Assembly (NCBI GenBank): GCA_029855935.1
Contig: JAGSHN010000020.1
Span: 62,001-126,000, forward strand
Source of the DNA: Candidatus Thorarchaeota archaeon
GTDB taxonomy: Archaea > Asgardarchaeota > Thorarchaeia > Thorarchaeales > Thorarchaeaceae
Length of the DNA stretch: 64,000 nt
Direction of reading: 5' to 3'
Shown piece after piece: positions 1 through 64,000 of the stretch. The notes beneath the pieces were generated by a model. That model was given only the letters and a program-made list of their open reading frames with translations. It searched no databases and was not told the DNA's origin. Positions within the stretch are counted from its first letter, which is position 1. Each line of letters starts with the position of its first letter. The position numbers and the translations under genes were made by a program.

Positions 1-316
1 CGAACGCCAGCAGGGAGCCCATTGACACACCTGCGACAAAGACGTGCTCTGCGCCCCAACCCAGTACGTGGTCCAGACCTGCGGAGACACTGCCATACCA
101 CGCCGCCTCATCGTTGACCGCAAGGTCCTCAGGTGTTGTACCGTGCCCGGCAATCCTGACAGCAAAAGAGGAGATGCCGTTCTCGCGCAGAAAGTCACCA
201 AGACTCTTCATCTCAAGAGGCGTTCCGGAAAAACCGTGTATGAGAAGAAAGGATACCTTTGAGTCTTCGACCCTGTTCTCCGTGTCCTCAACTCCTAGGG
301 ACCCCTTCAAGGTCAT
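1..316 (-). CDS. alpha/beta hydrolase (esterase/lipase type), partial
   Basis: The window edge cuts this gene; only about the first 105 codons are present. The N-terminal part reads into a hydrophobic strand ending HGFSGTP, the oxyanion-hole HG motif of alpha/beta hydrolases. Near the window edge it reads GVSMGS, the G-x-S-x-G nucleophile elbow. The order and spacing fit small carboxylesterases and monoacylglycerol lipases; the substrate is unknown. ATG at 316 is taken as start because an in-frame TGA lies at 361-359 and a GAGGTG sits directly upstream; the GTG at 319 is the alternative. It follows a large membrane protein gene on the same strand by about 70 bases, so the two may be co-transcribed. 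Confidence 0.8.
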   Translation of the reverse strand, partial: MTLKGSLGVEDTENRVEDSKVSFLLIHGFSGTPLEMKSLGDFLRENGISSFAVRIAGHGTTPEDLAVNDEAAWYGSVSAGLDHVLGWGAEHVFVAGVSMGSLLAF

Positions 317-388
317 CACCTCTTGCGTTTGGATGAGGGTGGAGAGAGGAGCAGTGCATCAGGCGATGCACCACTCAATACTCTCTCA

Positions 389-2443
389 CTACTCTCTCTC
401 CATATCAGAGAACCGAAAGCCTCCCGTGAGGAAACCCAGCCTGATTCCCGCCGAAAGCCAAGATATCAGGTTCAGAATCTCAAGTCCCACAACGAGCGCC
501 ACGAGGACTGTGATGACGCCGGCAATCTGCAGCGGGCTCGGGAAACCGGCGAACACGTAGAACGTGTACAGCGCTGTGATGGCACCGAGAACGAGACCGG
601 CGGCTGCCACAACACGTATCAGATTACCCTCCAGCGTGTGACCCTGCTTCAGGATCCTGCTACCAAGATCCAGGTTGAGGGACAAGACGAGGACAAAGCT
701 GATTGTGTAGAGCATAAAGATGATGGCTGCTGCTGTCATCGCCTGCTTGGTGATGCTCTTTGCACCCTCGAACATCACGACCATCAGTGCGAAGAAGAGG
801 GATGCAGTTCCAAGCATCTGGGCACTGACGGTGGGAGAACCTCTCGAGTAGCCCACCACGCTCACGTTCCGGATGAGGAGGGAGAGGATGACCACTGCCA
901 TCACTGTTGGCGCCTGGACAGCCATCGATACACCCGGTATCACCGATACGTTGAACCAGATGTTGGCAGGCCAGATTGCCGGAGGACCGACGCCGAAGAG
1001 GCCCAGCATGAAGGCTATGAACGCCAGCGACCCTGCAGCTGTCGCGATGACTGTCAAGAACGTCTGAGAGAAGACACAATTACCTCTGAGAATGGACTCA
1101 ATCATCAGGGCAGCCTGGGTGATCACTACCAACAGCCACGGGATGATGACAAACTGGGCCAGTGAATAGGGTGTCACGAGAATGAAGACGCTGGCCACAA
1201 CAAGTGGCAGGCCCACTATGATATCGTTCTTCCCGGCATAGAGGGCGCCGGCAAGGAACATCATGGCACCAGGTGACACGGCGATGAAGAAGGCGAGCAG
1301 CGGGGCCACCGATCCCATCAGCGTGCCAGCAAGTGATGTGCCAAAGACACCCACCATCGCGAGGAACACCATAAACCACTTCGCGCTCCCGCGGATGACC
1401 TCCTCCTGCAAGTGAGAGCTGTGACCCTCCATTGCGCCGAGACGTGGTGCCAACATCGCCCAGACTATCAACAGCAGGAGAAAGCCCTGCACGAGCCACG
1501 GAGGCGTGTAGAATGTGACGAATGAGGCATCAATCTCTTTGATGACGGGGTCAACAAACGGATCCTGGTAGAAGTGCGACCACGAGTACCAGATCTCTGT
1601 ATTGCCGACGTGCTGGACTGCCCCGTCGATGACTGCAAGACCGCCGACAACGGAGGCAATGAAGCCCGTTATGCCATAGCCCATCTTCGCGACCCTTGTG
1701 CTTCTGGCAAACTCTCGGATGTGGGATGCAGGGAGGGTCCAGAAGATGGCTACGCAGAATTGACCGATGATGAGAAGAACATATGCCGCAGCCATCAACG
1801 GCATGTACAGTGAGGATATCGCGTGGGCAACACCAACTAGGGGCCAGAACAGGGCGCTACCAAGACCAGCTATCAGCCCCGCATACGTCTTGCTCGCATC
1901 AATGTACAGCACCGACAGCAGCTGCCAAAATATCACGACAAGCGCTCCAATCACTGCCACGTTTGTGACGTAGGCGGAGACCTGGACCGACCGCTCGATG
2001 TCCACGGTCACACCGCTGTAGACGACCAGAGCGGCCACGACAACAATTATCCCACCAACGTACAATATGCTTGGATACTGCGACTCAAGCAAGAGGCCAA
2101 GCTTCTTTGAAGCGCGTGCCTGAATCAGAAGTCCAATTCCGAGCAGCCCGAGGAATACTGCACTATAGTAGATGCTGAGCGGTGACTGGTACACAAAGTA
2201 CGCGGCCTCGTATGGTAGCTCAATCAGACCACCAGCAGGAAAGGCGGCACCGCCAGTGATGTACGACAGGACAAGGCTTGCAAGGCCTATGAACCCGGCA
2301 ACGACCCCAAGCAGACCGCCAAGAGCAGCCCGCTTGCTGATCGGCTCGAATTCTCCTGAGAGGTCTTTCTCTAGCTCCGCTGTCTCATCAGATTTAGAGT
2401 ACAGCTTTCGTCCGAATGACGCAAGCGATCCTTTGGAACCCAT
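389..2443 (-). CDS. large polytopic membrane protein, unknown function
   Basis: This 684-residue protein is almost entirely hydrophobic. After a charged N-terminal tail of about 35 residues (cytoplasmic, rich in K, E and D) I count roughly 18 membrane-spanning stretches joined by short loops. The longest loop (about residues 285-320) is aromatic-rich and probably exposed. No transporter signature, haem ligand pattern or nucleotide-binding site was recognised. A GAGGACT precedes the ATG. The gene diverges from the small protein/aldehyde oxidoreductase pair across a short region holding a TATA box that reads well on both strands. It could be a lineage-specific transporter or membrane organiser; no function is assigned. 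Confidence 0.8.
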   Translation of the reverse strand: MGSKGSLASFGRKLYSKSDETAELEKDLSGEFEPISKRAALGGLLGVVAGFIGLASLVLSYITGGAAFPAGGLIELPYEAAYFVYQSPLSIYYSAVFLGLLGIGLLIQARASKKLGLLLESQYPSILYVGGIIVVVAALVVYSGVTVDIERSVQVSAYVTNVAVIGALVVIFWQLLSVLYIDASKTYAGLIAGLGSALFWPLVGVAHAISSLYMPLMAAAYVLLIIGQFCVAIFWTLPASHIREFARSTRVAKMGYGITGFIASVVGGLAVIDGAVQHVGNTEIWYSWSHFYQDPFVDPVIKEIDASFVTFYTPPWLVQGFLLLLIVWAMLAPRLGAMEGHSSHLQEEVIRGSAKWFMVFLAMVGVFGTSLAGTLMGSVAPLLAFFIAVSPGAMMFLAGALYAGKNDIIVGLPLVVASVFILVTPYSLAQFVIIPWLLVVITQAALMIESILRGNCVFSQTFLTVIATAAGSLAFIAFMLGLFGVGPPAIWPANIWFNVSVIPGVSMAVQAPTVMAVVILSLLIRNVSVVGYSRGSPTVSAQMLGTASLFFALMVVMFEGAKSITKQAMTAAAIIFMLYTISFVLVLSLNLDLGSRILKQGHTLEGNLIRVVAAAGLVLGAITALYTFYVFAGFPSPLQIAGVITVLVALVVGLEILNLISWLSAGIRLGFLTGGFRFSDMERE

Positions 2444-2495
2444 CTGTCAGTCCTCACGGGATAGTCTCTGAACGCGTCCTGAACGACTTCGGGGG

Positions 2496-2504
2496 GTATA
2501 AATG
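2496..2504. promoter_or_regulatory. TATA box, possibly bidirectional
   Basis: GTATAAATG after a G-run is a good archaeal TATA element. Read on the plus strand it would start transcripts near 2522 for the small protein and aldehyde oxidoreductase. Its complement CATTTATAC would start minus-strand transcripts near 2473, 30 bases before the membrane protein ATG. Which direction is used cannot be told from sequence. Confidence 0.5.
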
Positions 2505-2632
2505 CGTATCGGACTGCGTCTAGGTCACTCACATCTTCCTATGGCACGGACCAAAAGGGCCAGCAACGGTTGCCGCCAGCAAGTAGAAAAGAGGGACCGC
2601 CCAGTGGTCACCAGAGAAAGAAGGTGAGTGCA

Positions 2633-2779
2633 GTGCCAGAGATAGAACTCTATGTCAACGGAGAGAGGATTGCTCTCAACAGGTTCACAGCCAACGTCCT
2701 ACGAGACGTTCTGATGGCGTTCCTCCGAAACCTCCACGGTGTCGAGGTGGACGAGATCAAGAAGATTGAAGTGTCGTGA
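2633..2779 (+). CDS. small conserved protein upstream of aldehyde ferredoxin oxidoreductase
   Basis: A 48-residue protein beginning with a strand-like PEIELYVNGERIALN segment, then an amphipathic helix (about residues 18-37) and a closing charged strand. I recall small archaeal proteins of this look beside oxidoreductase genes but know no function. GTG at 2633 is chosen because AAGGTGAG lies 5 bases upstream and because the text before it (in frame back to a TTG at 2570) is low-complexity basic sequence unlike a conserved protein. Its TGA is 21 bases before the oxidoreductase start, in the same frame, so the two are almost certainly co-transcribed. It lacks the C-terminal GG of MoaD-type sulfur carriers. 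Confidence 0.6.
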   Translation: MPEIELYVNGERIALNRFTANVLRDVLMAFLRNLHGVEVDEIKKIEVS

Positions 2780-2800
2780 CTCGCATTCGGGGCGATTCCT

Positions 2801-4633
2801 TTGGAAAAGGGTTGCAGAAGCGGCAAGATGGCGTGGGTCGACCTCTCTACAGGTCGCGTGCAGGAGAAGAGACTCGAGGACTGGGTATACAAGACGTTCA
2901 TAGGCGGCAAGGGGCTCGGTGCCTACCTCCTGTACAGACACGTGATGGCAGGAACTGAACCGTTCTCTGCCAGCAACACGCTGTTCTTCCTCACAGGCCC
3001 TCTACAGGCCGTCGGCGGTCCCAGCATCGGCCGATGGAGCATCGTGACAAAGTCGCCTCTCACGGGGCTCTTTCTGGACAGCCACTGTGGCGGCCCACTG
3101 GGACGTGAGATCAAACGGGCAGGATACGACGTGCTCGCTGTGAGAGGCAAGGCAGCTGAACCAGTGGTCCTGCACGTGACTGATGACAGTATCGACATCG
3201 AGCCAGCGGAGGATGTCTGGGGCGCGGGCATATACAGGGCGACGGAGACACTACACGAGAGGTACGGCAGAGAGGCCGCTGTGTACACTATCGGTCCAGC
3301 CGGAGAGAGAGGTATTCTCTTTGCCACGGGAGCGTGCGAGATTGCACATCAGACTGGTCGCGGTGGTGTTGGTGCAGTGATGGGCTGGAAGAACCTGAAG
3401 GCCGTTGTCGCACAGGGAACTCACGTCTATCTCGCCGCGGACCCCGACGATATACGCGAGGTCAACAGAGAGGTGGCCAAGACGTGGAGGGAGAACAAGA
3501 CCGGGTTCCCAGAGATTGGGACTGCCTTCCTTGTGGAGGTGGCCAACGGGCTCGGCCAGTTCCCGACACGAAACTGGGAGGCGGGGTACTTCGAACGACA
3601 CGAAGAGCTGGATATGCGCAGCCTCCACAAAACAAGGTGGGCGGGACAGTTCTATTCGTGTCCTCACTGCATCATGCGCTGCACCCACGCCTACAAGACA
3701 CCTGACCCCGACGACCCAACGAGGGATGTCGACTCAACCGTTGAGTACGAGACTCTTGGCCTGATGGGGGGAAACCTGGGCATCTCAGACCCGATTGATG
3801 TACTTCAACTCAACTATCTGAGCGACAATTATGGCCTAGACACAATCAGTACTGGATCAGTGATTGGCTTTGCCATCGAGTGCTACAAGAGGGGCATCAT
3901 CACGTCATCCGAGCTGGGAATAGAACCGGAATTCGGCGACGTGGCATCTGCCATTCATATCCTCAAGAGCATTGTCAATAGAGTGGGAATCGGAGATACC
4001 CTGGCTCTCGGCGTCCGGAGGGCAGCGAAGAGGCTCGGGAGAGGCGCGGAGGAGTATGCGGTCCACGTAAAGGGCCTTGAGGTCGCAGCTTGGGACCCGC
4101 GTGGTAGAAGGGGGATGGGCCTCTCGTACGCCACGGCCGATGTCGGGGGAAGCCATCTGAGGGGATGGCCCGCCACGACAGATCCGCCAGATGCATCAGC
4201 GCTTGATCTCGTAGAGTCGATGGTACGGGCGAGGGACGAGAAGGTCCTCACAGACTCTCTTGTAGTCTGCCATTTCACGTACCACCTTCCTCTGAGGCTG
4301 GAGCAGAAGATTCGGCTCCTGAACGCTGCAACAGGGGAGAACTACACTGAGGAAGACATCTTTCTCTTCGCCAAGAGAGTCGCGGCTGTCACGCGGATGT
4401 TCAATGTCAGAGAGGGCATATGCAGAGAGTACGACGACCTGCCACCGAGGCTATGGCAACCCCAGAGCCAGGGGCCACGCGCTGGCCTCAGCTCCTTCGT
4501 CAGCAGGCAGGACTTCGAGGACTGTCTAGATCGGTTCTACGAGCTGAGAGGTTGGGACGCCACGGGGTGTCCCACAAGAGAGACGCTCAGGGAGCTAGGG
4601 CTTCTGGAACTCGGTATAGAGCCGATCGACTGA
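2801..4633 (+). CDS. aldehyde:ferredoxin oxidoreductase family tungstoenzyme
   Basis: A 610-residue member of the AOR family, which oxidises aldehydes to carboxylic acids and passes electrons to ferredoxin using a tungsten-bispterin cofactor and a 4Fe-4S cluster. Visible hallmarks are the N-terminal WVDLSTGRV, the glycine-rich GGKGLGAYLL, a cofactor-domain TGRGGVGAVMG, and the cluster ligands C-P-H-C-I-M-R-C at about residues 287-294 with a distal Cys near 489, the same spacing as in Pyrococcus AOR. Length is normal. The start is TTG; no ATG lies upstream of the conserved Gly-x-x-x-Gly-Lys. The substrate class (AOR, FOR, GAPOR or WOR) is not decidable. The small gene immediately upstream is probably functionally linked. 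Confidence 0.93.
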   Translation: MEKGCRSGKMAWVDLSTGRVQEKRLEDWVYKTFIGGKGLGAYLLYRHVMAGTEPFSASNTLFFLTGPLQAVGGPSIGRWSIVTKSPLTGLFLDSHCGGPLGREIKRAGYDVLAVRGKAAEPVVLHVTDDSIDIEPAEDVWGAGIYRATETLHERYGREAAVYTIGPAGERGILFATGACEIAHQTGRGGVGAVMGWKNLKAVVAQGTHVYLAADPDDIREVNREVAKTWRENKTGFPEIGTAFLVEVANGLGQFPTRNWEAGYFERHEELDMRSLHKTRWAGQFYSCPHCIMRCTHAYKTPDPDDPTRDVDSTVEYETLGLMGGNLGISDPIDVLQLNYLSDNYGLDTISTGSVIGFAIECYKRGIITSSELGIEPEFGDVASAIHILKSIVNRVGIGDTLALGVRRAAKRLGRGAEEYAVHVKGLEVAAWDPRGRRGMGLSYATADVGGSHLRGWPATTDPPDASALDLVESMVRARDEKVLTDSLVVCHFTYHLPLRLEQKIRLLNAATGENYTEEDIFLFAKRVAAVTRMFNVREGICREYDDLPPRLWQPQSQGPRAGLSSFVSRQDFEDCLDRFYELRGWDATGCPTRETLRELGLLELGIEPID

Positions 4634-4685
4634 GCGCATCATCGTGATAAATGACTGGCCATCTGACAGACAGCAGCTGAGGCCC

Positions 4686-5438
4686 TCACTTGATGATCTT
4701 GTAGAGCTCTTCCATCTTCGCAGTGAACTCGCTGTCCGGATGACGGAGAACGACAACATATCTGCTTCCAGCCTCGATGAGCAGTGGGAGAAGCGGGATG
4801 ATGGTGGCCACCTTTGCCTTGAACTTTCCCTCCACCTGTCGCACGATATCCGCGTCCTCGTATATGCGGGGCTTCTTGTTGATCACTATCTTGATCTCCG
4901 GCACCTGAAGTTTGCGTGCCACACTCAGTGTCGCGGCAGTGCCAAGAAGGTCCTGTTCATCGACACGCGCCACCACAAAGAGAAAGTCGGCCGTCGCCAT
5001 CGAGAGGAGGGTCTCACGGTCGAGTCCGGGGTGGGTGTCAATTATCAGGTAGTCAAGTTGTTTCTCGCGTATCACGTCATTGAATCCATTCCGCAGGTCG
5101 CTCACCTCGTATCCCTCCCTGAGAATCCGGGTTATGTCCGCCGCATTCATCGACGATGGGACAAGGTATAGCCTTCCTCTCCTGATCCCCAACTCCTCGG
5201 TCAGATCCAGACATACATCAGTGATATCACAAGCCCCGCGTAGGTAGTCATTGAGTGTGTGGGGAAGACGTTCGCGTCCCTTGCCAAAGATGATGTGAAT
5301 ACCGGGGGATGCCATATCAGTGTCCATCACAGCCACACGCTTGCCATCAAGTGCCGCCACTGCAGCAAGATTGGCAGCGATATTCGACTTGCCAGTCCCA
5401 CCGCGAAACGAGTGAATGCTAACGATCTCTCCCGCCAT
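4686..5438 (-). CDS. MinD/ParA-family P-loop ATPase
   Basis: A 250-residue deviant-Walker-A ATPase. The Walker A is FRGGTGKSN at about residues 11-19, with the signature lysine early in the loop; a DTDMASPG switch I region follows near residue 40 and LIIDTHPG (switch II) near 130. Family members dimerise on ATP and position cargo on membranes or nucleoids. A C-terminal amphipathic helix rich in K and E (about residues 238-250) might act as a membrane-targeting sequence, as in MinD, but is weak. Its ATG overlaps the last base of the upstream longin/winged-helix gene, so the two are translationally coupled and probably act together. Confidence 0.9.
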   Translation of the reverse strand: MAGEIVSIHSFRGGTGKSNIAANLAAVAALDGKRVAVMDTDMASPGIHIIFGKGRERLPHTLNDYLRGACDITDVCLDLTEELGIRRGRLYLVPSSMNAADITRILREGYEVSDLRNGFNDVIREKQLDYLIIDTHPGLDRETLLSMATADFLFVVARVDEQDLLGTAATLSVARKLQVPEIKIVINKKPRIYEDADIVRQVEGKFKAKVATIIPLLPLLIEAGSRYVVVLRHPDSEFTAKMEELYKIIK

Positions 5439-6748
5439 CAGTCCGACCTCGCATCTTCCAGTATTGGTTCGGTGGCCCAGGTCACATTGTTTCCCAGGGC
5501 CCTCAGGACCTCCAGAATACGTGACGGAGGAATGTGCGTCCGAGCAGAGATAACTCGGACCGGCGTCTTGCCGTCACAGTATTCCCATATTGCGTCTAGT
5601 ATTTCGTAATCCCTCTTAGGCATTCCGATGACCTCCAGATATGCAAGGAACCTCTCGTCCCTGTCGCAGACCTTTGCATACAGCGGTCGGATGCGTACCA
5701 CCCCTCGTGCCACGAGCAGCGCGAGGAGCTCTGACAACTCTGACATCCGTAGCCCAGCGTCACGTGCGAGCTCGCCCACGGTGATCAGCCCGCGGTGTCG
5801 ACCGAGCAGGCCCACTAGTTTCCTGTGCACACTATCGGGAAACCGCTCTGCGAGAAGAGTTTCCACTGCCCCGGCTGTGATCTCTCCGCCAACGGGCACA
5901 ACAACATCCTCCTCGTTGAGGGCAACTGGCCCCTCCTCATCTACAGGGGCCACACGCGGCACATCACTCAGGTCCAGCTGGCACACAAGATTGAGAAACG
6001 CTCTCGCCTTGTTCTCAACAGACTCAGGCGAAACGGATCCCGTGACCACGAACACCACAATCTTCTCATCACACCTGCTTGCAACAAAGGAGGTTCCCAT
6101 ATCGAGCGACGGATGAACAATAGTTATTGGAAGGCGCTCGGCAGCGGTCTGCCCCGCGATGGAGACGAGCATATCGAGCAATGCCTCAAGTTCGTACATT
6201 CTCAAGTTCGACACTATTATGTGACCGTCATCGGTGAGCGCTGCGCCACGCAGTACCTCCTCTCTCTCGACCGATGAGAGAACACTCTTCAGGTCGTGGA
6301 GGACCGAGGGAGGCAGCAGGATTGTGTGATACCTGCGCGCTATTCCCGGAATCCCGTCAAATCTCCTCAGCACGAGCTCGACAGTGTCAGCAAACGACTG
6401 GAACCTTGAGTACTGTGCCCTCGAACTGTCATCATCAGTGTTTCTCAGAACCTCGTAGTACTTGCCGACGAACCGTTCGGCCAGCTCCTTGAGAATGGCG
6501 CGGTAGATCTCGACACTATCGTCTTTTCTCACAAGGGCAATGAAGTACAGGTCTCCCTTCTCTACCCAGACGAACTTGCTGTCAGCAAACGCTATCGCCT
6601 GAATCTCCTGTTCAGTAGTGCTCTCCACAAAGGACCCCACAGCCGAGAGGAATGCGGCAATCACCTCGTCAATCTTGTGAGGCCCTCCTGTGGAGTAGCG
6701 GAACAAGGGGATGCCCGTATTTCTGATAATGACAATCTCCTGCGCCAA
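5438..6748 (-). CDS. longin/roadblock-like protein with C-terminal winged helix, coupled to MinD-like ATPase
   Basis: About 436 residues. The N-terminal 110 residues (…EIVIIRNTGIPLFRYS…, then alternating strands and a long helix LKELAERFVGKYYE) look like a Mon1/FUZ-type longin or roadblock fold, a class of small-GTPase regulators. A second alpha/beta region follows (about 170-260), then a C-terminal winged-helix stretch (about 290-430) with GLITVGELARDAGL and a following wing. It is paralogous to the 308-residue protein at 10410-11336, which keeps the first and last modules only. TTG at 6748 has GAGGTG six bases upstream; the GTG at 6757 is the alternative start. The fold call is by resemblance and moderate in confidence; coupling to the MinD-like ATPase is directly visible. 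Confidence 0.75.
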   Translation of the reverse strand: MAQEIVIIRNTGIPLFRYSTGGPHKIDEVIAAFLSAVGSFVESTTEQEIQAIAFADSKFVWVEKGDLYFIALVRKDDSVEIYRAILKELAERFVGKYYEVLRNTDDDSSRAQYSRFQSFADTVELVLRRFDGIPGIARRYHTILLPPSVLHDLKSVLSSVEREEVLRGAALTDDGHIIVSNLRMYELEALLDMLVSIAGQTAAERLPITIVHPSLDMGTSFVASRCDEKIVVFVVTGSVSPESVENKARAFLNLVCQLDLSDVPRVAPVDEEGPVALNEEDVVVPVGGEITAGAVETLLAERFPDSVHRKLVGLLGRHRGLITVGELARDAGLRMSELSELLALLVARGVVRIRPLYAKVCDRDERFLAYLEVIGMPKRDYEILDAIWEYCDGKTPVRVISARTHIPPSRILEVLRALGNNVTWATEPILEDARSD

Positions 6749-7030
6749 TCTTCGCACCTCTGACTCGGCCGAAAACGGCCCAATGACACTCGTCGAGCCG
6801 ATGCGGCTACCTACCTCTTACGATACCACACCTCTAGACTTGAAGCTTTCGTGCGTCCGGCATCAACCGGGTAGACTGTCGGCCTGACAGAGAGACCTTG
6901 ATTCATAACAGCAAACCTATTAACGGTTGGCTGTGGGTATTTGTTGGGGCAGGTAGTAGAGAGGCGTACCACTTCTTGATTGGACGGCCACCCCGGTGTT
7001 CTCCCCGTGTGCGCGCGTAGGTGATAGACG

Positions 7031-8065
7031 ATGACGGAAGAGACACAGACGCAGACAAACATCGTGGCAGTTGTCGTCACAGACGCTGAGGGGAAGGTCA
7101 TCGCCACTGATGAGGTCCTTCGGACAAGGCTTGGTAGTGGGGCTACGGTCTTCAACCTGCTGAGAACATCGGATCACCAAGTGCTGCAAGATGCTCTGGC
7201 ACAGGCCATAGCGAATCAGCGGAAGACCAGTGCCCAGCTGTCCATCCCGGGGCCGGGGGACAAGTGGACGGCAGGTCAGGCCGATATAGTTCCTATTGCC
7301 GTCGAGGGAAAGGCCTTGGTGCTCGTAGTCTTCTCAACGCCGCGTCCGTGCACCGGCTCGCCTGCGTATCAGCACAAGCTCAGCCTTCTTGATGCGATGA
7401 CATACGAGATCAGGTCACTTCTTCAGGAGCTCGTCACCACTCAAGAATACGTGAGGTCGCTCGCGGCCGACAACAGCGAACTCTCAGAGATTGTTGACGG
7501 CCTCCTGACAGAGGTCGGCCGCGCAGTCAGGTTGGCCAATTCCGTGAGGACCATCCTGAAACTCGAGTCCGAGCCCGTAGAGGTTCGAGTGATGGACCTT
7601 GCAACCACTGTGGAACGGTCGTTCGAGATGACAAGCGAGTTGTATCCAGATCGAAATCTTGGGCTCGTCGCAACATTCGACGAGGGTCAGTTCAAGGTGA
7701 TGTGCTCGGACCTCTTGGTGGATGCCCTCTCGGCACTGCTCAGCGTATCAGTTGAGATGTGCCATCCAGAGGAGTCCCGAATTGTTGTGGACGCCAAAAT
7801 GCAGGACGGCGACCGGGTTCTGCTCACGATCAGTGACAACGGCGAGCGAATCCCGGAGGAGAATCATGAGAAGATATTCGACATAATATGTGCGGGCCTC
7901 AGCAGATCCATTGGTCAGGGCCTCAATATGGCTGAGGAGGTACTGACTCGATGCGATGCTTCAGTCAGGCTTGTTGAAGAGCCTGCTGACGAGGGGCTTC
8001 TTCTCAGGTTCGCAATAACACTCTCCCGCGCAGGGAGCGGAACTTCATCGGTGGTGAGCAGGTAG
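7031..8065 (+). CDS. degenerate histidine-kinase-like protein (PAS plus HATPase)
   Basis: 344 residues. Residues 10-110 resemble a PAS sensor; a helical pair follows (about 120-190), then a HATPase_c domain (about 200-335). In the helical region the usual H-box reads AMTYEIRSLLQEL, with Tyr where the phospho-accepting His should be. The N-box, normally carrying a conserved Asn, reads DALSALLSVSVEM without it. The G1 (ISDNGERIPEE) and G2 (GQGLNMAEEV) loops remain. It may therefore bind nucleotide or ligand without kinase activity, acting as a scaffold or sensor. No membrane segment. AGGTGAT lies five bases upstream of the ATG. Its stop overlaps the receiver gene start, implying partnership. 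Confidence 0.8.
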   Translation: MTEETQTQTNIVAVVVTDAEGKVIATDEVLRTRLGSGATVFNLLRTSDHQVLQDALAQAIANQRKTSAQLSIPGPGDKWTAGQADIVPIAVEGKALVLVVFSTPRPCTGSPAYQHKLSLLDAMTYEIRSLLQELVTTQEYVRSLAADNSELSEIVDGLLTEVGRAVRLANSVRTILKLESEPVEVRVMDLATTVERSFEMTSELYPDRNLGLVATFDEGQFKVMCSDLLVDALSALLSVSVEMCHPEESRIVVDAKMQDGDRVLLTISDNGERIPEENHEKIFDIICAGLSRSIGQGLNMAEEVLTRCDASVRLVEEPADEGLLLRFAITLSRAGSGTSSVVSR

Positions 8066-8427
8066 TGGCAAAGATAATGATAGCCGATGACGACGTCTTC
8101 TTACACAGGGTTATGGCGAGGGTCCTTGGTCTCGGTGGCCATCAGGTCGTGGCACACGCGTACAACGGCCTAGAGGCCTTCAAGAAATATGCGAACCTCA
8201 ACGACAAGCCAGACGTTATCTTGATGGATCACCGAATGCCGGTTATGGATGGCGTCCACGCTACAAAGGAGATTCTCCGGGTTGACCCCCACGCGAAGAT
8301 TCTATTCATCAGCGCAGACGAGTCTGCAAAGGAGGAGGCGCTGAAGGCAGGGGCGGCCGGCTTTCTAGTCAAGCCAGTGAGAAGCACCATGCTCTTCAAG
8401 GAGATTGACGAGGTCCTGTCCAAGTAG
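8065..8427 (+). CDS. CheY-like stand-alone receiver protein
   Basis: A 120-residue single-domain response regulator. The acidic pair is ADDD at residues 7-10, the phospho-acceptor Asp lies in LMDHRMPVMDG (about residue 55), the Ser switch residue in LFISAD and the conserved Lys in LVKPV. All catalytic positions are intact, so it can be phosphorylated. There is no output domain; it must act by protein contact. Its GTG overlaps the TAG of the kinase-like gene (TAGTG). Because that partner lacks the phospho-His, the phosphoryl donor is more likely another kinase, for example the intact one encoded convergently 14 bases away. Confidence 0.93.
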   Translation: MAKIMIADDDVFLHRVMARVLGLGGHQVVAHAYNGLEAFKKYANLNDKPDVILMDHRMPVMDGVHATKEILRVDPHAKILFISADESAKEEALKAGAAGFLVKPVRSTMLFKEIDEVLSK

Positions 8428-8441
8428 GCAGGTGCGTACGT

Positions 8442-10226
8442 CTAGTATCCCGGACGCAGAACAGGCAACGTAATGCGGAAATGAGCGCCCTCACCGGGTG
8501 CCGTGTCAATCAACTCTAGGTCACCACCGAGGGAACGCAGTATCTCTCGGCTGAGGTAGAGTCCGAAGCCGCCTGACGACCTCGTTGAAACACCACGTGC
8601 GAACAGCCTGTCACGAATCGACGGGTCCACACCGGGGCCGTTGTCCTCAACGTCGATATAGACCACATCGTTGCTCTCAAGCCGAGCAGTAACAGTCACC
8701 TCGGGTCGGCTTGTACCGTGCATTACACTGTTTCGTATAAGGTTCTGGAGGACCATAGGCAAAAGCGAACTCCCCGCCACCATCACGTCCTTCACCTCAG
8801 ACACGTTGACCCGAAGGACAAGCCCCGGATAGGTTGAACGAGCCCAGCGTACGACATCGCACACAAGATCGAGGAGGTTCTTGATCCCCTTCTCAGACGG
8901 CTTTCCGAAGGCCTTTATCACCTCCAAGGAGCGCTCGAGCACGGTGTCGCAGGTATTGATGAGCTCCTCAATGGCGGCGATATCACCACGAGCAATGAGC
9001 TGTCGGCCCAGGTCCAGGTTTGACAGAAGTAGTGCTATGTCATTTGTCAAATCGTGGCGTAGGACGGAGGCATAGAGCTTCAGCTCCCGATGAGCCTGCT
9101 CGCGTTCCAGCTGTGCCATCTTCTTCTCAGTGACATCACGGCAGACGAAGACTATACTCACCTCGGTGTCACTGACGGCGACACCAGTGCTGACCTCCGC
9201 GAGGAATCTCGAACCATCTTTCCGCATCAGCTCAATCTCCCTTGGCTGCTTGCCTCCCGCCTGGTTTCCACGAATGAGTGGCGCCAACAGACGCCGAATC
9301 TCACCCCGACTCTCGGTGGGCACCACCAGTTCAACTATCGACTTTCCGCTGGCATCGTCGACAGAGTATCCAAATAGTCTCTCTGCGGCAGAGCTCCAGA
9401 ACTGGATTCTGAGACTCGCGTCAACTATCGCGATCGCATCGCTAGACGCTATGGCTATGGCCATGAGCCGCATACGTTCGCGACGCAGTTCCGCGGTCAC
9501 TCTCTCTCTATCGGTGACGTCAATCACTGCGGCAGAGGCGAAAGACAATGTCTCGTCCGTTGCACGCGGTACCGCGTGAATCTCCAAATGCCGGATGGTT
9601 CCCTGCCGTGTGCGTACCCGAAGCGTGTAGGTAGATGAGCGTCCTTTCTTGCGGAGGGCGGTCTGCTCGTGAAGAAGTGTCCGATCCTCGGGAAGCACAA
9701 ACTCCGTGAGGGGTCTGCCAATCAGCTCCTCAAGATCGCGTTCGACCATCTTGCAGAATGTGGAGTTCGCGTATAGGATGTGCTCTTCAAAGTCTGCTAT
9801 GAGAAATCCAATCGGAAGGTGCTCCATCTCCTTCAAGAAGTCAACATATACCGGGCGACCATCCGGACCCACTATTGTGCCCGTCTTTGGAACTCCTACA
9901 GCAGCAACAAGGCCGCTCTCTCTGTCAATCGCCCATACACTCCACGCCAGCCCAAGCCGCGACTTACCCAAATGTAGAGTGGTCTGCACGTGACCAACAT
10001 CTGACTCTCCATCAGCAATCGGGCGGATAGCCTCACCAAGAGAGCCACTCTCCCAGATTCCATCAATGTCCTCTAGTGTCTTGAGAGAACGCCCCCGTCG
10101 AGCGCGTCGGATGAGCTTCGCGAGCGGCTCGCTCACAAAGCCTAGGTCCCCCCCACGAGAGACCACCAGCATCATCGGGGCTCCCGTTGGCAGGTCCTTT
10201 GCACAATCAGCAGACCTTGATTTCAT
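8442..10226 (-). CDS. soluble PAS-domain histidine kinase
   Basis: 594 residues without membrane segments, so a cytoplasmic sensor. An N-terminal 110-residue region may be a divergent PAS; a PAS domain follows at about 130-250 (LPIGFLIADFEEHILYANSTF) and another at about 255-375, each closing with the typical D-V-T-(D/E) motif. The dimerisation helix carries the phospho-His in ASVLRHDLTNDI (about residue 393). The HATPase has the N-box LQNLIRNSVMHG, G1 VEDNGPGV and G2 GGFGLYLSREI. All catalytic boxes are intact. It is convergent with, and 14 bases from, the receiver gene, a likely phosphotransfer target. Confidence 0.92.
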   Translation of the reverse strand: MKSRSADCAKDLPTGAPMMLVVSRGGDLGFVSEPLAKLIRRARRGRSLKTLEDIDGIWESGSLGEAIRPIADGESDVGHVQTTLHLGKSRLGLAWSVWAIDRESGLVAAVGVPKTGTIVGPDGRPVYVDFLKEMEHLPIGFLIADFEEHILYANSTFCKMVERDLEELIGRPLTEFVLPEDRTLLHEQTALRKKGRSSTYTLRVRTRQGTIRHLEIHAVPRATDETLSFASAAVIDVTDRERVTAELRRERMRLMAIAIASSDAIAIVDASLRIQFWSSAAERLFGYSVDDASGKSIVELVVPTESRGEIRRLLAPLIRGNQAGGKQPREIELMRKDGSRFLAEVSTGVAVSDTEVSIVFVCRDVTEKKMAQLEREQAHRELKLYASVLRHDLTNDIALLLSNLDLGRQLIARGDIAAIEELINTCDTVLERSLEVIKAFGKPSEKGIKNLLDLVCDVVRWARSTYPGLVLRVNVSEVKDVMVAGSSLLPMVLQNLIRNSVMHGTSRPEVTVTARLESNDVVYIDVEDNGPGVDPSIRDRLFARGVSTRSSGGFGLYLSREILRSLGGDLELIDTAPGEGAHFRITLPVLRPGY

Positions 10227-10409
10227 AGTCTTGCCCCCAGCGCGAACGTCGTCCTTGTAGACGACAATCCAGGGTACCTCCTACCCGTATCCAGTGTAGT
10301 GCCCACAGCAGGCCTTCGCCGAATCCAGTCGGTGGATACTGAAGGCGACCCACTTGGGAGAGGTTGTCGGCCAACTAATAACAATTCCTCTGCCGCGCGA
10401 GCAGCAGAC

Positions 10410-11336
10410 TCACACAGGACGGGTAGGACGGCTCATCCCCCCTATCTCCATCTTCTTCCACTCAACCTCGTCTCCGAGCTTCAATAAGACAGAGTACAGC
10501 TCCTCGGGCTGGACGCCCAGTTTGTTGCTCACCGCCTCCAGGGACCGGGAGCCATTGCATAGCATCCGTGCACGTTTGAGAAGCCTATACTCTCGTTCCC
10601 TAAGCCCAATCAGGTCGAGAAAGGCATCGAATCTCTCGTCGCCCTGTCGGATTGATGGACACAACCTGTAGACATCCACAACACCCCATATTGCGAGGAA
10701 CTCGACCACCTTCATGATAGTGTCGACATCCATCCCGACATGCGAGGCGATGTCCTTCAGAGTTCGTTCTCCATCAATGGCGTCGATTACGCGTCCGCCG
10801 CCGGGAAATGTCCTGTGGAACTCGTCGATCAGCTCGGCCGATTCCTGAAAGAGTGTGAGTGCCTCCCTGTTGACAACAGGCACAACAAAGGGCCCCAAGT
10901 TCGATGTGACAAGAAGCAGCCCCTCGTAGTAGTTGACGGCCCGGTGGATCTCGGTCTCAAAGTCTGAGAAGGCCTCCTCAATCATCACCGGAGAATCGAG
11001 AACATCCTCGTACCGCATCAGGAACTTCCTTCCCAAGTCGCGGAGGATGGCACGCAAGATGTGAACAGGAGCACCAGAGTCGACTAACAGAACGAAAAGA
11101 ACATTCTTCCCAGCCTGTTCGTAGAGTATCTCCGATCCCTTGAAGGAGAGGCTCTGAACCGACCGCTCACCAAACTCCGATGCGAAACTCGTTATGGCGC
11201 TGAGAAAGCCCGAGAGTAGCTCATTCAGCCGGCGGGCACCTGTGAATGAGTAGTGGAATACTGGCACACCACCGCCGGCAATGACCATGAACTCTTGGAC
11301 CTTCAGTCGACCTGACAAGGCTACTGTCTCCATCAT
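10410..11336 (-). CDS. longin/roadblock-like protein with C-terminal winged helix (paralogue)
   Basis: 308 residues. The N-terminal half (EFMVIAGGGVPVFHYSFTGARRLNELLSGF…) aligns by eye with the start of the 5438-6748 protein (EIVIIRNTGIPLFRYSTGGPHKIDEVIAAF), including the helix LRDLGRKFLMRYEDVL. The C-terminal half contains TLKDIASHVGMDVDTIMKVVEFL, a winged-helix-like stretch, and a closing EREYRLL segment shared with the paralogue. It lacks the paralogue's middle alpha/beta region and no ATPase gene adjoins it. A minus-strand TATA-like element at 11362-11353 would place transcription start at or beside the ATG, suggesting a leaderless mRNA. The GTPase-regulator relation is inference. Confidence 0.75.
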   Translation of the reverse strand: MMETVALSGRLKVQEFMVIAGGGVPVFHYSFTGARRLNELLSGFLSAITSFASEFGERSVQSLSFKGSEILYEQAGKNVLFVLLVDSGAPVHILRAILRDLGRKFLMRYEDVLDSPVMIEEAFSDFETEIHRAVNYYEGLLLVTSNLGPFVVPVVNREALTLFQESAELIDEFHRTFPGGGRVIDAIDGERTLKDIASHVGMDVDTIMKVVEFLAIWGVVDVYRLCPSIRQGDERFDAFLDLIGLREREYRLLKRARMLCNGSRSLEAVSNKLGVQPEELYSVLLKLGDEVEWKKMEIGGMSRPTRPV

Positions 11337-11352
11337 TGCTCGGAGAAATCAT

Positions 11353-11362
11353 CCAATAAAAG
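11353..11362 (-). promoter_or_regulatory. TATA-like element for the longin/winged-helix paralogue
   Basis: On the minus strand this reads CTTTTATTGG, about 25 bases before the ATG at 11336/11333, which fits a leaderless start. Confidence 0.4.
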
Positions 11363-11487
11363 ATATCTGCACGGACTTTGAACGGCGACAGGTCAGATAT
11401 CCGGCTCTGCTGTGTGGGAGAGGCAGTTCAGCCGAGAAACTGTCATATTGGTCAAGCGTCAAGGTTGCATCGCTTCCAAGACAGACG

Positions 11488-13125
11488 GTGAAAGAAGTGC
11501 TTGAGTATAGAGAGTTCCCGACAAGAAAGGCAATCAGTCACATCGCATTTGCACCGCTGTACGCACTTCTCATCAGGGTCATCTCGCTGGTCACTCAGGG
11601 CCGGCTCTTTCCCGGCCTCTCCTTGCAGCAACATCTGGTATTCTTGGCTCTGGGGATTGCGGCCGCTGCACTGACACTGGCAGTGACACCGCTATTGATC
11701 CCCAGGCTCCGATCTCTCTACGTGATGATGGCCGCTGTGGGCCTGTTCGTATCCGTGAGTCATGCCGTCCTTCATCTGATCACATTGCCGCCCGACCTCA
11801 CTTGGTACTACCGTGCGTATGTTGTCGTCTCGGCCTTCGGCGGACTCGTTCTCGTGATGAACGCCCAGACCGTGGGACTCAATGAGACAGTTGTGATCAG
11901 ATATCGCGGCAGAATTGTCGGCCTGCTCTTCGCTCTGACACTCACGCTACTCTTCGTCTACTCTGCTCTCGACCAGCTCGGACCCGACGGACTGCTCGAC
12001 GGCATCAGCATTCGAGAGGCCGTGGCAATGGTCGGGATCATCGTGAGCGCTGTGGGGGCACCTTGGCGCTGGAAACGACACCCGCTAACGGTTGCCGAGG
12101 ACGTGCAGAGCTACGTCCTTCCGACTCTCTTCATTCTCGTCTCGTATTTCTTGTGGTATCAGGCGACAATGCTCAACATAAGGGACATCTTCGAGCTCGC
12201 GGGGGAGACCTTCATCTCGCTCGGTGAGTTCTCGGGCCTTGCGATGTACGAGCCTCTGTTTCTCGCCCTTGGTGTTGTAGTCGCAGGGCTTCTCGCCGAC
12301 CTAAAGGGAAGAAAGAGAGCCTTTGACCTGCTCGTCTTGATGATGGGGATGATGGCAATCTTCAGCACGACCCTCTATGGTATCGAGAGCGTCGAGATCA
12401 CACCCGGGACGTATGAGATTCGCGTCATCCTCAACGCGCCAGCGCTGCTCGTCATTGAGAGATTCATAGAGGGCTACATGCTGTGCCTGTTCGTCATGCT
12501 CATCTGGTCCGAGGTAGGATCACCAAAGACGAGATCGAAGAGAATCGCGATGGTCTGGTCCTTCCTTCTGGCGTATATGACAGCCTTCTGGGTGCTAGGC
12601 ATAGGAGCGTTCGGCATCCAACCACCCTTTGCGATAGCGCTGTACGGACGCGAGTTCGCCATCCTCACGGCGCTCGTGGGTCTGTATCTGAGTGCCAATG
12701 TACCAGAGGTGCTGGGAAGGGAGGTGGAACTGGAGTCCCTCTCCCTCGACTTTGACGAAGAACTGGTGGAGGACACTGTCGAGGCACTGGTGGGCTCTGA
12801 CGAGTTCGAGTCAATTCTCAGCCAGCTTGAGGTGATGAACGGAACAATCGAGACCCCTGACGGACCTGTCAACGTTATGGGTGAGGAGTTCGACAAGTAC
12901 CTCCCGCTCCGCGCGATTCCCGGCATAGGCGTCAGGATGGAAGAACGCCTCAAGAGAGCCGGGTATGCCAGTGCCGTGCAACTAGCAGGTGAAACTCCGG
13001 CTCGGCTTGCAGCCAAGATTGACGGCCTGACCAGACAGAGAGCGTCGAAGATTCTGGCGGCCACTCGGAAGGCAGTCAAGGAGACGCTTCAGCGCCTTGA
13101 GAGGGGGGACGGGTCGCAAGTCTAG
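11488..13125 (+). CDS. MFS-like membrane protein with C-terminal helix-hairpin-helix region
   Basis: About 545 residues. Roughly eleven to twelve hydrophobic helices fill residues 15-420; LLADLKGRKRAF resembles the loop 2-3 signature of the major facilitator superfamily. A soluble tail follows: an acidic segment (about 425-460) and then YLPLRAIPGIGVRMEERLKR…, a helix-hairpin-helix pattern (GIG turn) with a second one at KIDGLTRQRASKIL. HhH modules normally contact DNA or proteins, and joining one to a transporter-like body is unusual. The start is uncertain: GTG 11488 or GTG 11497 precede the first helix; upstream text overlaps a divergent gene and looks non-coding. The 3' end overlaps mtd by four bases, tail to tail. 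Confidence 0.75.
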   Translation: MKEVLEYREFPTRKAISHIAFAPLYALLIRVISLVTQGRLFPGLSLQQHLVFLALGIAAAALTLAVTPLLIPRLRSLYVMMAAVGLFVSVSHAVLHLITLPPDLTWYYRAYVVVSAFGGLVLVMNAQTVGLNETVVIRYRGRIVGLLFALTLTLLFVYSALDQLGPDGLLDGISIREAVAMVGIIVSAVGAPWRWKRHPLTVAEDVQSYVLPTLFILVSYFLWYQATMLNIRDIFELAGETFISLGEFSGLAMYEPLFLALGVVVAGLLADLKGRKRAFDLLVLMMGMMAIFSTTLYGIESVEITPGTYEIRVILNAPALLVIERFIEGYMLCLFVMLIWSEVGSPKTRSKRIAMVWSFLLAYMTAFWVLGIGAFGIQPPFAIALYGREFAILTALVGLYLSANVPEVLGREVELESLSLDFDEELVEDTVEALVGSDEFESILSQLEVMNGTIETPDGPVNVMGEEFDKYLPLRAIPGIGVRMEERLKRAGYASAVQLAGETPARLAAKIDGLTRQRASKILAATRKAVKETLQRLERGDGSQV

Positions 13126-13997
13126 TCATTCGGGCCGCCGCTGAACAGTGTTCTACGCTCCGAGATCTCGCCAGTCTTGCGATGGGGAGTCCTTGCAACA
13201 GTACCATGTGCCTTCTCCATCTCTCTGGCGGCGTCGGCCAACAGTGCGGCCGTGCGAAGCATCTCGTGAGCCCCAGCCACCATCAAGAGATACCTGTGAC
13301 GTTCCGCGACCTTGAAGCATGCCTGACTGGTGATAGGCGCAATCGCCTCGCAGATCTTGATTGCTGCATACGCCTTGGCCGCTGCGTATGGGTTCGTGAA
13401 GCCACCTGCCTTGACAACACGCTCGGCAGACACTTTCTCTGCGGGGAGGGAGATGTCCTGTCTTGCCCGCACCACGGAGATAGCCTCGTCAATCACACGC
13501 TGGAGGAACCTGACCAGTCCACAGGCGGAGAAGACCTTCAGCACGTCGGCGTTGAACAGTGTCATCTCGGTCGCGTCTAGGAACTCGGGCTTTGCTCCTA
13601 TCATCGGGTCCATAGGTAGCACGACGTACCCCTGCTTGTCAAGAACAGTACTGACTCTCTTGCCATCGGCATTCTTTCTCACGAAAGCCCTCAACCCGGG
13701 GCCGTCCGTTATGTTCAGGGCAGGAACGCCACTATCGTGCAGACGCGTCCGCACCAGGGTTGGTCCAGGAAGGGCAGCATTGGGACTCACCACCACGCAC
13801 AGGTCAGGTCCCCAGCCTATGGCAGTCTCGACGACGCCCTCGCAGTGCTCGGGCTCCATATGCGCCCCGGTGGAGAGGGACCTCACCTCTATGTCAGTGC
13901 GCGTTGCCCGTTCGTCCACTATGAGGTCTATGAGAGGAAGTGAGCCGATACAGCCCAGCTTCAGGAATGCAACTCTAGTCGGGAGTCCTGTCGTCAA
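13122..13997 (-). CDS. mtd: F420-dependent methylene-tetrahydromethanopterin dehydrogenase
   Basis: 291 residues, close to the usual 275-285 for Mtd, which interconverts methenyl- and methylene-H4MPT with coenzyme F420 in methanogenesis, methane oxidation or the archaeal Wood-Ljungdahl branch. The N-terminus VAFLKLGCIGSLPLIDLIVDERA, with STGAHMEPE following, is the family signature, and the C-terminal half carries KAGGFTNPYAAAKAYAAIKICE as in known Mtd. The start is TTG at 13997; no better codon lies before the conserved first strand. No other C1 enzyme gene is in the window. Its presence implies H4MPT-type folates and F420 in this organism. Confidence 0.93.
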   Translation of the reverse strand: MTTGLPTRVAFLKLGCIGSLPLIDLIVDERATRTDIEVRSLSTGAHMEPEHCEGVVETAIGWGPDLCVVVSPNAALPGPTLVRTRLHDSGVPALNITDGPGLRAFVRKNADGKRVSTVLDKQGYVVLPMDPMIGAKPEFLDATEMTLFNADVLKVFSACGLVRFLQRVIDEAISVVRARQDISLPAEKVSAERVVKAGGFTNPYAAAKAYAAIKICEAIAPITSQACFKVAERHRYLLMVAGAHEMLRTAALLADAAREMEKAHGTVARTPHRKTGEISERRTLFSGGPND

Positions 13998-14081
13998 TGC
14001 TCAGACCTGTAGTCTCGTCAGGAGGGATTATTGAAAACGCTTGTGGTCGACAGGCCACCGCACTGTGAGACCAAGCCAATC

Positions 14082-15023
14082 CTACTGCGTCTTCTCGGGC
14101 TTGCGCCACGAGGGGTTGAGGTGGTACGCAAGACCCGTCCCTGAGAGGAGGTCAAGAGCCGACAGCTCGCGAGCACAGGAGGCACAACGGAGGGTCACCC
14201 TGGGCTCGGGGGTCGCGGTGGAGCAGTCGTTGCAGAGCACCTCAATATCCAGTACTCTGATGCTGTCCACCGGGATAGGCCTTCTGCAGCCGGGGCAGGA
14301 TATCTCCTCGGTCTCGTCAACAATGACGCTCTTGAATGTCTTCCCACAGTGGGGGCAGTGAACGCCATAGACAACATATAGATTGAAGGAGCCGCACGAG
14401 GGACATCTCAGGTCGAGAATCATCTCGGTACTAGAGCACCTTGTGCACACAAACCTACGTCCCCGGCTCCGCGCAACGAGAATTCCTGCCGCAACAAGGT
14501 CCTGAAGCGTACGGTTGACCTCCTCGTCATCGCCAGGGAGGTAGCCCGCTGCGTCGGGATACTTATCAACTCCCTTGAACACGTGGTTCGGGCTCAACAG
14601 TGGGACTAGTCCGTCTTCCATTGCCTCAATGAGCCGCCGCACGCCCTTGCGTGCCAAGAGTTCGGCACGATCTGTCTGCCTCATCAGTTCTTGCAGCCGC
14701 TCGAAGGCCCTGGCAATCTCAGTGTCCCACTGTGTACTCTCAAGGTCCATCTCGTGGACGAGACGTAGCAGGTTTCTCTCAACGCGAGCCGGGTCGTCGT
14801 TGTCATCGAGAAGAACAGCGAGACAGTTGGGCTTGATCAGAACAGAGACCACAAGACCCCTGCACAGATTCGTATACCCAATCCGTGACTCCTGATGAAT
14901 GCCGTGGCCCATGAAGATTCTGAGGGCCTCCTCGCTCGTGATAGATGCACCCTCTGGCCATGACCGCCCAATCAAAGGGCCAAGGTTATCGTCCCACCAG
15001 ATGGAGTGCATCTCCCGAGGCAT
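14082..15023 (-). CDS. multi-zinc-ribbon protein, TackOD1-like C-terminus
   Basis: 313 residues. The N-terminal ~110 residues form an alpha/beta pattern (GLVVSVLIKPNCLAVLLDD, then helices) that could be a longin/roadblock-like domain. A helical linker leads to a likely winged helix (about 165-195, NRTLQDLVAAGILV). The rest holds five CxxC knuckles: FVCTRCSS, CPSCGS, CPHCGK, CPGCRR and CNDCS, plus a final CASC. The succession of treble-clef/ribbon motifs resembles the archaeal output module TackOD1, seen at the ends of signal-transduction proteins. The molecular role is unknown. Confidence 0.7.
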   Translation of the reverse strand: MPREMHSIWWDDNLGPLIGRSWPEGASITSEEALRIFMGHGIHQESRIGYTNLCRGLVVSVLIKPNCLAVLLDDNDDPARVERNLLRLVHEMDLESTQWDTEIARAFERLQELMRQTDRAELLARKGVRRLIEAMEDGLVPLLSPNHVFKGVDKYPDAAGYLPGDDEEVNRTLQDLVAAGILVARSRGRRFVCTRCSSTEMILDLRCPSCGSFNLYVVYGVHCPHCGKTFKSVIVDETEEISCPGCRRPIPVDSIRVLDIEVLCNDCSTATPEPRVTLRCASCARELSALDLLSGTGLAYHLNPSWRKPEKTQ

Positions 15024-15206
15024 GCGTTTGACCTCCTACAGACATGTGACGTGCATAGAAGCGATGGGACTTAAGACCATATTGTGCACGTATCACGTGG
15101 TGAGGACTGTCATATCACAGTCCCTTCGCTACTCTGACCGCAGAGTTTATCTTTGTTCGGACGGAGCGGGGCCAAACGCACGCCTACTAGTTGTGGTGGA
15201 GAGGTC

Positions 15207-15902
15207 TTGAACGGAGAAACAGTGGTAGACCTACGTTCTGTGACAAAGACCTACACGATGGGAGATGTCGAGGTACACGCGCTCAGAGGGGTCGACCTCA
15301 GGGTAGACCGAGGCGACAGGCTCGCGATAATGGGACCATCGGGCTCGGGGAAGACCACACTTCTGAACCTGATCGGGGCACTCGACAGGCCCACCTCAGG
15401 GAAGGTAATCATTGGAGGGACTGACATCACCACCCTCGATGAAAGGGCCCTGACGCAGATCAGGAGAGAGAAGATCAGTTTCATCTTCCAGTTCTTTAAT
15501 CTGATCCCGGTCCTCACTGCCTACGAGAATATCGAGGTGCCACTCATCATCGCCAATGTCGAGGAAGACAGACGCAGGGAGATTGTAAATGACCTGCTAT
15601 TGCTACTTGGCCTTGAAGACAGGGCGGACCACCTCCCCGACGAGCTCTCGGGGGGTGAACAGCAGCGCGTTGCCATTGCACGTGCGCTCGCAAAGGCTAG
15701 ATGGAGTCAGCATCCCGTGATCATCTTGGCTGACGAGCCGACGGGTGATCTTGACACAACCACCGGCGAGGAGGTCGTAAGGGCGCTTCTGGATGCCGTG
15801 GAGCACGAACACAGCACTCTGATACTCGTCACGCACGATCCCGAGGTGGCGGCCAAGATGGATCACACACTTGAGATTCGTGACGGCCGTGTGACCACCT
15901 AG
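15207..15902 (+). CDS. ABC transporter ATPase, LolD/MacB type
   Basis: 231 residues counted from the TTG at 15207, which has GGAG five bases upstream. It has Walker A GPSGSGKTT, the Q-loop FIFQFFNLIPVLTAYEN, the signature LSGGEQQRVAIARAL, Walker B VIILADEPTGDLDT and an H-loop at LVTHD. The sequence style (NLI/GALDRPTSG, TAYENIEVPL) is that of LolD/MacB/FtsE enzymes that power FtsX-type permeases rather than import. It opens a four-gene run with two FtsX-like permeases and a second ATPase, so it probably drives the permease immediately downstream, 16 bases away. A TATA-like GTTTATCT lies near 15145. Confidence 0.93.
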   Translation: MNGETVVDLRSVTKTYTMGDVEVHALRGVDLRVDRGDRLAIMGPSGSGKTTLLNLIGALDRPTSGKVIIGGTDITTLDERALTQIRREKISFIFQFFNLIPVLTAYENIEVPLIIANVEEDRRREIVNDLLLLLGLEDRADHLPDELSGGEQQRVAIARALAKARWSQHPVIILADEPTGDLDTTTGEEVVRALLDAVEHEHSTLILVTHDPEVAAKMDHTLEIRDGRVTT

Positions 15903-15918
15903 GGGAGGGAGTGAGGGG

Positions 15919-18840
15919 TTGAGCATCGTCACCGGGGAGTATGAGGCGTTCCACAACCTACGCAGAAAGGGCATCACGTTGCTATGCTTGGCTCTTGCTG
16001 CATCGCTCACAACTGGGATAGCAGTCTTCGTCGACTCGGCAGGATACTACAGATGGTCTGAGTTCATCGATAGTCGACCGGTTGCGATTCATCTCTACGG
16101 AATAGGCTTGGCCGAGCACGTCACGGACATCAGACAGGTCGATCACGTCGAGCGCGTGGCTGTGGCCTACTACGGTTGGGTCACAACGTACGTGAACAGT
16201 TCGACCCTCCATCCTGTGGAACCGAGCAGCGTGCGCCTGCAGCGTACGTGGCTAGCAAGACCCGGCCACAAGGCGCAGCAGATCAACTTCACAGAATGGC
16301 ACGGGGTCGATCTCGACGCTATGTCTGTTGGCCCGGACTTCTATCAGGCCTTCCCTCAGTTGTTCAAGAGAATCACGGGCCGGTTGCCTGCCAATGAAAC
16401 AGAGGTGGCGGTCAGTGAGGATGTCTCCTCGTGGCTCAATGTGAGTATCGGCGAGAGAGTTGGGATTGCCCCCTTCGGTACAGCCTACTCGTCTCAGTCC
16501 TCTGGCGCCTCAGCCAGCAGTGTCGCCAACGACTCTGCAGGAGGTCTTCAGGCAGACGGAGAAGACATAGCTCTTGCTACTATCGTCGGAATCTACACAC
16601 CCGTCTCGGCAGACAACTTCTTGTTCGCCCCGCTGACGACGCAGATGATTATTGGGCTTCCCGCGTTGGCGAACCACGGAGACGAGATGCTGTACATAGA
16701 GATAGACCGCAGACCTCTGACTCCAGCCAACGTCCCCGCCTCACTAGAATATCTGACCTCTGTCGAGACCGACATACTCAGGACGATCGATCCATATTAT
16801 GTCCCAGGCTCTTCGTACGAGCCCTGTTCTGTTGACAACCTGCTCGCGGATGGCGTGATTGAGTACAAACACTGGCTCGACTCGACGAGACTCACACAGG
16901 TCTTCAACTCTGGTGGGGAGCTCCTGATGGTCATCTTGGTAGTGGTGATGGCTGTCAGATACAACATCAATGATCGCCGTCCGGAGATAGAGGTCCTCCG
17001 TGCCAGAGGCGCGTCGCAGAGGACAATCAACCTGAGGATATTCAAAGAGTTCGTCGCCCTATCAGTGCTGGCCACCGTATTGGGCCTCATCGGCGGAATT
17101 GGTGCCAGCAGGATATCGATGGCAAGCCGCGGCTACCTTGTCGTCGACCCCTCAAGACTGCTCACCGAGCCTCTGATAGTGAGCATTGACTCGCTCCTGT
17201 TCAGCATTGTCATGAGCTCCCTCATGCTCTTCGCGTCAGGCATAGTCTATCAACGGGCCTTTGCACGACCTAGGCGTCAGACGAGGAAGGGACTTGTCGT
17301 CCGAATAGGCAAGCTCCTCACGATGATCAGATGGGAGTTCGTGACAATCATTCTCTCGGTCCTGTTGTTGTGGAGCCTCTATTCCAGCGGGGGCACTGTG
17401 ATGGCCTCTTCCGTTGTCGGGGTCTTCGCGAGGATGGCCCTCACTTTCGCTCCTCTGGCCATCTTCCTCGCAGTGGGCAGCCTGTTCAGCAAATGGCTCC
17501 GGAGAGGGGCAATGACGTTCTCTCGTCGCGGGACACGAGTCTTCGGACCACTTCCGGCACGTGTCGGCATCCGCAGGCCCGGCCGAAGGACGTCATCGGC
17601 CGCGCTGGTGACAATTGTCATTGTCTTCGCTATTGGTCTCACTTGGACAAACCTGACCGTCGCAGCATCACTCCCCGCGACGAAGGAGGCTCAGGCGCGC
17701 TACACCTTCTGCTCGGATATCCTGTTTCACCTAGAGTACGGTCAGTCCGAATTCTGGCCTCGGTTGATGGAGAACCTGAGTGCAATTGACAGTGTCCGGG
17801 CGTGGAGCCTCTCGTCGCACCTCTATCTCGAACTCTCAAACTACGAGATATACCGATTCGTTGGTCTCAACGCGTCGGAGATGATGCAGATTGGATATGA
17901 CTACCTTGGGCGACCGATACGCGAGAGCCCCGTTGCTCAGGCGCTCCAGCAACTTCAAGCAAGGCAGGCTGGCGCAATCATCACCAAGTCCATAGCAGAG
18001 ACATACGGCTTGTCGGAGGGAGATGCGATAAGAGCCTTCATACGGAGAGGTGGTGACAACGCCACGATCGTGACGTTTGTCGTGGTCGGCATCATGGAGG
18101 CCCTCTCACCCATTGGGATGGTGGACACTGGCACGACTGGCATGGGCTACTACTACTGGCTGGGAGAGGTCGGCTACGATGTGGTCTGGGTCAATGAGGC
18201 CTATCTCGACCTGTTCTTCGCACCCGAGGAGAGATCTTGGTCGCTGACGGTCGGCCTCGCGCCGCGCACAAACTCCACACAAGTCGGCGAGAGCATACTG
18301 GAACAAGGCGGAGGTGCCGCTCTGTCAGATCCGCCCTACTCCGATGTCACATCTGAGGTGGCCGGCTTTCTCCATCAGGAGGCCTATGAGATCACGCAGT
18401 CCGTCGACACCCTGCTAACAGTGATGTCGATTCTGACCGTCCCTGTTGTGTTTGTCCTGTACGCATCTGAGAACATAGGACACCGCCGGAGGGAGATTGC
18501 TCTGCTCCGAGCTGCAGGGGTGACGAGAGGTGAAGTGCTGAAGATCGAGGCGACGGAGATGGCCTTTCTGACGTTGATGGCCACACTGTTGCTTCTGGTC
18601 ATAGGGCCGATCATAGTCTCCAACGCGCTTCTCACCGTGCACACAACGAGCTACTCGTACCATTTTGTGGTCATTCCTGTCTTTCCGGTCGTCCTTCTTG
18701 CAGCCGTCTATCTCCTCTTCTTGGTAGCGGCATTCTTCTTTGCCTTCTTGGTCGCCTGCTTCAGCACACGAATCAGACTTGCGGAGGCACTGAACGCGAG
18801 CTGGACCGAGTCCGGTCCGTTTGGAAGAGGTGAAGAGTGA
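15919..18840 (+). CDS. FtsX/MacB-type ABC permease
   Basis: 973 residues. An N-terminal membrane helix (about 15-35) is followed by a large extracytoplasmic domain with N-x-S/T sequons. Next come a three-helix FtsX core (about 335-475; NDRRPEIEVLRARGASQRTIN is the typical cytoplasmic loop), a further pair of helices, a second extracytoplasmic domain (about 585-840) and a second FtsX core (RRREIALLRAAGVTRGEVLKIE). Such mechanotransmission permeases move lipids, peptides or lipoproteins, or drive envelope remodelling, without a transport channel. The TTG start follows GTGAGGGG. The last four bases overlap the next permease (ATGA), which indicates tight coupling. Confidence 0.9.
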   Translation: MSIVTGEYEAFHNLRRKGITLLCLALAASLTTGIAVFVDSAGYYRWSEFIDSRPVAIHLYGIGLAEHVTDIRQVDHVERVAVAYYGWVTTYVNSSTLHPVEPSSVRLQRTWLARPGHKAQQINFTEWHGVDLDAMSVGPDFYQAFPQLFKRITGRLPANETEVAVSEDVSSWLNVSIGERVGIAPFGTAYSSQSSGASASSVANDSAGGLQADGEDIALATIVGIYTPVSADNFLFAPLTTQMIIGLPALANHGDEMLYIEIDRRPLTPANVPASLEYLTSVETDILRTIDPYYVPGSSYEPCSVDNLLADGVIEYKHWLDSTRLTQVFNSGGELLMVILVVVMAVRYNINDRRPEIEVLRARGASQRTINLRIFKEFVALSVLATVLGLIGGIGASRISMASRGYLVVDPSRLLTEPLIVSIDSLLFSIVMSSLMLFASGIVYQRAFARPRRQTRKGLVVRIGKLLTMIRWEFVTIILSVLLLWSLYSSGGTVMASSVVGVFARMALTFAPLAIFLAVGSLFSKWLRRGAMTFSRRGTRVFGPLPARVGIRRPGRRTSSAALVTIVIVFAIGLTWTNLTVAASLPATKEAQARYTFCSDILFHLEYGQSEFWPRLMENLSAIDSVRAWSLSSHLYLELSNYEIYRFVGLNASEMMQIGYDYLGRPIRESPVAQALQQLQARQAGAIITKSIAETYGLSEGDAIRAFIRRGGDNATIVTFVVVGIMEALSPIGMVDTGTTGMGYYYWLGEVGYDVVWVNEAYLDLFFAPEERSWSLTVGLAPRTNSTQVGESILEQGGGAALSDPPYSDVTSEVAGFLHQEAYEITQSVDTLLTVMSILTVPVVFVLYASENIGHRRREIALLRAAGVTRGEVLKIEATEMAFLTLMATLLLLVIGPIIVSNALLTVHTTSYSYHFVVIPVFPVVLLAAVYLLFLVAAFFFAFLVACFSTRIRLAEALNASWTESGPFGRGEE

Positions 18841-21647
18841 TGTTCCTATTCTCTCAGCTCAGGCACGCCCCTGCCTATCTCGTCCTGACAATCGTTGTGT
18901 TCTCCATGTCGACGGGCATACTCGGCGCCGTGATGTTCTACAGCGAGTCGGCTGCGCCCCACGTTCTTGACGAGTTTCTCGACTCGGTACCGGTTGATAT
19001 GATGGCCTCCGTGACTCCTCTATTCTACGCTCAGCACAACATCTCCAGACAGGATGTTGTTGACACGTTGCTGGCACAGGATCTCATCACGAACGTCACA
19101 CAGATCTGCGACATCTACAGACTCGACTGGGAGAGCACTGACCCGCGATTCGTAGAGCTCTACTACGTCGGCGTCACACAGGAGTTTCTGGAGATGTTCC
19201 CGAGGGCGGTCACCCCAGATTCGACCAGTCTACCGCTTGACTCCAACTCGTGCTGGGTGAACCCCGAGTACCTCGAGTACTTGGGTCTCAGAATAGGCGA
19301 CAACCTCACAATCTCCGCAGGTGTGTGGCAGGAGGGCCTGCCAATCATCATCAACAAGACCTTGACGATTGTCGGGACCTTCAGCTCACAACTCTTCACT
19401 CTTCAGAGGCTTGGAATGCCTTGGGGCTCGGAGCCCGTGAAGGTCTTGACAACGTATGATGCTCTCAACAGCACGTTCGGGGCATACAAGGGACTCTTTC
19501 ACTCTGGAGGAGATTTCAACGAGCACTTTGTCGCTTCAGTGAGCCATGACGCTCTCCGAGGGAGAGACCCGTATGAGAGCTTGGAGGCACTTTCTGACCT
19601 CTCGAAACGGGTTGAGCAGGCCTTGAGTCCGTACATAATAATCACCGGTCTCGGATATCAGCTGATGGTGGCCCTTGACAACTATGCGCAGTGGCTCGCG
19701 GCAATGCGTCTCATCGCCATTGCCTTCTCTGTCCCAACGGTGATAATGGGCCTGATGCTGATCTACTATGACTCCGAACTCAGAATCGACCTCATCAGAA
19801 GGGACTCAGCCGTACTGAGGACACGAGGGGCCTCCACAGGACAGGTCATCCGATGGGTACTGGGACGCGCCCTTCTGACGGCGATATTGGGGAGCGCAGG
19901 TGCCGTGTTCGTGGGCATTGCTGGCTCCCTCGTTGGCAGTTCCACAAGGACTTTCCTCTCTCTCGACCTCTCCGCACTTGGTGTGATGCCGGTGCTGGTC
20001 ACACCGAACATCGTGTCATTCGTATTCGTATTCACGCTCATCGTGGGCCTAGTAGTATCGTTCAGTACAATCTATCGCGTCCTTGTGATCAGTGTTGCCG
20101 AGGCACATCAGACGGTGATTGCGGAGATCACGAACGAACGTGAGAAGCAGACCAATTGGCATAGTGACTTTGCTCTGTTCGTGTGCGCCTCCTACGTGCT
20201 CATCCCACTTCTCTTCATATCAGCCTACATTGTCGGTGCAGCAACTTCAACAATGCTGATAGTGGTCTTGGCTCTTGCAATATGGTCACTCGCAAGGCTG
20301 CTGGGGCGGGTGACCTCACGTGTCAAGCGGGGTCTCCTCTCAAGGCTGGCCAGAGCAAAGGCATGGATCCCCCTGCGGGTGCTGTCCGGTCACGCGCGTC
20401 TCGCGCCCCGAAGAGAGCTGATTGCATTCATATTTGGGGTAATGGTCTTTGCGGCTGGAACGTTGTCAGCGGTGGCAGCAACCACTGGGCACGAGCACGT
20501 CAACCAGCTTCATCGCTTCAATGTCGGAGCAGACATCGTAGTCACAATCTCGCCTCTGGCTCAGAATGTCACAACGTCCTTTGCCGACAATCTGACGGCA
20601 ATCGAGGGCGTGGCTGGCGCGACACCTTTCCTCTCGGCATCCGGCAGGGTCTCCTACATTGAGAAGTCGATCTCTGGCCTCACGATACGCAGCGAGAGAA
20701 ACGTACAGATCTTCGGGATTGATCCGACCACGTGGAAACAGAACGTCTTCTGGCTGCCCTATTTCTCGTACCGAGGCACCGTCGATGAGGTCCTGAATAT
20801 GATGGCCCACGACAACTCCACTGTGATGGCCTCGTTCCTACCCATCGTTGATTGGCAGCAGGGACTTCTGTCATCGATCCCAATCTACGGAGAGGACATC
20901 TCTGTGACAATCAGAGCGAATGCCTGGGACAACTCGTCATCCTGTAAGGCGCGTGATGCTCTCGCGGACCTGAGCACGTACCGTCCGTACTTTCCGGGCG
21001 AGCCCCTCGCCGAGGACTTCGTCGTGATGAATATCGTCTACGTTCAAGCGTGTCTGCGTTCGGACACTGTGACAAAGTTCTATGTCCGCACAGAGGAGGG
21101 CGCAAATGCCACCCGGGTGGTCGAGAGGATACGCAATGCTGCGCCGGAGGTGATTGCCTCAATCGAGTCGAGCGATGTGGAGATTGCGCGGACAACGAGC
21201 TCAACATCAGGCAGAGTGATGTATGGTGTCTATACGTTGAATGTCCTCTTTGCAATTCTATTTCTGACAGCTGGTTCCGCAATAGTGGCGGTGGCCAACG
21301 GTGCACGAATGCGGCGTTCATTCACAATTCTCCGAGCCGAGGGGATGAACCCCGGCCCAATAGCCCGTGACACTGCCATTGACGCGGCTGTGACAACGAT
21401 GTTGTCAGCAGTCACTGGTTCTCTGATCGGGTTGCTATTTGGATACATCGCGGCACGAATACCGTTGCTATATACTGGGTCATCGGCGATAGACTGGCTA
21501 CGTCTGCCAGTCATCCTAGAGGTGCCAGTGGGGTTGCTGAGTGCTATCTTCGCTCTCGCGCTTTCTGTGGTGATTGTCAGCACCGTGGCCGTGACCCTGC
21601 GTGGCCTGAGGAGGAACATCGCGGCTGAGATTCAATATACGGAGTGA
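18837..21647 (+). CDS. FtsX/MacB-type ABC permease, second subunit
   Basis: 936 residues with the same plan as its neighbour: N-terminal helix, extracytoplasmic domain (about 35-280), FtsX core (about 285-440, with RRDSAVLRTRGASTGQVIR), extra helices, a second extracytoplasmic domain (about 555-780) and a terminal FtsX core (RMRRSFTILRAEGMNPGPIARD). The two permeases are related and probably form a heterodimer, each served by one of the flanking ATPases. It overlaps the preceding gene by four bases and is six bases from the following ATPase. The cargo is unknown. Confidence 0.9.
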   Translation: MMFLFSQLRHAPAYLVLTIVVFSMSTGILGAVMFYSESAAPHVLDEFLDSVPVDMMASVTPLFYAQHNISRQDVVDTLLAQDLITNVTQICDIYRLDWESTDPRFVELYYVGVTQEFLEMFPRAVTPDSTSLPLDSNSCWVNPEYLEYLGLRIGDNLTISAGVWQEGLPIIINKTLTIVGTFSSQLFTLQRLGMPWGSEPVKVLTTYDALNSTFGAYKGLFHSGGDFNEHFVASVSHDALRGRDPYESLEALSDLSKRVEQALSPYIIITGLGYQLMVALDNYAQWLAAMRLIAIAFSVPTVIMGLMLIYYDSELRIDLIRRDSAVLRTRGASTGQVIRWVLGRALLTAILGSAGAVFVGIAGSLVGSSTRTFLSLDLSALGVMPVLVTPNIVSFVFVFTLIVGLVVSFSTIYRVLVISVAEAHQTVIAEITNEREKQTNWHSDFALFVCASYVLIPLLFISAYIVGAATSTMLIVVLALAIWSLARLLGRVTSRVKRGLLSRLARAKAWIPLRVLSGHARLAPRRELIAFIFGVMVFAAGTLSAVAATTGHEHVNQLHRFNVGADIVVTISPLAQNVTTSFADNLTAIEGVAGATPFLSASGRVSYIEKSISGLTIRSERNVQIFGIDPTTWKQNVFWLPYFSYRGTVDEVLNMMAHDNSTVMASFLPIVDWQQGLLSSIPIYGEDISVTIRANAWDNSSSCKARDALADLSTYRPYFPGEPLAEDFVVMNIVYVQACLRSDTVTKFYVRTEEGANATRVVERIRNAAPEVIASIESSDVEIARTTSSTSGRVMYGVYTLNVLFAILFLTAGSAIVAVANGARMRRSFTILRAEGMNPGPIARDTAIDAAVTTMLSAVTGSLIGLLFGYIAARIPLLYTGSSAIDWLRLPVILEVPVGLLSAIFALALSVVIVSTVAVTLRGLRRNIAAEIQYTE

Positions 21648-21653
21648 GATGAG

Positions 21654-22559
21654 ATGAGTGAGGATCTTGAGAGTCTTGCACGAGAATACAAGGTTGTCGT
21701 GCGTGATCTGATGAAGGTCTATAGAAGGGGCACACAGGAGGTCATCGCCCTCCGAGGAGTCGACTTCGAGGTCGAGCGCGGAGAGCTGCTCTCCATAGTC
21801 GGTCCATCAGGATCGGGAAAGACGACGCTCCTGAGGATGATAGGAGCGCTCGACAGACCGACAGCGGGAGTGGTCATCTTCGAGGGCGCGAACATCACGC
21901 AACTCAGCGAAGAACAGAGTATGGACTACCGAAGGCGGAGGGTCGGCTTCGTCTGGCAGACAGGAAACCTCGTCCCGGGCCTCACCGCCCTGGAGAATGT
22001 GATGCTGCCAATGCGCCTAGCTGGAAAGAAGAGAGGCGAGGCCAAGAGACGGGCGAGAGACCTTCTCACTGATTTCGGTCTCGAGGCCAGACTACGCCAC
22101 AGACCGCATCAGATGAGCGGAGGCGAGAATCAACGTGTCGCAATCTGTGTTGCACTGGCAAACAGTCCCGACCTACTACTTGCCGACGAGATCACTGGCG
22201 AGCTCGACACCGAGACAGCAGATATGGTGATGGAGACCCTCAAGCGTGCCAACAAAGAGTATGGCCTGACCATCATCAACGTGACGCACAACCCGCGCGT
22301 GGCAAGGTACGCGAGCAGGGTGCTTCGCATAAGGGACGGCCTGATCGAGGGTCAGAGACACGTTCTCTACGGCGACATCTCTGAGATAGACGCAAAGGGT
22401 AGAATCGTCATTCCGGAGGCCGTGAGGCGTCTCGCAGGTCTTCAAAAGAGGGTCGTGCTCCAAGTGACGAGTGAGGGACTGCTAGTGAAGCCCCTCCGTG
22501 TTGCCGAGGCCGAGCGCGTCAGCGAAGACCAGCCCGGAGAGGAAACAGAGAACAACTGA
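21654..22559 (+). CDS. ABC ATPase fused to C-terminal AbrB/SpoVT domain
   Basis: 301 residues. Residues 10-235 are a MacB/LolD-class ATPase: Walker A GPSGSGKTT, Q-loop FVWQTGNLVPGLTALEN, signature MSGGENQRVAIC, Walker B DLLLADEITGELDTE and H-loop NVTHN. The Walker B Pro is Ile (DEITG rather than DEPTG). Residues about 243-285 (SEIDAKGRIVIPEAVRRLAG…VLQVTSEGLLVKPL) match the swapped-hairpin AbrB/SpoVT fold, normally a DNA-binding or dimerisation module of transition-state regulators and antitoxins. The join is in frame with no stop. The domain could dimerise the ATPase or couple transport to gene control. It follows the permeases by six bases. Confidence 0.9.
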   Translation: MSEDLESLAREYKVVVRDLMKVYRRGTQEVIALRGVDFEVERGELLSIVGPSGSGKTTLLRMIGALDRPTAGVVIFEGANITQLSEEQSMDYRRRRVGFVWQTGNLVPGLTALENVMLPMRLAGKKRGEAKRRARDLLTDFGLEARLRHRPHQMSGGENQRVAICVALANSPDLLLADEITGELDTETADMVMETLKRANKEYGLTIINVTHNPRVARYASRVLRIRDGLIEGQRHVLYGDISEIDAKGRIVIPEAVRRLAGLQKRVVLQVTSEGLLVKPLRVAEAERVSEDQPGEETENN

Positions 22560-22644
22560 GCGCTGGGCTCTCCTCAGCAATCTCCCGGTCGACATAGAAT
22601 CGAAAGTTCTATAGTGGGCCGTCCAGAGGTCTTTCGAGAGAACT

Positions 22645-22905
22645 ATGAGCAAGGTATCTTTGCCCTGGTCATTCTACGCCGTACTGATATCCTTCGGGGT
22701 CTTTTTCTTTAGTCTCAATGTCTACATTCTGACGAAACTCCTGTCACACCCGTGGACAAGTGACCTATGGATAGTCGGCATTGTGGGTGGATTTGTGGCG
22801 CTCATCTTCTCGGTGAGGATGGTACGAGTCCATCAGAGAAGGCTCATCGAGATGAAACGCCTCAGAGACGCTGAGATACAGCGTGCGCGGGAGAGAGAGG
22901 ACTGA
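22645..22905 (+). CDS. small two-helix membrane protein
   Basis: 86 residues with two membrane helices (about 9-31 and 41-60) followed by a highly charged, K/R/E-rich amphipathic tail. It lies 85 bases downstream of the ABC system on the same strand and may be an accessory subunit, but nothing in the sequence proves this. The family is not recognised. Confidence 0.65.
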   Translation: MSKVSLPWSFYAVLISFGVFFFSLNVYILTKLLSHPWTSDLWIVGIVGGFVALIFSVRMVRVHQRRLIEMKRLRDAEIQRARERED

Positions 22906-22952
22906 GCGCCGTAGTGTCTTTTCTGAACGTTCAACCTGATCGATGGAAAGAG

Positions 22953-22972
22953 AAGGAGGGCCACCCACCTCC
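22953..22972. terminator. possible hairpin between convergent genes
   Basis: GGAGG (22955-22959) can pair with CCTCC (22968-22972) between the convergent small membrane protein and surface protein genes. It is short, so weak evidence. Confidence 0.25.
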
Positions 22973-22981
22973 TCCAGCCCA

Positions 22982-24871
22982 CTATCTTGTCTTCAGGTAG
23001 TAGCGAACGCCGACGACTACGAACGCCGCGATAATCACGCCAGTCAGTACTACCCCAAACATCAAGACCGTCGGTGGACCCACAACGACGTGGACGGCCG
23101 ACGTAGCGCTGTTGCCACCTATGTCGTAGACCGTGAGCACCACCCAGTGTTCGCCCTCCGCAAGACCGGAGAAGTCGAACCAGATGTTCTCATCCGTCCA
23201 GTCCTGCTGAACGACAACGAAGCCGTCCACCTCTATGGTATAGTTGGCCTTGAACTCGTCGCGAGCTGTCCAGTTGTAGAGGACGTTCTCGTCACCACGA
23301 TTGTAGTAGATCTCTGACGGAGAGAAGACTATGACGGGTGGAACGTCATCCGTCTTGACTGTCACAGTGACGGAATCAGAGGCGGTGTTGCCGCTCGTGT
23401 CATTGACGGTCAGCACGTACTCGTACACGCCAGCCCTGAGGCCGCTGAGGGAGACTGTCACGACCGGATAGTCGGGATTGATGGTGCCGTTGGCAGTCTC
23501 GGTCCCGTTGCGGGTCACAACATAGACATCAGGATGCTCCTCTGTGATGTTCCACGTCAGAGTGTGGCCGCTCTCTGCGAAGTAGAAGGTCACATCGGGC
23601 GGGCCCTCTATCACTGGGGAGACGTTCTCGTAGACTCGGAGCGTGATAGTGTCCGTGGCGATATTGCCATTCTGGTCCTCAGCCTCAAAGCGGAGATCGT
23701 ACACTCCCAAGTCGTAGCCTGTGACATTGAAGACCAGCGTATATGTGCTGTTCACCCACTGCTCCGTCAGGCTGAGATCATCATCAACATAGACTCGCAG
23801 CTCCTTCGGATGCTCGTCGTACACCTGCCAAGACACGGTCACGTTGTGTGTTCCGTAGAGATAAGAGACGTCACCGGGACTCACTATCACGGGGTCACGA
23901 ACATCGGTGGACACCGTGGTGAGATTGTAGTGGTACTCGCCCTTGTCAACGGGCTGTCCTCCAAAGGTGACCGTCCAGTTGATGAAGGCGGCAGGAAGAT
24001 CCTCGAACAGGACTGTCCCGTTCAGCGGGGTGTACTTCGCATCGATGACGGTGCCGTTCTTGTATGTCACATTAACGAGTGCTCCAGCAACGGGGTCAAT
24101 CGACATCTCGTAGTAGACGAAGACCTCCAGATCGTAGTAGTCAGCATCGCCGACAAACGGGGCAATCGTCTGATGGACGTACATCGCAGTGCCATTAGAC
24201 TCGAAGGCCTGAGATGCAAGCAGTTCCCCGGCATAGGGTCCCGATACCACCGTGACGTTCCATGTGTAGTTGCCAATTGGGATGTCAGTGACATTGGCAA
24301 CCCCATCAGAACCGAGCACGAGGGTGCTGTATATGGTCCCGTTGTCAAGGTACACCGTGAAGTTGAGGCCCTGCCCTGGGTCGCCCCCGACGTCGTAGAC
24401 ATTCGCCAACAGGTCGTCGTCATCGTTCTGAAGGTCGAGATTACCCAGCTGCATGTCGACGGTCGCCTCTGGACCGTTGGAGACTATCTGGCCCTCCTTC
24501 ACAGTACCTGGAGCTCCATTCCAGGTCACATTCCACTTGTACGTCCCCTGGGGGAGGTTATAGAATACAGCGTAGCCCGTGCCGTCGGTGAGTTTCGAGT
24601 CGTACAACTCTCCAGAGGTGACGTTGTACAGTGACACGTTCGCACCCATCACTTCGTAGGTATAGTTCCAGACCCTGAACTCAAAATCATCATCATCGTA
24701 CGCGTGGAGATAGTTGAACTCGCGGACATCAACTCTGAGATCCGTGGCCGCAGGCACCGAGCGGCCCATCACGGTGACGTTCCTGACAAGGTGCACTGAG
24801 GGTGGAACCAGAGCCGTACTCAAGAATACGCCAATCAATGCCACGACAAACACGCTGCGTCTCATCATCAT
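22982..24871 (-). CDS. surface-anchored protein with prealbumin-like and Ig-like repeats
   Basis: 629 residues. An N-terminal signal sequence follows MMMRRS. Residues about 45-310 hold three SpaA/carboxypeptidase-regulatory-like beta-sandwiches, each with an NVT…GTGYAVFYNLPQGTYKWNVT-style core. Residues about 325-595 hold three Ig-like repeats, each starting near D-(V)-x-P-V-I and closing with D-x-x-G-N-x-(A/S)-(T/S)-(D/S). A single C-terminal helix and the short basic tail YYLKTR anchor it outside the cell. More than twenty N-x-S/T sequons suggest heavy N-glycosylation. Asp-rich clusters (YDDDDF, NDDDDL, VDDDLS) might bind calcium. Likely an S-layer-associated or adhesion protein. Confidence 0.85.
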   Translation of the reverse strand: MMMRRSVFVVALIGVFLSTALVPPSVHLVRNVTVMGRSVPAATDLRVDVREFNYLHAYDDDDFEFRVWNYTYEVMGANVSLYNVTSGELYDSKLTDGTGYAVFYNLPQGTYKWNVTWNGAPGTVKEGQIVSNGPEATVDMQLGNLDLQNDDDDLLANVYDVGGDPGQGLNFTVYLDNGTIYSTLVLGSDGVANVTDIPIGNYTWNVTVVSGPYAGELLASQAFESNGTAMYVHQTIAPFVGDADYYDLEVFVYYEMSIDPVAGALVNVTYKNGTVIDAKYTPLNGTVLFEDLPAAFINWTVTFGGQPVDKGEYHYNLTTVSTDVRDPVIVSPGDVSYLYGTHNVTVSWQVYDEHPKELRVYVDDDLSLTEQWVNSTYTLVFNVTGYDLGVYDLRFEAEDQNGNIATDTITLRVYENVSPVIEGPPDVTFYFAESGHTLTWNITEEHPDVYVVTRNGTETANGTINPDYPVVTVSLSGLRAGVYEYVLTVNDTSGNTASDSVTVTVKTDDVPPVIVFSPSEIYYNRGDENVLYNWTARDEFKANYTIEVDGFVVVQQDWTDENIWFDFSGLAEGEHWVVLTVYDIGGNSATSAVHVVVGPPTVLMFGVVLTGVIIAAFVVVGVRYYLKTR

Positions 24872-25210
24872 TCGTTGTCACTCTCTGATCGTCAGGCCTC
24901 ACCTTGGCCGGTGCTTAACGGCTCGAACCTTTGAGGCCAATAAAAGCGTTTCTCAGGGCGGAAGATTGTACAAGGGCTGTATTTGGGCCCACTCCACTCG
25001 CGGGTCGCCGCGGTAGAAAGAGGACTGCACTGCGCTCTCAAACCACACAGGCTCATACCGAACAGAAGCTTGGCAAATTCCAAAGACCAGAACAGGCCGC
25101 ATCCAAGTCGCGGTAGCGCCACACCCCGTGGCCCGGAGCAGAAGGGCTACGAACAAACCGCTGCTGCTCTACGCAGACATATGCAGAGGATGCTAGTATT
25201 GTTCCCTCGC
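24872..25210. other. non-coding stretch upstream of folded element
   Basis: No convincing gene is present. An inverted repeat GGCCTCA (24895-24901) / TGAGGCC (24932-24938) lies just upstream of the surface protein start. An AATAAAAG at 24939-24946 could be a plus-strand TATA box. Further helices can be drawn: CGCGG-GTCG-CCGCG at 24999-25012 and GCCAC/GTGGC inside GTAGC/GCTAC at 25112-25149. The region may be the 5' part of a longer structured RNA that continues into 25211-25379. Confidence 0.35.
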
Positions 25211-25379
25211 GTGCTCGCTGTTCGACGATGGCCTCACCAGCGTTCTCCGCCCAAAGACGAGAATCGCTAACAACAAGGCGCCGCGCATAGCAAGGGTCCA
25301 CAGGGGGCTGCCTGGGAGGGAGGCCCTTGCTATCGTTTCCACGGCTCTGCCGTCGCGGCGGACGGAACAGCGACAGCAC
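25211..25379. ncRNA. strongly folded RNA-like element, family unknown
   Basis: A closed secondary structure can be drawn by hand. The terminal helix pairs 25211-25223 with 25365-25379 (13 pairs, one 2-base bulge). Hairpin A pairs 25239-25247 with 25259-25268 (9 pairs, one bulged T). A 7-pair helix, 25279-25285 with 25354-25360, encloses hairpin B (10 perfect pairs, 25287-25296 with 25324-25333, plus an inner CAGG/CCTG helix) and hairpin C (ACGGC-TCT-GCCGT, 25341-25353). All drawn pairs are Watson-Crick, so the transcribed strand cannot be told. I looked for RNase P, SRP and tRNA signatures and found none. It lies between a surface protein gene and the Mrr-like nuclease gene. A MITE-like element with 13-bp terminal inverted repeats is the alternative. 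Confidence 0.55.
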
Positions 25380-25413
25380 CCGAAAACTTGGTGGTACTCA
25401 AGTCACCTGCCGT

Positions 25414-25869
25414 CTATGCGAATACGGCAGACCGAGTGAAGCATACCAAGTCAGTCGCCAAGCTATCGAAGAAACCGCGGTCGACCAGGTAGACCTCGAC
25501 ATTACGGACAACAACTCCGCTTCGACTTCCAAACAATATGTCAAGCAGGATGTCGCGGTCAATCAGATTCACTGGAGGCACCGATGCGTAGCCCGGGCCT
25601 CGTGCCTCTTGGATGGCCTCTTGTGTGACGACTCCGTTCGTGAGAAGAACTCCCTGATTGGCCGCGTATTTCGGAAGTAGACCCCATATCCGAAGGATAG
25701 TGTCCTTTCCAACGGGCTCGTCCATCTCACACTTCTTGACGTAGGCGACCACCAGCGAGTGACCGCCGTCGTATAGCCACGTCGTCGTCATGACAACAAT
25801 GCAATCGTATCTCTCGCGTTCAACCGTGTCCTCGGTCGTAGCACGCAGGTTGAACAGGACTGTCTTCAT
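25414..25869 (-). CDS. Mrr-like restriction-endonuclease-fold protein
   Basis: 151 residues. The order YDCIVVMTTT … LVVAYVKKC … LLPKYAANQGVLLTNGVVTQEAIQEAR … NLIDRDILLDILF follows the Mrr_cat nuclease pattern: an Asp strand, a strand ending in the catalytic Lys, a helix, the TxG strand and a terminal 'LID...L' helix. The usual (E/Q)-x-K reads Y-V-K, so the second acidic or Gln ligand is replaced and activity is uncertain. Mrr proteins cut modified DNA; archaeal homologues also include recombination and defence nucleases. Its ATG overlaps the last base of the upstream winged-helix gene, so the pair forms one unit. Confidence 0.7.
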   Translation of the reverse strand: MKTVLFNLRATTEDTVERERYDCIVVMTTTWLYDGGHSLVVAYVKKCEMDEPVGKDTILRIWGLLPKYAANQGVLLTNGVVTQEAIQEARGPGYASVPPVNLIDRDILLDILFGSRSGVVVRNVEVYLVDRGFFDSLATDLVCFTRSAVFA

Positions 25870-26216
25870 CAGGAGGGTGAACTCGTCACCGAGAGTTCCG
25901 CGATAGCTCGGTTGAGCTCGTTTCGAGTGACGAGATTGAACTCGCGCACTCTCGCTCTCACCTGAGCAATGGAGTGCTCATCCATAGCGCCTTCACAGAG
26001 ATCGTTGTACCTGTACGGGCCGGGTCCCAGACGAACAAAGTAGGGCGGACGACCCTCCCGACGGGCCTGTCTCTGCTCAATGGACAACGAGACCGAGACT
26101 GATGCTGGGTCTCGCCCCAAGGCCTCGGCTATGTCCGTATGGTGGACAGGCTTGTCACGGGCGTGCAGCGCTAGCCATTTCCTGATTGTGAGGCGTTCGG
26201 ATTTCTCGGTCGTCAA
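25869..26216 (-). CDS. HARE-HTH-like winged-helix protein paired with nuclease
   Basis: 115 residues. LTIRKWLALHARDKPVHHTDIAEAL, a serine-rich helix (DPASVSVSLSIE) and the wing PPYFVRLGPGPYRYND match the HARE-HTH pattern, a winged helix often fused to restriction endonucleases and proposed to read DNA modification. The remaining C-terminal 35 residues are helical and charged. The start is TTG at 26216 with GAGGAG six bases upstream. The one-base overlap with the Mrr-like gene suggests this module supplies DNA recognition for the nuclease, a split version of the usual fused arrangement. Residual uncertainty is in the family call, not in the gene. Confidence 0.75.
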   Translation of the reverse strand: MTTEKSERLTIRKWLALHARDKPVHHTDIAEALGRDPASVSVSLSIEQRQARREGRPPYFVRLGPGPYRYNDLCEGAMDEHSIAQVRARVREFNLVTRNELNRAIAELSVTSSPS

Positions 26217-26804
26217 TTCGGGTAGCTCCTCTGAGACGATGATATCCCCGACGGGGTACGTGCTGTCGCCCTAAGGCTGGCAGATCTAACAAACTGTTTC
26301 TAGAATGGATGTGAAAATGTGCGACTTTTAGCATTTGCATGCCTAGTACGCGCGTAGCGACCACGCGAGGACAAGAATATCTTCTGGGTCGAGTGCCTTT
26401 CTCAGGAGCCAAACACATCGGCAGACAGGACGCGCGCTCTAGAGCGGCCAAGCCCCAGGCAGAGACCAAAGACCTAGAGGCAACTCTGCGCCCAGACTCC
26501 TGTCAACTAGGGTATCTGAACTCGGCAACGGCATATGGAGAGAGTACCGTTGCAGCCAATCAAATCCTGCGGTTGCTGGCTAGCCCCATCCTCAGACTGA
26601 GCCTCTTCGAAACGCACAGTAAGCCTTCCAAGCCGATGAACGTGCCAGCCAAGTGCAGTCCGTACCCACCCATCCAAGCACTCCGTTTCAAGAATAGAAC
26701 CCTTCTCTTAATCCTCTCTAGACCATAGAAACAATCGACTCAAAGTATCAAGAAACAGTCCACTTTATATAACTCCCGGAGTGCCAATGGATTGGTGCCG
26801 GAAC
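26217..26804. other. long intergenic region with small inverted repeats
   Basis: No protein gene is convincing here. Short perfect inverted repeats are visible: CGCGT/ACGCG near 26350-26365, the palindrome CGCTCTAGAGCG at 26435-26446, and GCAACGG (26525-26531) / CCGTTGC (26547-26553), a 7-bp stem with a 15-base loop. The right end carries the aminotransferase promoter. The rest may be promoter region for the winged-helix gene or decayed sequence. Confidence 0.35.
26764..26772 (+). promoter_or_regulatory. TATA box of aminotransferase gene
   Basis: TTTATATAA is a strong archaeal TATA box. Transcription would begin near 26793. This excludes the ATG codons at 26781 and 26787 as starts and favours TTG 26805/26808 or ATG 26823. 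Confidence 0.65.
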
Positions 26805-27965
26805 TTGTTGGCAACGAGGAACATGGATATCCCGGTCAGTCAAATACGGCTGATCTTCAACAAGACAATTGGCAGAAGGGACATCATCAACCTCACGGCG
26901 GGAATACCGGACTTTGACACACCGGACCACATCAAGAGAGCGGCGAAACGGGCAATAGAAGAGGGCTTCACACGCTACACGCACAATGCAGGCTACATCG
27001 AGACGCGAGAGGCAGTGGCGGAAAAACTGAGGCGCGACAACGGCATCGGTGCCAATCCCGAAACCGAGATAATGATGGTCGCTGGTGGGATGGGCGGCCT
27101 TCTCCTCGCCAACATGGTCTTGGTCAACCCTGGCGACGAGGTGATTGTACCAGACCCGGGCTTCGTGAGCCACCCCGCCCACGCTGCCATTGCAGGTGCC
27201 AAGTCTGTCCCTGTGCGCCTCCGCAAGGAGAACAACTTTGGCCTTCTGGCCAGGGATGTGGAGGCCGCTGTGACAAGAAAGACCAAGCTACTCATTCTCA
27301 ACAGCCCAAACAACCCGACTGGCGGGATCACATCGGACAGGGAGACACGGAAGATTGTCGATCTTGCCCTTCAGCACGACTTTTACATAGTCTCCGATGA
27401 GGCGTACGAACAGTTCTACTATACCGACCACAAGCCGCTCCTTCCGGGTAGCATCGAGGAGGCGCGGGACCACGTCGTCTCAATCTTCTCGTTGTCCAAG
27501 ACCTATGCAATGACCGGGTGGCGTATCGGAGCGGTTGTCGGACCTGCCGACATCATCCGTGCGATGGTCAAGCTCCAAGAACACTTCATAGCAATGCCAA
27601 CCTCAATATCGCAGAAGGCAGCGGAGGCCGCTCTCACGGGTCCGCAGGACTGCGTCGAGATGATGCGACGTTCGTTCAGAGAGCGCAGGAGCCTGATAGT
27701 GGAAGGCCTTCAGAAGATAGAGGGAATGGAGGTCGCGGCACCCTCTGGTGCCTTCTATGTGTTCCCTGACGTCTCGGCCTACGGGATGAGATCATACGAC
27801 CTTGTGATGAAGATGCTCAATGAGATTGGAGTGGCCACTGTTCACGGCTCGGCTTTTGGAGCTGGTGGGGAGGGGTTCATCAGGATATGCTACGCTGTGT
27901 CCAAGCGACGAATACTGAGAGCACTCAAGCTCATGTCAGACTACCTGCCACAGCTCCTCAGATGA
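26805..27965 (+). CDS. class I PLP aminotransferase (aspartate aminotransferase type)
   Basis: About 386 residues, the normal length. LATRNMDIPVSQIRLIF matches the family N-terminus, and LTAGIPDFDTP is the substrate-binding strand. NSPNNPTGG contains the conserved Asn, SDEAYEQFYY the Asp and Tyr that hold PLP, SLSKTYAMTGWRIG the Schiff-base Lys and FIRICYAV the carboxylate-binding Arg. It transfers amino groups between an amino acid (probably aspartate, alanine or an aromatic) and a 2-oxoacid; specificity cannot be read. The start is uncertain between TTG 26805, TTG 26808 and ATG 26823. The degraded sugar-acid genes lie 80 bases downstream on the same strand. Confidence 0.92.
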   Translation: MLATRNMDIPVSQIRLIFNKTIGRRDIINLTAGIPDFDTPDHIKRAAKRAIEEGFTRYTHNAGYIETREAVAEKLRRDNGIGANPETEIMMVAGGMGGLLLANMVLVNPGDEVIVPDPGFVSHPAHAAIAGAKSVPVRLRKENNFGLLARDVEAAVTRKTKLLILNSPNNPTGGITSDRETRKIVDLALQHDFYIVSDEAYEQFYYTDHKPLLPGSIEEARDHVVSIFSLSKTYAMTGWRIGAVVGPADIIRAMVKLQEHFIAMPTSISQKAAEAALTGPQDCVEMMRRSFRERRSLIVEGLQKIEGMEVAAPSGAFYVFPDVSAYGMRSYDLVMKMLNEIGVATVHGSAFGAGGEGFIRICYAVSKRRILRALKLMSDYLPQLLR

Positions 27966-28044
27966 CGCGGGACCCGGCTATGCGGCAGATCTGACATAGG
28001 CGCAGTCATCAGCTCTCGACAGTCTAGGATTCAGAGCGTGATGG

Positions 28045-29040
28045 ATGGGACAAGACATAGTGAGATTCGGAGAGGTCGTGCTGTGACTGTCACCGCCGAA
28101 CTTTGTGCGTATCTCACAGACATACTCCTTCGATGCCCACGCCGGCGGCGCGGACATGGGTGCTACCATCGCCTGCGCCCGCCTAGGACTGAGTGTGGCC
28201 CGTGTCACTAAAGTGGACGACAACTCGATAGGACATTTTCTGAGGAATCAGGCGCGACTGCTCGGCGTGGACACGTCTCACATTATGTGGGATTGCGATA
28301 GCAGATGCGGAGTCTACTTCTTTGAGTTTGGAGCGGCTCCAAGGACTAACCGCGTCATCTATGGCAGGAAGGACTCAGCGATCAGCAAGCTAAGGCCAGG
28401 CGAGATACTTTGGCGGGAGTTCCTCAAGGAGACAAAGGTGTTCCACACAAGCGGGATCACGCCCGCACTGAGTCCCAACTGCGCCGAGGCGACCATGGAG
28501 GCTCTCAAGACTGCCAAGGAAATGGGCTGCAAGGTCTCATGTGACGTGAACTACAGGGGCAAGCTCTGGAGTCCTGAGGAGGCAAGAGCATTCACGGAAC
28601 CAGCCTCTGAGTATATCGACATCCTGATCACGACAGAGGAAGACACCAAGGTCATCTACGGTATCGAGGGTGAGAGCTACGAGGATGTGGCGAGGTAACT
28701 AACCGACAAGTTCGGATTCGAAATCGTTGTGATCACCCTTCGCGAAACACCCTCGGTGTGGCACAACAGATGGTCCGTCTTCGCCTATAGCGACGGAGAG
28801 GTGTACCGGAGCCCTGGCTATGACACCGAGTTCGTGGACCGCCTCGGTGGGGATGACTCTTGCAGTGCGGGGTTCCTGTACGGCTATCTCAAGTATGGCG
28901 ACCTGCAGAAGGCTGTCGAGTTTGGTGCTGCCTTCTCGGCATTGAAACACTCGATACCGGGCGACCTCGCCTTCATCTACAAGTCCGAGGCAGAGAAGCT
29001 GATGAAGGGCCGCGAACGCGGGCTCCGGATAGAGTGGTGA
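28045..29040 (+). pseudogene. kdgK: 2-keto-3-deoxygluconate kinase (PfkB family), two in-frame stops
   Basis: The whole PfkB-type KDG kinase can be read in one frame from ATG 28045. It runs VRFGEVVL, stop, LSPPNFVRISQTYSFDAHAGGAD… to …EDVAR, stop, LTDKFGFEIVVITLRE…, and ends at 29040. The stops are TGA at 28084-28086, where the family has Arg (CGA to TGA), and TAA at 28696-28698, where Gln is plausible (CAA to TAA). Both are C-to-T changes. The anion-hole motif, normally GGGDSF or GAGDSF, reads GGDDSC. Text between the stops is otherwise well preserved, so inactivation looks recent. A sequencing error would have to occur twice. The product would phosphorylate KDG to KDPG, the substrate of the adjacent aldolase. 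Confidence 0.85.
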
Positions 29041-29045
29041 TCACA

Positions 29046-29704
29046 ATGAGTGGCTGGAAGAAATCGGATGCTATGGACCTGATCGACAGGACCGCACTGA
29101 TACCAATCATACGCGTCGACGACCCTGAGACTGCGGTCAAGGTTGCTGAGGCCTTTGTGGAGGGAGGCGTGAACATTGTCGAGGTGACCTTCAGCGTCCC
29201 TGGTGCAATTGGGGTGGTGAAGACGCTGACTGAGCGACTGGGCGAAGACGTCCTCATTGGAACTGGCACCGTTCTCGATGATGCTACGGCGCGACAGGCA
29301 ATACTGGCAGGCGCCCAGTTCATCGTGAGCCCAGTCTACTCTCGCGGACTCATTGAGATGTGCAGAAGATATGACCGGCCGTGCTTCCCGGGCGCTATGA
29401 CACCCACCGATATCCTTGAGGCCTATACTATGGGCGCCGACGCGGTGAAGGTGTTTCCCTGCGGCAGCCTCGGGGGCGCCGCGTACATCAAGGCCGTGAG
29501 AGCACCCCTGCCTCAGAATGACCTAGTCCCCACTGGGGGCGTGAACCTCAAGACCGCTGGACCGCTGCTCAAGGCCTGTGCTTTCGCTCTTGGCGCGGGA
29601 GCGCAATCACCGATAGGAAGGCCATCTCAGAGGGTCGTTTCGAAGTCATCACTGAGAGTGTGCGAAAGTTTATGGAAGTGGCTCGAAGGTATCGCGGCAG
29701 GTAG
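29046..29704 (+). pseudogene. eda: KDPG/KHG aldolase with frameshift near the C-terminus
   Basis: From ATG 29046 (GGTGAT four bases upstream) the frame encodes an Eda-type class I aldolase cleaving KDPG to pyruvate and glyceraldehyde-3-phosphate. It shows VEVTFSVPGA (Glu), IGTGTVLDD, SPVYSRGLIEMC, FPGAMTPTDILEA, the Schiff-base Lys in AVKVFPCG and LVPTGGVNL. After about 29607 the family sequence continues in another frame (TDRKAISEGRFEVITESVRKFM, to TAG at 29702-29704), so one base is missing. In the original frame translation runs on with an unrelated tail. Catalytic residues survive, but the final helices are lost or scrambled. It sits five bases after the broken kdgK, so both members of the pathway are damaged. 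Confidence 0.82.
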
Positions 29705-29705
29705 A

Positions 29706-30539
29706 CTACAGCCTCTCCGTTATCCAGTTGACGGCATCCTGCATCACAACTTCGCCCCCTTCCTCGTCGAAGGGCTCGTGATAGAGGCCCTCATATGAGC
29801 GCCACGTCTTGTCCGCCGATGCGAGATTGTCGTAGAACTTCCTTGTCACCTCCGGGACGACGATGAGGTCCTCCTCCGACTGCTGAACGAGGACGGGAAT
29901 CGCGATGGTAGGCGCTGCGGCCCTAGCTCGCGACGTTGAGGCAAAGCCCTCGGCAGCAAACCGGGCAGTGACGAAGTCGTATCTCAACGGATCCTCCTGA
30001 TTGCGTCTCACCGTTTCTGGATCTTTCGAGATGAGCGAGAGGTCCAGTCCGTTGGCGATTGGCCTCTTGACATTGATTGCCGACATCAACCTGACGAGTG
30101 CCCGAAGGACCCTGCTCACCTTCAACCTCTCACTCAGGCCCGGGTTGACGACTATCATACCGTCGAGCCTGTCCTGATGTTGTTCAGCATAGAGAACGCT
30201 TAGCAATCCGCCAAAGGAATGGCCCCATAGGAAAAGCTTCATTCCCGGATGGTGCTCTCGGATCCTGTCGACAAGTGCGTCGATGTCGTAGACGAATTCT
30301 TGGATACTCTCTACGTGACCCTTTATGCCATCGTATCTACCAAACGCACGGAGGTCCGGCACATAGACAACAAGGCCAGCCTCAGCAAAAGACCTCGGCG
30401 GAGTGATCAGCAGACCGCTGTGTGCGCCAAGCCCGTGGATGCACAGCACAACACCCCGGGGCTCGCCATCGGGGTGATACAGCTTCAGAAACATCTTCTT
30501 TCCGTCGTAGCCGACGTACTCGCTCTCTTCCTCTCTCAT
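29706..30539 (-). CDS. alpha/beta hydrolase, monoacylglycerol lipase-like
   Basis: 277 residues counted from ATG 30539, before the conserved first strand; upstream codons in frame look non-coding. It has LCIHGLGAHSG (oxyanion hole), WGHSFGG (nucleophile elbow, G-x-S-x-G), the Asp in VQQSEEDLIV and the His in YEGLYHEPFDE, giving a complete triad. The YEGLYHE form is typical of the monoglyceride lipase/lysophospholipase branch (Hydrolase_4). No signal peptide, so cytoplasmic. It is convergent with the decayed aldolase, one base apart. The physiological ester is unknown. Confidence 0.9.
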   Translation of the reverse strand: MREEESEYVGYDGKKMFLKLYHPDGEPRGVVLCIHGLGAHSGLLITPPRSFAEAGLVVYVPDLRAFGRYDGIKGHVESIQEFVYDIDALVDRIREHHPGMKLFLWGHSFGGLLSVLYAEQHQDRLDGMIVVNPGLSERLKVSRVLRALVRLMSAINVKRPIANGLDLSLISKDPETVRRNQEDPLRYDFVTARFAAEGFASTSRARAAAPTIAIPVLVQQSEEDLIVVPEVTRKFYDNLASADKTWRSYEGLYHEPFDEEGGEVVMQDAVNWITERL

Positions 30540-30750
30540 TGGAATCGGCCTCGTGACAAGGAAGACATTGATACTTGCATTCTCGTTTCCTTGGTGGGAT
30601 AAAAAGGATTGCCAGTCACATACCGAAGCTCCTAGTGGTACCAGCAGGGAGCATGTCACAACTCAGGTTTCACCACAGCCTCTTCCCAGTAGCGGGACGA
30701 AGAGTCCCACACGGTGAACCGGCAAGTCTCTCGTGCAACGGGAGTCAATA

Positions 30751-30793
30751 TTTATAAGCGCACTTATATACGACCGAGTAGTCCTATATAAAG
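30751..30793 (+). promoter_or_regulatory. three clustered TATA-like elements upstream of tbp
   Basis: TTTATAAG (30751-30758), CTTATATA (30763-30770) and CTATATAAAG (30784-30793) lie within 60 bases of the ATG. The middle one would give a transcript starting near 30793 that keeps the Shine-Dalgarno site. The strongest-looking one would start transcription at the ATG itself. Three TBP sites in front of the TBP gene suggest autoregulation. Confidence 0.55.
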
Positions 30794-30809
30794 GGGCAGG
30801 AGGAGCACT

Positions 30810-31415
30810 ATGCCTCGACCAAAACCGAAGACGAAGATAGAGAATGTGGTAGCATCAGTCATTCTGAACCAGCGGCTTGACCTCGATGAGATTGCCGCAA
30901 CAATGCCCAACGTGGAGTTTGACCCCGAACAATTCCCGGGCCTGGTGTACAGGCTCAAGAAGCCGAAGACGGCCACACTGATCTTCAACAGTGGCAAGAT
31001 GGTCTGCACGGGAGCAAAATCGGAGAAAGAGGCCCGACGCGCCGTACACAAGATAGTCAAGAACATTCGTGAGGCTGGAATTGAGATCACGGGAAAGCCG
31101 ATCATAGTGGTACAGAACATAGTGGCGAGTGCCAGCCTCGGTGCAGAGCTGAACCTCGAGCTGGCCGCGATGAAGCTGGAGAACACTCTCTATGAGCCCG
31201 AGCAGTTCCCGGGTCTTATATATAGAATGCGTGACCCGAAGGTGGTCATCCTGCTCTTCGGCTCCGGCAAGCTTGTCATCACGGGAGCCAAGTTCGAGTC
31301 GCAGATCGATGAGGCCGCCGAGAAGGTCATGGACAGGCTCATAGAGCTCGGAGTGATGCGAATCCCGGAGGGCGAGGACTGGAGTATAGAAGAAGAGGAG
31401 GAAGAGGAGGAATAG
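30810..31415 (+). CDS. tbp: TATA-binding protein
   Basis: 201 residues. Two direct repeats of the saddle fold are clear: IENVVASVILNQRLDLDEIA…VEFDPEQFPGLVYRL…TATLIFNSGKMVCTGAKSE and the second VQNIVASASLGAELNLE…YEPEQFPGLIYRM…VVILLFGSGKLVITGAK. The intercalating aromatic pair is partly substituted, as in other archaeal TBPs. A poly-glutamate tail (EEEEEEEE) ends the protein, as in many archaea. GGAGG lies upstream of the ATG. As a general transcription factor it binds TATA boxes and recruits TFB and RNA polymerase. Confidence 0.97.
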   Translation: MPRPKPKTKIENVVASVILNQRLDLDEIAATMPNVEFDPEQFPGLVYRLKKPKTATLIFNSGKMVCTGAKSEKEARRAVHKIVKNIREAGIEITGKPIIVVQNIVASASLGAELNLELAAMKLENTLYEPEQFPGLIYRMRDPKVVILLFGSGKLVITGAKFESQIDEAAEKVMDRLIELGVMRIPEGEDWSIEEEEEEEE

Positions 31416-31441
31416 CACAGACTCTCCTCAAAGCTGGGAGA

Positions 31442-31463
31442 TGGCCGGCCTACAGACCGGCCA
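31442..31463. terminator. hairpin between convergent tbp and protease genes
   Basis: TGGCCGG (31442-31448) pairs perfectly with CCGGCCA (31457-31463) around an 8-base loop, with an extra GAG/CTC pairing outside a bulged A. It is followed by a C/T-rich run. It lies between two convergent genes. Confidence 0.5.
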
Positions 31464-31501
31464 CTCTCAACCCAACGCGTCAAATCTAATCTCATTCTCC
31501 C

Positions 31502-32668
31502 TCAGAATATCTCGAAACCAAGTGGTGGTATTGACAGAATCAGCACCACCATGGCCACTATGAACAGCACGACACGGAGCGGGTTAACAGGAACCGTGTC
31601 GTTCAGCGGGCCTGGATGCTCCATTCCTCGCGATAGCAGCAAGACCAGCACGGCCATCATGAAATAGCCAGCGAGAGCCATTACTATCACCGCCGCCCAG
31701 CCGATGTACTTGTGCGTCCTCGAACTGACAAGGGCTCTGAGGGCATGACCACCGTCAAGCTGGCTGGTGGGGAACAGGTTGAGCGCCGTGACAAGGCATC
31801 CCACCCATCCGGCAAATGCCACAGGGTGCAGGAATAGGGTGCCGCCAGGCGGAATCCGACCGCCGAATAGCTGTTCGTAGAGGATGAAGATGAACGGCAC
31901 TGGAAGTGAGCCAGTCATATTCGGGAATGCTGCGTCAATGGCCTCAAGCTGATCTGCAGTGACGGGGACTGACAAGAGGAACCCCACATACAGCACGACC
32001 AGGGTGACAGCAAAGCCCGCAAAGGGACCAGCCACACCGAGGTCAAACAGGTCTCTCCTGGCACGGGGAGGACTCTTCTGCTGGATGAACGCTCCGAAGG
32101 TGCCACCGATAGAGGGCAGGCCGGGGATAAAGTACGGAGGAGTGGCCTCGATATGTCGTTTCTTTGCCATCGTGTAGTGGCCCATCTCGTGCGTCGCAAT
32201 GATCCCCATCAGAGAGAGAATGAAGATCCCGGTCACAAAGATGATGTCCCAGACCGTCCAGCCACCGGGATAGAAGAGCGTTAGAAATACCGGGCTTATT
32301 GCCTGAAGGAACCCGCCCAAAGCAATGGTCGCAAGCGTTGCAACGAAGAGTGCGTAGTTTATTCGTATGTCAGACTTGCCCTCTCGCTGGATTGGAACAA
32401 AACGTACCACATACGTTCCGGCACGGCGGTCGTGCCACCGCACGATAGGCCAGACCCGAAGCTGCTCGGCCGCAGCATCGAGCTCGGAGAAGACCCACTC
32501 CTGCTCCTCTCGGCGGGGTATCACGCCGTCAGGCCATCTGAAGAGGAACACAGGCTGGCCGAACTCCAGCGCGCTGGCCAGCACCTCGAAATGACGTGAG
32601 AGAACGTTATTGAGCTCCGTGAATGTCGGGTAGCTCAGTACCCGTCCACTGTAATCATCCATAGCCAA
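31502..32668 (-). CDS. site-2-protease family membrane metalloprotease (M50)
   Basis: 388 residues. A soluble N-terminal domain of about 110 residues precedes the membrane core. The zinc site is HEMGH in the third membrane helix (about residue 160), and the third ligand is in LDGGHALRALV (about 310), where the motif is LDGGH. GVAGPFAGF and NLFPTSQLDGG are family hallmarks. Topology and the HE-to-LDGG spacing fit the EGY-type S2P branch found in plants, cyanobacteria and archaea. These enzymes cut membrane-embedded substrates such as anti-sigma factors; the target here is unknown. It is convergent with tbp. Confidence 0.92.
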   Translation of the reverse strand: MAMDDYSGRVLSYPTFTELNNVLSRHFEVLASALEFGQPVFLFRWPDGVIPRREEQEWVFSELDAAAEQLRVWPIVRWHDRRAGTYVVRFVPIQREGKSDIRINYALFVATLATIALGGFLQAISPVFLTLFYPGGWTVWDIIFVTGIFILSLMGIIATHEMGHYTMAKKRHIEATPPYFIPGLPSIGGTFGAFIQQKSPPRARRDLFDLGVAGPFAGFAVTLVVLYVGFLLSVPVTADQLEAIDAAFPNMTGSLPVPFIFILYEQLFGGRIPPGGTLFLHPVAFAGWVGCLVTALNLFPTSQLDGGHALRALVSSRTHKYIGWAAVIVMALAGYFMMAVLVLLLSRGMEHPGPLNDTVPVNPLRVVLFIVAMVVLILSIPPLGFEIF

Positions 32669-32744
32669 CCGTACTTGCCTCCGCCTTGAGCGGCAGACTT
32701 GCCTGCGCGCCTCTGCCTATAAGAATAATGCAGCAGGCAGAGCC

Positions 32745-34661
32745 CTACAACTCCAGCCGAGAGACTGTACAGAACGTCTCATGGATTGTCTCCAAGAGGT
32801 CACCAGTCCCGTCGCAGCCCCCGACCAGAGTGACGGGAACACCAAGCTCCCGAAGCTGCTCCGCGAGTCTGCGGTCGGACTGGGGCGCTGTGGCCACAAC
32901 AATCACATCGGCCGGAAGTATCGTTGTCTCTCCCTCAAGTTCGACCACCACGTTATTGAAGGAAACCTGTACGACCGTGGCCTCTGTGTGCATCTTGACG
33001 CCTCGTTCGCGAAGCATCTTCAGAACAACCCATCTTGTCGAACGCCCCAGTCCAGCTCCAATCGCGCTACCTCGTTCGACGATTGTCACATCTTGAGAGA
33101 ACTGTGTGGCTCTCAGCGCGGCGTAGCACCCCAGCACCATTCCCCCGACAACGACAACGCGGTCCGCAAGTCCAACACCATATTCCATCACGTGCTGCGC
33201 AGACACAACGGTCGGGGACTCTACACCATCAACAGATGGTGCTGCGTCAATCGCTCCCATCGCACAGATGACGTGGTCGAAACCCTCATTCCTCAGCATC
33301 TCCGCTGTCGCGTGCACTCCCAGCCTGAGGTCAACACTCAGACGCCGCAGCTCTCGCATCATATACGTGACATACGAGGCGAACTCACCACGGCCGGGTG
33401 CCCGTGCTGCAAGCCTCAGTCCACCCCCCAAGATGGGTCGACGCTCGTAGAGAACAACCTCAACTCCTCTCAGAGCAAGAACTCTTGCGGCCTCCATTCC
33501 CGCGGGACCGCCGCCCACAACGGCAACCCGTCCCTCTGCCGGGGGACCGACACGTCGCTCACTCTCAAAACCAGCCAGAGGGTTGATGGCACATGTGACG
33601 GCGCCAAGTGAGAACACACGGTCGAGGCAGCCCTGATTGCAACCCACGCAATAGCGGATCTCGTCCTCACGGCCCTCTCGAATCTTGCCGACCACCTCAG
33701 GGTCTGCGATGAAGGCGCGAGCCATCCCTATGAGATGGACCCGTCCCCTATCAAGGATCCTCTGCGCCACCGTCGGGCTGTTGATTCTGTTGCACGCTAT
33801 GACCGGCACATCAACGACCTCTGAGATGCCCTCCGCCAAGTACGCGTAGTGACCGCGTGGGACATCCATCGTTATCTGCGGTACCCGGGACTCGTGCCAC
33901 CCCCCGGTGACGTCGAAGCAGTCCACACCAGCCTCTTCAAACATCGGAGCAAGGCGCTTGTTGTCCTCGAGTGTGAGCCCACCCTCGACGAAGTCCTCCC
34001 CGCTCATTCGATACAGGACGGGGAGAGAAGGACCCACCGCGCGCCTGACTGCCTCGATCACCTCAAGAGGAAACCTTGCTCTGTTCTCAATGGGACCTCC
34101 GTAGTCGTCGGTACGCCTGTTTGTGCAGGGCGCGAGGAACTGATTGATGAGGTATCCGGCCGAACCAATGATCTCAACGGCATCGAACCCGGCCCTCTTG
34201 GCGCGTGCAGCCGCGTGACCGAAGTTCTCCACCGTCCTGTGAATCTCTTCCACCGACAGAGGTCGCGGCGTCTCACGTGTCAGCCTGCTTGGGACATCGG
34301 AGGCAGATACTGGTTGCTCGCCAATCACGAGAGAGTGAGCGTATCTTCCCGCGTGATACAGCTGCGCCGCCACAGGGACCCCGTACTTGTGAATCACGTC
34401 GACTAGTCTCGCGAGGCCCTCTACGTGCTCGTCACGTGAGATTCCAATCATCGTGGGCAGACTCATCCCCAGACGCTCGGTGTAGCATCCGCCCACTATG
34501 ATGAGCCCTGGTCTGTGGGCGGCCCTGGCCCTGTAGAACTCAACAAGCTTGTCAGAGATGAACCCGTCCTCACAATAGCCCAAGTGAGTCGCGGTCATGA
34601 CTATTCTATTGTTGAGATGCAGAGCCCCTATTGACGCAGGGTCCATAAGCCTTGGCGACAC
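32745..34661 (-). CDS. FMN/FAD/4Fe-4S oxidoreductase of the dienoyl-CoA reductase (old yellow enzyme) family
   Basis: 638 residues counted from GTG 34661, which has GAGGGGA five bases upstream; the in-frame text above it does not resemble the family. Residues 1-335 are an OYE-type TIM barrel for FMN (LNNRIVMTATHLGY…, QLYHAGRY, the FDAVEIIGSAGYLINQFL(S/A)P signature, RTDDYGG). A cluster motif follows: CVGCNQGCLDRV with a distal Cys in VTCAINP. The last 280 residues are FAD/NAD(P) domains (VAVVGGGPAGMEAA; a second GxGxxx-like VVVVGGMVLGCYAA, degenerate at the second Gly). Relatives reduce dienoyl-CoA, enones, trimethylamine or bile acids. The substrate cannot be told. Confidence 0.92.
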   Translation of the reverse strand: MSPRLMDPASIGALHLNNRIVMTATHLGYCEDGFISDKLVEFYRARAAHRPGLIIVGGCYTERLGMSLPTMIGISRDEHVEGLARLVDVIHKYGVPVAAQLYHAGRYAHSLVIGEQPVSASDVPSRLTRETPRPLSVEEIHRTVENFGHAAARAKRAGFDAVEIIGSAGYLINQFLAPCTNRRTDDYGGPIENRARFPLEVIEAVRRAVGPSLPVLYRMSGEDFVEGGLTLEDNKRLAPMFEEAGVDCFDVTGGWHESRVPQITMDVPRGHYAYLAEGISEVVDVPVIACNRINSPTVAQRILDRGRVHLIGMARAFIADPEVVGKIREGREDEIRYCVGCNQGCLDRVFSLGAVTCAINPLAGFESERRVGPPAEGRVAVVGGGPAGMEAARVLALRGVEVVLYERRPILGGGLRLAARAPGRGEFASYVTYMMRELRRLSVDLRLGVHATAEMLRNEGFDHVICAMGAIDAAPSVDGVESPTVVSAQHVMEYGVGLADRVVVVGGMVLGCYAALRATQFSQDVTIVERGSAIGAGLGRSTRWVVLKMLRERGVKMHTEATVVQVSFNNVVVELEGETTILPADVIVVATAPQSDRRLAEQLRELGVPVTLVGGCDGTGDLLETIHETFCTVSRLEL

Positions 34662-34876
34662 GGTGATCCCCTCGGTGCGGGCGAAGAACTCGTTCAAATA
34701 CCTACTGGCCAACTTGTGACTGTCAAGTCTCGGATGATTCTTATTAAGGCCAACGCGCATCGGTGTTCGCACTGGCTCGTTTGTGACCATAGATTTGCAC
34801 TCCACGCCCGTAAATTCGTCGCGTGCTCTCATACGGGCTGCTTACGGACCGGCTCGACATCTTCTACCGAGGAAAA

Positions 34877-35050
34877 ATGACCGCGATACGCAACGCATCC
34901 GACTTTCCGGACCTTCCGGACCCCCTCCCGTGGGAGGCAATGCCGGAGACCCCGGAGCCTGTGACTCCCTGGGAGGCAATGCCAGATCTTCCGGATCCTC
35001 TTCCGTGGAAGGCGATGCCGGAGACTCCAGAGCCTGTCACCCCCTGGTAG
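34877..35050 (+). CDS. 57-residue Pro/Trp repeat protein
   Basis: After an 8-residue head (MTAIRNAS) the protein is two copies of a 25-residue unit (PDLPDPLPW(E/K)AMPETPEPVTPW(EA)), which itself is two related 12-13-residue halves ending in PW. The two DNA copies differ at many third positions while the protein changes only at E/K and F/M, so the peptide is under selection. GAGG lies four bases before the ATG. It has no signal, no membrane helix and net negative charge. The four regularly spaced P-W motifs look like short linear binding motifs for a partner protein. No family is recognised. Confidence 0.7.
   Translation: MTAIRNASDFPDLPDPLPWEAMPETPEPVTPWEAMPDLPDPLPWKAMPETPEPVTPW
34902..35050 (+). 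repeat. two-copy 75-bp coding tandem repeat
   Basis: The second copy starts near 34978 and matches the first (near 34903) with scattered, mostly synonymous differences. Confidence 0.75.
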
Positions 35051-35200
35051 GGTGGCGCAGACGGGGGGCCTCGGACCCAAAGACCTGGCACCGGGACCCC
35101 CCGCACAACTTCTCTTCCTAGACCATTCCATGCGTCGGCCTCAGCACGCAATGGACAAGATTCTTCTACAGGGCAGCCCAAGCGAGGCCCGTGTGTGTGA

Positions 35201-35659
35201 ATGAGAGTTCTGCGTACGCCATCTGAGAGCAAGGACCTCCCCATCGTGATGCGCCTGGGCGTCACCACGTGGAGGGTGCTGCTCGCGCTACTTGGAGCCC
35301 GTCGTCCTCTCGGCCCGCGCAGCCTCGCCAGGATGCTAGACCTCAGCAGTCACAGCGTGGCCCTGTACCACCTGGAGAAGCTGATTGATGAGGGCTTGGT
35401 TGAGAAGACTTCAGATGGCGACTACAGGGTCCGACCTGATGCCCAGCTGGATTTCTTGGACGAGTTCCTGTATGTGGGATACCACGTTGTGCCGCGCGTC
35501 GTACTGTACGCCTCCTTTGTGACCGGACTGGTCCTTGCATTCGTTGTTCTTGGCTTGGCGGACTTCTCTGCTCAGACAATGTTCGTCTTCCTGATTGGAA
35601 TCTCTGCCTCTGTCTTTCTGTGGTCCGAGGTGTATCGGCAGTGGAGGAGGCTCCCGTAG
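35201..35659 (+). CDS. winged-helix protein with two membrane helices
   Basis: 152 residues. Residues about 20-85 form an ArsR/MarR-style winged helix (RPLGPRSLARMLDLSSHSVALYHLEKLIDEGLVEKTSDGDYRV). Two membrane helices follow (about 100-120 and 124-142), ending in a basic tail. Such membrane-tethered winged helices are probable one-component regulators in archaea. The ATG at 35201 has only a weak upstream GAGG; the ATG at 35249 is a less likely alternative because it would still keep the whole winged helix. Genes on either side share no evident role. Confidence 0.75.
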   Translation: MRVLRTPSESKDLPIVMRLGVTTWRVLLALLGARRPLGPRSLARMLDLSSHSVALYHLEKLIDEGLVEKTSDGDYRVRPDAQLDFLDEFLYVGYHVVPRVVLYASFVTGLVLAFVVLGLADFSAQTMFVFLIGISASVFLWSEVYRQWRRLP

Positions 35660-35865
35660 GTCGCGCGAACAGCGGTCGAGCAACTCGGGTCACCGCCCAC
35701 GTTCGCAGGTCTATCACGGAGAGGTGGGTCGAAAGAGATCTGAAATTTGCTGGTCTAGGATGTAGACCGGTGGGGCCTCCACGGGTGTGACCAGACTGCC
35801 GGTAACCCGCGAGCTGGTCTAAAATCTAGATTGAATAGTGTTTCATCGTTGATGAGTGACGATGA

Positions 35866-37674
35866 ATGATGAGCGCACGCAGCCGAACTGAGAGAATGTG
35901 GTTGGGCAAGACCATTCGGAGGAACATCATGATTGGTTTCCTGCTGGCCTTCGTGGTTGCCGGGATGACGGTTGTCGCGCTACCACCACACTCGGCAGCG
36001 AGAATCACTGCGATCCTTGGAGATCAACTGAATGAACAGGCCACCATCTCCGCCGAGTCCTCCTCCGCGACTCCCTTGACCACGCTCACGCTGTTCAACG
36101 TCACACTCAGCACCGATTCAGAGGACCTCAGCGTGGATACCTGGCCAATCTCGTACGACCACCCTTGGGAGTCCTCTATCTCTTACAGGGCTGACGGAAT
36201 GCACATAGAGGGCGGCAACCTCAATGTCATCCTCTACCCGCTGGGATGCTCGGTGGCCTTCAGGTACTATTCCAGCATTCGCATTACGATTGTGATCTCA
36301 GGCCTGAGAGGTAGCGCAACTATCGATTCCACCGTGAGCTTTAGTCACGCCTACGGACCCGTGGCCGAGTCATCCGGTACTGCCTTCGTTAGGGCCAATG
36401 CTACGAAGACTGTGAGTCTTGAAGCACCGTTGAATGACGCCCTCGCATCGACCAACAAATCTGTCCTCGGATTGTATGCACGGTTCCGAATCGCAATGAT
36501 TGAGACCTCTGAGGTTGTCATCAGGTCCATTGTGGCTGTCGGTGAGACAAGCGAGCCGCTCTATTCCCTTCGTGTCACTCCTCTGTCTCCCACCGGAGAG
36601 TTCCTGTTCGACCTCCCCTACTTCGAGGATGTCTGGACACGCCCGTGTTTCAACCTCACCAAGGACGGTGACACTGAGTTTGGAGTCTTGTTACCCCGCC
36701 GGAGAGGGAGTGTTGTCTATCTCCCAGCCGGGGGATACGACATATCGTCGGCCTGGTCGCAATGGAGCCAGATCATTCCGCTTGCAAGCGCAAGCTTCAG
36801 CCTCGGAAACGACACTGGCGCCGAGGTTGAGGCGACATACCCGCTTCTTAAGGTGCTGCTCGACGTCAGGCCGGACATAGCAGTGCAGGTCAGTCTATAC
36901 GAATACGGCGAGCACGTGAGTTGGCCAGCGTACTACTACTCCTTCATCTTCATCGCACCGCCCTACCCAAAGACGCTGTACGTACCTGCCATAGTGGAGG
37001 TTCTCCACATTGGCGTCGCAGTCACGTATGCGAATGTCTACTACACCGAATCGGTTGAGCTCCCGAGCCAACGAGATGTGCAGTTCAGTGTCCAGCTCCC
37101 CTACTACCCATTCTTTGGTCTTGCACTTCCACCAATCCCAATGTACGTGGCGGTCTTCTCTCTGACACTCCTGGTACTCATCGCCGCTAGCATCCAACGA
37201 GCCACCCGCCCAATCGACCTGCGCGAACTCCTCCGACGACGTCATACCGTGCCCCTCCTGCTTCTCCTGCTGTCAGCCATTGTGCCCTGGTCTGCGTCTC
37301 ACGAAGCTGGCACCGATGTGTTGATAATCTACGTACTACCGCTTGCACTATTCATCAGAGCAGGATACGGTCTGGCCATCCCAATCTACCAAAACTTCGA
37401 CATTGCACTGGCCTTTTCGCTTGTCGTCTACTGGATACCCCTCTTCGTCCTCATCGGCCTGGCGCGAACCGACAGGTACGACAGGATCTTTGCAGCGGTC
37501 TTGGCGATTCCGGCCGGGCTGTCAACGGTGGCCCTTGTCACCTTTGGTGTCAACATCTTCACGCTGGGGCCAGTTGTCGTTGTCATCTCGTTTTTACTGT
37601 GGCTATCTCATATGGTCACGCAGTCTATGGGAGAACGAGAGACAAAGAGAACCACATCTGTAGAGAACTGGTAG
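35866..37674 (+). CDS. membrane protein with large extracytoplasmic domain, unknown
   Basis: 602 residues. An N-terminal hydrophobic segment (about 20-40) acts as signal or anchor. Residues 45-415 are a beta-rich exported domain with N-x-S/T sequons. The C-terminal 180 residues contain about six membrane helices with a basic loop RELLRRRHT. The layout, a sensor-like ectodomain and then a helix bundle, resembles receptors, but no known family or catalytic motif is recognised. ATG ATG lies at 35866; the ATG at 35896 is possible. A TATA-like CTAAAATCTA lies near 35819. Confidence 0.75.
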   Translation: MMSARSRTERMWLGKTIRRNIMIGFLLAFVVAGMTVVALPPHSAARITAILGDQLNEQATISAESSSATPLTTLTLFNVTLSTDSEDLSVDTWPISYDHPWESSISYRADGMHIEGGNLNVILYPLGCSVAFRYYSSIRITIVISGLRGSATIDSTVSFSHAYGPVAESSGTAFVRANATKTVSLEAPLNDALASTNKSVLGLYARFRIAMIETSEVVIRSIVAVGETSEPLYSLRVTPLSPTGEFLFDLPYFEDVWTRPCFNLTKDGDTEFGVLLPRRRGSVVYLPAGGYDISSAWSQWSQIIPLASASFSLGNDTGAEVEATYPLLKVLLDVRPDIAVQVSLYEYGEHVSWPAYYYSFIFIAPPYPKTLYVPAIVEVLHIGVAVTYANVYYTESVELPSQRDVQFSVQLPYYPFFGLALPPIPMYVAVFSLTLLVLIAASIQRATRPIDLRELLRRRHTVPLLLLLLSAIVPWSASHEAGTDVLIIYVLPLALFIRAGYGLAIPIYQNFDIALAFSLVVYWIPLFVLIGLARTDRYDRIFAAVLAIPAGLSTVALVTFGVNIFTLGPVVVVISFLLWLSHMVTQSMGERETKRTTSVENW

Positions 37675-37718
37675 GAGGTTGTGAGACAGTAACTCCGGCC
37701 AGGTTACCACGTCCTAAG

Positions 37719-37743
37719 AGAGAGGAGGCGAACCCCCCTCTCT
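37719..37743. terminator. hairpin terminator between convergent genes
   Basis: AGAGAGG (37719-37725) pairs with CCTCTCT (37737-37743), with two further G-C pairs inside. It lies between the convergent membrane protein and lactate permease genes and could serve both. Confidence 0.5.
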
Positions 37744-37746
37744 GTT

Positions 37747-39348
37747 CTACCCGAAGGCCCACAACATAGTCAGTATTGCCGTCGCCAACGTCATTAGAAC
37801 GGCCACCACGGCACCGTAGCGGATCACCTCGCCCTCGATACCAATCTCGTCTATCACCGCGGCCGCATTCTGTATCTTGGCCGGACTGAGCACGCTCGCA
37901 AGGCCTCCACCGATTCCGTTCGATGCCGCCACGACAACAGCGTTGGCACCGATCATCGTACTGGCCTCGTAGTGGTACCTCGTAAACATCGCGATGGCAG
38001 ACGTCTCAGACCCAGAGATGAAGCCAGCAAGAAGACCGAGAAATGCCGCAGTCAGCGGATAGGCCTGGCCAAGCGTCTGTGAGGTCATCGAGGCCAGCAG
38101 ATAGATCATATTGTTCGTCGGGTCTGCAGGAGCCACCCACTGACCGGAGACAGCAACGGTCCAGCCGCTGTAGTTCATCACCTCGGCCATTGCGAAGAAG
38201 ATTGCTGCTGCAAGGACAGGACGCGGCGCACGCTTGAGGAACTTCGAGAAGGTCGCACCCAAGACCTGCCTGTCGTGACGAAAGAAGGGGATGGACAGGA
38301 GCGTGGCGACGAACATCAGGGTGTAGGCCTGCCACAGTACCTTGGTACTGATTCCTGATGGGTAGCCGCCAACATAGACAACAACGTCGAGTGTCTGTGC
38401 CAGCAGTATCTTCAACGGGCCTATCAGCGTGGTCGCCAGACAGAGGATAACGAGTATGGTCCATGGGATGCTGGCCCTGCGAAGGCTCATCGCCCGCTCG
38501 ATCTCTAGGTCATTCTCATCAAGAATGCTCCTGTCGATTATGGGTCGTCCTCGAAGCTTTGTGTACGCATAGAGAACAAAGATGACCGCAGCGCCGGCAT
38601 ACACATTCGTGAGAATCGTCTGATCGACCAGGGGATGGTTGGCGACTATGGCCACTCCTCCGGCTGTGAAACCGCAGATCACCGCAAGGAGCAGGCTCTC
38701 TCTGTTGAGCAGCATCTCCCGGCCTCCCGCAATCCACAACATGGACACTGCGATGCCTGTGGTCACGACAGGCATGAACATCGCAAACACAGAGCCAGCC
38801 TCGGCAAGCGTCAGCTGAACTCCGGCAGCCTGGGCAAATTCCACAACAAAGACCTTGACCGGAACAGCGAGCAGTGCGAAAGTTGTGAGCGGGTCATAGC
38901 CTATCGAGGGGAGCGCGACGGCAACGAGCGGCGAGAAGCCAAGCGCCAGCATCACAGGTGGCAACATCGTGACTGGTGTGGCACCAATTCCGACAAGGAA
39001 CAGTCCCAGCCCGAGGCTGATCAACAGCACCTGCATCGGCCTGCTACCGCCTCCAAGCGTCTTGAAGAAGACGATGAGCCTTTGCAGTGATCCCGTCTCC
39101 TGCATATAGGTCATCATCAGTATCGAAGTTGCAACCATTAGCGAGATTGGGAACGACTTGACTATGCCCGCCACGCTGGCTGTCAGTGCCACAACGGCGT
39201 CCGTCTGAAACATCACTATTGCCGTGCCCAGCGTCAGCAGCCAGACGACCACACCCGTGATGTCTGCAGCACGTCTGAAGAACACGAGCAGAACAAAGGC
39301 AAGAGCTATCGGCAAGACTATCAGTATCAGTCCAAGACTCGGGTCCAA
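37747..39348 (-). CDS. L-lactate permease (LctP family)
   Basis: 533 residues with about 13-14 membrane helices. Family features are the N-terminal 'WLLTLGTAIVMF' block, TGSLQRL, the long conserved VGIGATPVTMLPPVMLALGFSPLVAVALPSIGYDP loop, FMPVV near the middle, and the closing SGSETSAIAMF…GANAVVVAASNGIGGGLASVLSPAKIQNAAA, which is diagnostic. LctP proteins take up lactate or glycolate with protons. The gene ends three bases from the SDR gene on the same strand (39352), so the two are likely co-transcribed. Confidence 0.92.
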   Translation of the reverse strand: MDPSLGLILIVLPIALAFVLLVFFRRAADITGVVVWLLTLGTAIVMFQTDAVVALTASVAGIVKSFPISLMVATSILMMTYMQETGSLQRLIVFFKTLGGGSRPMQVLLISLGLGLFLVGIGATPVTMLPPVMLALGFSPLVAVALPSIGYDPLTTFALLAVPVKVFVVEFAQAAGVQLTLAEAGSVFAMFMPVVTTGIAVSMLWIAGGREMLLNRESLLLAVICGFTAGGVAIVANHPLVDQTILTNVYAGAAVIFVLYAYTKLRGRPIIDRSILDENDLEIERAMSLRRASIPWTILVILCLATTLIGPLKILLAQTLDVVVYVGGYPSGISTKVLWQAYTLMFVATLLSIPFFRHDRQVLGATFSKFLKRAPRPVLAAAIFFAMAEVMNYSGWTVAVSGQWVAPADPTNNMIYLLASMTSQTLGQAYPLTAAFLGLLAGFISGSETSAIAMFTRYHYEASTMIGANAVVVAASNGIGGGLASVLSPAKIQNAAAVIDEIGIEGEVIRYGAVVAVLMTLATAILTMLWAFG

Positions 39349-39351
39349 GTA

Positions 39352-40347
39352 TCACATCCTCCTCTCTAGATGTCCTGTCTCGAAGTACCAGTCGACGGCC
39401 CGACGTATTGCCTCCTGCATAGACACCTCAGGCGCCCATCCGAGGCCACGCTTGGCCTTCTCATTGGTGTACCAACGGTCCTGTACCATGCTCTCAACTG
39501 TCTTGACGTGCCAGAGGAACGTGTTCCTCCTACGGTTCTTGAACGGGCTCATCAGTGCCACACCGAGTTTGGCGAGCAGCACAGGCACGTGCCACTTTGG
39601 AGGTTCCACTCCCAGGTACTCGCCGAGGAACTGAAAGATCTCGTTGTACGTCATCGGCTGGTCAGGACAGAGGATGAACGTCTCGTTTGCCGCGCCGCGT
39701 GCCGTCAGGGCCTTGGCGAAGCCGGCGGCGATGTCGCCGACGTAAGAATACATCAAGCGCCGCTCGCCGTCACCGGGTATCATCGGGATGGCTCCCTCGT
39801 AGACAGCCTTTATGATCTCGTATCCCGTATAGAGGTCACCCTCGCCAGTCACGCCCGTTGGGCGGAGTATCGTGTGCGTCAGGCCAGTGTCAGAGGAGAT
39901 CTCCCTGACGACCTCTTCGGCAAGCACCTTGCTCCGGCCATAGTCAAACTGCGGTCTGAGCTCGGTGTCCTCATTGCCCGGGGGGTAGCGGACAGGACCT
40001 ATGGTCTCAGTGGTTGAGCAATAGACAAAGCGCTCGATGGAGGTGCCAACGCATGCGTTCATCAGGTCGCGTGTGCCGCCGACATTGACCTTGTAGAGCA
40101 GGTCGACATCGCGCGGATAGAAGTCGAAATAGGCGGCAAGATGGATGACGGCCTCCATATCCTTGACCGCCGCCTCCATGGACTCGGGGTCAAGGAGGTC
40201 ACCAGTGTGGACCTCCACACCTTCTGGAAAGCCCTGCGTGTTGCTGGTCGTGCGTACAAAGGCGTGGACATCGTGACCGTCTGCAACCAGCGTCCTGAGC
40301 ACCCTCCGGCCTATGAACCCACTGGCACCTGTCACAAGCACTCTCAT
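39352..40347 (-). CDS. NAD(P)-dependent epimerase/dehydratase (extended SDR)
   Basis: 331 residues. TGASGFIGRRV is the Rossmann nucleotide motif, and LLDPESMEAAVKDMEAVIHLAA holds the Asp and the HLAA strand. The catalytic set is CSTTETIGP (Ser/Thr) and DYGRSKVLAEE (Y-x-x-x-K). The style (VHTGDL, YSYVGDIAAG) resembles 3-beta-hydroxysteroid dehydrogenase/dihydroflavonol reductase-like SDRs rather than classical sugar-nucleotide epimerases. It lies three bases upstream of the lactate permease gene. The substrate is unknown. Confidence 0.9.
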   Translation of the reverse strand: MRVLVTGASGFIGRRVLRTLVADGHDVHAFVRTTSNTQGFPEGVEVHTGDLLDPESMEAAVKDMEAVIHLAAYFDFYPRDVDLLYKVNVGGTRDLMNACVGTSIERFVYCSTTETIGPVRYPPGNEDTELRPQFDYGRSKVLAEEVVREISSDTGLTHTILRPTGVTGEGDLYTGYEIIKAVYEGAIPMIPGDGERRLMYSYVGDIAAGFAKALTARGAANETFILCPDQPMTYNEIFQFLGEYLGVEPPKWHVPVLLAKLGVALMSPFKNRRRNTFLWHVKTVESMVQDRWYTNEKAKRGLGWAPEVSMQEAIRRAVDWYFETGHLERRM

Positions 40348-40416
40348 CTTGGCTCACATCCTCGTCAATGAGGGCTTCAACTGGCATTTATCTGTTCCCA
40401 GATACTGTGAGAGGAC

Positions 40417-41151
40417 TCACGACCCAGATAGCACAGCGTCAATGGCGGGCAGGGCCTTGCCAGCCTGTTCCTCTATGTGGACATCCATCACGTGTGTCAG
40501 AGGAGTCTTCTCGACGTTGATCTCAATCAGCCTTCCGCCGTGCTGCTTGGCGACGAGAGGAAACGAGGCCGCAGGTTGGACCACCCCTGAGGTGCCTATC
40601 ACAAGACAGAGATCGCTCTTCTCAAGCTCCCGGTAGACGCGCGCCATCACGTCCATGTCGAGGCTCTCACCGAACCACACCACGTCAGGTCGCAATAGCG
40701 CACCGCACACGGGGCATCGCGGTGTCGATCCGACTGGCTCGTCAAGCGTGGAACGGTACTCACAGCTGACGCATCTGACACGCCAGATGTTGCCGTGTAC
40801 TTCAAGGACATTACGCGAGCCAGCCCTCATATGCAGACCATCCACGTTCTGTGTCACAACATACCGCAGCAGACCACGCCTCTCCCAGTCAGCAAGAACA
40901 AGGTGTGCCGGATTTGGCCTGCATCGCGCAATGAGACCCTGGCGCCACGCGTACCACTCCCATACGAGATCCGGGTCGCGGAAAAACGCCTCCGGCGTCG
41001 CCAGCTCCATTGGGTCATACCTCCGCCATAGGCCGTCCTCCCCCCGGAAGGTCGGCACGTTCGACTCCCTGGAGATACCGGCCCCCGTCAGGGCTATCAT
41101 ATACTGCGCATGTCCAATCAGCTCCGCCGCGTGCTCAATCTCGGACACCAT
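40417..41151 (-). CDS. cobB: NAD-dependent protein deacylase (sirtuin)
   Basis: 244 residues. ALTGAGISRESNVPTFRG forms the NAD-binding loop, TQNVDGLH the conserved Gln-Asn-Val-Asp, and EVHGN carries the catalytic His. The zinc pairs are CVSC and CPVC, followed by LRPDVVWFGE. GTSGVVQPAASFP and INVEKTPLT close the Rossmann fold. The enzyme removes acyl groups from lysines using NAD; the VVWFGE form suits deacetylation. ATG 41151 follows AGGAG at suitable spacing. It is divergent from an HTH regulator gene with a shared 90-base AT-richer promoter region. Confidence 0.94.
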   Translation of the reverse strand: MVSEIEHAAELIGHAQYMIALTGAGISRESNVPTFRGEDGLWRRYDPMELATPEAFFRDPDLVWEWYAWRQGLIARCRPNPAHLVLADWERRGLLRYVVTQNVDGLHMRAGSRNVLEVHGNIWRVRCVSCEYRSTLDEPVGSTPRCPVCGALLRPDVVWFGESLDMDVMARVYRELEKSDLCLVIGTSGVVQPAASFPLVAKQHGGRLIEINVEKTPLTHVMDVHIEEQAGKALPAIDAVLSGS

Positions 41152-41245
41152 TGTCGAACCACTCCTCTGCGCAGGCAGAGTCACGACGCTATCCTTATTA
41201 GGTGTGCTAGTTCACTATAGTTAGTTAACATAGATAGGTGATGTC

Positions 41246-41692
41246 GTGCCTCGAGGAAAAAAGAGAGACGGCGGGCCAAAGAAGAGGCTCTGGATGATGC
41301 CTCAGGAGGTGGAGGTCTGGTACATCCTCCCGGCTATCAGGAGAGAACTCACCCGCATAATGATAGAGCTGGGTACGCCCCAGAAGGACATAGCCAAGAT
41401 ACTCGGGATAACAGAACCAGCAGTGTCGCAGTACAAGCTGAGGCGCGATGAAACATCCAGAGCGCGCGGCGACCAGATACAGATCCCTGAAGAGTTCAGG
41501 CCCTACCTTGAAGAGGCTGCCAAGAAACTGCTTGACGCGTGGAAGAACAGAGGGGAGGGTGAGTACGTCTTTGAAGAGATGACTAGGGAGTTCAACCACC
41601 TCATAGCCCTCCTCAGGAAGAAGGGCGTTATCTGTGAGGTTCATCGTGAACATGCCGAACACGTGAGCGATGTCTGCCACGCCTGCGACTGA
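41246..41692 (+). CDS. COG2522-type archaeal HTH transcriptional regulator
   Basis: 148 residues. It opens with a basic head, then VWYILPAIRRELTRIMIEL and the helix-turn-helix PQKDIAKILGITEPAVSQYKLRRD (about residues 48-70), a pattern typical of the archaeal family with an N-terminal XRE-like HTH. The C-terminal ~70 residues are helical and end in VCHACD, a CxxC as in relatives. The start is GTG 41246 with AGGTGAT four bases upstream. Divergence from the sirtuin gene suggests it might control that promoter or its own. Confidence 0.88.
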   Translation: MPRGKKRDGGPKKRLWMMPQEVEVWYILPAIRRELTRIMIELGTPQKDIAKILGITEPAVSQYKLRRDETSRARGDQIQIPEEFRPYLEEAAKKLLDAWKNRGEGEYVFEEMTREFNHLIALLRKKGVICEVHREHAEHVSDVCHACD

Positions 41693-41804
41693 CTGGCGCA
41701 CCAAGAGCCGAGCCGCATCCCGCAATAGTGTCCGTAGAGAATCGGTAAGGTTTTCAGGAACGAACCATCTGCCAATCGGCGAGATTCTTCGCGAGGATAG
41801 GACT

Positions 41805-42542
41805 ATGAGCGGCGAGATCAAGGTAGATAGAGAAGACGCCATCGCAGTAGTCACAATCTCCCGACCGGACAAGCTGAACGCAGTGACCTATGAGATGCTG
41901 AGGGAGTTCGAGGACAAGGTCTCACGACTGCTCAACGACCCGGAGATATTCGTTGTCATCATAACAGGGGAGGGCGAACGCGCCTTCTGTGCGGGGTTCG
42001 ACCTTGAGACAGTGAAGAATCTCCGCAAGGAGGAATACCTTGACTTCTTCAAGCTTCTCGGGAAGGTCGTCGCCGAGGTCCGCGACAACAGGAACTGTAT
42101 CACAATTGCAGCCGTCAACGGCTATGCAGTGGGCTTCGGGGCCATCATATCGGCGGCCTGCGACTTCAGATTCTTCTCGGACAATGCCGGGTTCAAACTC
42201 CCTGAGGTCGACCTGGGGATATTCCCTGGGTCGGGTGCGTCGTCCGGGCTTCTGAGACTAGTAGGGCCATCAAAGGCGAAAGAACTACTACTGACTGGGC
42301 GAATGGTACCCGCTGATGAGGCGCGACATATCGGCATTGCAGACAAGGTCTTCAGCCAAGACGAGCTGATGAAGGAGACACTTGAGTTTGCCCGTGAACT
42401 GGTCGGCAAGGACCGCAAGCTTGTGATCAGGACAAAGACCCTCATCGACGCGATGGTCGGTCACGAGCTGCTAGACGCAGCCGACATTGAGTCTGCATTC
42501 ACAGAGGAGTGGCTGAGAGAGAAGGTCGAGGAACGCGACTGA
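41805..42542 (+). CDS. enoyl-CoA hydratase/isomerase (crotonase family)
   Basis: 245 residues. ISRPDKLNAVTYEM is the entry motif, GERAFCAGFDLETV the first oxyanion-hole loop and AAVNGYAVGFGAII the second (normally NG.A.GGG). LPEVDLGIFPGSGAS holds one acidic position (Glu), while the second catalytic Glu of true hydratases is not obvious. It may therefore be a hydratase, isomerase or another crotonase. ATG 41805 is preceded by GAGGATAGG. It follows the HTH gene by about 110 bases on the same strand. Confidence 0.9.
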   Translation: MSGEIKVDREDAIAVVTISRPDKLNAVTYEMLREFEDKVSRLLNDPEIFVVIITGEGERAFCAGFDLETVKNLRKEEYLDFFKLLGKVVAEVRDNRNCITIAAVNGYAVGFGAIISAACDFRFFSDNAGFKLPEVDLGIFPGSGASSGLLRLVGPSKAKELLLTGRMVPADEARHIGIADKVFSQDELMKETLEFARELVGKDRKLVIRTKTLIDAMVGHELLDAADIESAFTEEWLREKVEERD

Positions 42543-42687
42543 GTGGAAACTCGTCCCAAATACCAAGATATACTGCGGCGCAACAGAGCAATTGGCGGCG
42601 TTGTGACACTGACCGTACGCCCACCAATGACCCAGGACTGTGGCGTGACCAGTCGTTTCCTGGGGAGCAAAGTCCGAGGTTGGACAC

Positions 42688-43740
42688 ATGCCAGCATTCG
42701 GAACAACCGATCCTGCCAGAGACCTCGTGCTGATGCTCGACACCGGAGTGGTGCTCTACACTCTTCTCTTTGCCGCAGTGTTTGTGGTTCAGTGGCTGAG
42801 AGCGCCACTGAGAAAGTGGACCGACCCGACACTCTCCTGGGCTATCTTCATGGCGGGAATGGCATTCAACAGCGTGTTCTTCATTCTGTCGGACTTCTTC
42901 CTCGCCTTTCCGCCATGGCTCGAGATCACCACGCGACTTGGATACCTGTCTATGATAGTCGCGCTCATCGCGTTCTTCTTTGTCATAGAGACAATCATTC
43001 CCTACACGCGCTACCACATTGCGTCCGGGCTGGGCGTATTCTTTGCTGTACTGACCATCGTCATTCCCTTCGACCTGATGGACGCTGTCGCACTCATCGC
43101 CAGCCTGGAGACAATGCTCATCCTGTCGCTGTTCCTCCTCTACGCAATCCGCAACACGAGCGGACGAGTTAGACGAAGTATGGAGACGATAGCGGTTGGT
43201 TTCCTCATTGGCTTTCTTGGCTACATCGGGCGCAGCGAGTTTGCATACAACAGCCTCGGGCCGAGTATCTATCTCCTCGCCGCTGTTTTTCTCGTTGCGG
43301 GGCTGCTGCTGTTGGGCGCCACCGTCCTGAGCTCACCCTCCCTTGACGAACTGAACTGGCGAGAACAGCTGCTTGAGTTGTACGTCATAGGTTCAGCAGG
43401 GCTCTTGCTCTACGACCACACATTTCAGCCCGCGACGGATATGGACAGACACCTTGCCGCGGCTGGCATCGCGGGTGTGCAGCTGCTCTTCAAGGAGATA
43501 CTCAATAGCAGGGAGGGGCTCAACTCGCTGGCCGTTGGCGACACTCACGTGATGTTCGGTCACGGAGAGGGCTTCACCGTTGTGCTCATAGCTCGGAAGC
43601 CGTACCGCATCCTTGCTGACAAGATCATCCAGTTCATCCAGATGCTCGAGCTGGTCTTCAGAAGAGAGTTGACCGAGGAGACAGTCCGGCCAATCGACCC
43701 GGAAAGAGCGGGAAGAATAGTGAGTGCGGTGTTTGCATAG
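42688..43740 (+). CDS. seven-helix membrane protein with C-terminal longin/roadblock-like domain
   Basis: 350 residues. Seven membrane helices fit residues about 14-35, 48-72, 82-103, 108-130, 132-152, 165-182 and 190-212. The last ~115 residues are soluble: LELYVIGSAGLLLYDHTF…, GVQLLFKEIL, an HVMFGHGEGFTVVLIARKP sheet and a final helix FIQMLELVFRREL. This beta-beta-alpha-beta-beta-alpha order is that of longin/roadblock domains, which bind small GTPases. The layout suggests a receptor or membrane anchor that recruits a GTPase system. GAGGTT lies upstream of the ATG. Confidence 0.75.
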   Translation: MPAFGTTDPARDLVLMLDTGVVLYTLLFAAVFVVQWLRAPLRKWTDPTLSWAIFMAGMAFNSVFFILSDFFLAFPPWLEITTRLGYLSMIVALIAFFFVIETIIPYTRYHIASGLGVFFAVLTIVIPFDLMDAVALIASLETMLILSLFLLYAIRNTSGRVRRSMETIAVGFLIGFLGYIGRSEFAYNSLGPSIYLLAAVFLVAGLLLLGATVLSSPSLDELNWREQLLELYVIGSAGLLLYDHTFQPATDMDRHLAAAGIAGVQLLFKEILNSREGLNSLAVGDTHVMFGHGEGFTVVLIARKPYRILADKIIQFIQMLELVFRRELTEETVRPIDPERAGRIVSAVFA

Positions 43741-43819
43741 TAGTCCTGATCAGCCACGCGATGACCGAGCCGCTAGACATTAATGTGACTTGACCCTCTC
43801 ATCTAGACTGTGATTGGAG

Positions 43820-44200
43820 ATGTCACGCAGCGTCGTTGCCACGAAAAAGGCGCCCGCAGCTATTGGCCCGTACTCACAGGCCATCACTGCGGGTGGGTTC
43901 GTCTTTTGCTCTGGTCAGATTCCCATAGACCCCCAGTCTGGCAATCTTGTGACGGGGCCGATAACTGAACAGACCCGACAGGTCCTAGAGAATCTGAGCG
44001 CAATCCTCGAGACGGCAGGGTCGTCGATGGAGAAGGTTGTCAAGGTCACGGTCTATCTTCGTGACATCAACGACTTTGCCGAGATGAACGCGGAGTACGC
44101 AAAGTGGTTCCCCTCCGACCCACCAGCGAGGGCCGCGGTGCAGGTCGCAAGGCTCCCCAAGGATGTCGGAATAGAGATTGAGGCCATAGCGATGCTGTAG
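43820..44200 (+). CDS. ridA: RidA family reactive-intermediate deaminase
   Basis: 126 residues. [14 protein letters not shown] is the family opening, [10 protein letters not shown] the strand with the conserved Gly-Gln, and [25 protein letters not shown] the core. [23 protein letters not shown] holds the active-site Arg and Glu. The enzyme hydrolyses enamine/imine intermediates made by PLP enzymes, preventing damage. ATG 43820 is chosen; TTG 43814 two codons upstream is possible. Confidence 0.94.
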
Positions 44201-44294
44201 ACCGCGAATTGTGCCATCAGAGGAACCTTTTTCTTGGCTTCTGCGGCCGCAGCCGCAATGGGCCTCGTGGGGTCCGAGCTTGGAGAACACCACT

Positions 44295-44915
44295 ATGCAC
44301 GAACGCATCTCGCGCCGCGGAATTTCACATATTCTCGCAGAGGCGGCCACTCTCATGTCGCAGGCGAGATACCGCGAGGCAAGAGAGACTCTGCAGATAG
44401 GTGTTTCACTTGACCCGTCAAACAAACAGCTCTGGCGAGAGATTGTCACCTGTAGTATTGCAATGAGGAGACCAAAGGACGCCATCTCCGCCCTCGACCA
44501 GATCGTACGGATCGACCCGAATGCGGAGGACGCGTGGACTGACAAGGCCTACCTTCACATACTCCTCGACGAGAAAGATCGTGGCATCGAGGCCCTGGAG
44601 AGGAGTCTGAGGCTCCATCCCAGAGACCACAGGAAGTGGTATCTCCTCGCCACCATCCATATGTCCGTTGGGGACTGGCAGTCAGCCACCATTGCGCTTG
44701 AGCGCGCCCTGCAGCTCGACCCAAACTCTGCCGCTGCGTGGTACAACTACGCAGTCTGTTTCTTCTTCCAAGACGAATACGAAAATGCTCTCGCGGCAGC
44801 GGAGATGGCCTTCGCCCTCGACCCCGTCTTGGAACAGGTGGCGGACAGCTGGCTTCAGGTCATCAGGGCTGACGAAGTAGCCCACGAGTCTGATATCGTA
44901 GCGGTGGCCGGGTAG
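44295..44915 (+). CDS. tetratricopeptide-repeat protein
   Basis: 206 residues counted from ATG 44295, with GGAG nine bases upstream; a longer version from GTG 44211 would add a Trp/Pro-rich head. Five or so TPR units are visible: ARYREARETLQIGVSLDPSN, RPKDAISALDQIVRIDPNAED, EKDRGIEALERSLRLHPRDH, DWQSATIALERALQLDPNSAA and DEYENALAAAEMAFALDPV. TPRs scaffold protein complexes. There is no catalytic domain and no membrane segment. Its partner is not apparent from the neighbours. Confidence 0.88.
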   Translation: MHERISRRGISHILAEAATLMSQARYREARETLQIGVSLDPSNKQLWREIVTCSIAMRRPKDAISALDQIVRIDPNAEDAWTDKAYLHILLDEKDRGIEALERSLRLHPRDHRKWYLLATIHMSVGDWQSATIALERALQLDPNSAAAWYNYAVCFFFQDEYENALAAAEMAFALDPVLEQVADSWLQVIRADEVAHESDIVAVAG

Positions 44916-44999
44916 GAACTCGGACGTCAGATGGGAGGCAGTCTAGTCACCAACAATGTACGGAAATAACCCTCTCCGAGAGAATATCAGGCGGCTGCA

Positions 45000-46952
45000 C
45001 TACGAGTCTGTCCCCTCTGCGGTAGATGCCATCTCCGAGACCGATGAGTCTGCGGAGCCATTCAGACCACGCAGGGCCTCAAGCTCGTTGCGGAGATTCC
45101 GAATCTCCTCCTTCAGCTTGAACTGCTTCGCCGTCTCAAGGGCCTGATTCAGCGCTTGAACCAATGCCTCATATTCACGTTGTCGCTCTGTCGGGTCCTT
45201 CAGGGAGGCAATCTGATCTCGTTTACGTGGTACGAGCCGGAGAAGACCGCTGATTGCAGCAATGGCCTCATCCCTACTCTGAAGTTCGCGCTCCTCCTCC
45301 TCGTCAGCCGCACTTACGATACGTGTGATCTGGTCGCGGAGATGCTCGTACTCTTTCAGGGCGGACGTGAGAATCTCCCGGACCTCCTTGTCTTCCGCTG
45401 ATGTCTTCTCAAGCTCCCCCTTCAGCCTCTCCACCACTGACTCGAGGAACTGTCTTCGCGCGTCCAACTTCGTGCGCCTGCGCTCCATCCAGCGCCACTC
45501 GGACAGAATGTGCTTGACGAGGGCCTCTGCCTGATTTATCTTCTCCTTGTATTTCTCGGCCTTCTCCATCGCCGCCCTGAGGTCCTCCTCAAGCGTGTCC
45601 GCTATGAACGCGAGATGATAGCTCAGGATGTCCCCCGCACGTGCCTCCGCGAGGACACGGCTCTCCTTCACGGCCCTCTTGGCCTCATCCCACAGGGCCT
45701 CCAGCTCCGAGTCCTCAAGTTCTGTGCGGCCCCTCATCTCGAACTCGTCCGAGACCTGCTCAACCCGTTTCTGGAGTTCCTGAAGCTCCGTAATCTTAGA
45801 CCGAATGAGCGCTCTACCCAGCTTCCGGTTTAGCTCGCGGGTCAGCTTCTCACGTTCGTTCGGCACCTCAAGGAGAGCGTGAGTGTTGTCGATGAGCATC
45901 TGCAGCGCCAGCTCGTACTGTGCAACCGCCTCGGCAAACTGGCCCTTCTGCACGAGCTCATCGCCGCGCTTCTTCTGAACCAGCACACTCTCAAGAACGT
46001 CGTAGGGAGAGGTCTTGAGAGGGCCCTGTGCAAAGTCAACATTGATACTCGTTTCAAGGTCGTGGCCTGCTACGCCGTACAAGACCTGGCAGACGAGCAA
46101 GGATCCGCCTGTGCCCACGTAGATCTGATCGTGGTCAACATCAACAGACTCTATTCTCTCGCCACCTGTATCCAGACGCCCAATCATCTGGCCCGTCTGC
46201 ACCACCCAGATGGTGACCAGTTCCTGAGCGGATGCGGCGACCAGATAGTAGTCGTTGGCCCAGAGAGCAGCCACGGGTTGTGACACAACGTGAGGAAGCA
46301 CCCGGGCGAGTGTCCAGTCCTCTCTCTGCCAGAGTTCGATGTCGCCGTTCCCGAGGCCGGCAATCACAAATTCTTTGTTTCCAGCGAGTGCGGTACAGCG
46401 TTCCTTTGAGTTCAACTCCTTCATTCTTGAGGGGGCTGCACCATTCCTACGTTGCCAGACAACCACATTGCCCTTCTTCTTGTCAGACGTGCAGATGATA
46501 GTGTCGTCGACCCACAGCCCGGTGAGCTCGGACTTGTACAGCTGCCAGCTTGAAGTCTCGTGTGTCTCCTTGTTTATAGAGACAATGCGCCCCTCCCGAG
46601 AGCCGACCAAGAACGTGTCGTGATACATGGTCGACACAAGGGCTTGATAGCTGAGCTCAAACCAACCGACCATCCCCCAGCTCGCCCTGCTCCAGACATA
46701 GACCCGCTTCCCGCACGTCGCGTAGACATTATCCGCGTCAACATGCACAGCAAGCGGAGGCGAACTGGTCTCTCCGAGCGTGGCCACCAGTGACCAGTCC
46801 TTCTTCGACCATACTCTGACAACGTTGTCGCGACAGGCTGCGTAGACGTGGTCCGTATCGTGTGTGATACTGACGACATCAGCCTCAAGATCCACCATCC
46901 TCTCTATGGTGAGAGGCATGGTCCCGTCTGCACCTCCCGGAGAACTCGTCAT
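45000..46952 (-). CDS. beta-propeller (WD40-like) protein with TPR/MIT-like helices and long coiled coil
   Basis: 650 residues. Residues about 15-300 are seven propeller blades, each with a VYAACRDNVVRVWSKKDW- or FVIAGLGNGDIELWQREDW-type closing strand. Residues about 315-385 form a helical hairpin (VQKKRGDELVQKGQFAEAVAQYELALQML) like a TPR or MIT domain. The remaining ~260 residues are charged helix with heptad character, i.e. coiled coil, ending in a disordered Ser/Glu tail. It is transcribed divergently from the FtsZ-like operon across a 276-base region rich in inverted repeats, which suggests joint regulation. Function is inferred only as a scaffold. Confidence 0.85.
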   Translation of the reverse strand: MTSSPGGADGTMPLTIERMVDLEADVVSITHDTDHVYAACRDNVVRVWSKKDWSLVATLGETSSPPLAVHVDADNVYATCGKRVYVWSRASWGMVGWFELSYQALVSTMYHDTFLVGSREGRIVSINKETHETSSWQLYKSELTGLWVDDTIICTSDKKKGNVVVWQRRNGAAPSRMKELNSKERCTALAGNKEFVIAGLGNGDIELWQREDWTLARVLPHVVSQPVAALWANDYYLVAASAQELVTIWVVQTGQMIGRLDTGGERIESVDVDHDQIYVGTGGSLLVCQVLYGVAGHDLETSINVDFAQGPLKTSPYDVLESVLVQKKRGDELVQKGQFAEAVAQYELALQMLIDNTHALLEVPNEREKLTRELNRKLGRALIRSKITELQELQKRVEQVSDEFEMRGRTELEDSELEALWDEAKRAVKESRVLAEARAGDILSYHLAFIADTLEEDLRAAMEKAEKYKEKINQAEALVKHILSEWRWMERRRTKLDARRQFLESVVERLKGELEKTSAEDKEVREILTSALKEYEHLRDQITRIVSAADEEEERELQSRDEAIAAISGLLRLVPRKRDQIASLKDPTERQREYEALVQALNQALETAKQFKLKEEIRNLRNELEALRGLNGSADSSVSEMASTAEGTDS

Positions 46953-46982
46953 GTTACCGACCTGCGGGCAGTGATTGCTGTT

Positions 46983-47019
46983 TAGAAAACGGGTCCGGTC
47001 CCGTTTAAGGCGTTTTCTA
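46983..47019. promoter_or_regulatory. nested inverted repeats in the divergent promoter region
   Basis: TAGAAAACG (46983-46991) is perfectly inverted as CGTTTTCTA (47011-47019). Nested within it, AAACGGG (46987-46993) is inverted as CCCGTTT (47000-47006). A related G/C core, GGGTCCGGTCCC inside and GGGACCGGTCCG near 47053-47065, recurs. They sit between the propeller gene and the FtsZ-like operon and overlap the likely promoter of the former, as an operator would. Confidence 0.5.
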
Positions 47020-47175
47020 GTTGCCGAAAATACGGTGCATCATTCGAAAAACACGGGGACCGGTCCGGATATGGTGAGACAGGCTGATTCTGCCAGCCAG
47101 TGCCCCTTGTTCCTGACGGTCACGACCGGATGTGGGGACTATTTCCTCAGACTGCCCGTCAACATCCAGAATACA

Positions 47176-47183
47176 CTTAAGAT
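47176..47183 (+). promoter_or_regulatory. possible TATA element of the FtsZ-like operon
   Basis: CTTAAGAT would place transcription start near 47205, just upstream of the AGGAGG at 47216-47221. It is a weak match. Confidence 0.3.
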
Positions 47184-47228
47184 AGGCATCATTTCCAGAT
47201 TCAGCCGCACTAACAGGAGGAAGACTAT

Positions 47229-49919
47229 TTGGACTCTCGAAAGTGGCGAAGAGAGCTAGACCGTCTCTCTGAGATAAAAGGGATGCTCGTCACCATAGAT
47301 CCCGCACTTGACGAACAGACTGACAGGATAATGAACCAACTCTACGACGTCTTCGCACGCCTCACGCGGGCCGAGAACGAGCTCGCAAGTGCAGGGTTTA
47401 TGAAACGGAGGAAGCTTCAGTCGGTGGTCAAGAAGGCCAATAGCGACCTTGAGGAGGACTTTATGCGTGCCGTCAGAGAACTAGGGGAACTCTTCAGGAA
47501 AGAACACAGGGAGATCTCTACTCTTCTTCCCAAGCTGACAGCCCTTCGACCTATCGAGGCAAAGGCACTCTCCACAGTCGCGTTTCCGTCGATTGGTGCA
47601 GGAGACTTCTCCGACGCCGAGAGCCTGTACGACTTCGCGGGCAAGTTCACGAAGAGGTATTCGCTTCTCCATCAGGAGATCACAAGGATGGTGAAGAACC
47701 TCCTCGACGAGAACAAGGGTATGGTAGACACCTACGAGCGTCACGTCACTATTGACAGGGGAGAGGTCTCGACCTCGGTCGCCACTGAAGATGTCACATC
47801 GCTCTCGCTTAGGGAGCTTCTCATTCTTCACGAGAAGCTGCTGAAGGAGAGAGAGTATCTCGACAGTCGAAAGGACGAGGTCAGCAGGATGCTTGCCACC
47901 TCACTGTTGTCAGAGGTAGAGGCTCTTCAGGCATCGGTGAGCACAGCCTCAAGATTCGGCCTCGACCTGCCTGTAGACTTCACCCACAAGCTGAGGCTCC
48001 TCGCGCGAGAGGCCTCGTCAGCCACCGATCTGACCACGCTGCTCACGCTTGAGGCACAGCTGCGCACAGCAGAGTCCCAGATGGCGAATATGCTCAGAGA
48101 CAGAATCATCAATGTGAAGCACGAGGTCACGACAAGGATAGTGGACGGGGGGATACCGACCAGCGCGGACATAATTCCTCCCGCGCCAGTTCTCGAACTC
48201 GAGACGGACGACATCGCCACGCTTCTCTCTGCATACCAGAGGATGATGGAGTGGCAGGGCCAAGTGCGCATCGCCCTCAAGGACAAGGTTGAAGAACTCC
48301 TTGAGGAACTCAACCGGGCCAGCGATGTCCCGAAGGACACTGGCATAACCGACGTGGTCGGTCTAAGGAAGTTCATCGCCGATTCGCGCGCAAAGCTCGA
48401 CTCGGCCCAGATAGACGAACTGGTGCGAATCTACACCACTGCCAAGGGGATTCACGAGAAGGCTGTCAAGTTCGTCACGGACAAGATACGCGAATACATC
48501 GCCAGATTCAACGAGCTTGCCACATCTGCCGACAGGGTGCTTGACTATGCACAGTTGAGCAAGAAGGCGCCCAAGGTGGAGGAACTGCAGGGTAGCATAG
48601 TGTACCTTCTAGAGTCGTTGAACCGGCTCAGGGAGGCCGTGGACAGCGGTGTGGCTACATTCAGAGACGCGTGCCTGCAGGAGATTGACGCCATAATCCA
48701 AGACCTTCAGACTATCAAGCCTGCCTACGCAGAGATCTTTGTCCCCATAACACGGGACCTTGAAGAGGGCGCAGATAGAATCAAGACGCTCAATGACTTC
48801 GCCCAGATCAGGGGTGAGATGAGGGCCATAAAAGATGGCATCCTTGTCAAGGCCAAAGAGGCCCTTGAGAACCTCAGATACAGGCTCGGTGTGAAGATCA
48901 GGCTCGCCGCAGCCAAGCTGATGGGAGCCGGTTTCGAGATACCAAAGGAGGCACAGGAGGCCATTGCCGAGCTCAACAGCATCGGTGTGGCTGCTGATAA
49001 TGTCTTCAGCCTGCCGACTATCGCACGCAAGATGGTGGAGCTGTATGAACGCAAGATCAGCAAGACGGTCATCGACACGCTGATTGAGAAGATCGAGGAG
49101 CTCATCAACAGCTTTGAGAAGGCCAAGGACATCGGTGTGGAGGTCGACTCGGAGCTTGAGACACTCTACGCAATTCGCGACAACCCACCGAGAGACCTCG
49201 AAGAGGCGGCAGAGGCCTTCGACAAGATCATGCAGATGACCACATCCGAGAGGCTGCATGAGAAGATCAAGGAACGGGCGAATCAGGCGTATGTGCAGAT
49301 AGGAGGTGCCCTGTCAATCTTTGAGAGGCTCGGGATGTCTGAGTTTGTCGGGCGACTCAAGACGCTTCTTGAGGAGGTGCCCCAGCAGCTTGAGCATCAG
49401 AGCAAACACATCAACGAGGCTCTTGAGGTGTGCCTCACTCTCGCAAGTGTACAGAATGAGATGCTCACTGTGATCAAGGGTGTTGCCGAGAAAGAGAGCC
49501 AGCGCTTCGAACAGAGGCTGAGAAACGCAAGCAATTACTACTCGACCATAGAGAGAGTCATCGAGAAATATCCAAAGGACTTCTCACGCCTCGTCTTCCC
49601 GGTTGAGCGTATCCAGCAGCTCGAGCAGCAGATGAGGGAGACAACCGACCTTGAGGAGGCACTCCAGGTCTTCGAGATGCTCCAAGAGCTCAGAGAGGAG
49701 TGGTTGCACCAGGTCGAGAAGATGGACGACTGGCACAAGAGCCTGAGAATGTATATGACAGGATTTAGTCCGACAATGAGTGCAGACGCTCGCGAGAAGT
49801 TCATTGAGGAACAGGTCAAGAAGATACGAGAGACCTTCAGTAGAGAGGACATCAGTTCCTATCTGTCGTGGGCACTCAGAGAGATTGCAGAGACAATGAC
49901 CAGGGCAAGGGAACAATGA
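47229..49919 (+). CDS. large helical (coiled-coil/spectrin-like) protein of FtsZ-like operon
   Basis: 896 residues, almost wholly helical and charged, without signal or membrane segment. A loosely repeated unit of about 100 residues can be seen, where a long helix ends in a short G-h-(D/E)-h-P loop (FGLDLPVDF, GGIPTSADI, AGFEIPKEA, IGVEVDSEL) followed by two shorter helices. It looks like a rod or filament-associated protein. The TTG start has AGGAGG seven bases upstream, so translation should be strong. The FtsZ-like GTPase gene starts about 15 bases after its stop, making an operon. No homologue is recognised; a role in organising or bundling the GTPase polymer is inference. Confidence 0.85.
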   Translation: MDSRKWRRELDRLSEIKGMLVTIDPALDEQTDRIMNQLYDVFARLTRAENELASAGFMKRRKLQSVVKKANSDLEEDFMRAVRELGELFRKEHREISTLLPKLTALRPIEAKALSTVAFPSIGAGDFSDAESLYDFAGKFTKRYSLLHQEITRMVKNLLDENKGMVDTYERHVTIDRGEVSTSVATEDVTSLSLRELLILHEKLLKEREYLDSRKDEVSRMLATSLLSEVEALQASVSTASRFGLDLPVDFTHKLRLLAREASSATDLTTLLTLEAQLRTAESQMANMLRDRIINVKHEVTTRIVDGGIPTSADIIPPAPVLELETDDIATLLSAYQRMMEWQGQVRIALKDKVEELLEELNRASDVPKDTGITDVVGLRKFIADSRAKLDSAQIDELVRIYTTAKGIHEKAVKFVTDKIREYIARFNELATSADRVLDYAQLSKKAPKVEELQGSIVYLLESLNRLREAVDSGVATFRDACLQEIDAIIQDLQTIKPAYAEIFVPITRDLEEGADRIKTLNDFAQIRGEMRAIKDGILVKAKEALENLRYRLGVKIRLAAAKLMGAGFEIPKEAQEAIAELNSIGVAADNVFSLPTIARKMVELYERKISKTVIDTLIEKIEELINSFEKAKDIGVEVDSELETLYAIRDNPPRDLEEAAEAFDKIMQMTTSERLHEKIKERANQAYVQIGGALSIFERLGMSEFVGRLKTLLEEVPQQLEHQSKHINEALEVCLTLASVQNEMLTVIKGVAEKESQRFEQRLRNASNYYSTIERVIEKYPKDFSRLVFPVERIQQLEQQMRETTDLEEALQVFEMLQELREEWLHQVEKMDDWHKSLRMYMTGFSPTMSADAREKFIEEQVKKIRETFSREDISSYLSWALREIAETMTRAREQ

Positions 49920-49933
49920 GGTAGGTGACAGGA

Positions 49934-51310
49934 ATGCAAAGGAGAAGCGGTGAGGAAGACACCACCAAGGCAGCCGAGGTCTTTGCCATCGGCATCGGAG
50001 AGTGCGGTTCGAACATTGTGGGATCGTACCTAAAGGCCAGCCGCGACAGGAGGCTGCCACAGCGTGTGCGCGGCTACCTGTTGATGAACACTGACAGAGC
50101 AGACCTGACGAAGGTCCGCGAGAAATACGGCATTCCGAAGGAGCACACGATGCTATACGGTGCCAGCGAGATCGGTGTCGGTGGCCGCTTTATGGACGGC
50201 TACAATGCCGTGATGGAGTCAAAGGACATCATCTTTGACCAGCTGAGCAACTTGGGTTTCGAAGGCGTCTCGGGCTTCTGTATCTTCACCAGCCTCGGTG
50301 GAGGCACCGGGTGCGGCGGCACTCCTGCCCTGATAGAGCTTCTCAAGCAGCGCTTTCAGGAGGAGGAGGGAAGACGTATCTTTGTGTACGTCATCGGCGT
50401 GTTGCCCTTCGAGGGACAGTCCTCTGAGGCGCTCAACTCCATCTGGGCCGTGTCGAAGCTGCTGAGGCTGCAGCTCCAGGAACGTGGAGCAGACCTGACG
50501 ATCCTGCTGAGCAACAGAACGATGCTCAGAAGAATCCTACAATCCCGTACGGCCGACAGTGTTGACTACCTTCAGAGGGAGCTCAATATTGACATCGCGG
50601 ACATATCCCAGATAGAGAAGATGGTACCCTCGACCCTTGACTCTGCGGGCGAGCTTGAGCAGAGGACAGAGCAGGCTTTTGTCGAGCTCGTCAACCCGCT
50701 CGCGTTGGATGTCGTCGAGGCGATGCTCTCGCCGGGTGTCCACGAGCCCAACAAAGACGTCTTCCCGACGACCGACCTGGCTGACTATGCACGCAAGCTC
50801 GATCCTGTTGTGGTCCCCGCACTCTATACCGATGTCGGTCTGATTCCGGACGCGGGCAGCATGCCACAGCAGCTGAAAGCGATGATAGACTACGCTGTCA
50901 AGGAGTGCTCCTATGCCGATGTTGGTGACCAGCCCAACGCGGAGAGCGTCTACTACGTCTTCAGCGGCCCAAGACACATCTCAAAGGCCGAGTTTGGGAT
51001 GCACCTCAAGGAGGCCCTTGACAAGTTCATTGCACCAGGTGCTGCCATCACACCGTGCTACGTTCAATACGAGAACCCCGATGCACCAGTGAATCTGCTC
51101 CTATTGCTTGGTCTGCCCAAGATACCAGAGCTTATTCAGCTGATCAATGAGGCCACCCAGCTCGTCAACCTTCACAGTGGTCCTTCGCCACTGAAACAGA
51201 GCTGGTTTATGCGCTCAAAGGGCGTGCCCAGGAAGGAGCTTGTGAACGCCATCAATGACTTCAGGGAACTGTTCAGCTACTACATGGATGCAGGCACTCC
51301 AGTTCAGTGA
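49934..51310 (+). CDS. divergent FtsZ/tubulin-superfamily GTPase
   Basis: 458 residues (FtsZ is usually 350-400). FAIGIGECGSNIVGSYL is the T1 phosphate loop, YLLMNTDRADL the T3-like strand and FTSLGGGTGCGGTPALIELL the tubulin/FtsZ signature (normally GGGTG(S/T)G), at about residues 118-138. YVIGVLPFEG and LNSIWAVSKLL follow, the latter like the guanine-binding helix. The T7 loop, normally N-x-D-x-x-D, reads NPLALD (about 255-260), keeping one catalytic Asp. The C-terminal 170 residues form an activation-type domain and a helical tail. It is not a standard cell-division FtsZ. ATG 49934 follows AGGTGAC; GTG 49925 is possible. It lies between two helical-protein genes. Confidence 0.9.
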   Translation: MQRRSGEEDTTKAAEVFAIGIGECGSNIVGSYLKASRDRRLPQRVRGYLLMNTDRADLTKVREKYGIPKEHTMLYGASEIGVGGRFMDGYNAVMESKDIIFDQLSNLGFEGVSGFCIFTSLGGGTGCGGTPALIELLKQRFQEEEGRRIFVYVIGVLPFEGQSSEALNSIWAVSKLLRLQLQERGADLTILLSNRTMLRRILQSRTADSVDYLQRELNIDIADISQIEKMVPSTLDSAGELEQRTEQAFVELVNPLALDVVEAMLSPGVHEPNKDVFPTTDLADYARKLDPVVVPALYTDVGLIPDAGSMPQQLKAMIDYAVKECSYADVGDQPNAESVYYVFSGPRHISKAEFGMHLKEALDKFIAPGAAITPCYVQYENPDAPVNLLLLLGLPKIPELIQLINEATQLVNLHSGPSPLKQSWFMRSKGVPRKELVNAINDFRELFSYYMDAGTPVQ

Positions 51311-51324
51311 GCGGAGGGAACGCC

Positions 51325-52401
51325 GTGAGTGAAGAGTTCAAGATTGAGGACTTGATGGACAGGCTGCTCCTGATCGAGACCCTGAATGCAACACTCATTC
51401 ACTTCCTGCTGAGCTCCCAGCTGGCGGGCGAGATCGATCCTGACAGAGTCGACTCGCTGACACAGGGTATCAAGAGGACACGACGATGGCTTGATGAGAT
51501 AGTGTCCAATGAGAGCATCCCGTCATCAACGGCAAACATCCTCAGCCTCATAGTGAAAAGACTCGCCCAGCTTGAGAGCCTCCTCCCGAAGCTCTCTCAG
51601 AGGGCGATGGAGGCTGAGAAGAAGAGCGCCGCACAAGAGATACTATCCCTACTTGAGGGAGGACCGAGCGCGACGCCAGCACAGGTCCGGCCACAGGACG
51701 CTGCTGCACCTGGTGGCCAACGCGGTGGGCCCTCACTGGTCCCTCTCGTCGAGGCCTCCGAGGAAGTGGAGGAGAAGGAGCCGTATCGAAAGGTAGACAT
51801 TGAGGACGATGAGTGGGGCCTCATCTCTCAGACTCAGCGTATGATTCAGCAGTACTCCAGACGCTGTCACGTGCTTCTGCCCACATTCTGGTTTGAGGTA
51901 ATCAGAGAGCTCCACAAGTACCAGTCGGACTCGCCGTACATAGCAGACGCCATTCAGATACCGAGCGACTTTCTGATCAAGATTGTGAAGGGCCTTCTCA
52001 CAGAGGCGCCCGGGGCGCGACTGCTCCAGGATCTGATGAACCAGCGGCCGCAGGAGAGCAGCCTGTCACCTAGTGAGGCCGAGCGGATCGAACGGGCCGT
52101 CGCGAAGTACTTTGCGGGTCTTGAGGACCTGCTACGCGGTGACACCCCCAAGGTCGACGAGAAGGTCGCGGAGGCGCAGATGGCCTTCGATGGCTTCGGC
52201 TGGGGCGGTCCAGAGCTAGAGAAGCGAATCATAAAGAGAATCAATCAGAGATGTCAAGAGGCGTTGCAGAACGCAGAGGAGGACTCTGACCCGCATAGGC
52301 GTGTCATCTACGCAGAGGTGACCAAGCTCCTGTGCAAACTCCAACACGCGACGCTTGCGGAGCCGAGGCTGAGAGAGATCCTTGCCCAGATGAAGCCATA
52401 G
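51325..52401 (+). CDS. helical partner protein of FtsZ-like operon
   Basis: 358 residues counted from GTG 51325, which has GGAGGG six bases upstream; GTG 51307 overlaps the GTPase stop and is the alternative. An N-terminal helical domain (about 1-115) is joined by a Pro/Ala/Gly/Glu-rich, probably disordered linker (about 118-165) to a second helical domain (about 170-358) with a conserved-looking aromatic patch LLPTFWFEVIRELHKYQ. The arrangement suggests an adaptor with two binding heads on a flexible tether. No family is recognised. Tight linkage to the GTPase gene argues that it binds that polymer or its rod-like partner. Confidence 0.82.
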   Translation: MSEEFKIEDLMDRLLLIETLNATLIHFLLSSQLAGEIDPDRVDSLTQGIKRTRRWLDEIVSNESIPSSTANILSLIVKRLAQLESLLPKLSQRAMEAEKKSAAQEILSLLEGGPSATPAQVRPQDAAAPGGQRGGPSLVPLVEASEEVEEKEPYRKVDIEDDEWGLISQTQRMIQQYSRRCHVLLPTFWFEVIRELHKYQSDSPYIADAIQIPSDFLIKIVKGLLTEAPGARLLQDLMNQRPQESSLSPSEAERIERAVAKYFAGLEDLLRGDTPKVDEKVAEAQMAFDGFGWGGPELEKRIIKRINQRCQEALQNAEEDSDPHRRVIYAEVTKLLCKLQHATLAEPRLREILAQMKP

Positions 52402-52470
52402 AAGGCCCCCGTGAGAGACTCGTCTTGAGATTGTCCGGCCAATCCGATCAGCCCGCAGGGGACACGTTGC

Positions 52471-52478
52471 ATATATAT
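52471..52478 (+). promoter_or_regulatory. TATA box of acyl-CoA synthetase gene
   Basis: ATATATAT inside GCATATATATGG is a strong TATA box, 46 bases before the GTG start, leaving a short leader with a purine-rich ribosome site. Confidence 0.6.
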
Positions 52479-52516
52479 GGCAGGCGAGTCAGGTCTGCTC
52501 TGAGAGGGAAAAGAAA

Positions 52517-53947
52517 GTGAGCAATCTGGACAAGATGTTCAACCCAAGAACGGCAGCAGTGGTCGGTGTGTCGACATCGAACCCGTTCTCACCCGGAAAC
52601 GTCATCTTCCGAAAGCTACGTTTTGAGAATGGTATCCCGACTTATCCCATCAACCCAAAGGGAGGCACTGTGGAAGGACAGAAGGTCTACAAGTCAATAT
52701 CAGAGGCCCCTGACGGCATCGACCTTGCTGTCATCTCTGTTCCTGCGAGATACGTTCCAGATGTATTGGAGGAGTGCGGCGAGAAGGGTATCAAGGCCGT
52801 CATCGTGGTCTCGGGCGGATTCAGTGAGACGGGAAAGACTGGGGCCACGCTACAAGAGGAAATAGTCGAGATTGCCAACAAGCACGGGATTACTATGGTC
52901 GGGCCGAACTGCATCGGTGTGTATGTGCCCGACACGGTCGACACGTTCTTTCTTCCGTCGGAGCGCGTCGCTCGGCCAAGGCGCGGCCACGTTGCCATCA
53001 TCTCTCAGAGCGGAGGCTGGCTCGTGGAGCGGCTTGAGGAGTTTGCTGATAGAGGTGTCGGCATCGCGGCTGCAGTCTCGATAGGCAATCAGGCTCAGAC
53101 TAAGATCCACGACTTCGTCAGATACTTCGGTCGACGCAAGGACATCCGTGCAATCCTTGCCTACATAGAGGGATTCGGCGAGGGCGAGGGTAGAGAGTTC
53201 GTCAGGGCCTGCGATGAGATCACGCCGAAGATGCCTGTCGTCGTGTTCAAGGGAGGCCAGTCAGAGGCCGGACACAGGGCAACGCAGAGTCACACATCGT
53301 CTCTCGCAGGAAACGGTGCTGTCGCATCTGCGGCCTTTAGGCAGCACGGCGTGATTGAGGCAACAGACGAGGACGAGGTGATGGCGTACTCCAAGGTCTT
53401 CTCCTTCGAGTTCAGGCCGATGCTCGGTCCCAACATCGGATGCCTGACAGTCAGTGGTGGTCACGGCGTCATTGCAACAGACGAGGCAGACCACTATGGT
53501 CTCAAGATGCCTCCGTTCAACGAGGAGGACCAAGAGGCTATGCGCGCCGTTATGACACCAGCATACCAGGGAATTGCCTCGTTCAGGAATCCGTGCGACC
53601 TGACGGGTAGTGCCTCGGATGTCGACTATGAAAGGGTCCTCGACGTCATGCTCAAGATTCACTACATTGACGCTGCACTACTCCTACTGCTACCGTACGC
53701 ACCGGGAATCTCACTCCAGATTGGCGCGCGGGTGGCCAATGTCGCGAAGCAGTACAACAAGGCCGTGGTCGCGTACGTACCGGACCTTGAGAAATACGAG
53801 GTCATCATCCGCGGGTTCGAGATCAATGGCATCCCGGTGGGCGACACCATCGAGGAGGCGGTCCAGATGCTCAACGGCATCTGGATGAGATCCCAGTATC
53901 TGATGCGAATAGGCGTCCTCAAGAAGAAGAGATCGAGCCCGACATAG
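52517..53947 (+). CDS. ADP-forming acetyl/acyl-CoA synthetase, alpha (CoA-binding) subunit
   Basis: 476 residues, typical of the separate alpha subunit of archaeal ACD enzymes, which convert acyl-CoA, ADP and phosphate to acid, CoA and ATP. LDKMFNPRTAAVVGVS and NVIFRKLRFENGIPTYPINPKG form the CoA-binding Rossmann domain. GPNCIGVYVPD, IISQSGGWL and the phospho-His motif SHTSSLAG (His at about 260) form the ligase domains. No ATP-grasp beta subunit follows, so the partner must be encoded elsewhere. Substrate range is not readable. GTG start after GAGAGG; clear TATA box upstream. Confidence 0.92.
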   Translation: MSNLDKMFNPRTAAVVGVSTSNPFSPGNVIFRKLRFENGIPTYPINPKGGTVEGQKVYKSISEAPDGIDLAVISVPARYVPDVLEECGEKGIKAVIVVSGGFSETGKTGATLQEEIVEIANKHGITMVGPNCIGVYVPDTVDTFFLPSERVARPRRGHVAIISQSGGWLVERLEEFADRGVGIAAAVSIGNQAQTKIHDFVRYFGRRKDIRAILAYIEGFGEGEGREFVRACDEITPKMPVVVFKGGQSEAGHRATQSHTSSLAGNGAVASAAFRQHGVIEATDEDEVMAYSKVFSFEFRPMLGPNIGCLTVSGGHGVIATDEADHYGLKMPPFNEEDQEAMRAVMTPAYQGIASFRNPCDLTGSASDVDYERVLDVMLKIHYIDAALLLLLPYAPGISLQIGARVANVAKQYNKAVVAYVPDLEKYEVIIRGFEINGIPVGDTIEEAVQMLNGIWMRSQYLMRIGVLKKKRSSPT

Positions 53948-54041
53948 GCATTGTTGTCACATCTCTCATGCCTTTGACACACAGCACGGTACCTGTCCTA
54001 CGATGAGAAGTCCTAGGGAGGGGTCAGAGGACGAGAACAGA

Positions 54042-54728
54042 TCAGTCGTTCTCACCGAGGCCCATCCGCTGCCCTATCTGCGCCAGCATCTCGTGCAACT
54101 CTCCAGGGGTCGGAAAGAGCTTGGAACGCTCCCATGCGCCTGTGCCGACGCCCATTGAGGGCAGTCCGAAGAACAGTGTGGCATTGACCTTGACATACTG
54201 ACAGTCCTTCCGTGCAAAAGTGACTTGCGCCTCAAACCCGTGAACTACCCAACCCCCGACAACGATCTCCTCAAACTCGGCCATCTCCCCTGCCTGGACC
54301 GGTTCGAAATTGATTCTTCTGACAACCGGCCCCTCATAGGGCTCTGGAGTCCCGCTCGGGATGATGAAGAAGAAGTTGTACGAACTAGGAAGCGTCAGGA
54401 AAACAATGGGACCCATATCTACGTACACGCACTTGTCGCAGAAGTATACGTCACCATCTAGACTCTGCGAGAGCAACTCGACCATCTCGACAGTTCGGCC
54501 CGGAAAGATCCAGTACCACGCCATGACGGACAGACTGATGATGATGGGAAAGAGCGTCAGCAGGAAGACCACAGGAAAGTTACCGGACACACCCAGAGGG
54601 TCATAGAACACTACGACACCCGATAACGTGATGCTGAACAGCAGCATCACCGTCCCGAGGACCTTTCCACGCTTCGCCCGCTCTCTGAGAGCCTCAAGTT
54701 TCTCACGGGTTGTTGGACTCAGGCTCAT
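54042..54728 (-). CDS. membrane-anchored protein with two helices, unknown
   Basis: 228 residues. A basic N-terminal helix precedes two membrane spans (about 22-42 and 48-72). The remaining 150 residues are soluble, beta-rich, with FCDKCVYVDMG (one CxxC) near 97-107 and a final amphipathic helix. It may face the cytoplasm with the CxxC metal- or redox-active, but one pair alone is weak evidence. No family recognised. Confidence 0.7.
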   Translation of the reverse strand: MSLSPTTREKLEALRERAKRGKVLGTVMLLFSITLSGVVVFYDPLGVSGNFPVVFLLTLFPIIISLSVMAWYWIFPGRTVEMVELLSQSLDGDVYFCDKCVYVDMGPIVFLTLPSSYNFFFIIPSGTPEPYEGPVVRRINFEPVQAGEMAEFEEIVVGGWVVHGFEAQVTFARKDCQYVKVNATLFFGLPSMGVGTGAWERSKLFPTPGELHEMLAQIGQRMGLGEND

Positions 54729-54906
54729 CCAGATATCCTCTCCTCAGTAGTCCTTTGAGATGATGCAATATAGTCATTTTCATAGCAGGTGGCAGCCCGA
54801 ACGGACGCCAGCCGGAGAACAGATGATGTTCAGAGAGAGGTGTCCCTGCTCTGTGAGAGGCACACAGTCTGCGTGACAGTGGGTGATCACCCCGTGATCG
54901 GTGGGC

Positions 54907-56058
54907 CTATGGCAGAATAAGGCTTCGCCGCCACGCTCTCGTGAAGCGAGAATAGTCCAGCCCGAGAGAGTTCAATGTGGCAATGAGTTCCGCAGACAGG
55001 ATTATCGGAATCTCGGCGAGCTCCTCGACACGCTGACATCCTACGAGGTACATCGCCGTACGGGTGCCCTCTATGATCTTCTCTAGCTCTAGAATGACGT
55101 CCTGCGTGGTGCCCTTGACGGCAGCGTTCAGAAGAGGATGTGCCACTCCTGCTGCGGTGGCTCCGAGAGCTATTGACTTGGCCACATCGAGACCGGACCG
55201 TATACCACCAGTGGCGACAATCTCAAGGTCGGTGGCCTCGTTCACCATGATGACGCTCAGGGCTGTCGGGATGCCCCAGTCCCAGAAGTCCTGCCCCAGT
55301 TTGGCCTTGATCGGGTCATCCTCCCTCAGAGCACGGTAGTACTCCACGGCCGCCCAGCTTGTTCCTCCGACACCACCAACGTCCACGGCCTCGACACCAG
55401 CATCCTCCAGCATCACCGCGACCTGCGCTGAGATCCCCGCGCCGGTCTCCTTGACCATCACGGGAACATCCACAGACTCGACAATCTCGGCAATCCGGTC
55501 AAGCATTCCGACGGAGTTGCAGTCGCCCTCCGGCTGAATGGCCTCCTGAAGGGGATTGAGGTGGACGGCCAGTATGTCAGCCTCTATCATGTCCACCGCT
55601 GCTGGCGCGAACTCGACATGTGTGGCCCCAATGTTTGCGATGACAGGGACGGACGGCGCCGCCTCACGCACGACGCGAAAGGTCTCCTCCAGAGACGGGT
55701 CCTCGATTGCTGCTCGCTGACTGCCCACTCCTATCGGTATTCTCATGGCCTCGGCAGCCTCAGCCAGACGCGTATTGATCTCTATGGTGCCAGGATGACC
55801 CCCAGTCATTGCCGCAATCACCAGCGGAGCATTGGCACGGAGTCCGAGAAAGTTCGTTGTTAGGTCAATGGAATCACGGTCTATCTCAGGCAGAGCCTTG
55901 TGAATGAGATGTACGTGATCGAACATCGCACTGCGTCTCGACTGCACGTCCTCCTGCAGGCAGATCTCGATGTGCTCCATCTTCCTTCTTCTCGTCTGCT
56001 CGGCCTCTATGGTGTCGACCGCAGCGACAACATCGTCTGAGACCTCGTCGTGCGCCAA
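54907..56058 (-). CDS. fni: type 2 isopentenyl-diphosphate isomerase
   Basis: 383 residues from TTG 56058, which has GGAGG nine bases upstream; longer text above does not resemble the family. It is an FMN- and NADPH-dependent TIM barrel that interconverts IPP and DMAPP for archaeal lipids. RRRKMEHIEICL is the conserved start, and LGLRANAPLVIAAMTGGH, IGVGSQRAAIEDP and LAVHLNPLQEAIQPEGDCN (substrate/Mg site) follow. VMVKETGAGIS, VGGVGGTSWAAVE and TGGIRSGLDVAKSIALGA bind flavin. It is the only lipid-precursor gene in the window. Confidence 0.95.
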   Translation of the reverse strand: MAHDEVSDDVVAAVDTIEAEQTRRRKMEHIEICLQEDVQSRRSAMFDHVHLIHKALPEIDRDSIDLTTNFLGLRANAPLVIAAMTGGHPGTIEINTRLAEAAEAMRIPIGVGSQRAAIEDPSLEETFRVVREAAPSVPVIANIGATHVEFAPAAVDMIEADILAVHLNPLQEAIQPEGDCNSVGMLDRIAEIVESVDVPVMVKETGAGISAQVAVMLEDAGVEAVDVGGVGGTSWAAVEYYRALREDDPIKAKLGQDFWDWGIPTALSVIMVNEATDLEIVATGGIRSGLDVAKSIALGATAAGVAHPLLNAAVKGTTQDVILELEKIIEGTRTAMYLVGCQRVEELAEIPIILSAELIATLNSLGLDYSRFTRAWRRSLILP

Positions 56059-56242
56059 AGGACAATTCCTCCAAGCAATGAACGCAGCCATAGACAGATA
56101 GACGTTTCGATAGAGCTTGTCTGTCCCCACACAGAAGGGAGGGAACCGTACACGCTCGGAACTGCCGAGCCGAAGATAGTCTGACGACCCGACCTTGCGT
56201 CTTGCGAAGAGTCTATTAGCAGCGCAGGAGGCCGTCTGGGAT

Positions 56243-56785
56243 GTGGACACGATGGGTGAAGAAGAGAAACGCTACAGGGCAGAGGCTCCTGAGGAGGAGG
56301 AGAGCACCGAGAGAAGAGGCCTCCTCCGACCACTCCCCTCAGAGGAGGGTCCCGCTGCCAAGCCCACTCCGTACGTCACCTTCCTAGGTCGCCAGATGAC
56401 CGAGGACAGGAGGGACCGCATCCTTACAATTCTGATGCCACTCTGTGTGGGCGTGATTGACGCCACGATATACACCCTCATACTGGTCCATGTCTTTGCC
56501 AGCTCAGGGATCTACCTCTATGTCCTGCCCATGCTCGCAGCGGTGCCAATAGGCCTGGTCTCGCTTGAGATGAAGAACGGGATGTTGGGCGCAATCCTCA
56601 CGGCGGTCTTCTTTGTGATATTCTACATTGCTGTGATGCTGACGCCGGCGATGGTCGCGCCCGGGCTCGACCTCGGCGGGATAGTCGTCTTGGGGCTGGC
56701 TGTCTCGTTTGCTTACTTCATAGTAATCGTGCTGATGTCCTTCCTGGGCGTGTTGATTGGGTTCATACTGCGAGAGTTCTTCTAA
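56243..56785 (+). CDS. small polytopic membrane protein, unknown
   Basis: 180 residues. An acidic, Pro/Glu-rich cytoplasmic head of about 60 residues precedes four membrane helices (about 65-88, 92-112, 118-140 and 148-175). GTG 56243 is placed after AGGAGG (56226-56231); ATG 56252 is an alternative. It is divergent from fni and convergent with the following membrane gene. No recognised family. Confidence 0.7.
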   Translation: MDTMGEEEKRYRAEAPEEEESTERRGLLRPLPSEEGPAAKPTPYVTFLGRQMTEDRRDRILTILMPLCVGVIDATIYTLILVHVFASSGIYLYVLPMLAAVPIGLVSLEMKNGMLGAILTAVFFVIFYIAVMLTPAMVAPGLDLGGIVVLGLAVSFAYFIVIVLMSFLGVLIGFILREFF

Positions 56786-56811
56786 GCAAATAGAGTGACA
56801 CAACAGCCCGG

Positions 56812-57792
56812 TCACAGGCCCGTTGGGAGCCGGTTCCTCAGAGCGTAGTAAAGATAGAACACTGGTACCTGAAGAAGCACGAGCATCGGGATATAGGTGC
56901 GGACTATCTGCTCAAAGCCACCGAGCGCCTCGCCGAAAAAGGCGACAATCACGCCCGAGCCGACAATGAGAGCCATAGCAACAGACGCGACCGTCTTGAG
57001 CGCACGCACCTGACTGGCCGTTATTCCGCCAAAGGCTGGTTCGCGGGCAACATAGCGGAACCGCTCGACGGAAATGACCTTAGCCTCAAACCGAGGAATC
57101 AGCCTACCATCTCTATCAAAGAGCTCAGCAAATTCGATTGAGAGTTCTCTCTCTCCTAGCGTCACTGGGACGAGCTGGACCTCAATCTCGTCCTCCTCTC
57201 CCGGTCGTAGTGGAAGGTCGATGCTACTCGGTGAGACGTGGTCCATTGAGTGGAACCTCACCCGTATTCCTTCAGAGTCCGAGATGTTCCTGATCCTCAG
57301 TCTGATGGCCGTAGGCCGATACTGCACAAATGGCCTGTCCACCTCGATGTTCAGCACTGGCTGCTTTCCGGATGTCTCTCCGTAGTGGAACAACTCTCCC
57401 GGAGCGCTGACACCAAGGAGATGCTTGGGCTGGCCACGGTACACCATCCAGAGGGCCACAGCAAGCAGGAGAACTATGAACAGGCCTGCAGCAGCAAGCG
57501 CCACGGTGTCCCTCGCAGCACGATTCACGTCCTGAACAAAGTAGGCGTAGACAATCGCGACAGTGAGGCCCAGCATCACAAGGTCCAGTAGTATCCTGCA
57601 GAAGCGAGGAATCACGCCGCCAGCACTGATGTCGTCACGTCCCAAGCCAGCTAGCGGGCCTGGCGCTCGCTCCGACTCCGGACCTGGGGTAGTCGCGTCT
57701 GTGTCACGATGCTCCGCATCATCGTGTCGTTCATCTCCTGGATGCTCCTCGGCGATATCCGGACCAGCATCATCTTTCTCAGAGGACCTCAC
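56812..57792 (-). CDS. membrane protein with embedded Ig-like beta domain
   Basis: 326 residues. A long acidic, disordered head (about 1-60) leads to two membrane helices (about 66-86 and 95-118). A beta-sandwich of about 110 residues follows (IRLRIRNISDSEGIRVRF…, PLRPGEEDEIEVQLVP, a pattern like NEW/CARDB-type Ig folds), then two more helices. It shares its beta domain and terminal helices with the gene just upstream and starts (GTG) four bases after that gene's stop, so the pair arose by duplication and probably forms one complex. Confidence 0.75.
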   Translation of the reverse strand: MRSSEKDDAGPDIAEEHPGDERHDDAEHRDTDATTPGPESERAPGPLAGLGRDDISAGGVIPRFCRILLDLVMLGLTVAIVYAYFVQDVNRAARDTVALAAAGLFIVLLLAVALWMVYRGQPKHLLGVSAPGELFHYGETSGKQPVLNIEVDRPFVQYRPTAIRLRIRNISDSEGIRVRFHSMDHVSPSSIDLPLRPGEEDEIEVQLVPVTLGERELSIEFAELFDRDGRLIPRFEAKVISVERFRYVAREPAFGGITASQVRALKTVASVAMALIVGSGVIVAFFGEALGGFEQIVRTYIPMLVLLQVPVFYLYYALRNRLPTGL

Positions 57793-57795
57793 TGA

Positions 57796-59019
57796 TCACA
57801 CCCCCACCTGCCTCTTTCGCATCAGATACCAGATGACCACGACTAAGACCTCAGCGATGACTACACCTGCCGTCACCAAGAATGCGACAAAGCTGGATGT
57901 GGTCTGTCCCACCATTGCGGCCTGCAGGTTCCTCAATGCCTGTGCAACAGCTGCTAGCATTGCCATAATGCCGACAAGCGACACCAGGACCTTGAACCTC
58001 CTGTTCCCGGGCAGCATCACACTGTACGTGTACTCAAACGGAAAGGCCACATCCTCCTCGAAGACCCGCTTCAGCGTGGCCGCATCATCCACCCACGGAC
58101 GAAAGACGAGCTGAATCTTCCGGTCGGCATCGTCGAAGGGATATAGCTGCAGGTCGCAGACATCGCTGCCTCCGGGCGGTATAATCTCGGTGTAGAGAAC
58201 GCTCGGATCCACATGGTCTTGCGCACGGACCTCGATTCGATATCGCATAGGGAAGTCCAGCTTGTTGTGTACCTTGAGCCTCAGTCCAGACCAGCTGCGC
58301 AGGACAAAGCCGCGTCCGACACCCCGAAACTCCTGAACCTCGATGGGACTTCGAGCGGGCTTGCTGATCGGCCTCATAGTCAGAGACTGGTGCAGTTGCT
58401 GCTCGTAGGCGCGCACTCGGTGACGCTCGACGTAGAGGAAGAGTATCTGTAGGGGAATCATCGAGACGAGGAGGACAAAGCCGTTGTTCGTGATTATGGC
58501 ACCCGCAAGCCCGACGCCCCGAGTCAGATCGTAGGTGTCCATGTTCACCAGACCCAGAAGCCAGCGCCCATATCCGATGATGACCCCCGTGACGACCGCC
58601 ATACCCAGTATGGAAGCCAGCGTGTTTCTCAGCACAAGGACCAGATTCTGTCCAGAGAGTATCGGATCATCTCTCTTCACCACCAGCCGACGTGAGTATA
58701 GGCCCGTCACAGCCCCGCCGACGAGGTTGCCAAGAAAGCCGATGGCATGCCTAGGCGCGAGTCCCTCACTGGACAGGACCATCTTCTCGAATATGTCAAG
58801 GAGAAGATTGCCGAAACCGGAGCCCAGCGCACCAATCACCGGACCGAACAGGACCGATGCGAGCGCGGGCACCATGATGGTCACACGCTCTTCGTGCGGA
58901 AACAGTCTGCTGGCACTCTCAAAGAGAAAGGCGTTCATTGAGTAGATGATTGCCACGAGGACGACTATCTTCCAATCGAAGAATCTGACACGTTCCTCTT
59001 CGTATGCTGCATTCTCCAT
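57796..59019 (-). CDS. ECF-S-like membrane domain fused to Ig-like beta domain
   Basis: 407 residues from ATG 59019, chosen because the TATA box at 59073-59065 would start transcription after the ATG at 59061, and GGGTGA precedes 59019. Five to six N-terminal helices (about 15-200) contain MVPALASVLFGPVIGALGSGFGNLLLDI, the pattern of substrate-capture (S) components of energy-coupling-factor vitamin transporters. A coiled segment, an Ig-like sandwich (about 240-345; LRLKVHNKLDFPMRYRIEV, IIPPGGSDVCDLQLYP) and two final helices follow. The ECF relation is by motif only. It is coupled to the related gene downstream. Confidence 0.72.
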   Translation of the reverse strand: MENAAYEEERVRFFDWKIVVLVAIIYSMNAFLFESASRLFPHEERVTIMVPALASVLFGPVIGALGSGFGNLLLDIFEKMVLSSEGLAPRHAIGFLGNLVGGAVTGLYSRRLVVKRDDPILSGQNLVLVLRNTLASILGMAVVTGVIIGYGRWLLGLVNMDTYDLTRGVGLAGAIITNNGFVLLVSMIPLQILFLYVERHRVRAYEQQLHQSLTMRPISKPARSPIEVQEFRGVGRGFVLRSWSGLRLKVHNKLDFPMRYRIEVRAQDHVDPSVLYTEIIPPGGSDVCDLQLYPFDDADRKIQLVFRPWVDDAATLKRVFEEDVAFPFEYTYSVMLPGNRRFKVLVSLVGIMAMLAAVAQALRNLQAAMVGQTTSSFVAFLVTAGVVIAEVLVVVIWYLMRKRQVGV

Positions 59020-59064
59020 CGCAGTCACCCGCGGGAACGACGTGAACGCGCTGTCACACATTCG

Positions 59065-59073
59065 TATTTAATA
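59065..59073 (-). promoter_or_regulatory. TATA box of the ECF-S-like gene
   Basis: On the minus strand it reads TATTAAATA, about 25 bases before a start near 59044 and 46 bases before the chosen ATG at 59019. Confidence 0.55.
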
Positions 59074-59145
59074 GATTTGTGGGCTTATTCGGGCCCCAGA
59101 GGCCGTTGCTGTCGATGAAACGAATGGCTATACGCGGTACGCAGG

Positions 59146-59153
59146 TTTTAAAA
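59146..59153 (+). promoter_or_regulatory. TATA box of the purine operon (leaderless purN)
   Basis: TTTTAAAA is centred about 29 bases upstream of the purN ATG, and there is no Shine-Dalgarno site, so the first gene is probably translated from a leaderless mRNA. Confidence 0.65.
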
Positions 59154-59178
59154 ACGGTGATTCTCCACCACCGCGCGC

Positions 59179-59787
59179 ATGAAGCGTATTGGGGTGCTCA
59201 TCTCAGGACGAGGCACCAATCTCCAAGCGCTAATCGACGCTCAGCAGAGAGGAGAGCTTGGCGGAGAGATAGTCATCGTAGTCAGCAACAAGAGCAAGGC
59301 ACTGGGACTTGAGCGTGCACGCAGGGCCAGCATCGAGACAGCCATCGTGACGAAGAAGCAGTATCCCGTGAGAGAGGAGCACGACAGGGCCGTCGTCAAG
59401 ATCCTTGAGGATCGAGAAGTCGACCTCGTTGTCCTTGCAGGCTATATGAGGATACTCACTGAGGTGTTCATCGATGCCTTCCGCGACAGGATAATCAATG
59501 TTCATCCATCACTTCTGCCAGCGTTCAAGGGCGTCAAGGCTCAGTGGCAGGCAGTCGAGTATGGCGTCAGGGTATCCGGCTGCACTACACACTTCGTGAC
59601 ACTGGACATGGACGCAGGGCCCATCATCCTTCAGAAGGCCGTTCCCGTCCTGATGGATGACACCGGAGAAACGCTGGCTGAGAGAATCCTACCTGAGGAA
59701 CACAAGATCTTGGTGGAGAGTGTCAGGCTGTTCTGCGAGGACAGGTTGAGAATAGAGGGTCGTCGAGTACGGATACTGGACCGGTGA
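59179..59787 (+). CDS. purN: phosphoribosylglycinamide formyltransferase
   Basis: 202 residues, normal for PurN, which formylates GAR with 10-formyl-tetrahydrofolate in purine synthesis. GVLISGRGTNLQALIDA is the phosphate-binding opening and VLAGYMRIL the folate loop. INVHPSLLPAF holds the catalytic Asn and His, and HFVTLDMDAGPIILQ the catalytic Asp. First gene of the operon; six bases separate it from purF. Use of a folate-dependent enzyme while Mtd implies H4MPT is worth noting, since the formyl carrier here is not readable. Confidence 0.96.
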   Translation: MKRIGVLISGRGTNLQALIDAQQRGELGGEIVIVVSNKSKALGLERARRASIETAIVTKKQYPVREEHDRAVVKILEDREVDLVVLAGYMRILTEVFIDAFRDRIINVHPSLLPAFKGVKAQWQAVEYGVRVSGCTTHFVTLDMDAGPIILQKAVPVLMDDTGETLAERILPEEHKILVESVRLFCEDRLRIEGRRVRILDR

Positions 59788-59793
59788 TGAGAG

Positions 59794-61191
59794 ATGTGTG
59801 GTGTCTTGGGAATACTTGGTGAATGCTCACTTGCGACAGCACGCGAGCTTCTTCTCCTGCTTACCCATCGTGGTCAGGATGCGTCTGGCCTGCTGTGGCG
59901 GGACAATGGCGAGTTCTCCGAGTCAAAGACTATGGGCAGTCCTGCTGGTATAGACGTCCCGGACACAACATCAACACTCATTCTTGGGAGTACCCGCTAT
60001 CCGACTTCTGGTCGGAGGGTAGTCTCAAATGACGAGCTCGACAGATTCGTCGGACCATTCCGCAGAGGACAACTGGCTCTTACTCACAACGGCAACATCA
60101 CAAACATTCCTTCGATAACCAGAGATCGCTATCACTGTGACACGGAATTCATCACGGTCCTTCTTGACCAGCTGATCGACAAGAACGACGGTTCGCTCCC
60201 CGATGCCTTTCGAGAGTTCGACCAGTTTGTCGACGGTGCGTACAGTCTTGTAGGTCTGCTTGGCGACAAGATGTTTGTCTACCGCGATCCTCATGGCTTC
60301 AAGCCGCTGGTCTTCGGACGGGCGCCGGGCCGTATTGTTGTTGCCTCCGAGAGCACGGTTCTGGACATGGCGGGTGTGCCTCTTGAGCGTGATGTCTATC
60401 CCGGTGAGCTCCTCATCTTCGGGCACGGCGGCTCTATGGAGAGTCACTCAATCTCCCAGAACGAACTACACAGCCACTGCTTCTTCGAATATGTGTATTT
60501 TGCCCATCCTGCGGCAAGGATAGAGGGCCAGCTCGTCTATGATGTGAGGTTCAGACTGGGAAGAGCACTCGCTCAAGAGTTCAAGAGGAGAGGACTCGTG
60601 CCTCCCGACTATGTCGTTCCCGTGCCGGACACGAGCCGCCCCGCCGCACAGGCCCTCGCAGAGGAGCTCGGGGTACCAATGCGTGAGATCATCCTGAAGA
60701 ACAGATACCTGGGCAGGACGTTTATTGCGAAGTCCCAGAGAGAGCGGGACGCGATGGCGAAGAATAAGTACATCTATCTGGAGGACAAGATAGCGGGCAA
60801 GAACATTCTCGTCGTGGACGATAGCATAGTCAGAGGCACAACTGCAAAGATGATAGTTGCCGACCTGCGGAGGAGGGGTGCCTCCAAGGTGTACTTCACG
60901 GTGACGTGTCCGCCGCAGGACCATCCCTGCTACTACGGCATCGATATCTCCACATCGAGCGAGCTAATCGCGGCCGAGGCGGAAGAGGAACAGATAGCCG
61001 AGTTCATCGGTGCTGACGCGCTGATCTATCAGACGATGAATGGCTTGGTCAACGCAATAGGGCTGAGGGATCTCTGCCTTGCATGCCTGAACGGCGAATA
61101 TCCGACAGAACACGCGAGGAGGATACGTGCCGCAGTTGCGACCAACGCGGGTCCCCCGGAGTCCCGCGACTACGAGAGGGTAATAGAATGA
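59794..61191 (+). CDS. purF: amidophosphoribosyltransferase
   Basis: 465 residues. Met is followed directly by CGVLGILGE, so Cys1 becomes the N-terminal nucleophile of the glutaminase domain without a propeptide. THNGNITN, SSVQ-region equivalents and GSRYPTSG-like STRYPTSGR follow. The phosphoribosyltransferase half carries the PRPP motif ILVVDDSIVRGTT near residue 345 and the VPVPDTSRPAAQALA loop. It catalyses the first committed step from PRPP and glutamine. GAGAG precedes the ATG; its TGA overlaps the purP start. Confidence 0.96.
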   Translation: MCGVLGILGECSLATARELLLLLTHRGQDASGLLWRDNGEFSESKTMGSPAGIDVPDTTSTLILGSTRYPTSGRRVVSNDELDRFVGPFRRGQLALTHNGNITNIPSITRDRYHCDTEFITVLLDQLIDKNDGSLPDAFREFDQFVDGAYSLVGLLGDKMFVYRDPHGFKPLVFGRAPGRIVVASESTVLDMAGVPLERDVYPGELLIFGHGGSMESHSISQNELHSHCFFEYVYFAHPAARIEGQLVYDVRFRLGRALAQEFKRRGLVPPDYVVPVPDTSRPAAQALAEELGVPMREIILKNRYLGRTFIAKSQRERDAMAKNKYIYLEDKIAGKNILVVDDSIVRGTTAKMIVADLRRRGASKVYFTVTCPPQDHPCYYGIDISTSSELIAAEAEEEQIAEFIGADALIYQTMNGLVNAIGLRDLCLACLNGEYPTEHARRIRAAVATNAGPPESRDYERVIE

Positions 61192-62144
61192 AGATAGGAA
61201 CAGTGGCAAGTCATAGTGCGCTCAACATCATCTCAGGAGCGCGTGCAGAGGGATTTGACACCGTGCTGTTCTGCACGCCTGACAGAAGAGCATTCTACGA
61301 GTCCTTCGGCCTCGGAGGTCAGATTGTCGAGGTAGGCTCGTTCGAAGACATCCTTGACACGGACATAGGTGACGACGTAGTGCTCATCCCTCACGGCTCG
61401 TTTGTGGCCTACATCGGCGCACAACGCCTCCTGGACTCAGACCTCCGACTCTTCGGCAACAAGGAGCTGCTCAGATGGGAGGAGGACCGCACGCTGAAAT
61501 CGAGACTTATGAACGAGGCTGGCCTGAGGGTCCCCCGAGAGTACCGGAGCTTCGATGATATCGAGACACCTGTCATCGTGAAGACCGACGGCGCGGCGGG
61601 CGGGGTAGGATACTTTATCGCGCGCGATGCGGAGGAGGCACGACGCAAGAGAGAGGACGGTGTCAGGTACTCAATCCAAGAGTACATAGTCGGAACGAAG
61701 GTCTTCGTCACCTACTTTCGCAGTCTCGCGCACGACAGGACAGAGGTCTTCGGCGCCGACATCAGGTACGAGACCGATGCCGATGCGAATCTGCGTTTTG
61801 TCGACACGCCGTCGTTCGTCGTCATCGGAAACCTCCCGCTCGTGCTCCGAGAGTCCACACTTGCAAAGTACTATCAGATGGGCGTTGACTTTGTGGAGGC
61901 CTTTCGCAGGCTGACGGGACAGGACCTGCCCGGCCCGTTCTGTCTTGAGACCATCATCGATAGAGAGCAGAGAATATACACGTTCGAGTTCAGTGGGCGC
62001 ATCGTCGCCGGCACAAACATCTGGATACCGACGTCGCCTTACAGCTACGTCCAGTTCGGAGAACAGATGTGGATGGGCAGAAGAATCGCCCGAGAGATTC
62101 GCGACCTGATGCAGGCTGGGAGACTTGAGGAGGCATTGTCATAA
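61188..62144 (+). CDS. purP: FAICAR synthetase (5-formaminoimidazole-4-carboxamide ribotide synthetase)
   Basis: 318 residues, an ATP-grasp enzyme that uses formate and ATP to formylate AICAR in archaea lacking PurH transformylase. TVASHSALNIISGARAEGF is the substrate-binding opening. IPHGSFVAYIG, LRWEEDRTLKSRLMNEAGLRVPREY, VIVKTDGAAGGVGYF (glycine-rich ATP loop), GPFCLETI and FEFSGRIVAGTN all match PurP. It is overlapped four bases by purF (ATGA) and its TAA shares a base with the next ATG, so the three genes are translationally coupled. Confidence 0.93.
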   Translation: MKIGTVASHSALNIISGARAEGFDTVLFCTPDRRAFYESFGLGGQIVEVGSFEDILDTDIGDDVVLIPHGSFVAYIGAQRLLDSDLRLFGNKELLRWEEDRTLKSRLMNEAGLRVPREYRSFDDIETPVIVKTDGAAGGVGYFIARDAEEARRKREDGVRYSIQEYIVGTKVFVTYFRSLAHDRTEVFGADIRYETDADANLRFVDTPSFVVIGNLPLVLRESTLAKYYQMGVDFVEAFRRLTGQDLPGPFCLETIIDREQRIYTFEFSGRIVAGTNIWIPTSPYSYVQFGEQMWMGRRIAREIRDLMQAGRLEEALS

Positions 62145-63217
62145 TGGAGAGACCAACGATTGGAATGATCGGCTCTCACAGCGCAGAAGAGATTGCGGTT
62201 GCTGCCAAGGCCAACGGATTCGAGACAGTGGTCGTCTGTCAGAGGGGACGGGAGAGGCTCTATGCGGTCTACGACCGGCATCTCTTCGACCATATCATAG
62301 TCCTAGACAGGTTTGCCGATATGATCAATGACGACGTCCAGGAGCAGCTTGAAGAGCTGAACACACTATGGATACCGAACCGTTCCTTCTCAGTCTACGT
62401 CGGATACGACAACATAGAGAAGAGATTCCGCATCCCGATGTACGGCAATAGATGGTTGCTGAGGGTCGAGGAGAGAGGCACTCCCCGGGACCAGTACTGG
62501 CTGCTACGAGAGTCTGGCGTACGCATTCCCGAACCTGTGAATCCCGAGAAGATTGATAGGCTGGTCATAGTGAAGGTCCAGCAGAAGGACCGCCCACTGG
62601 AACGAGCCTTCTTCTACGCCGCGTCCACGGACGAGTACCGTGAGAAGAGCGAGCGACTGATTCGTGAGGGAGTGATATCAACAGATGACCTCGCGGCGGC
62701 GACAGTGGAGGAATTCATCCTCGCACCAAGGTTCAACGCAAACTTTCAGGCCTATGGCATGAGCGACTTCTGGGGTAGTCTCGACTTGGTGGGATTCGAC
62801 GACAGGATTCAGACCAATCTCACCGGCCTGCTCAACCTCCCCGCTCGGGACCAACTCGCCATCGATGTGCCCATAGTCAATGAGGAGGTGGGTCACAAGG
62901 GCGTTACAATGAGAGAGAGCAAGAAGCCACTGGTATACGATGCAGCGGAGAGGCTGATAGAGGGTGTGAAAAGACATTTCCCGCCGAAGATGATAGGCCT
63001 CTTCAGCCTGCAGGGCGCTCTGACTGAGGAGTCGGAGTTCGTCGTCTTTGATCTGAGTCCGCGTGTGCCTGGTGCTCCGTGCGTCGGGCCCACCAGCCCC
63101 GAGATGCGGCGGTTGTCCCTGAAGTTCGGTCGTGAGATTATCTCACCGCTCGACCTCTGTATGATAGACATAGAGACCGCTGTGCAGGAGGAGCGCCTCG
63201 ATGACGTATCCACATGA
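62144..63217 (+). CDS. PurP-like paralogue, divergent
   Basis: 357 residues, clearly related to PurP: IGMIGSHSAEEIAVAAKANGFETVVV, the DNIEKRFRIPMYGNR block absent from its neighbour, LLRESGVRIPEPV and EFILAPRFNANF. Several family motifs are changed: NRSFSVYVG for HGSF-x-AY-x-G, VEERGTPRDQYWLL for WE-x-(D/E)RSL, KVQQKDRPLERAFFY without the glycine-rich loop, and GLFSLQGAL for GPFCLE. Catalysis as FAICAR synthetase is doubtful. It could be a regulatory partner in a hetero-oligomer or act on another purine intermediate. It lies between purP and purC. Confidence 0.85.
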   Translation: MERPTIGMIGSHSAEEIAVAAKANGFETVVVCQRGRERLYAVYDRHLFDHIIVLDRFADMINDDVQEQLEELNTLWIPNRSFSVYVGYDNIEKRFRIPMYGNRWLLRVEERGTPRDQYWLLRESGVRIPEPVNPEKIDRLVIVKVQQKDRPLERAFFYAASTDEYREKSERLIREGVISTDDLAAATVEEFILAPRFNANFQAYGMSDFWGSLDLVGFDDRIQTNLTGLLNLPARDQLAIDVPIVNEEVGHKGVTMRESKKPLVYDAAERLIEGVKRHFPPKMIGLFSLQGALTEESEFVVFDLSPRVPGAPCVGPTSPEMRRLSLKFGREIISPLDLCMIDIETAVQEERLDDVST

Positions 63218-63280
63218 TTCAAAACGGGTCTTTGGCGGGTGGCAGCTCGCACAGGTCCAGCGTGATGTGAGGAGATAGAG

Positions 63281-64000
63281 TTGCGACTGATACACGAAGG
63301 CAAGGTCAAGAGGGTCTTCAGTGATCCCGAGTCTGACGACAGACTGATAGTCGAGTTCACCGACGCAATCACCGCGGGCGACGGCGAGAGGCGTGAGATC
63401 ATCGAGGGCAAGGGAGCAGTGGCCTGCGAGACAACGGCGCTGCTGTTCGGTTATCTTGAGGACAAGGGCCTCGCGACTCATTTCATTCGGCAACTCGACG
63501 AGACGAGACTCGTCTGCAGAAAGGTAAGCATATTTCCCATCGAGGCTGTCTGCAGGAACTTGGCCGCTGGCTCTTTTGCGCGGCGTTACGGCCTTGAGGA
63601 CGGACGACCACTCTCGCGTCCGCTGGTCGAGTTCTTTCTCAAGAGCGATGAGCTACACGACCCACTGATCACTGCGGATGCCATCATCCGACTTGGGCTG
63701 GCCACACGCGAGGAACTTGACTTCATCAGGCGAGTCACACTGGCGGTCAACTACTATCTTGGAACTCTCCTCAGTCAGGTGGGGCTCAGGCTAGTCGATT
63801 TCAAGCTCGAGTTCGGCAGGACTGATGATGGTGACATTCTGATAGCGGATGAGATCTCAGGTGACACGATGCGCGTCTGGGACGAGAGCGGTGGGTCGCT
63901 GGACAAGGATGTCTTCAGAAAGGACAAGGGCAATGTGCTTGAGGTGTACAACCTACTGCTGGAGAAGCTAAAGGAGACGAGGCCCAAAGAGGTCCCAGTC
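63281..64000 (+). CDS. purC: SAICAR synthetase, partial (runs off window)
   Basis: The first 240 codons are present. LRLIHEGKVKRVFSDPESDDRLIVEFTDAITAGDGE is the ATP/substrate opening (normally EGKAK), and EGKGAVACETTALLF and CRKVSIFPIEAVCRNLAAGSFARRYG are diagnostic. PLVEFFLKSDELHDPLI, LVDFKLEFG and IADEISGDTMRVWD(E/K) complete the core. The enzyme condenses CAIR with aspartate. TTG 63281 has GAGGAGA five bases upstream. Fifth gene of the purine operon, 63 bases after the PurP-like gene. Confidence 0.95.
   Translation, partial: MRLIHEGKVKRVFSDPESDDRLIVEFTDAITAGDGERREIIEGKGAVACETTALLFGYLEDKGLATHFIRQLDETRLVCRKVSIFPIEAVCRNLAAGSFARRYGLEDGRPLSRPLVEFFLKSDELHDPLITADAIIRLGLATREELDFIRRVTLAVNYYLGTLLSQVGLRLVDFKLEFGRTDDGDILIADEISGDTMRVWDESGGSLDKDVFRKDKGNVLEVYNLLLEKLKETRPKEVPV

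Follow-up and report, generated by a model that had tools for sequence, protein, structure and literature searches.

A tubulin/FtsZ-superfamily GTPase of a separate family and its two conserved partner genes in Asgard archaea

Asgard archaea are the microbes closest to eukaryotes, and their cytoskeleton is central to the origin of the eukaryotic cell. The parts of this cytoskeleton studied so far are actin, ESCRT and FtsZ, to which true tubulins are added in a small number of genomes. Asgard tubulins have been described as OdinTubulin and AtubA/B/C (PMC13394414, PMC13371889). A group of Asgard paralogues outside FtsZ1/2, termed Asg.Tub, has been described from Heimdallarchaeia and Lokiarchaeia (Santana-Molina et al. 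2023, PMC9871819), where the main text notes coiled-coil neighbours and an unstable placement between CetZ and tubulin. The FtsZl1/Tubulin_2 family (PF13809; Makarova and Koonin 2010, PMC2875224) is an FtsZ-like GTPase encoded in its own operon beside conventional FtsZ; it has no recognisable T6-H7, carries a coiled-coil region and occurs in a vWA/GTPase/kinase/OmpA context. EzrA is a spectrin-like protein that regulates FtsZ in Firmicutes and is built from triple-helix repeats (PMC4243239). No description of the three-gene system reported here, in which a GTPase gene is flanked by genes for a rod-like and an adaptor-like protein, was found in the open-access literature searched.

Organisation and conservation of the locus

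The locus was examined within a window of 64,000 nucleotides (the whole stretch of DNA analysed) from the genome of a member of the Thorarchaeota (Asgard). The four open reading frames proposed in an earlier sequence-only reading are all present where that reading had placed them, and their lengths fit the starts given here.

45000..46952, minus strand: WD40-type propeller and coiled-coil gene, 650 aa; accessory, Thorarchaeota only
46953..47228, no strand: intergenic region separating the divergent WD40 gene and rod operon, 276 bp; putative promoter region, from sequence
47229..49919, plus strand: rod gene (conserved partner 1), 896 aa, predicted all-helical with repeats; TTG start, AGGAGG ribosome site
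49934..51310, plus strand: tubulin/FtsZ-superfamily GTPase gene, 458 aa; PF00091, own clade, T1-T7 motifs, T6-T7 extension
51325..52401, plus strand: adaptor gene (conserved partner 2), 358 aa, predicted helical; GTG start

A good Shine-Dalgarno sequence precedes the rod start at TTG 47229 (ACAGGAGGAAGACTAT-TTG), the GTPase start at ATG 49934 (GAGGTAGGTGACAGGA-ATG, giving 458 aa) and the adaptor start at GTG 51325 (GAGCGGAGGGAACGCC-GTG, giving 358 aa). Fourteen bases separate the rod stop at 49919 from the GTPase ATG, and another 14 separate the GTPase stop at 51310 from the adaptor GTG, which bears out the description of one-strand genes with strong ribosome sites and gaps of 15 bases or fewer. 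An alternative in-frame GTG lies at 49925 and would give a GTPase of 461 aa.

All relatives found for the GTPase came from Asgards (Thor-, Hermod-, Borr/Sif-, Baldr- and Hod/Heimdallarchaeota), apart from a single distant homologue on a haloarchaeal plasmid. The gene is single-copy in nearly all Thorarchaeota genomes, and the system is absent from about two thirds of Asgard genomes. Co-occurrence was scored in 145 Asgard genomes with a completeness of 85% or more: the rod was present in 49, the adaptor in 48 and both in 47, all of them in GTPase-carrying families (P about 1e-34 on the assumption of independent genomes, which they are not). The rod gene lies upstream of the GTPase gene in all 50 named loci having upstream sequence, and the adaptor gene lies downstream in 45 of the 48 loci having downstream sequence, the three exceptions being hodarchaeal second copies. 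The joint conservation of the three plus-strand genes across several Asgard classes is thus far beyond chance, and the expectation that the neighbours would be kept together in related Asgard genomes, in the same order, was confirmed. Two apparent losses were discounted: in G028, where no GTPase was seen, the rod ends at a contig edge, and the truncated rod of 'bin8' (L053/L044) reflects an assembly run of N.

The divergent gene had been proposed to encode a scaffold for the system. It is found upstream in nearly all Thorarchaeota loci and is absent from the Hermod, Borr, Baldr and Hod loci; as a Thorarchaeota-only gene it falls outside the conserved core and was rejected as a core component. 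Matches to WD40-type propellers cover about residues 20-290 of its 650-aa product, mostly under curated cut-offs, and are followed by helices and coiled coil, so that the proposed propeller and coiled coil stand. A TPR match is weak and below cut-off, and nothing supports the suggested MIT domain.

Sequence features and placement of the GTPase

The 458-residue protein had been recognised by its tubulin/FtsZ signature, GGGTGCGG, which is present and corresponds to the T4 loop; PF00091 matches the protein at 70 bits (cut-off 33) and matches 12 of 12 aligned family members. The nucleotide loops are intact throughout the family (T1 GECG[S/G]N, T4 GGGTGCG, T6 Asn), and the T7 DxxD motif, TDLAD in this GTPase, retains both aspartates in 16 of 16 members. 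In helix H7, Asn257 is invariant; tubulin and CetZ also have Asn here, and FtsZ has Asp. The T6-T7 spacing is 77-90 residues in the family versus 43-46 in the aligned FtsZ, CetZ and tubulin sequences, and this extension, together with GECG[SG]N and GGGTGCG, provides sequence markers by which further members can be found. The last conserved residues are L449-F450, 11 residues from the end, with no C-terminal linker or peptide for SepF/FtsA. Known families align by hhalign only to residue ~234, leaving the C-terminal domain outside the alignment, so the T7 assignment is based on the multiple alignment and the motif.

By score, the nearest known family is CetZ (hhalign E 6.8e-15, versus 2.7e-8 for FtsZ; best PDB match CetZ 4b46, E 8.9e-14). 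The GTPase reaches 33.1 bits against TIGR00065, which has a cut-off of 295.2, whereas the two FtsZ proteins of the same genome score 419.6 and 408.4. In the phylogenetic trees, the GTPase family forms a single clade (support 100/100 and 100/99) outside the clades of FtsZ (100/100; Asgard FtsZ included), CetZ (100/99) and tubulin (100/100). An ordinary FtsZ1/FtsZ2 or CetZ identity was therefore rejected on trees, scores and motifs, and the GTPase is distinct from those families, as the sequence-only reading had held. Both findings named beforehand as telling against that reading, a GTPase nested within FtsZ1/FtsZ2/CetZ and neighbours unconserved in relatives, were looked for, and neither was obtained. 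The deeper branching is compatible with more than one arrangement, as AU tests do not exclude the family being a diverged sister of FtsZ (p 0.126) or forming a joint clade with CetZ (p 0.052). One tree joins tubulins to the family at 97/92, a grouping that carries a long-branch warning and whose alternatives were not rejected. It is conceivable, though rather doubtful, that the GTPase is an ancient sister of Asgard and eukaryotic tubulins and not of FtsZ, with the rod and adaptor as its filament-associated proteins; if true, this would mean a second tubulin-type cytoskeleton predating eukaryotes, in Asgard lineages other than those with AtubAB or OdinTubulin.

GTPase-carrying genomes also encode ordinary FtsZ, with two genes in Thorarchaeota and, judging by counts, seemingly one in hodarchaea; the source genome itself has two canonical FtsZ genes and SepF. 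Between Thorarchaeota and Hermod/Borr sequences, identity is about 60-64% for the GTPase and about 27% for the partner proteins, as would be expected if a polymer is held under constraint and its binders evolve faster.

Partner proteins and proposed role

The AlphaFold model of the rod is all-helical (mean pLDDT 87.6), with a pTM of 0.39 that leaves overall shape and bundle geometry uncertain. A profile comparison places three units of ~130 residues (R1-R3), each predicted as a long-short-long helical element and arranged in a chain, in register with one another (E 1e-4 to 5e-4), in keeping with the earlier description of a repeat-built helical protein. The "two-headed" description of the adaptor likewise agrees with its model, in which helical domains at 7-110, a three-helix bundle, and 155-358 (pLDDT about 97) are joined by a disordered linker; the C-terminal domain carries conserved LTEAPxARLLQ and GxxxLEKR motifs. 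No counterpart of either protein was recognised in Pfam, NCBIfam or PDB, and structure searches against PDB gave no significant match for the adaptor or for the rod, for which the best match had E 0.1 and EzrA was not in the list. Dynein tail and PRC1 appeared in these searches at E 0.1-0.7, which is not evidence. The rod has no N-terminal transmembrane helix (highest 19-residue hydropathy 1.27), and as none of the three proteins has a transmembrane segment, any membrane attachment is without explanation.

We consider it probable, at roughly 60%, that the products of the locus make up a cytoskeletal module specific to Asgards, separate from the division ring, whose basis is a tubulin/FtsZ-type GTPase from a family of its own. 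Most likely it is a filament driven by GTP, together with a linker protein and a rod that crosslinks in the manner of spectrin; here we infer filament formation, assembly of the three proteins into a complex and the role of the module. The GTPase would bind GTP and polymerise head-to-tail into protofilaments, and docking of the next subunit would lead to GTP hydrolysis through the T7 aspartates. The rod may act as a long helical spacer or crosslinker, attaching to filaments and either fixing the distance between them or tying them to another structure, and the adaptor may bridge filament and rod, or filament and cargo or membrane, by means of its two helical heads and flexible tether. It is reasonable to propose that filaments form, that the rod bundles them and that the adaptor plays such a part. 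The division ring would presumably be formed by the two ordinary FtsZ proteins and SepF, and the module would most likely serve in shaping the cell, in protrusions or in organising internal membranes.

The coexistence with FtsZ could instead indicate that the GTPase belongs to the division ring as an auxiliary third component, co-assembling with FtsZ1/FtsZ2, and that the rod acts like bacterial EzrA, whose triple-helix repeats the long-short-long units resemble (PMC4243239); a coiled-coil gene adjoining one hodarchaeal operon also has a weak, sub-cut-off EzrA match. We regard this as unlikely, given that most Asgards divide without the GTPase, that it lies on a long separate branch and has no FtsZ C-terminal tail for SepF, and that the rod has neither an N-terminal membrane anchor nor a structural match to EzrA. 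The scores and the shared H7 Asn would fit a diverged CetZ-type filament with added partners and a role in cell shape or motility like that of haloarchaeal CetZ. The separate clade (AU p 0.052 for a joint one), TDLAD in place of VDSSE at T7, the T6-T7 extension that CetZ does not have and the lack of such partners beside the CetZ genes examined make this distinctly improbable.

That the GTPase is a non-polymerising GTP switch, serving only to nucleate a rod-adaptor complex, has little to recommend it. In its favour, the case for polymerisation comes from sequence, the long C-terminal tail is missing and a large family-specific insert lies between T6 and H7; against it, the T7 aspartates are invariant, their counterparts in FtsZ acting across the interface of the filament, and the protein is strongly conserved across classes. 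A tubulin-type GTPase in a small operon also recalls the DNA-partitioning or virus/plasmid systems of TubZ or PhuZ, a very improbable reading here for a gene that is single-copy in nearly all Thorarchaeota genomes and whose three core proteins show no DNA-binding domain recognisable by profile search. Relatives of the system were found neither in viral contigs (IMG/VR) nor in PHROGs or PADLOC and, with the one distant plasmid match, a viral, plasmid or defence element was rejected.

The set of rod, GTPase and adaptor beside ordinary division FtsZ points to an undescribed cytoskeletal machine. It brings another tubulin/FtsZ family to those already studied, with two partners that regularly accompany it; the family belongs to the core of Thorarchaeota and also occurs in several further classes, hodarchaea among them. 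The three proteins are open to joint expression and testing, and through them one could ask what function a filament of tubulin type has away from the division ring in the archaea nearest to eukaryotes.

Comparison with described systems

The label FtsZl, in the sense of Makarova and Koonin, had been suggested for the GTPase and does not apply: PF13809 scores 17.9 bits, below its cut-off of 27, T6, H7 and T7 are intact where FtsZl1 has no recognisable T6-H7, and the partners differ, with no vWA, kinase, P-loop GTPase or OmpA among the neighbours scanned. Archaeal FtsZ1/FtsZ2 (TIGR00065, PF00091) share with the GTPase the GTPase domain, the T1-T6 loops and T7 DxxD, whereas the GTPase is without the C-terminal tail, has Asn at the H7 position of Asp, is some 40 residues longer between T6 and T7 and falls in a clade of its own. 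The CetZ proteins of haloarchaea and methanogens, the best-scoring known relatives, align over the N-terminal GTPase half; they differ in the features weighed above, the T7 of the GTPase being of FtsZ type.

Like EzrA, the rod is a repeat protein, predicted helical and possibly built of bundles, that is associated with an FtsZ-type protein, but the repeats of EzrA are of ~100 and not ~130 residues, the rod has no transmembrane anchor, and the two match in neither sequence nor fold. On a Natrinema plasmid (NZ_CP082248), a Halo.Tub-like cluster likewise has the gene of an FtsZ-like GTPase flanked on the same strand by those of large uncharacterised proteins. That GTPase is a weak tree neighbour of the family (86/62) on a long branch and is without the T6-T7 extension, and no homology of its neighbours to the rod or adaptor was detected.

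The Asgard tubulins are, like the present GTPase, tubulin-superfamily proteins found beside FtsZ in Asgards, but they form a separate 100/100 clade, and the GTPase has the FtsZ-type T7 TDLAD and not NxDLxxL. Neither rod nor adaptor occurs in genome G086, which has a tandem AtubA/B-type pair, or in genome G038, which has the Odin-type tubulin. Asg.Tub was compared by its description, and the main text of the 2023 study is without the rod-GTPase-adaptor operon; the Asg.Tub group may overlap the family described here.

Gene order and distribution of the module

In the window, the 458-aa tubulin/FtsZ-superfamily protein (the GTPase) is encoded between an 896-aa helical protein (the rod) and a 358-aa protein (the adaptor). 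The four ORFs of the sequence-only reading, with their lengths, gaps and ribosome sites, were all borne out on re-check. The genes and their neighbors are as follows.

42688-43740, +, 350-aa protein combining membrane segments with a soluble C-terminal part that looks longin/roadblock-like by eye; no Pfam match
44211-44915, +, TPR protein, convergent to the WD40 gene; position kept in nearly all Thorarchaeota loci
45000-46952, -, WD40 gene (650 aa)
47229-49919, +, rod
49934-51310, +, GTPase
51325-52401, +, adaptor
52517-53947, +, ADP-forming acyl-CoA synthetase, alpha-type, after the adaptor in Thorarchaeota; also in Borr/Sifarchaeota loci L036, L037, L081, L082, L085 and L086 (~35% identity)
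L167:11959-12852 and L171:7674-8549, ~295-aa coiled-coil genes after the adaptor in hodarchaeal operons; the L171 protein has a weak EzrA match, below cut-off

All 50 named public loci that extend upstream of the GTPase have the rod directly there; of the 48 that extend downstream, 45 have the adaptor on that side. Gaps between module genes are typically <20 bases. The loci without a downstream adaptor are second hodarchaeal copies, in which the rod is kept and no adaptor is recognizable; at two of these (L093 and L094), Gtr1/RagA-type small GTPases come next downstream of the pair. The adaptor is 8 kb away in one Thorarchaeota genome (G013), and a 1,202-aa gene is inserted between rod and GTPase in hodarchaeal locus L171. 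The divergent WD40 gene, counted in the sequence-only reading as a fourth component, is upstream in nearly all Thorarchaeota loci and in no other lineage and is therefore at most a Thorarchaeota accessory.

Among 145 Asgard genomes of completeness >=85%, the rod was found in 49, the adaptor in 48 and both in 47; where only one of them was found, a broken contig appears to be the cause. The module occurs in the Thor-, Hermod-, Borr/Sif-, Baldr- and Hod/Heimdallarchaeota; approximately two thirds of Asgard genomes are without it, including the largest family (f2), and it is absent from G086, which has a tandem AtubAB-type pair, and from G038, which has an Odin-type tubulin. A scan of 84,980 species gave no hit to it in any other phylum, although distant relatives could be missed because two peptide patterns were used. 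Identity to the window's GTPase is ~60-64% in Hermod- and Borrarchaeota and 44% in Baldrarchaeota, and that of rod and adaptor across these lineages is 18-29%.

The genome containing the window (2.97 Mb, 97% complete) belongs to the same genus as isolate B65_G9 (G001/QMYR01), and nearly every named relative with a GTPase at 82-95% identity is a Candidatus Thorarchaeota, which makes the source an Asgard archaeon of the Thorarchaeota. Two records titled Lokiarchaeota, RBin_111 and the A3 metabat bin, have 84% identity to the window's GTPase and correspond to members of the same genome family (G020 and G015), so the Lokiarchaeota labels of such records can mislead. These records and Odinarchaeota AUK032 (L060, L071 and L100) appear mislabelled: GTPase identity and genome family place the first two in Thorarchaeota and AUK032 in Baldrarchaeota.

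Placement and motifs of the GTPase

Against PF00091 the GTPase reaches 70 bits (cut-off 33). The FtsZ equivalog model (cut-off 295) gives it just 33 bits, compared with 420 and 408 for the genome's two other tubulin-superfamily proteins, which are ordinary FtsZ; SepF is also encoded. When its profile was searched against the PDB, CetZ ranked first (E 8.9e-14), followed by tubulins, and no FtsZ was among the best 60 matches, aside from CetZ entries deposited under the titles "cell division protein FtsZ" or "tubulin/FtsZ". Profile-profile comparison gave CetZ (6.8e-15), Asgard tubulins (6.8e-10) and Asgard FtsZ (2.7e-8), with all alignments limited to the N-terminal half. In a maximum likelihood tree of 40 rows, the GTPase family forms a single clade (100/100), as do Asgard FtsZ (100/100), CetZ (100/99) and tubulins (100/100), and the separation was unchanged after the long Natrinema rows were taken out. 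The order in which these clades join is tentative: a tubulin pairing of the family has 97/92 support but carries a long-branch warning, a placement with FtsZ was not rejected (p 0.126), and one with CetZ was borderline (p 0.052).

Motifs T1 (GECG[S/G]N), T4 (GGGTGCG) and T6 (SN) are present in the family, and both aspartates of T7 (DxxD) are found in 16 of 16 members. In FtsZ, each subunit's GTPase site is completed by the T7 acids of its neighbor, and by analogy a catalytically competent polymer would be expected. H7 carries an invariant Asn (N257), as in tubulin and CetZ, whereas FtsZ has Asp there. The T6 Asn and first T7 Asp are 77-90 residues apart, compared with 43-46 in FtsZ, CetZ and Asgard tubulin rows; the longer stretch is a family-specific extension, lying mostly between T6 and H7. 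The GTPase has no long C-terminal tail.

Partner architectures and proposed role

The rod model is helical over its whole length (pLDDT 87.6), with an overall shape that is not reliable because pTM is 0.39. Its long-short-long helical units are spaced ~130 residues apart, and profile comparison within the rod placed three units in register. As expected for a repeat-built rod, its length rises by lineage: the Thorarchaeota protein has 896 aa, that of Baldrarchaeota ~1,020, and those of hodarchaeal/heimdallarchaeal genomes 1,140-1,310. In the adaptor model, a disordered linker separates an N-terminal three-helix bundle from a C-terminal helical domain, the latter predicted with confidence. Neither the rod nor the adaptor of the window has a Pfam match above cut-off, and sequence and fold searches of solved structures gave no significant relative.

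Alongside the family, motifs, linkage, co-occurrence and predicted architectures established here, we infer polymerization, complex formation and a role for the module. The best supported reading is that the GTPase would form a dedicated GTP-dependent filament outside the division ring, with the rod acting as a spacer or crosslinker and the adaptor as a tethered linker with two heads. In its strongest rival, the GTPase would be an auxiliary component of the division ring and the rod would be EzrA-like; this is less likely, given that many Asgards do not have the module and that the GTPase lacks the FtsZ tail.

Comparison with known systems

No description of the three-gene module was found in the open-access literature searched. 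On Natrinema plasmid NZ_CP082248 (L164, 664000-692000), three FtsZ-like genes lie among large uncharacterised proteins, and this Halo.Tub-like cluster may encode a tubulin-type machine of several proteins, parallel to the Asgard one. The Asgard tubulins (PMC13394414, PMC13371889), Odin FtsZ (PMC12583498) and FtsZl1 (PMC2875224) are proteins other than the GTPase of the module. An Asgard group with coiled-coil neighbors, Asg.Tub, was described from Heimdallarchaeia and Lokiarchaeia (Santana-Molina et al. 2023, PMC9871819) and may take in some GTPases of this family.
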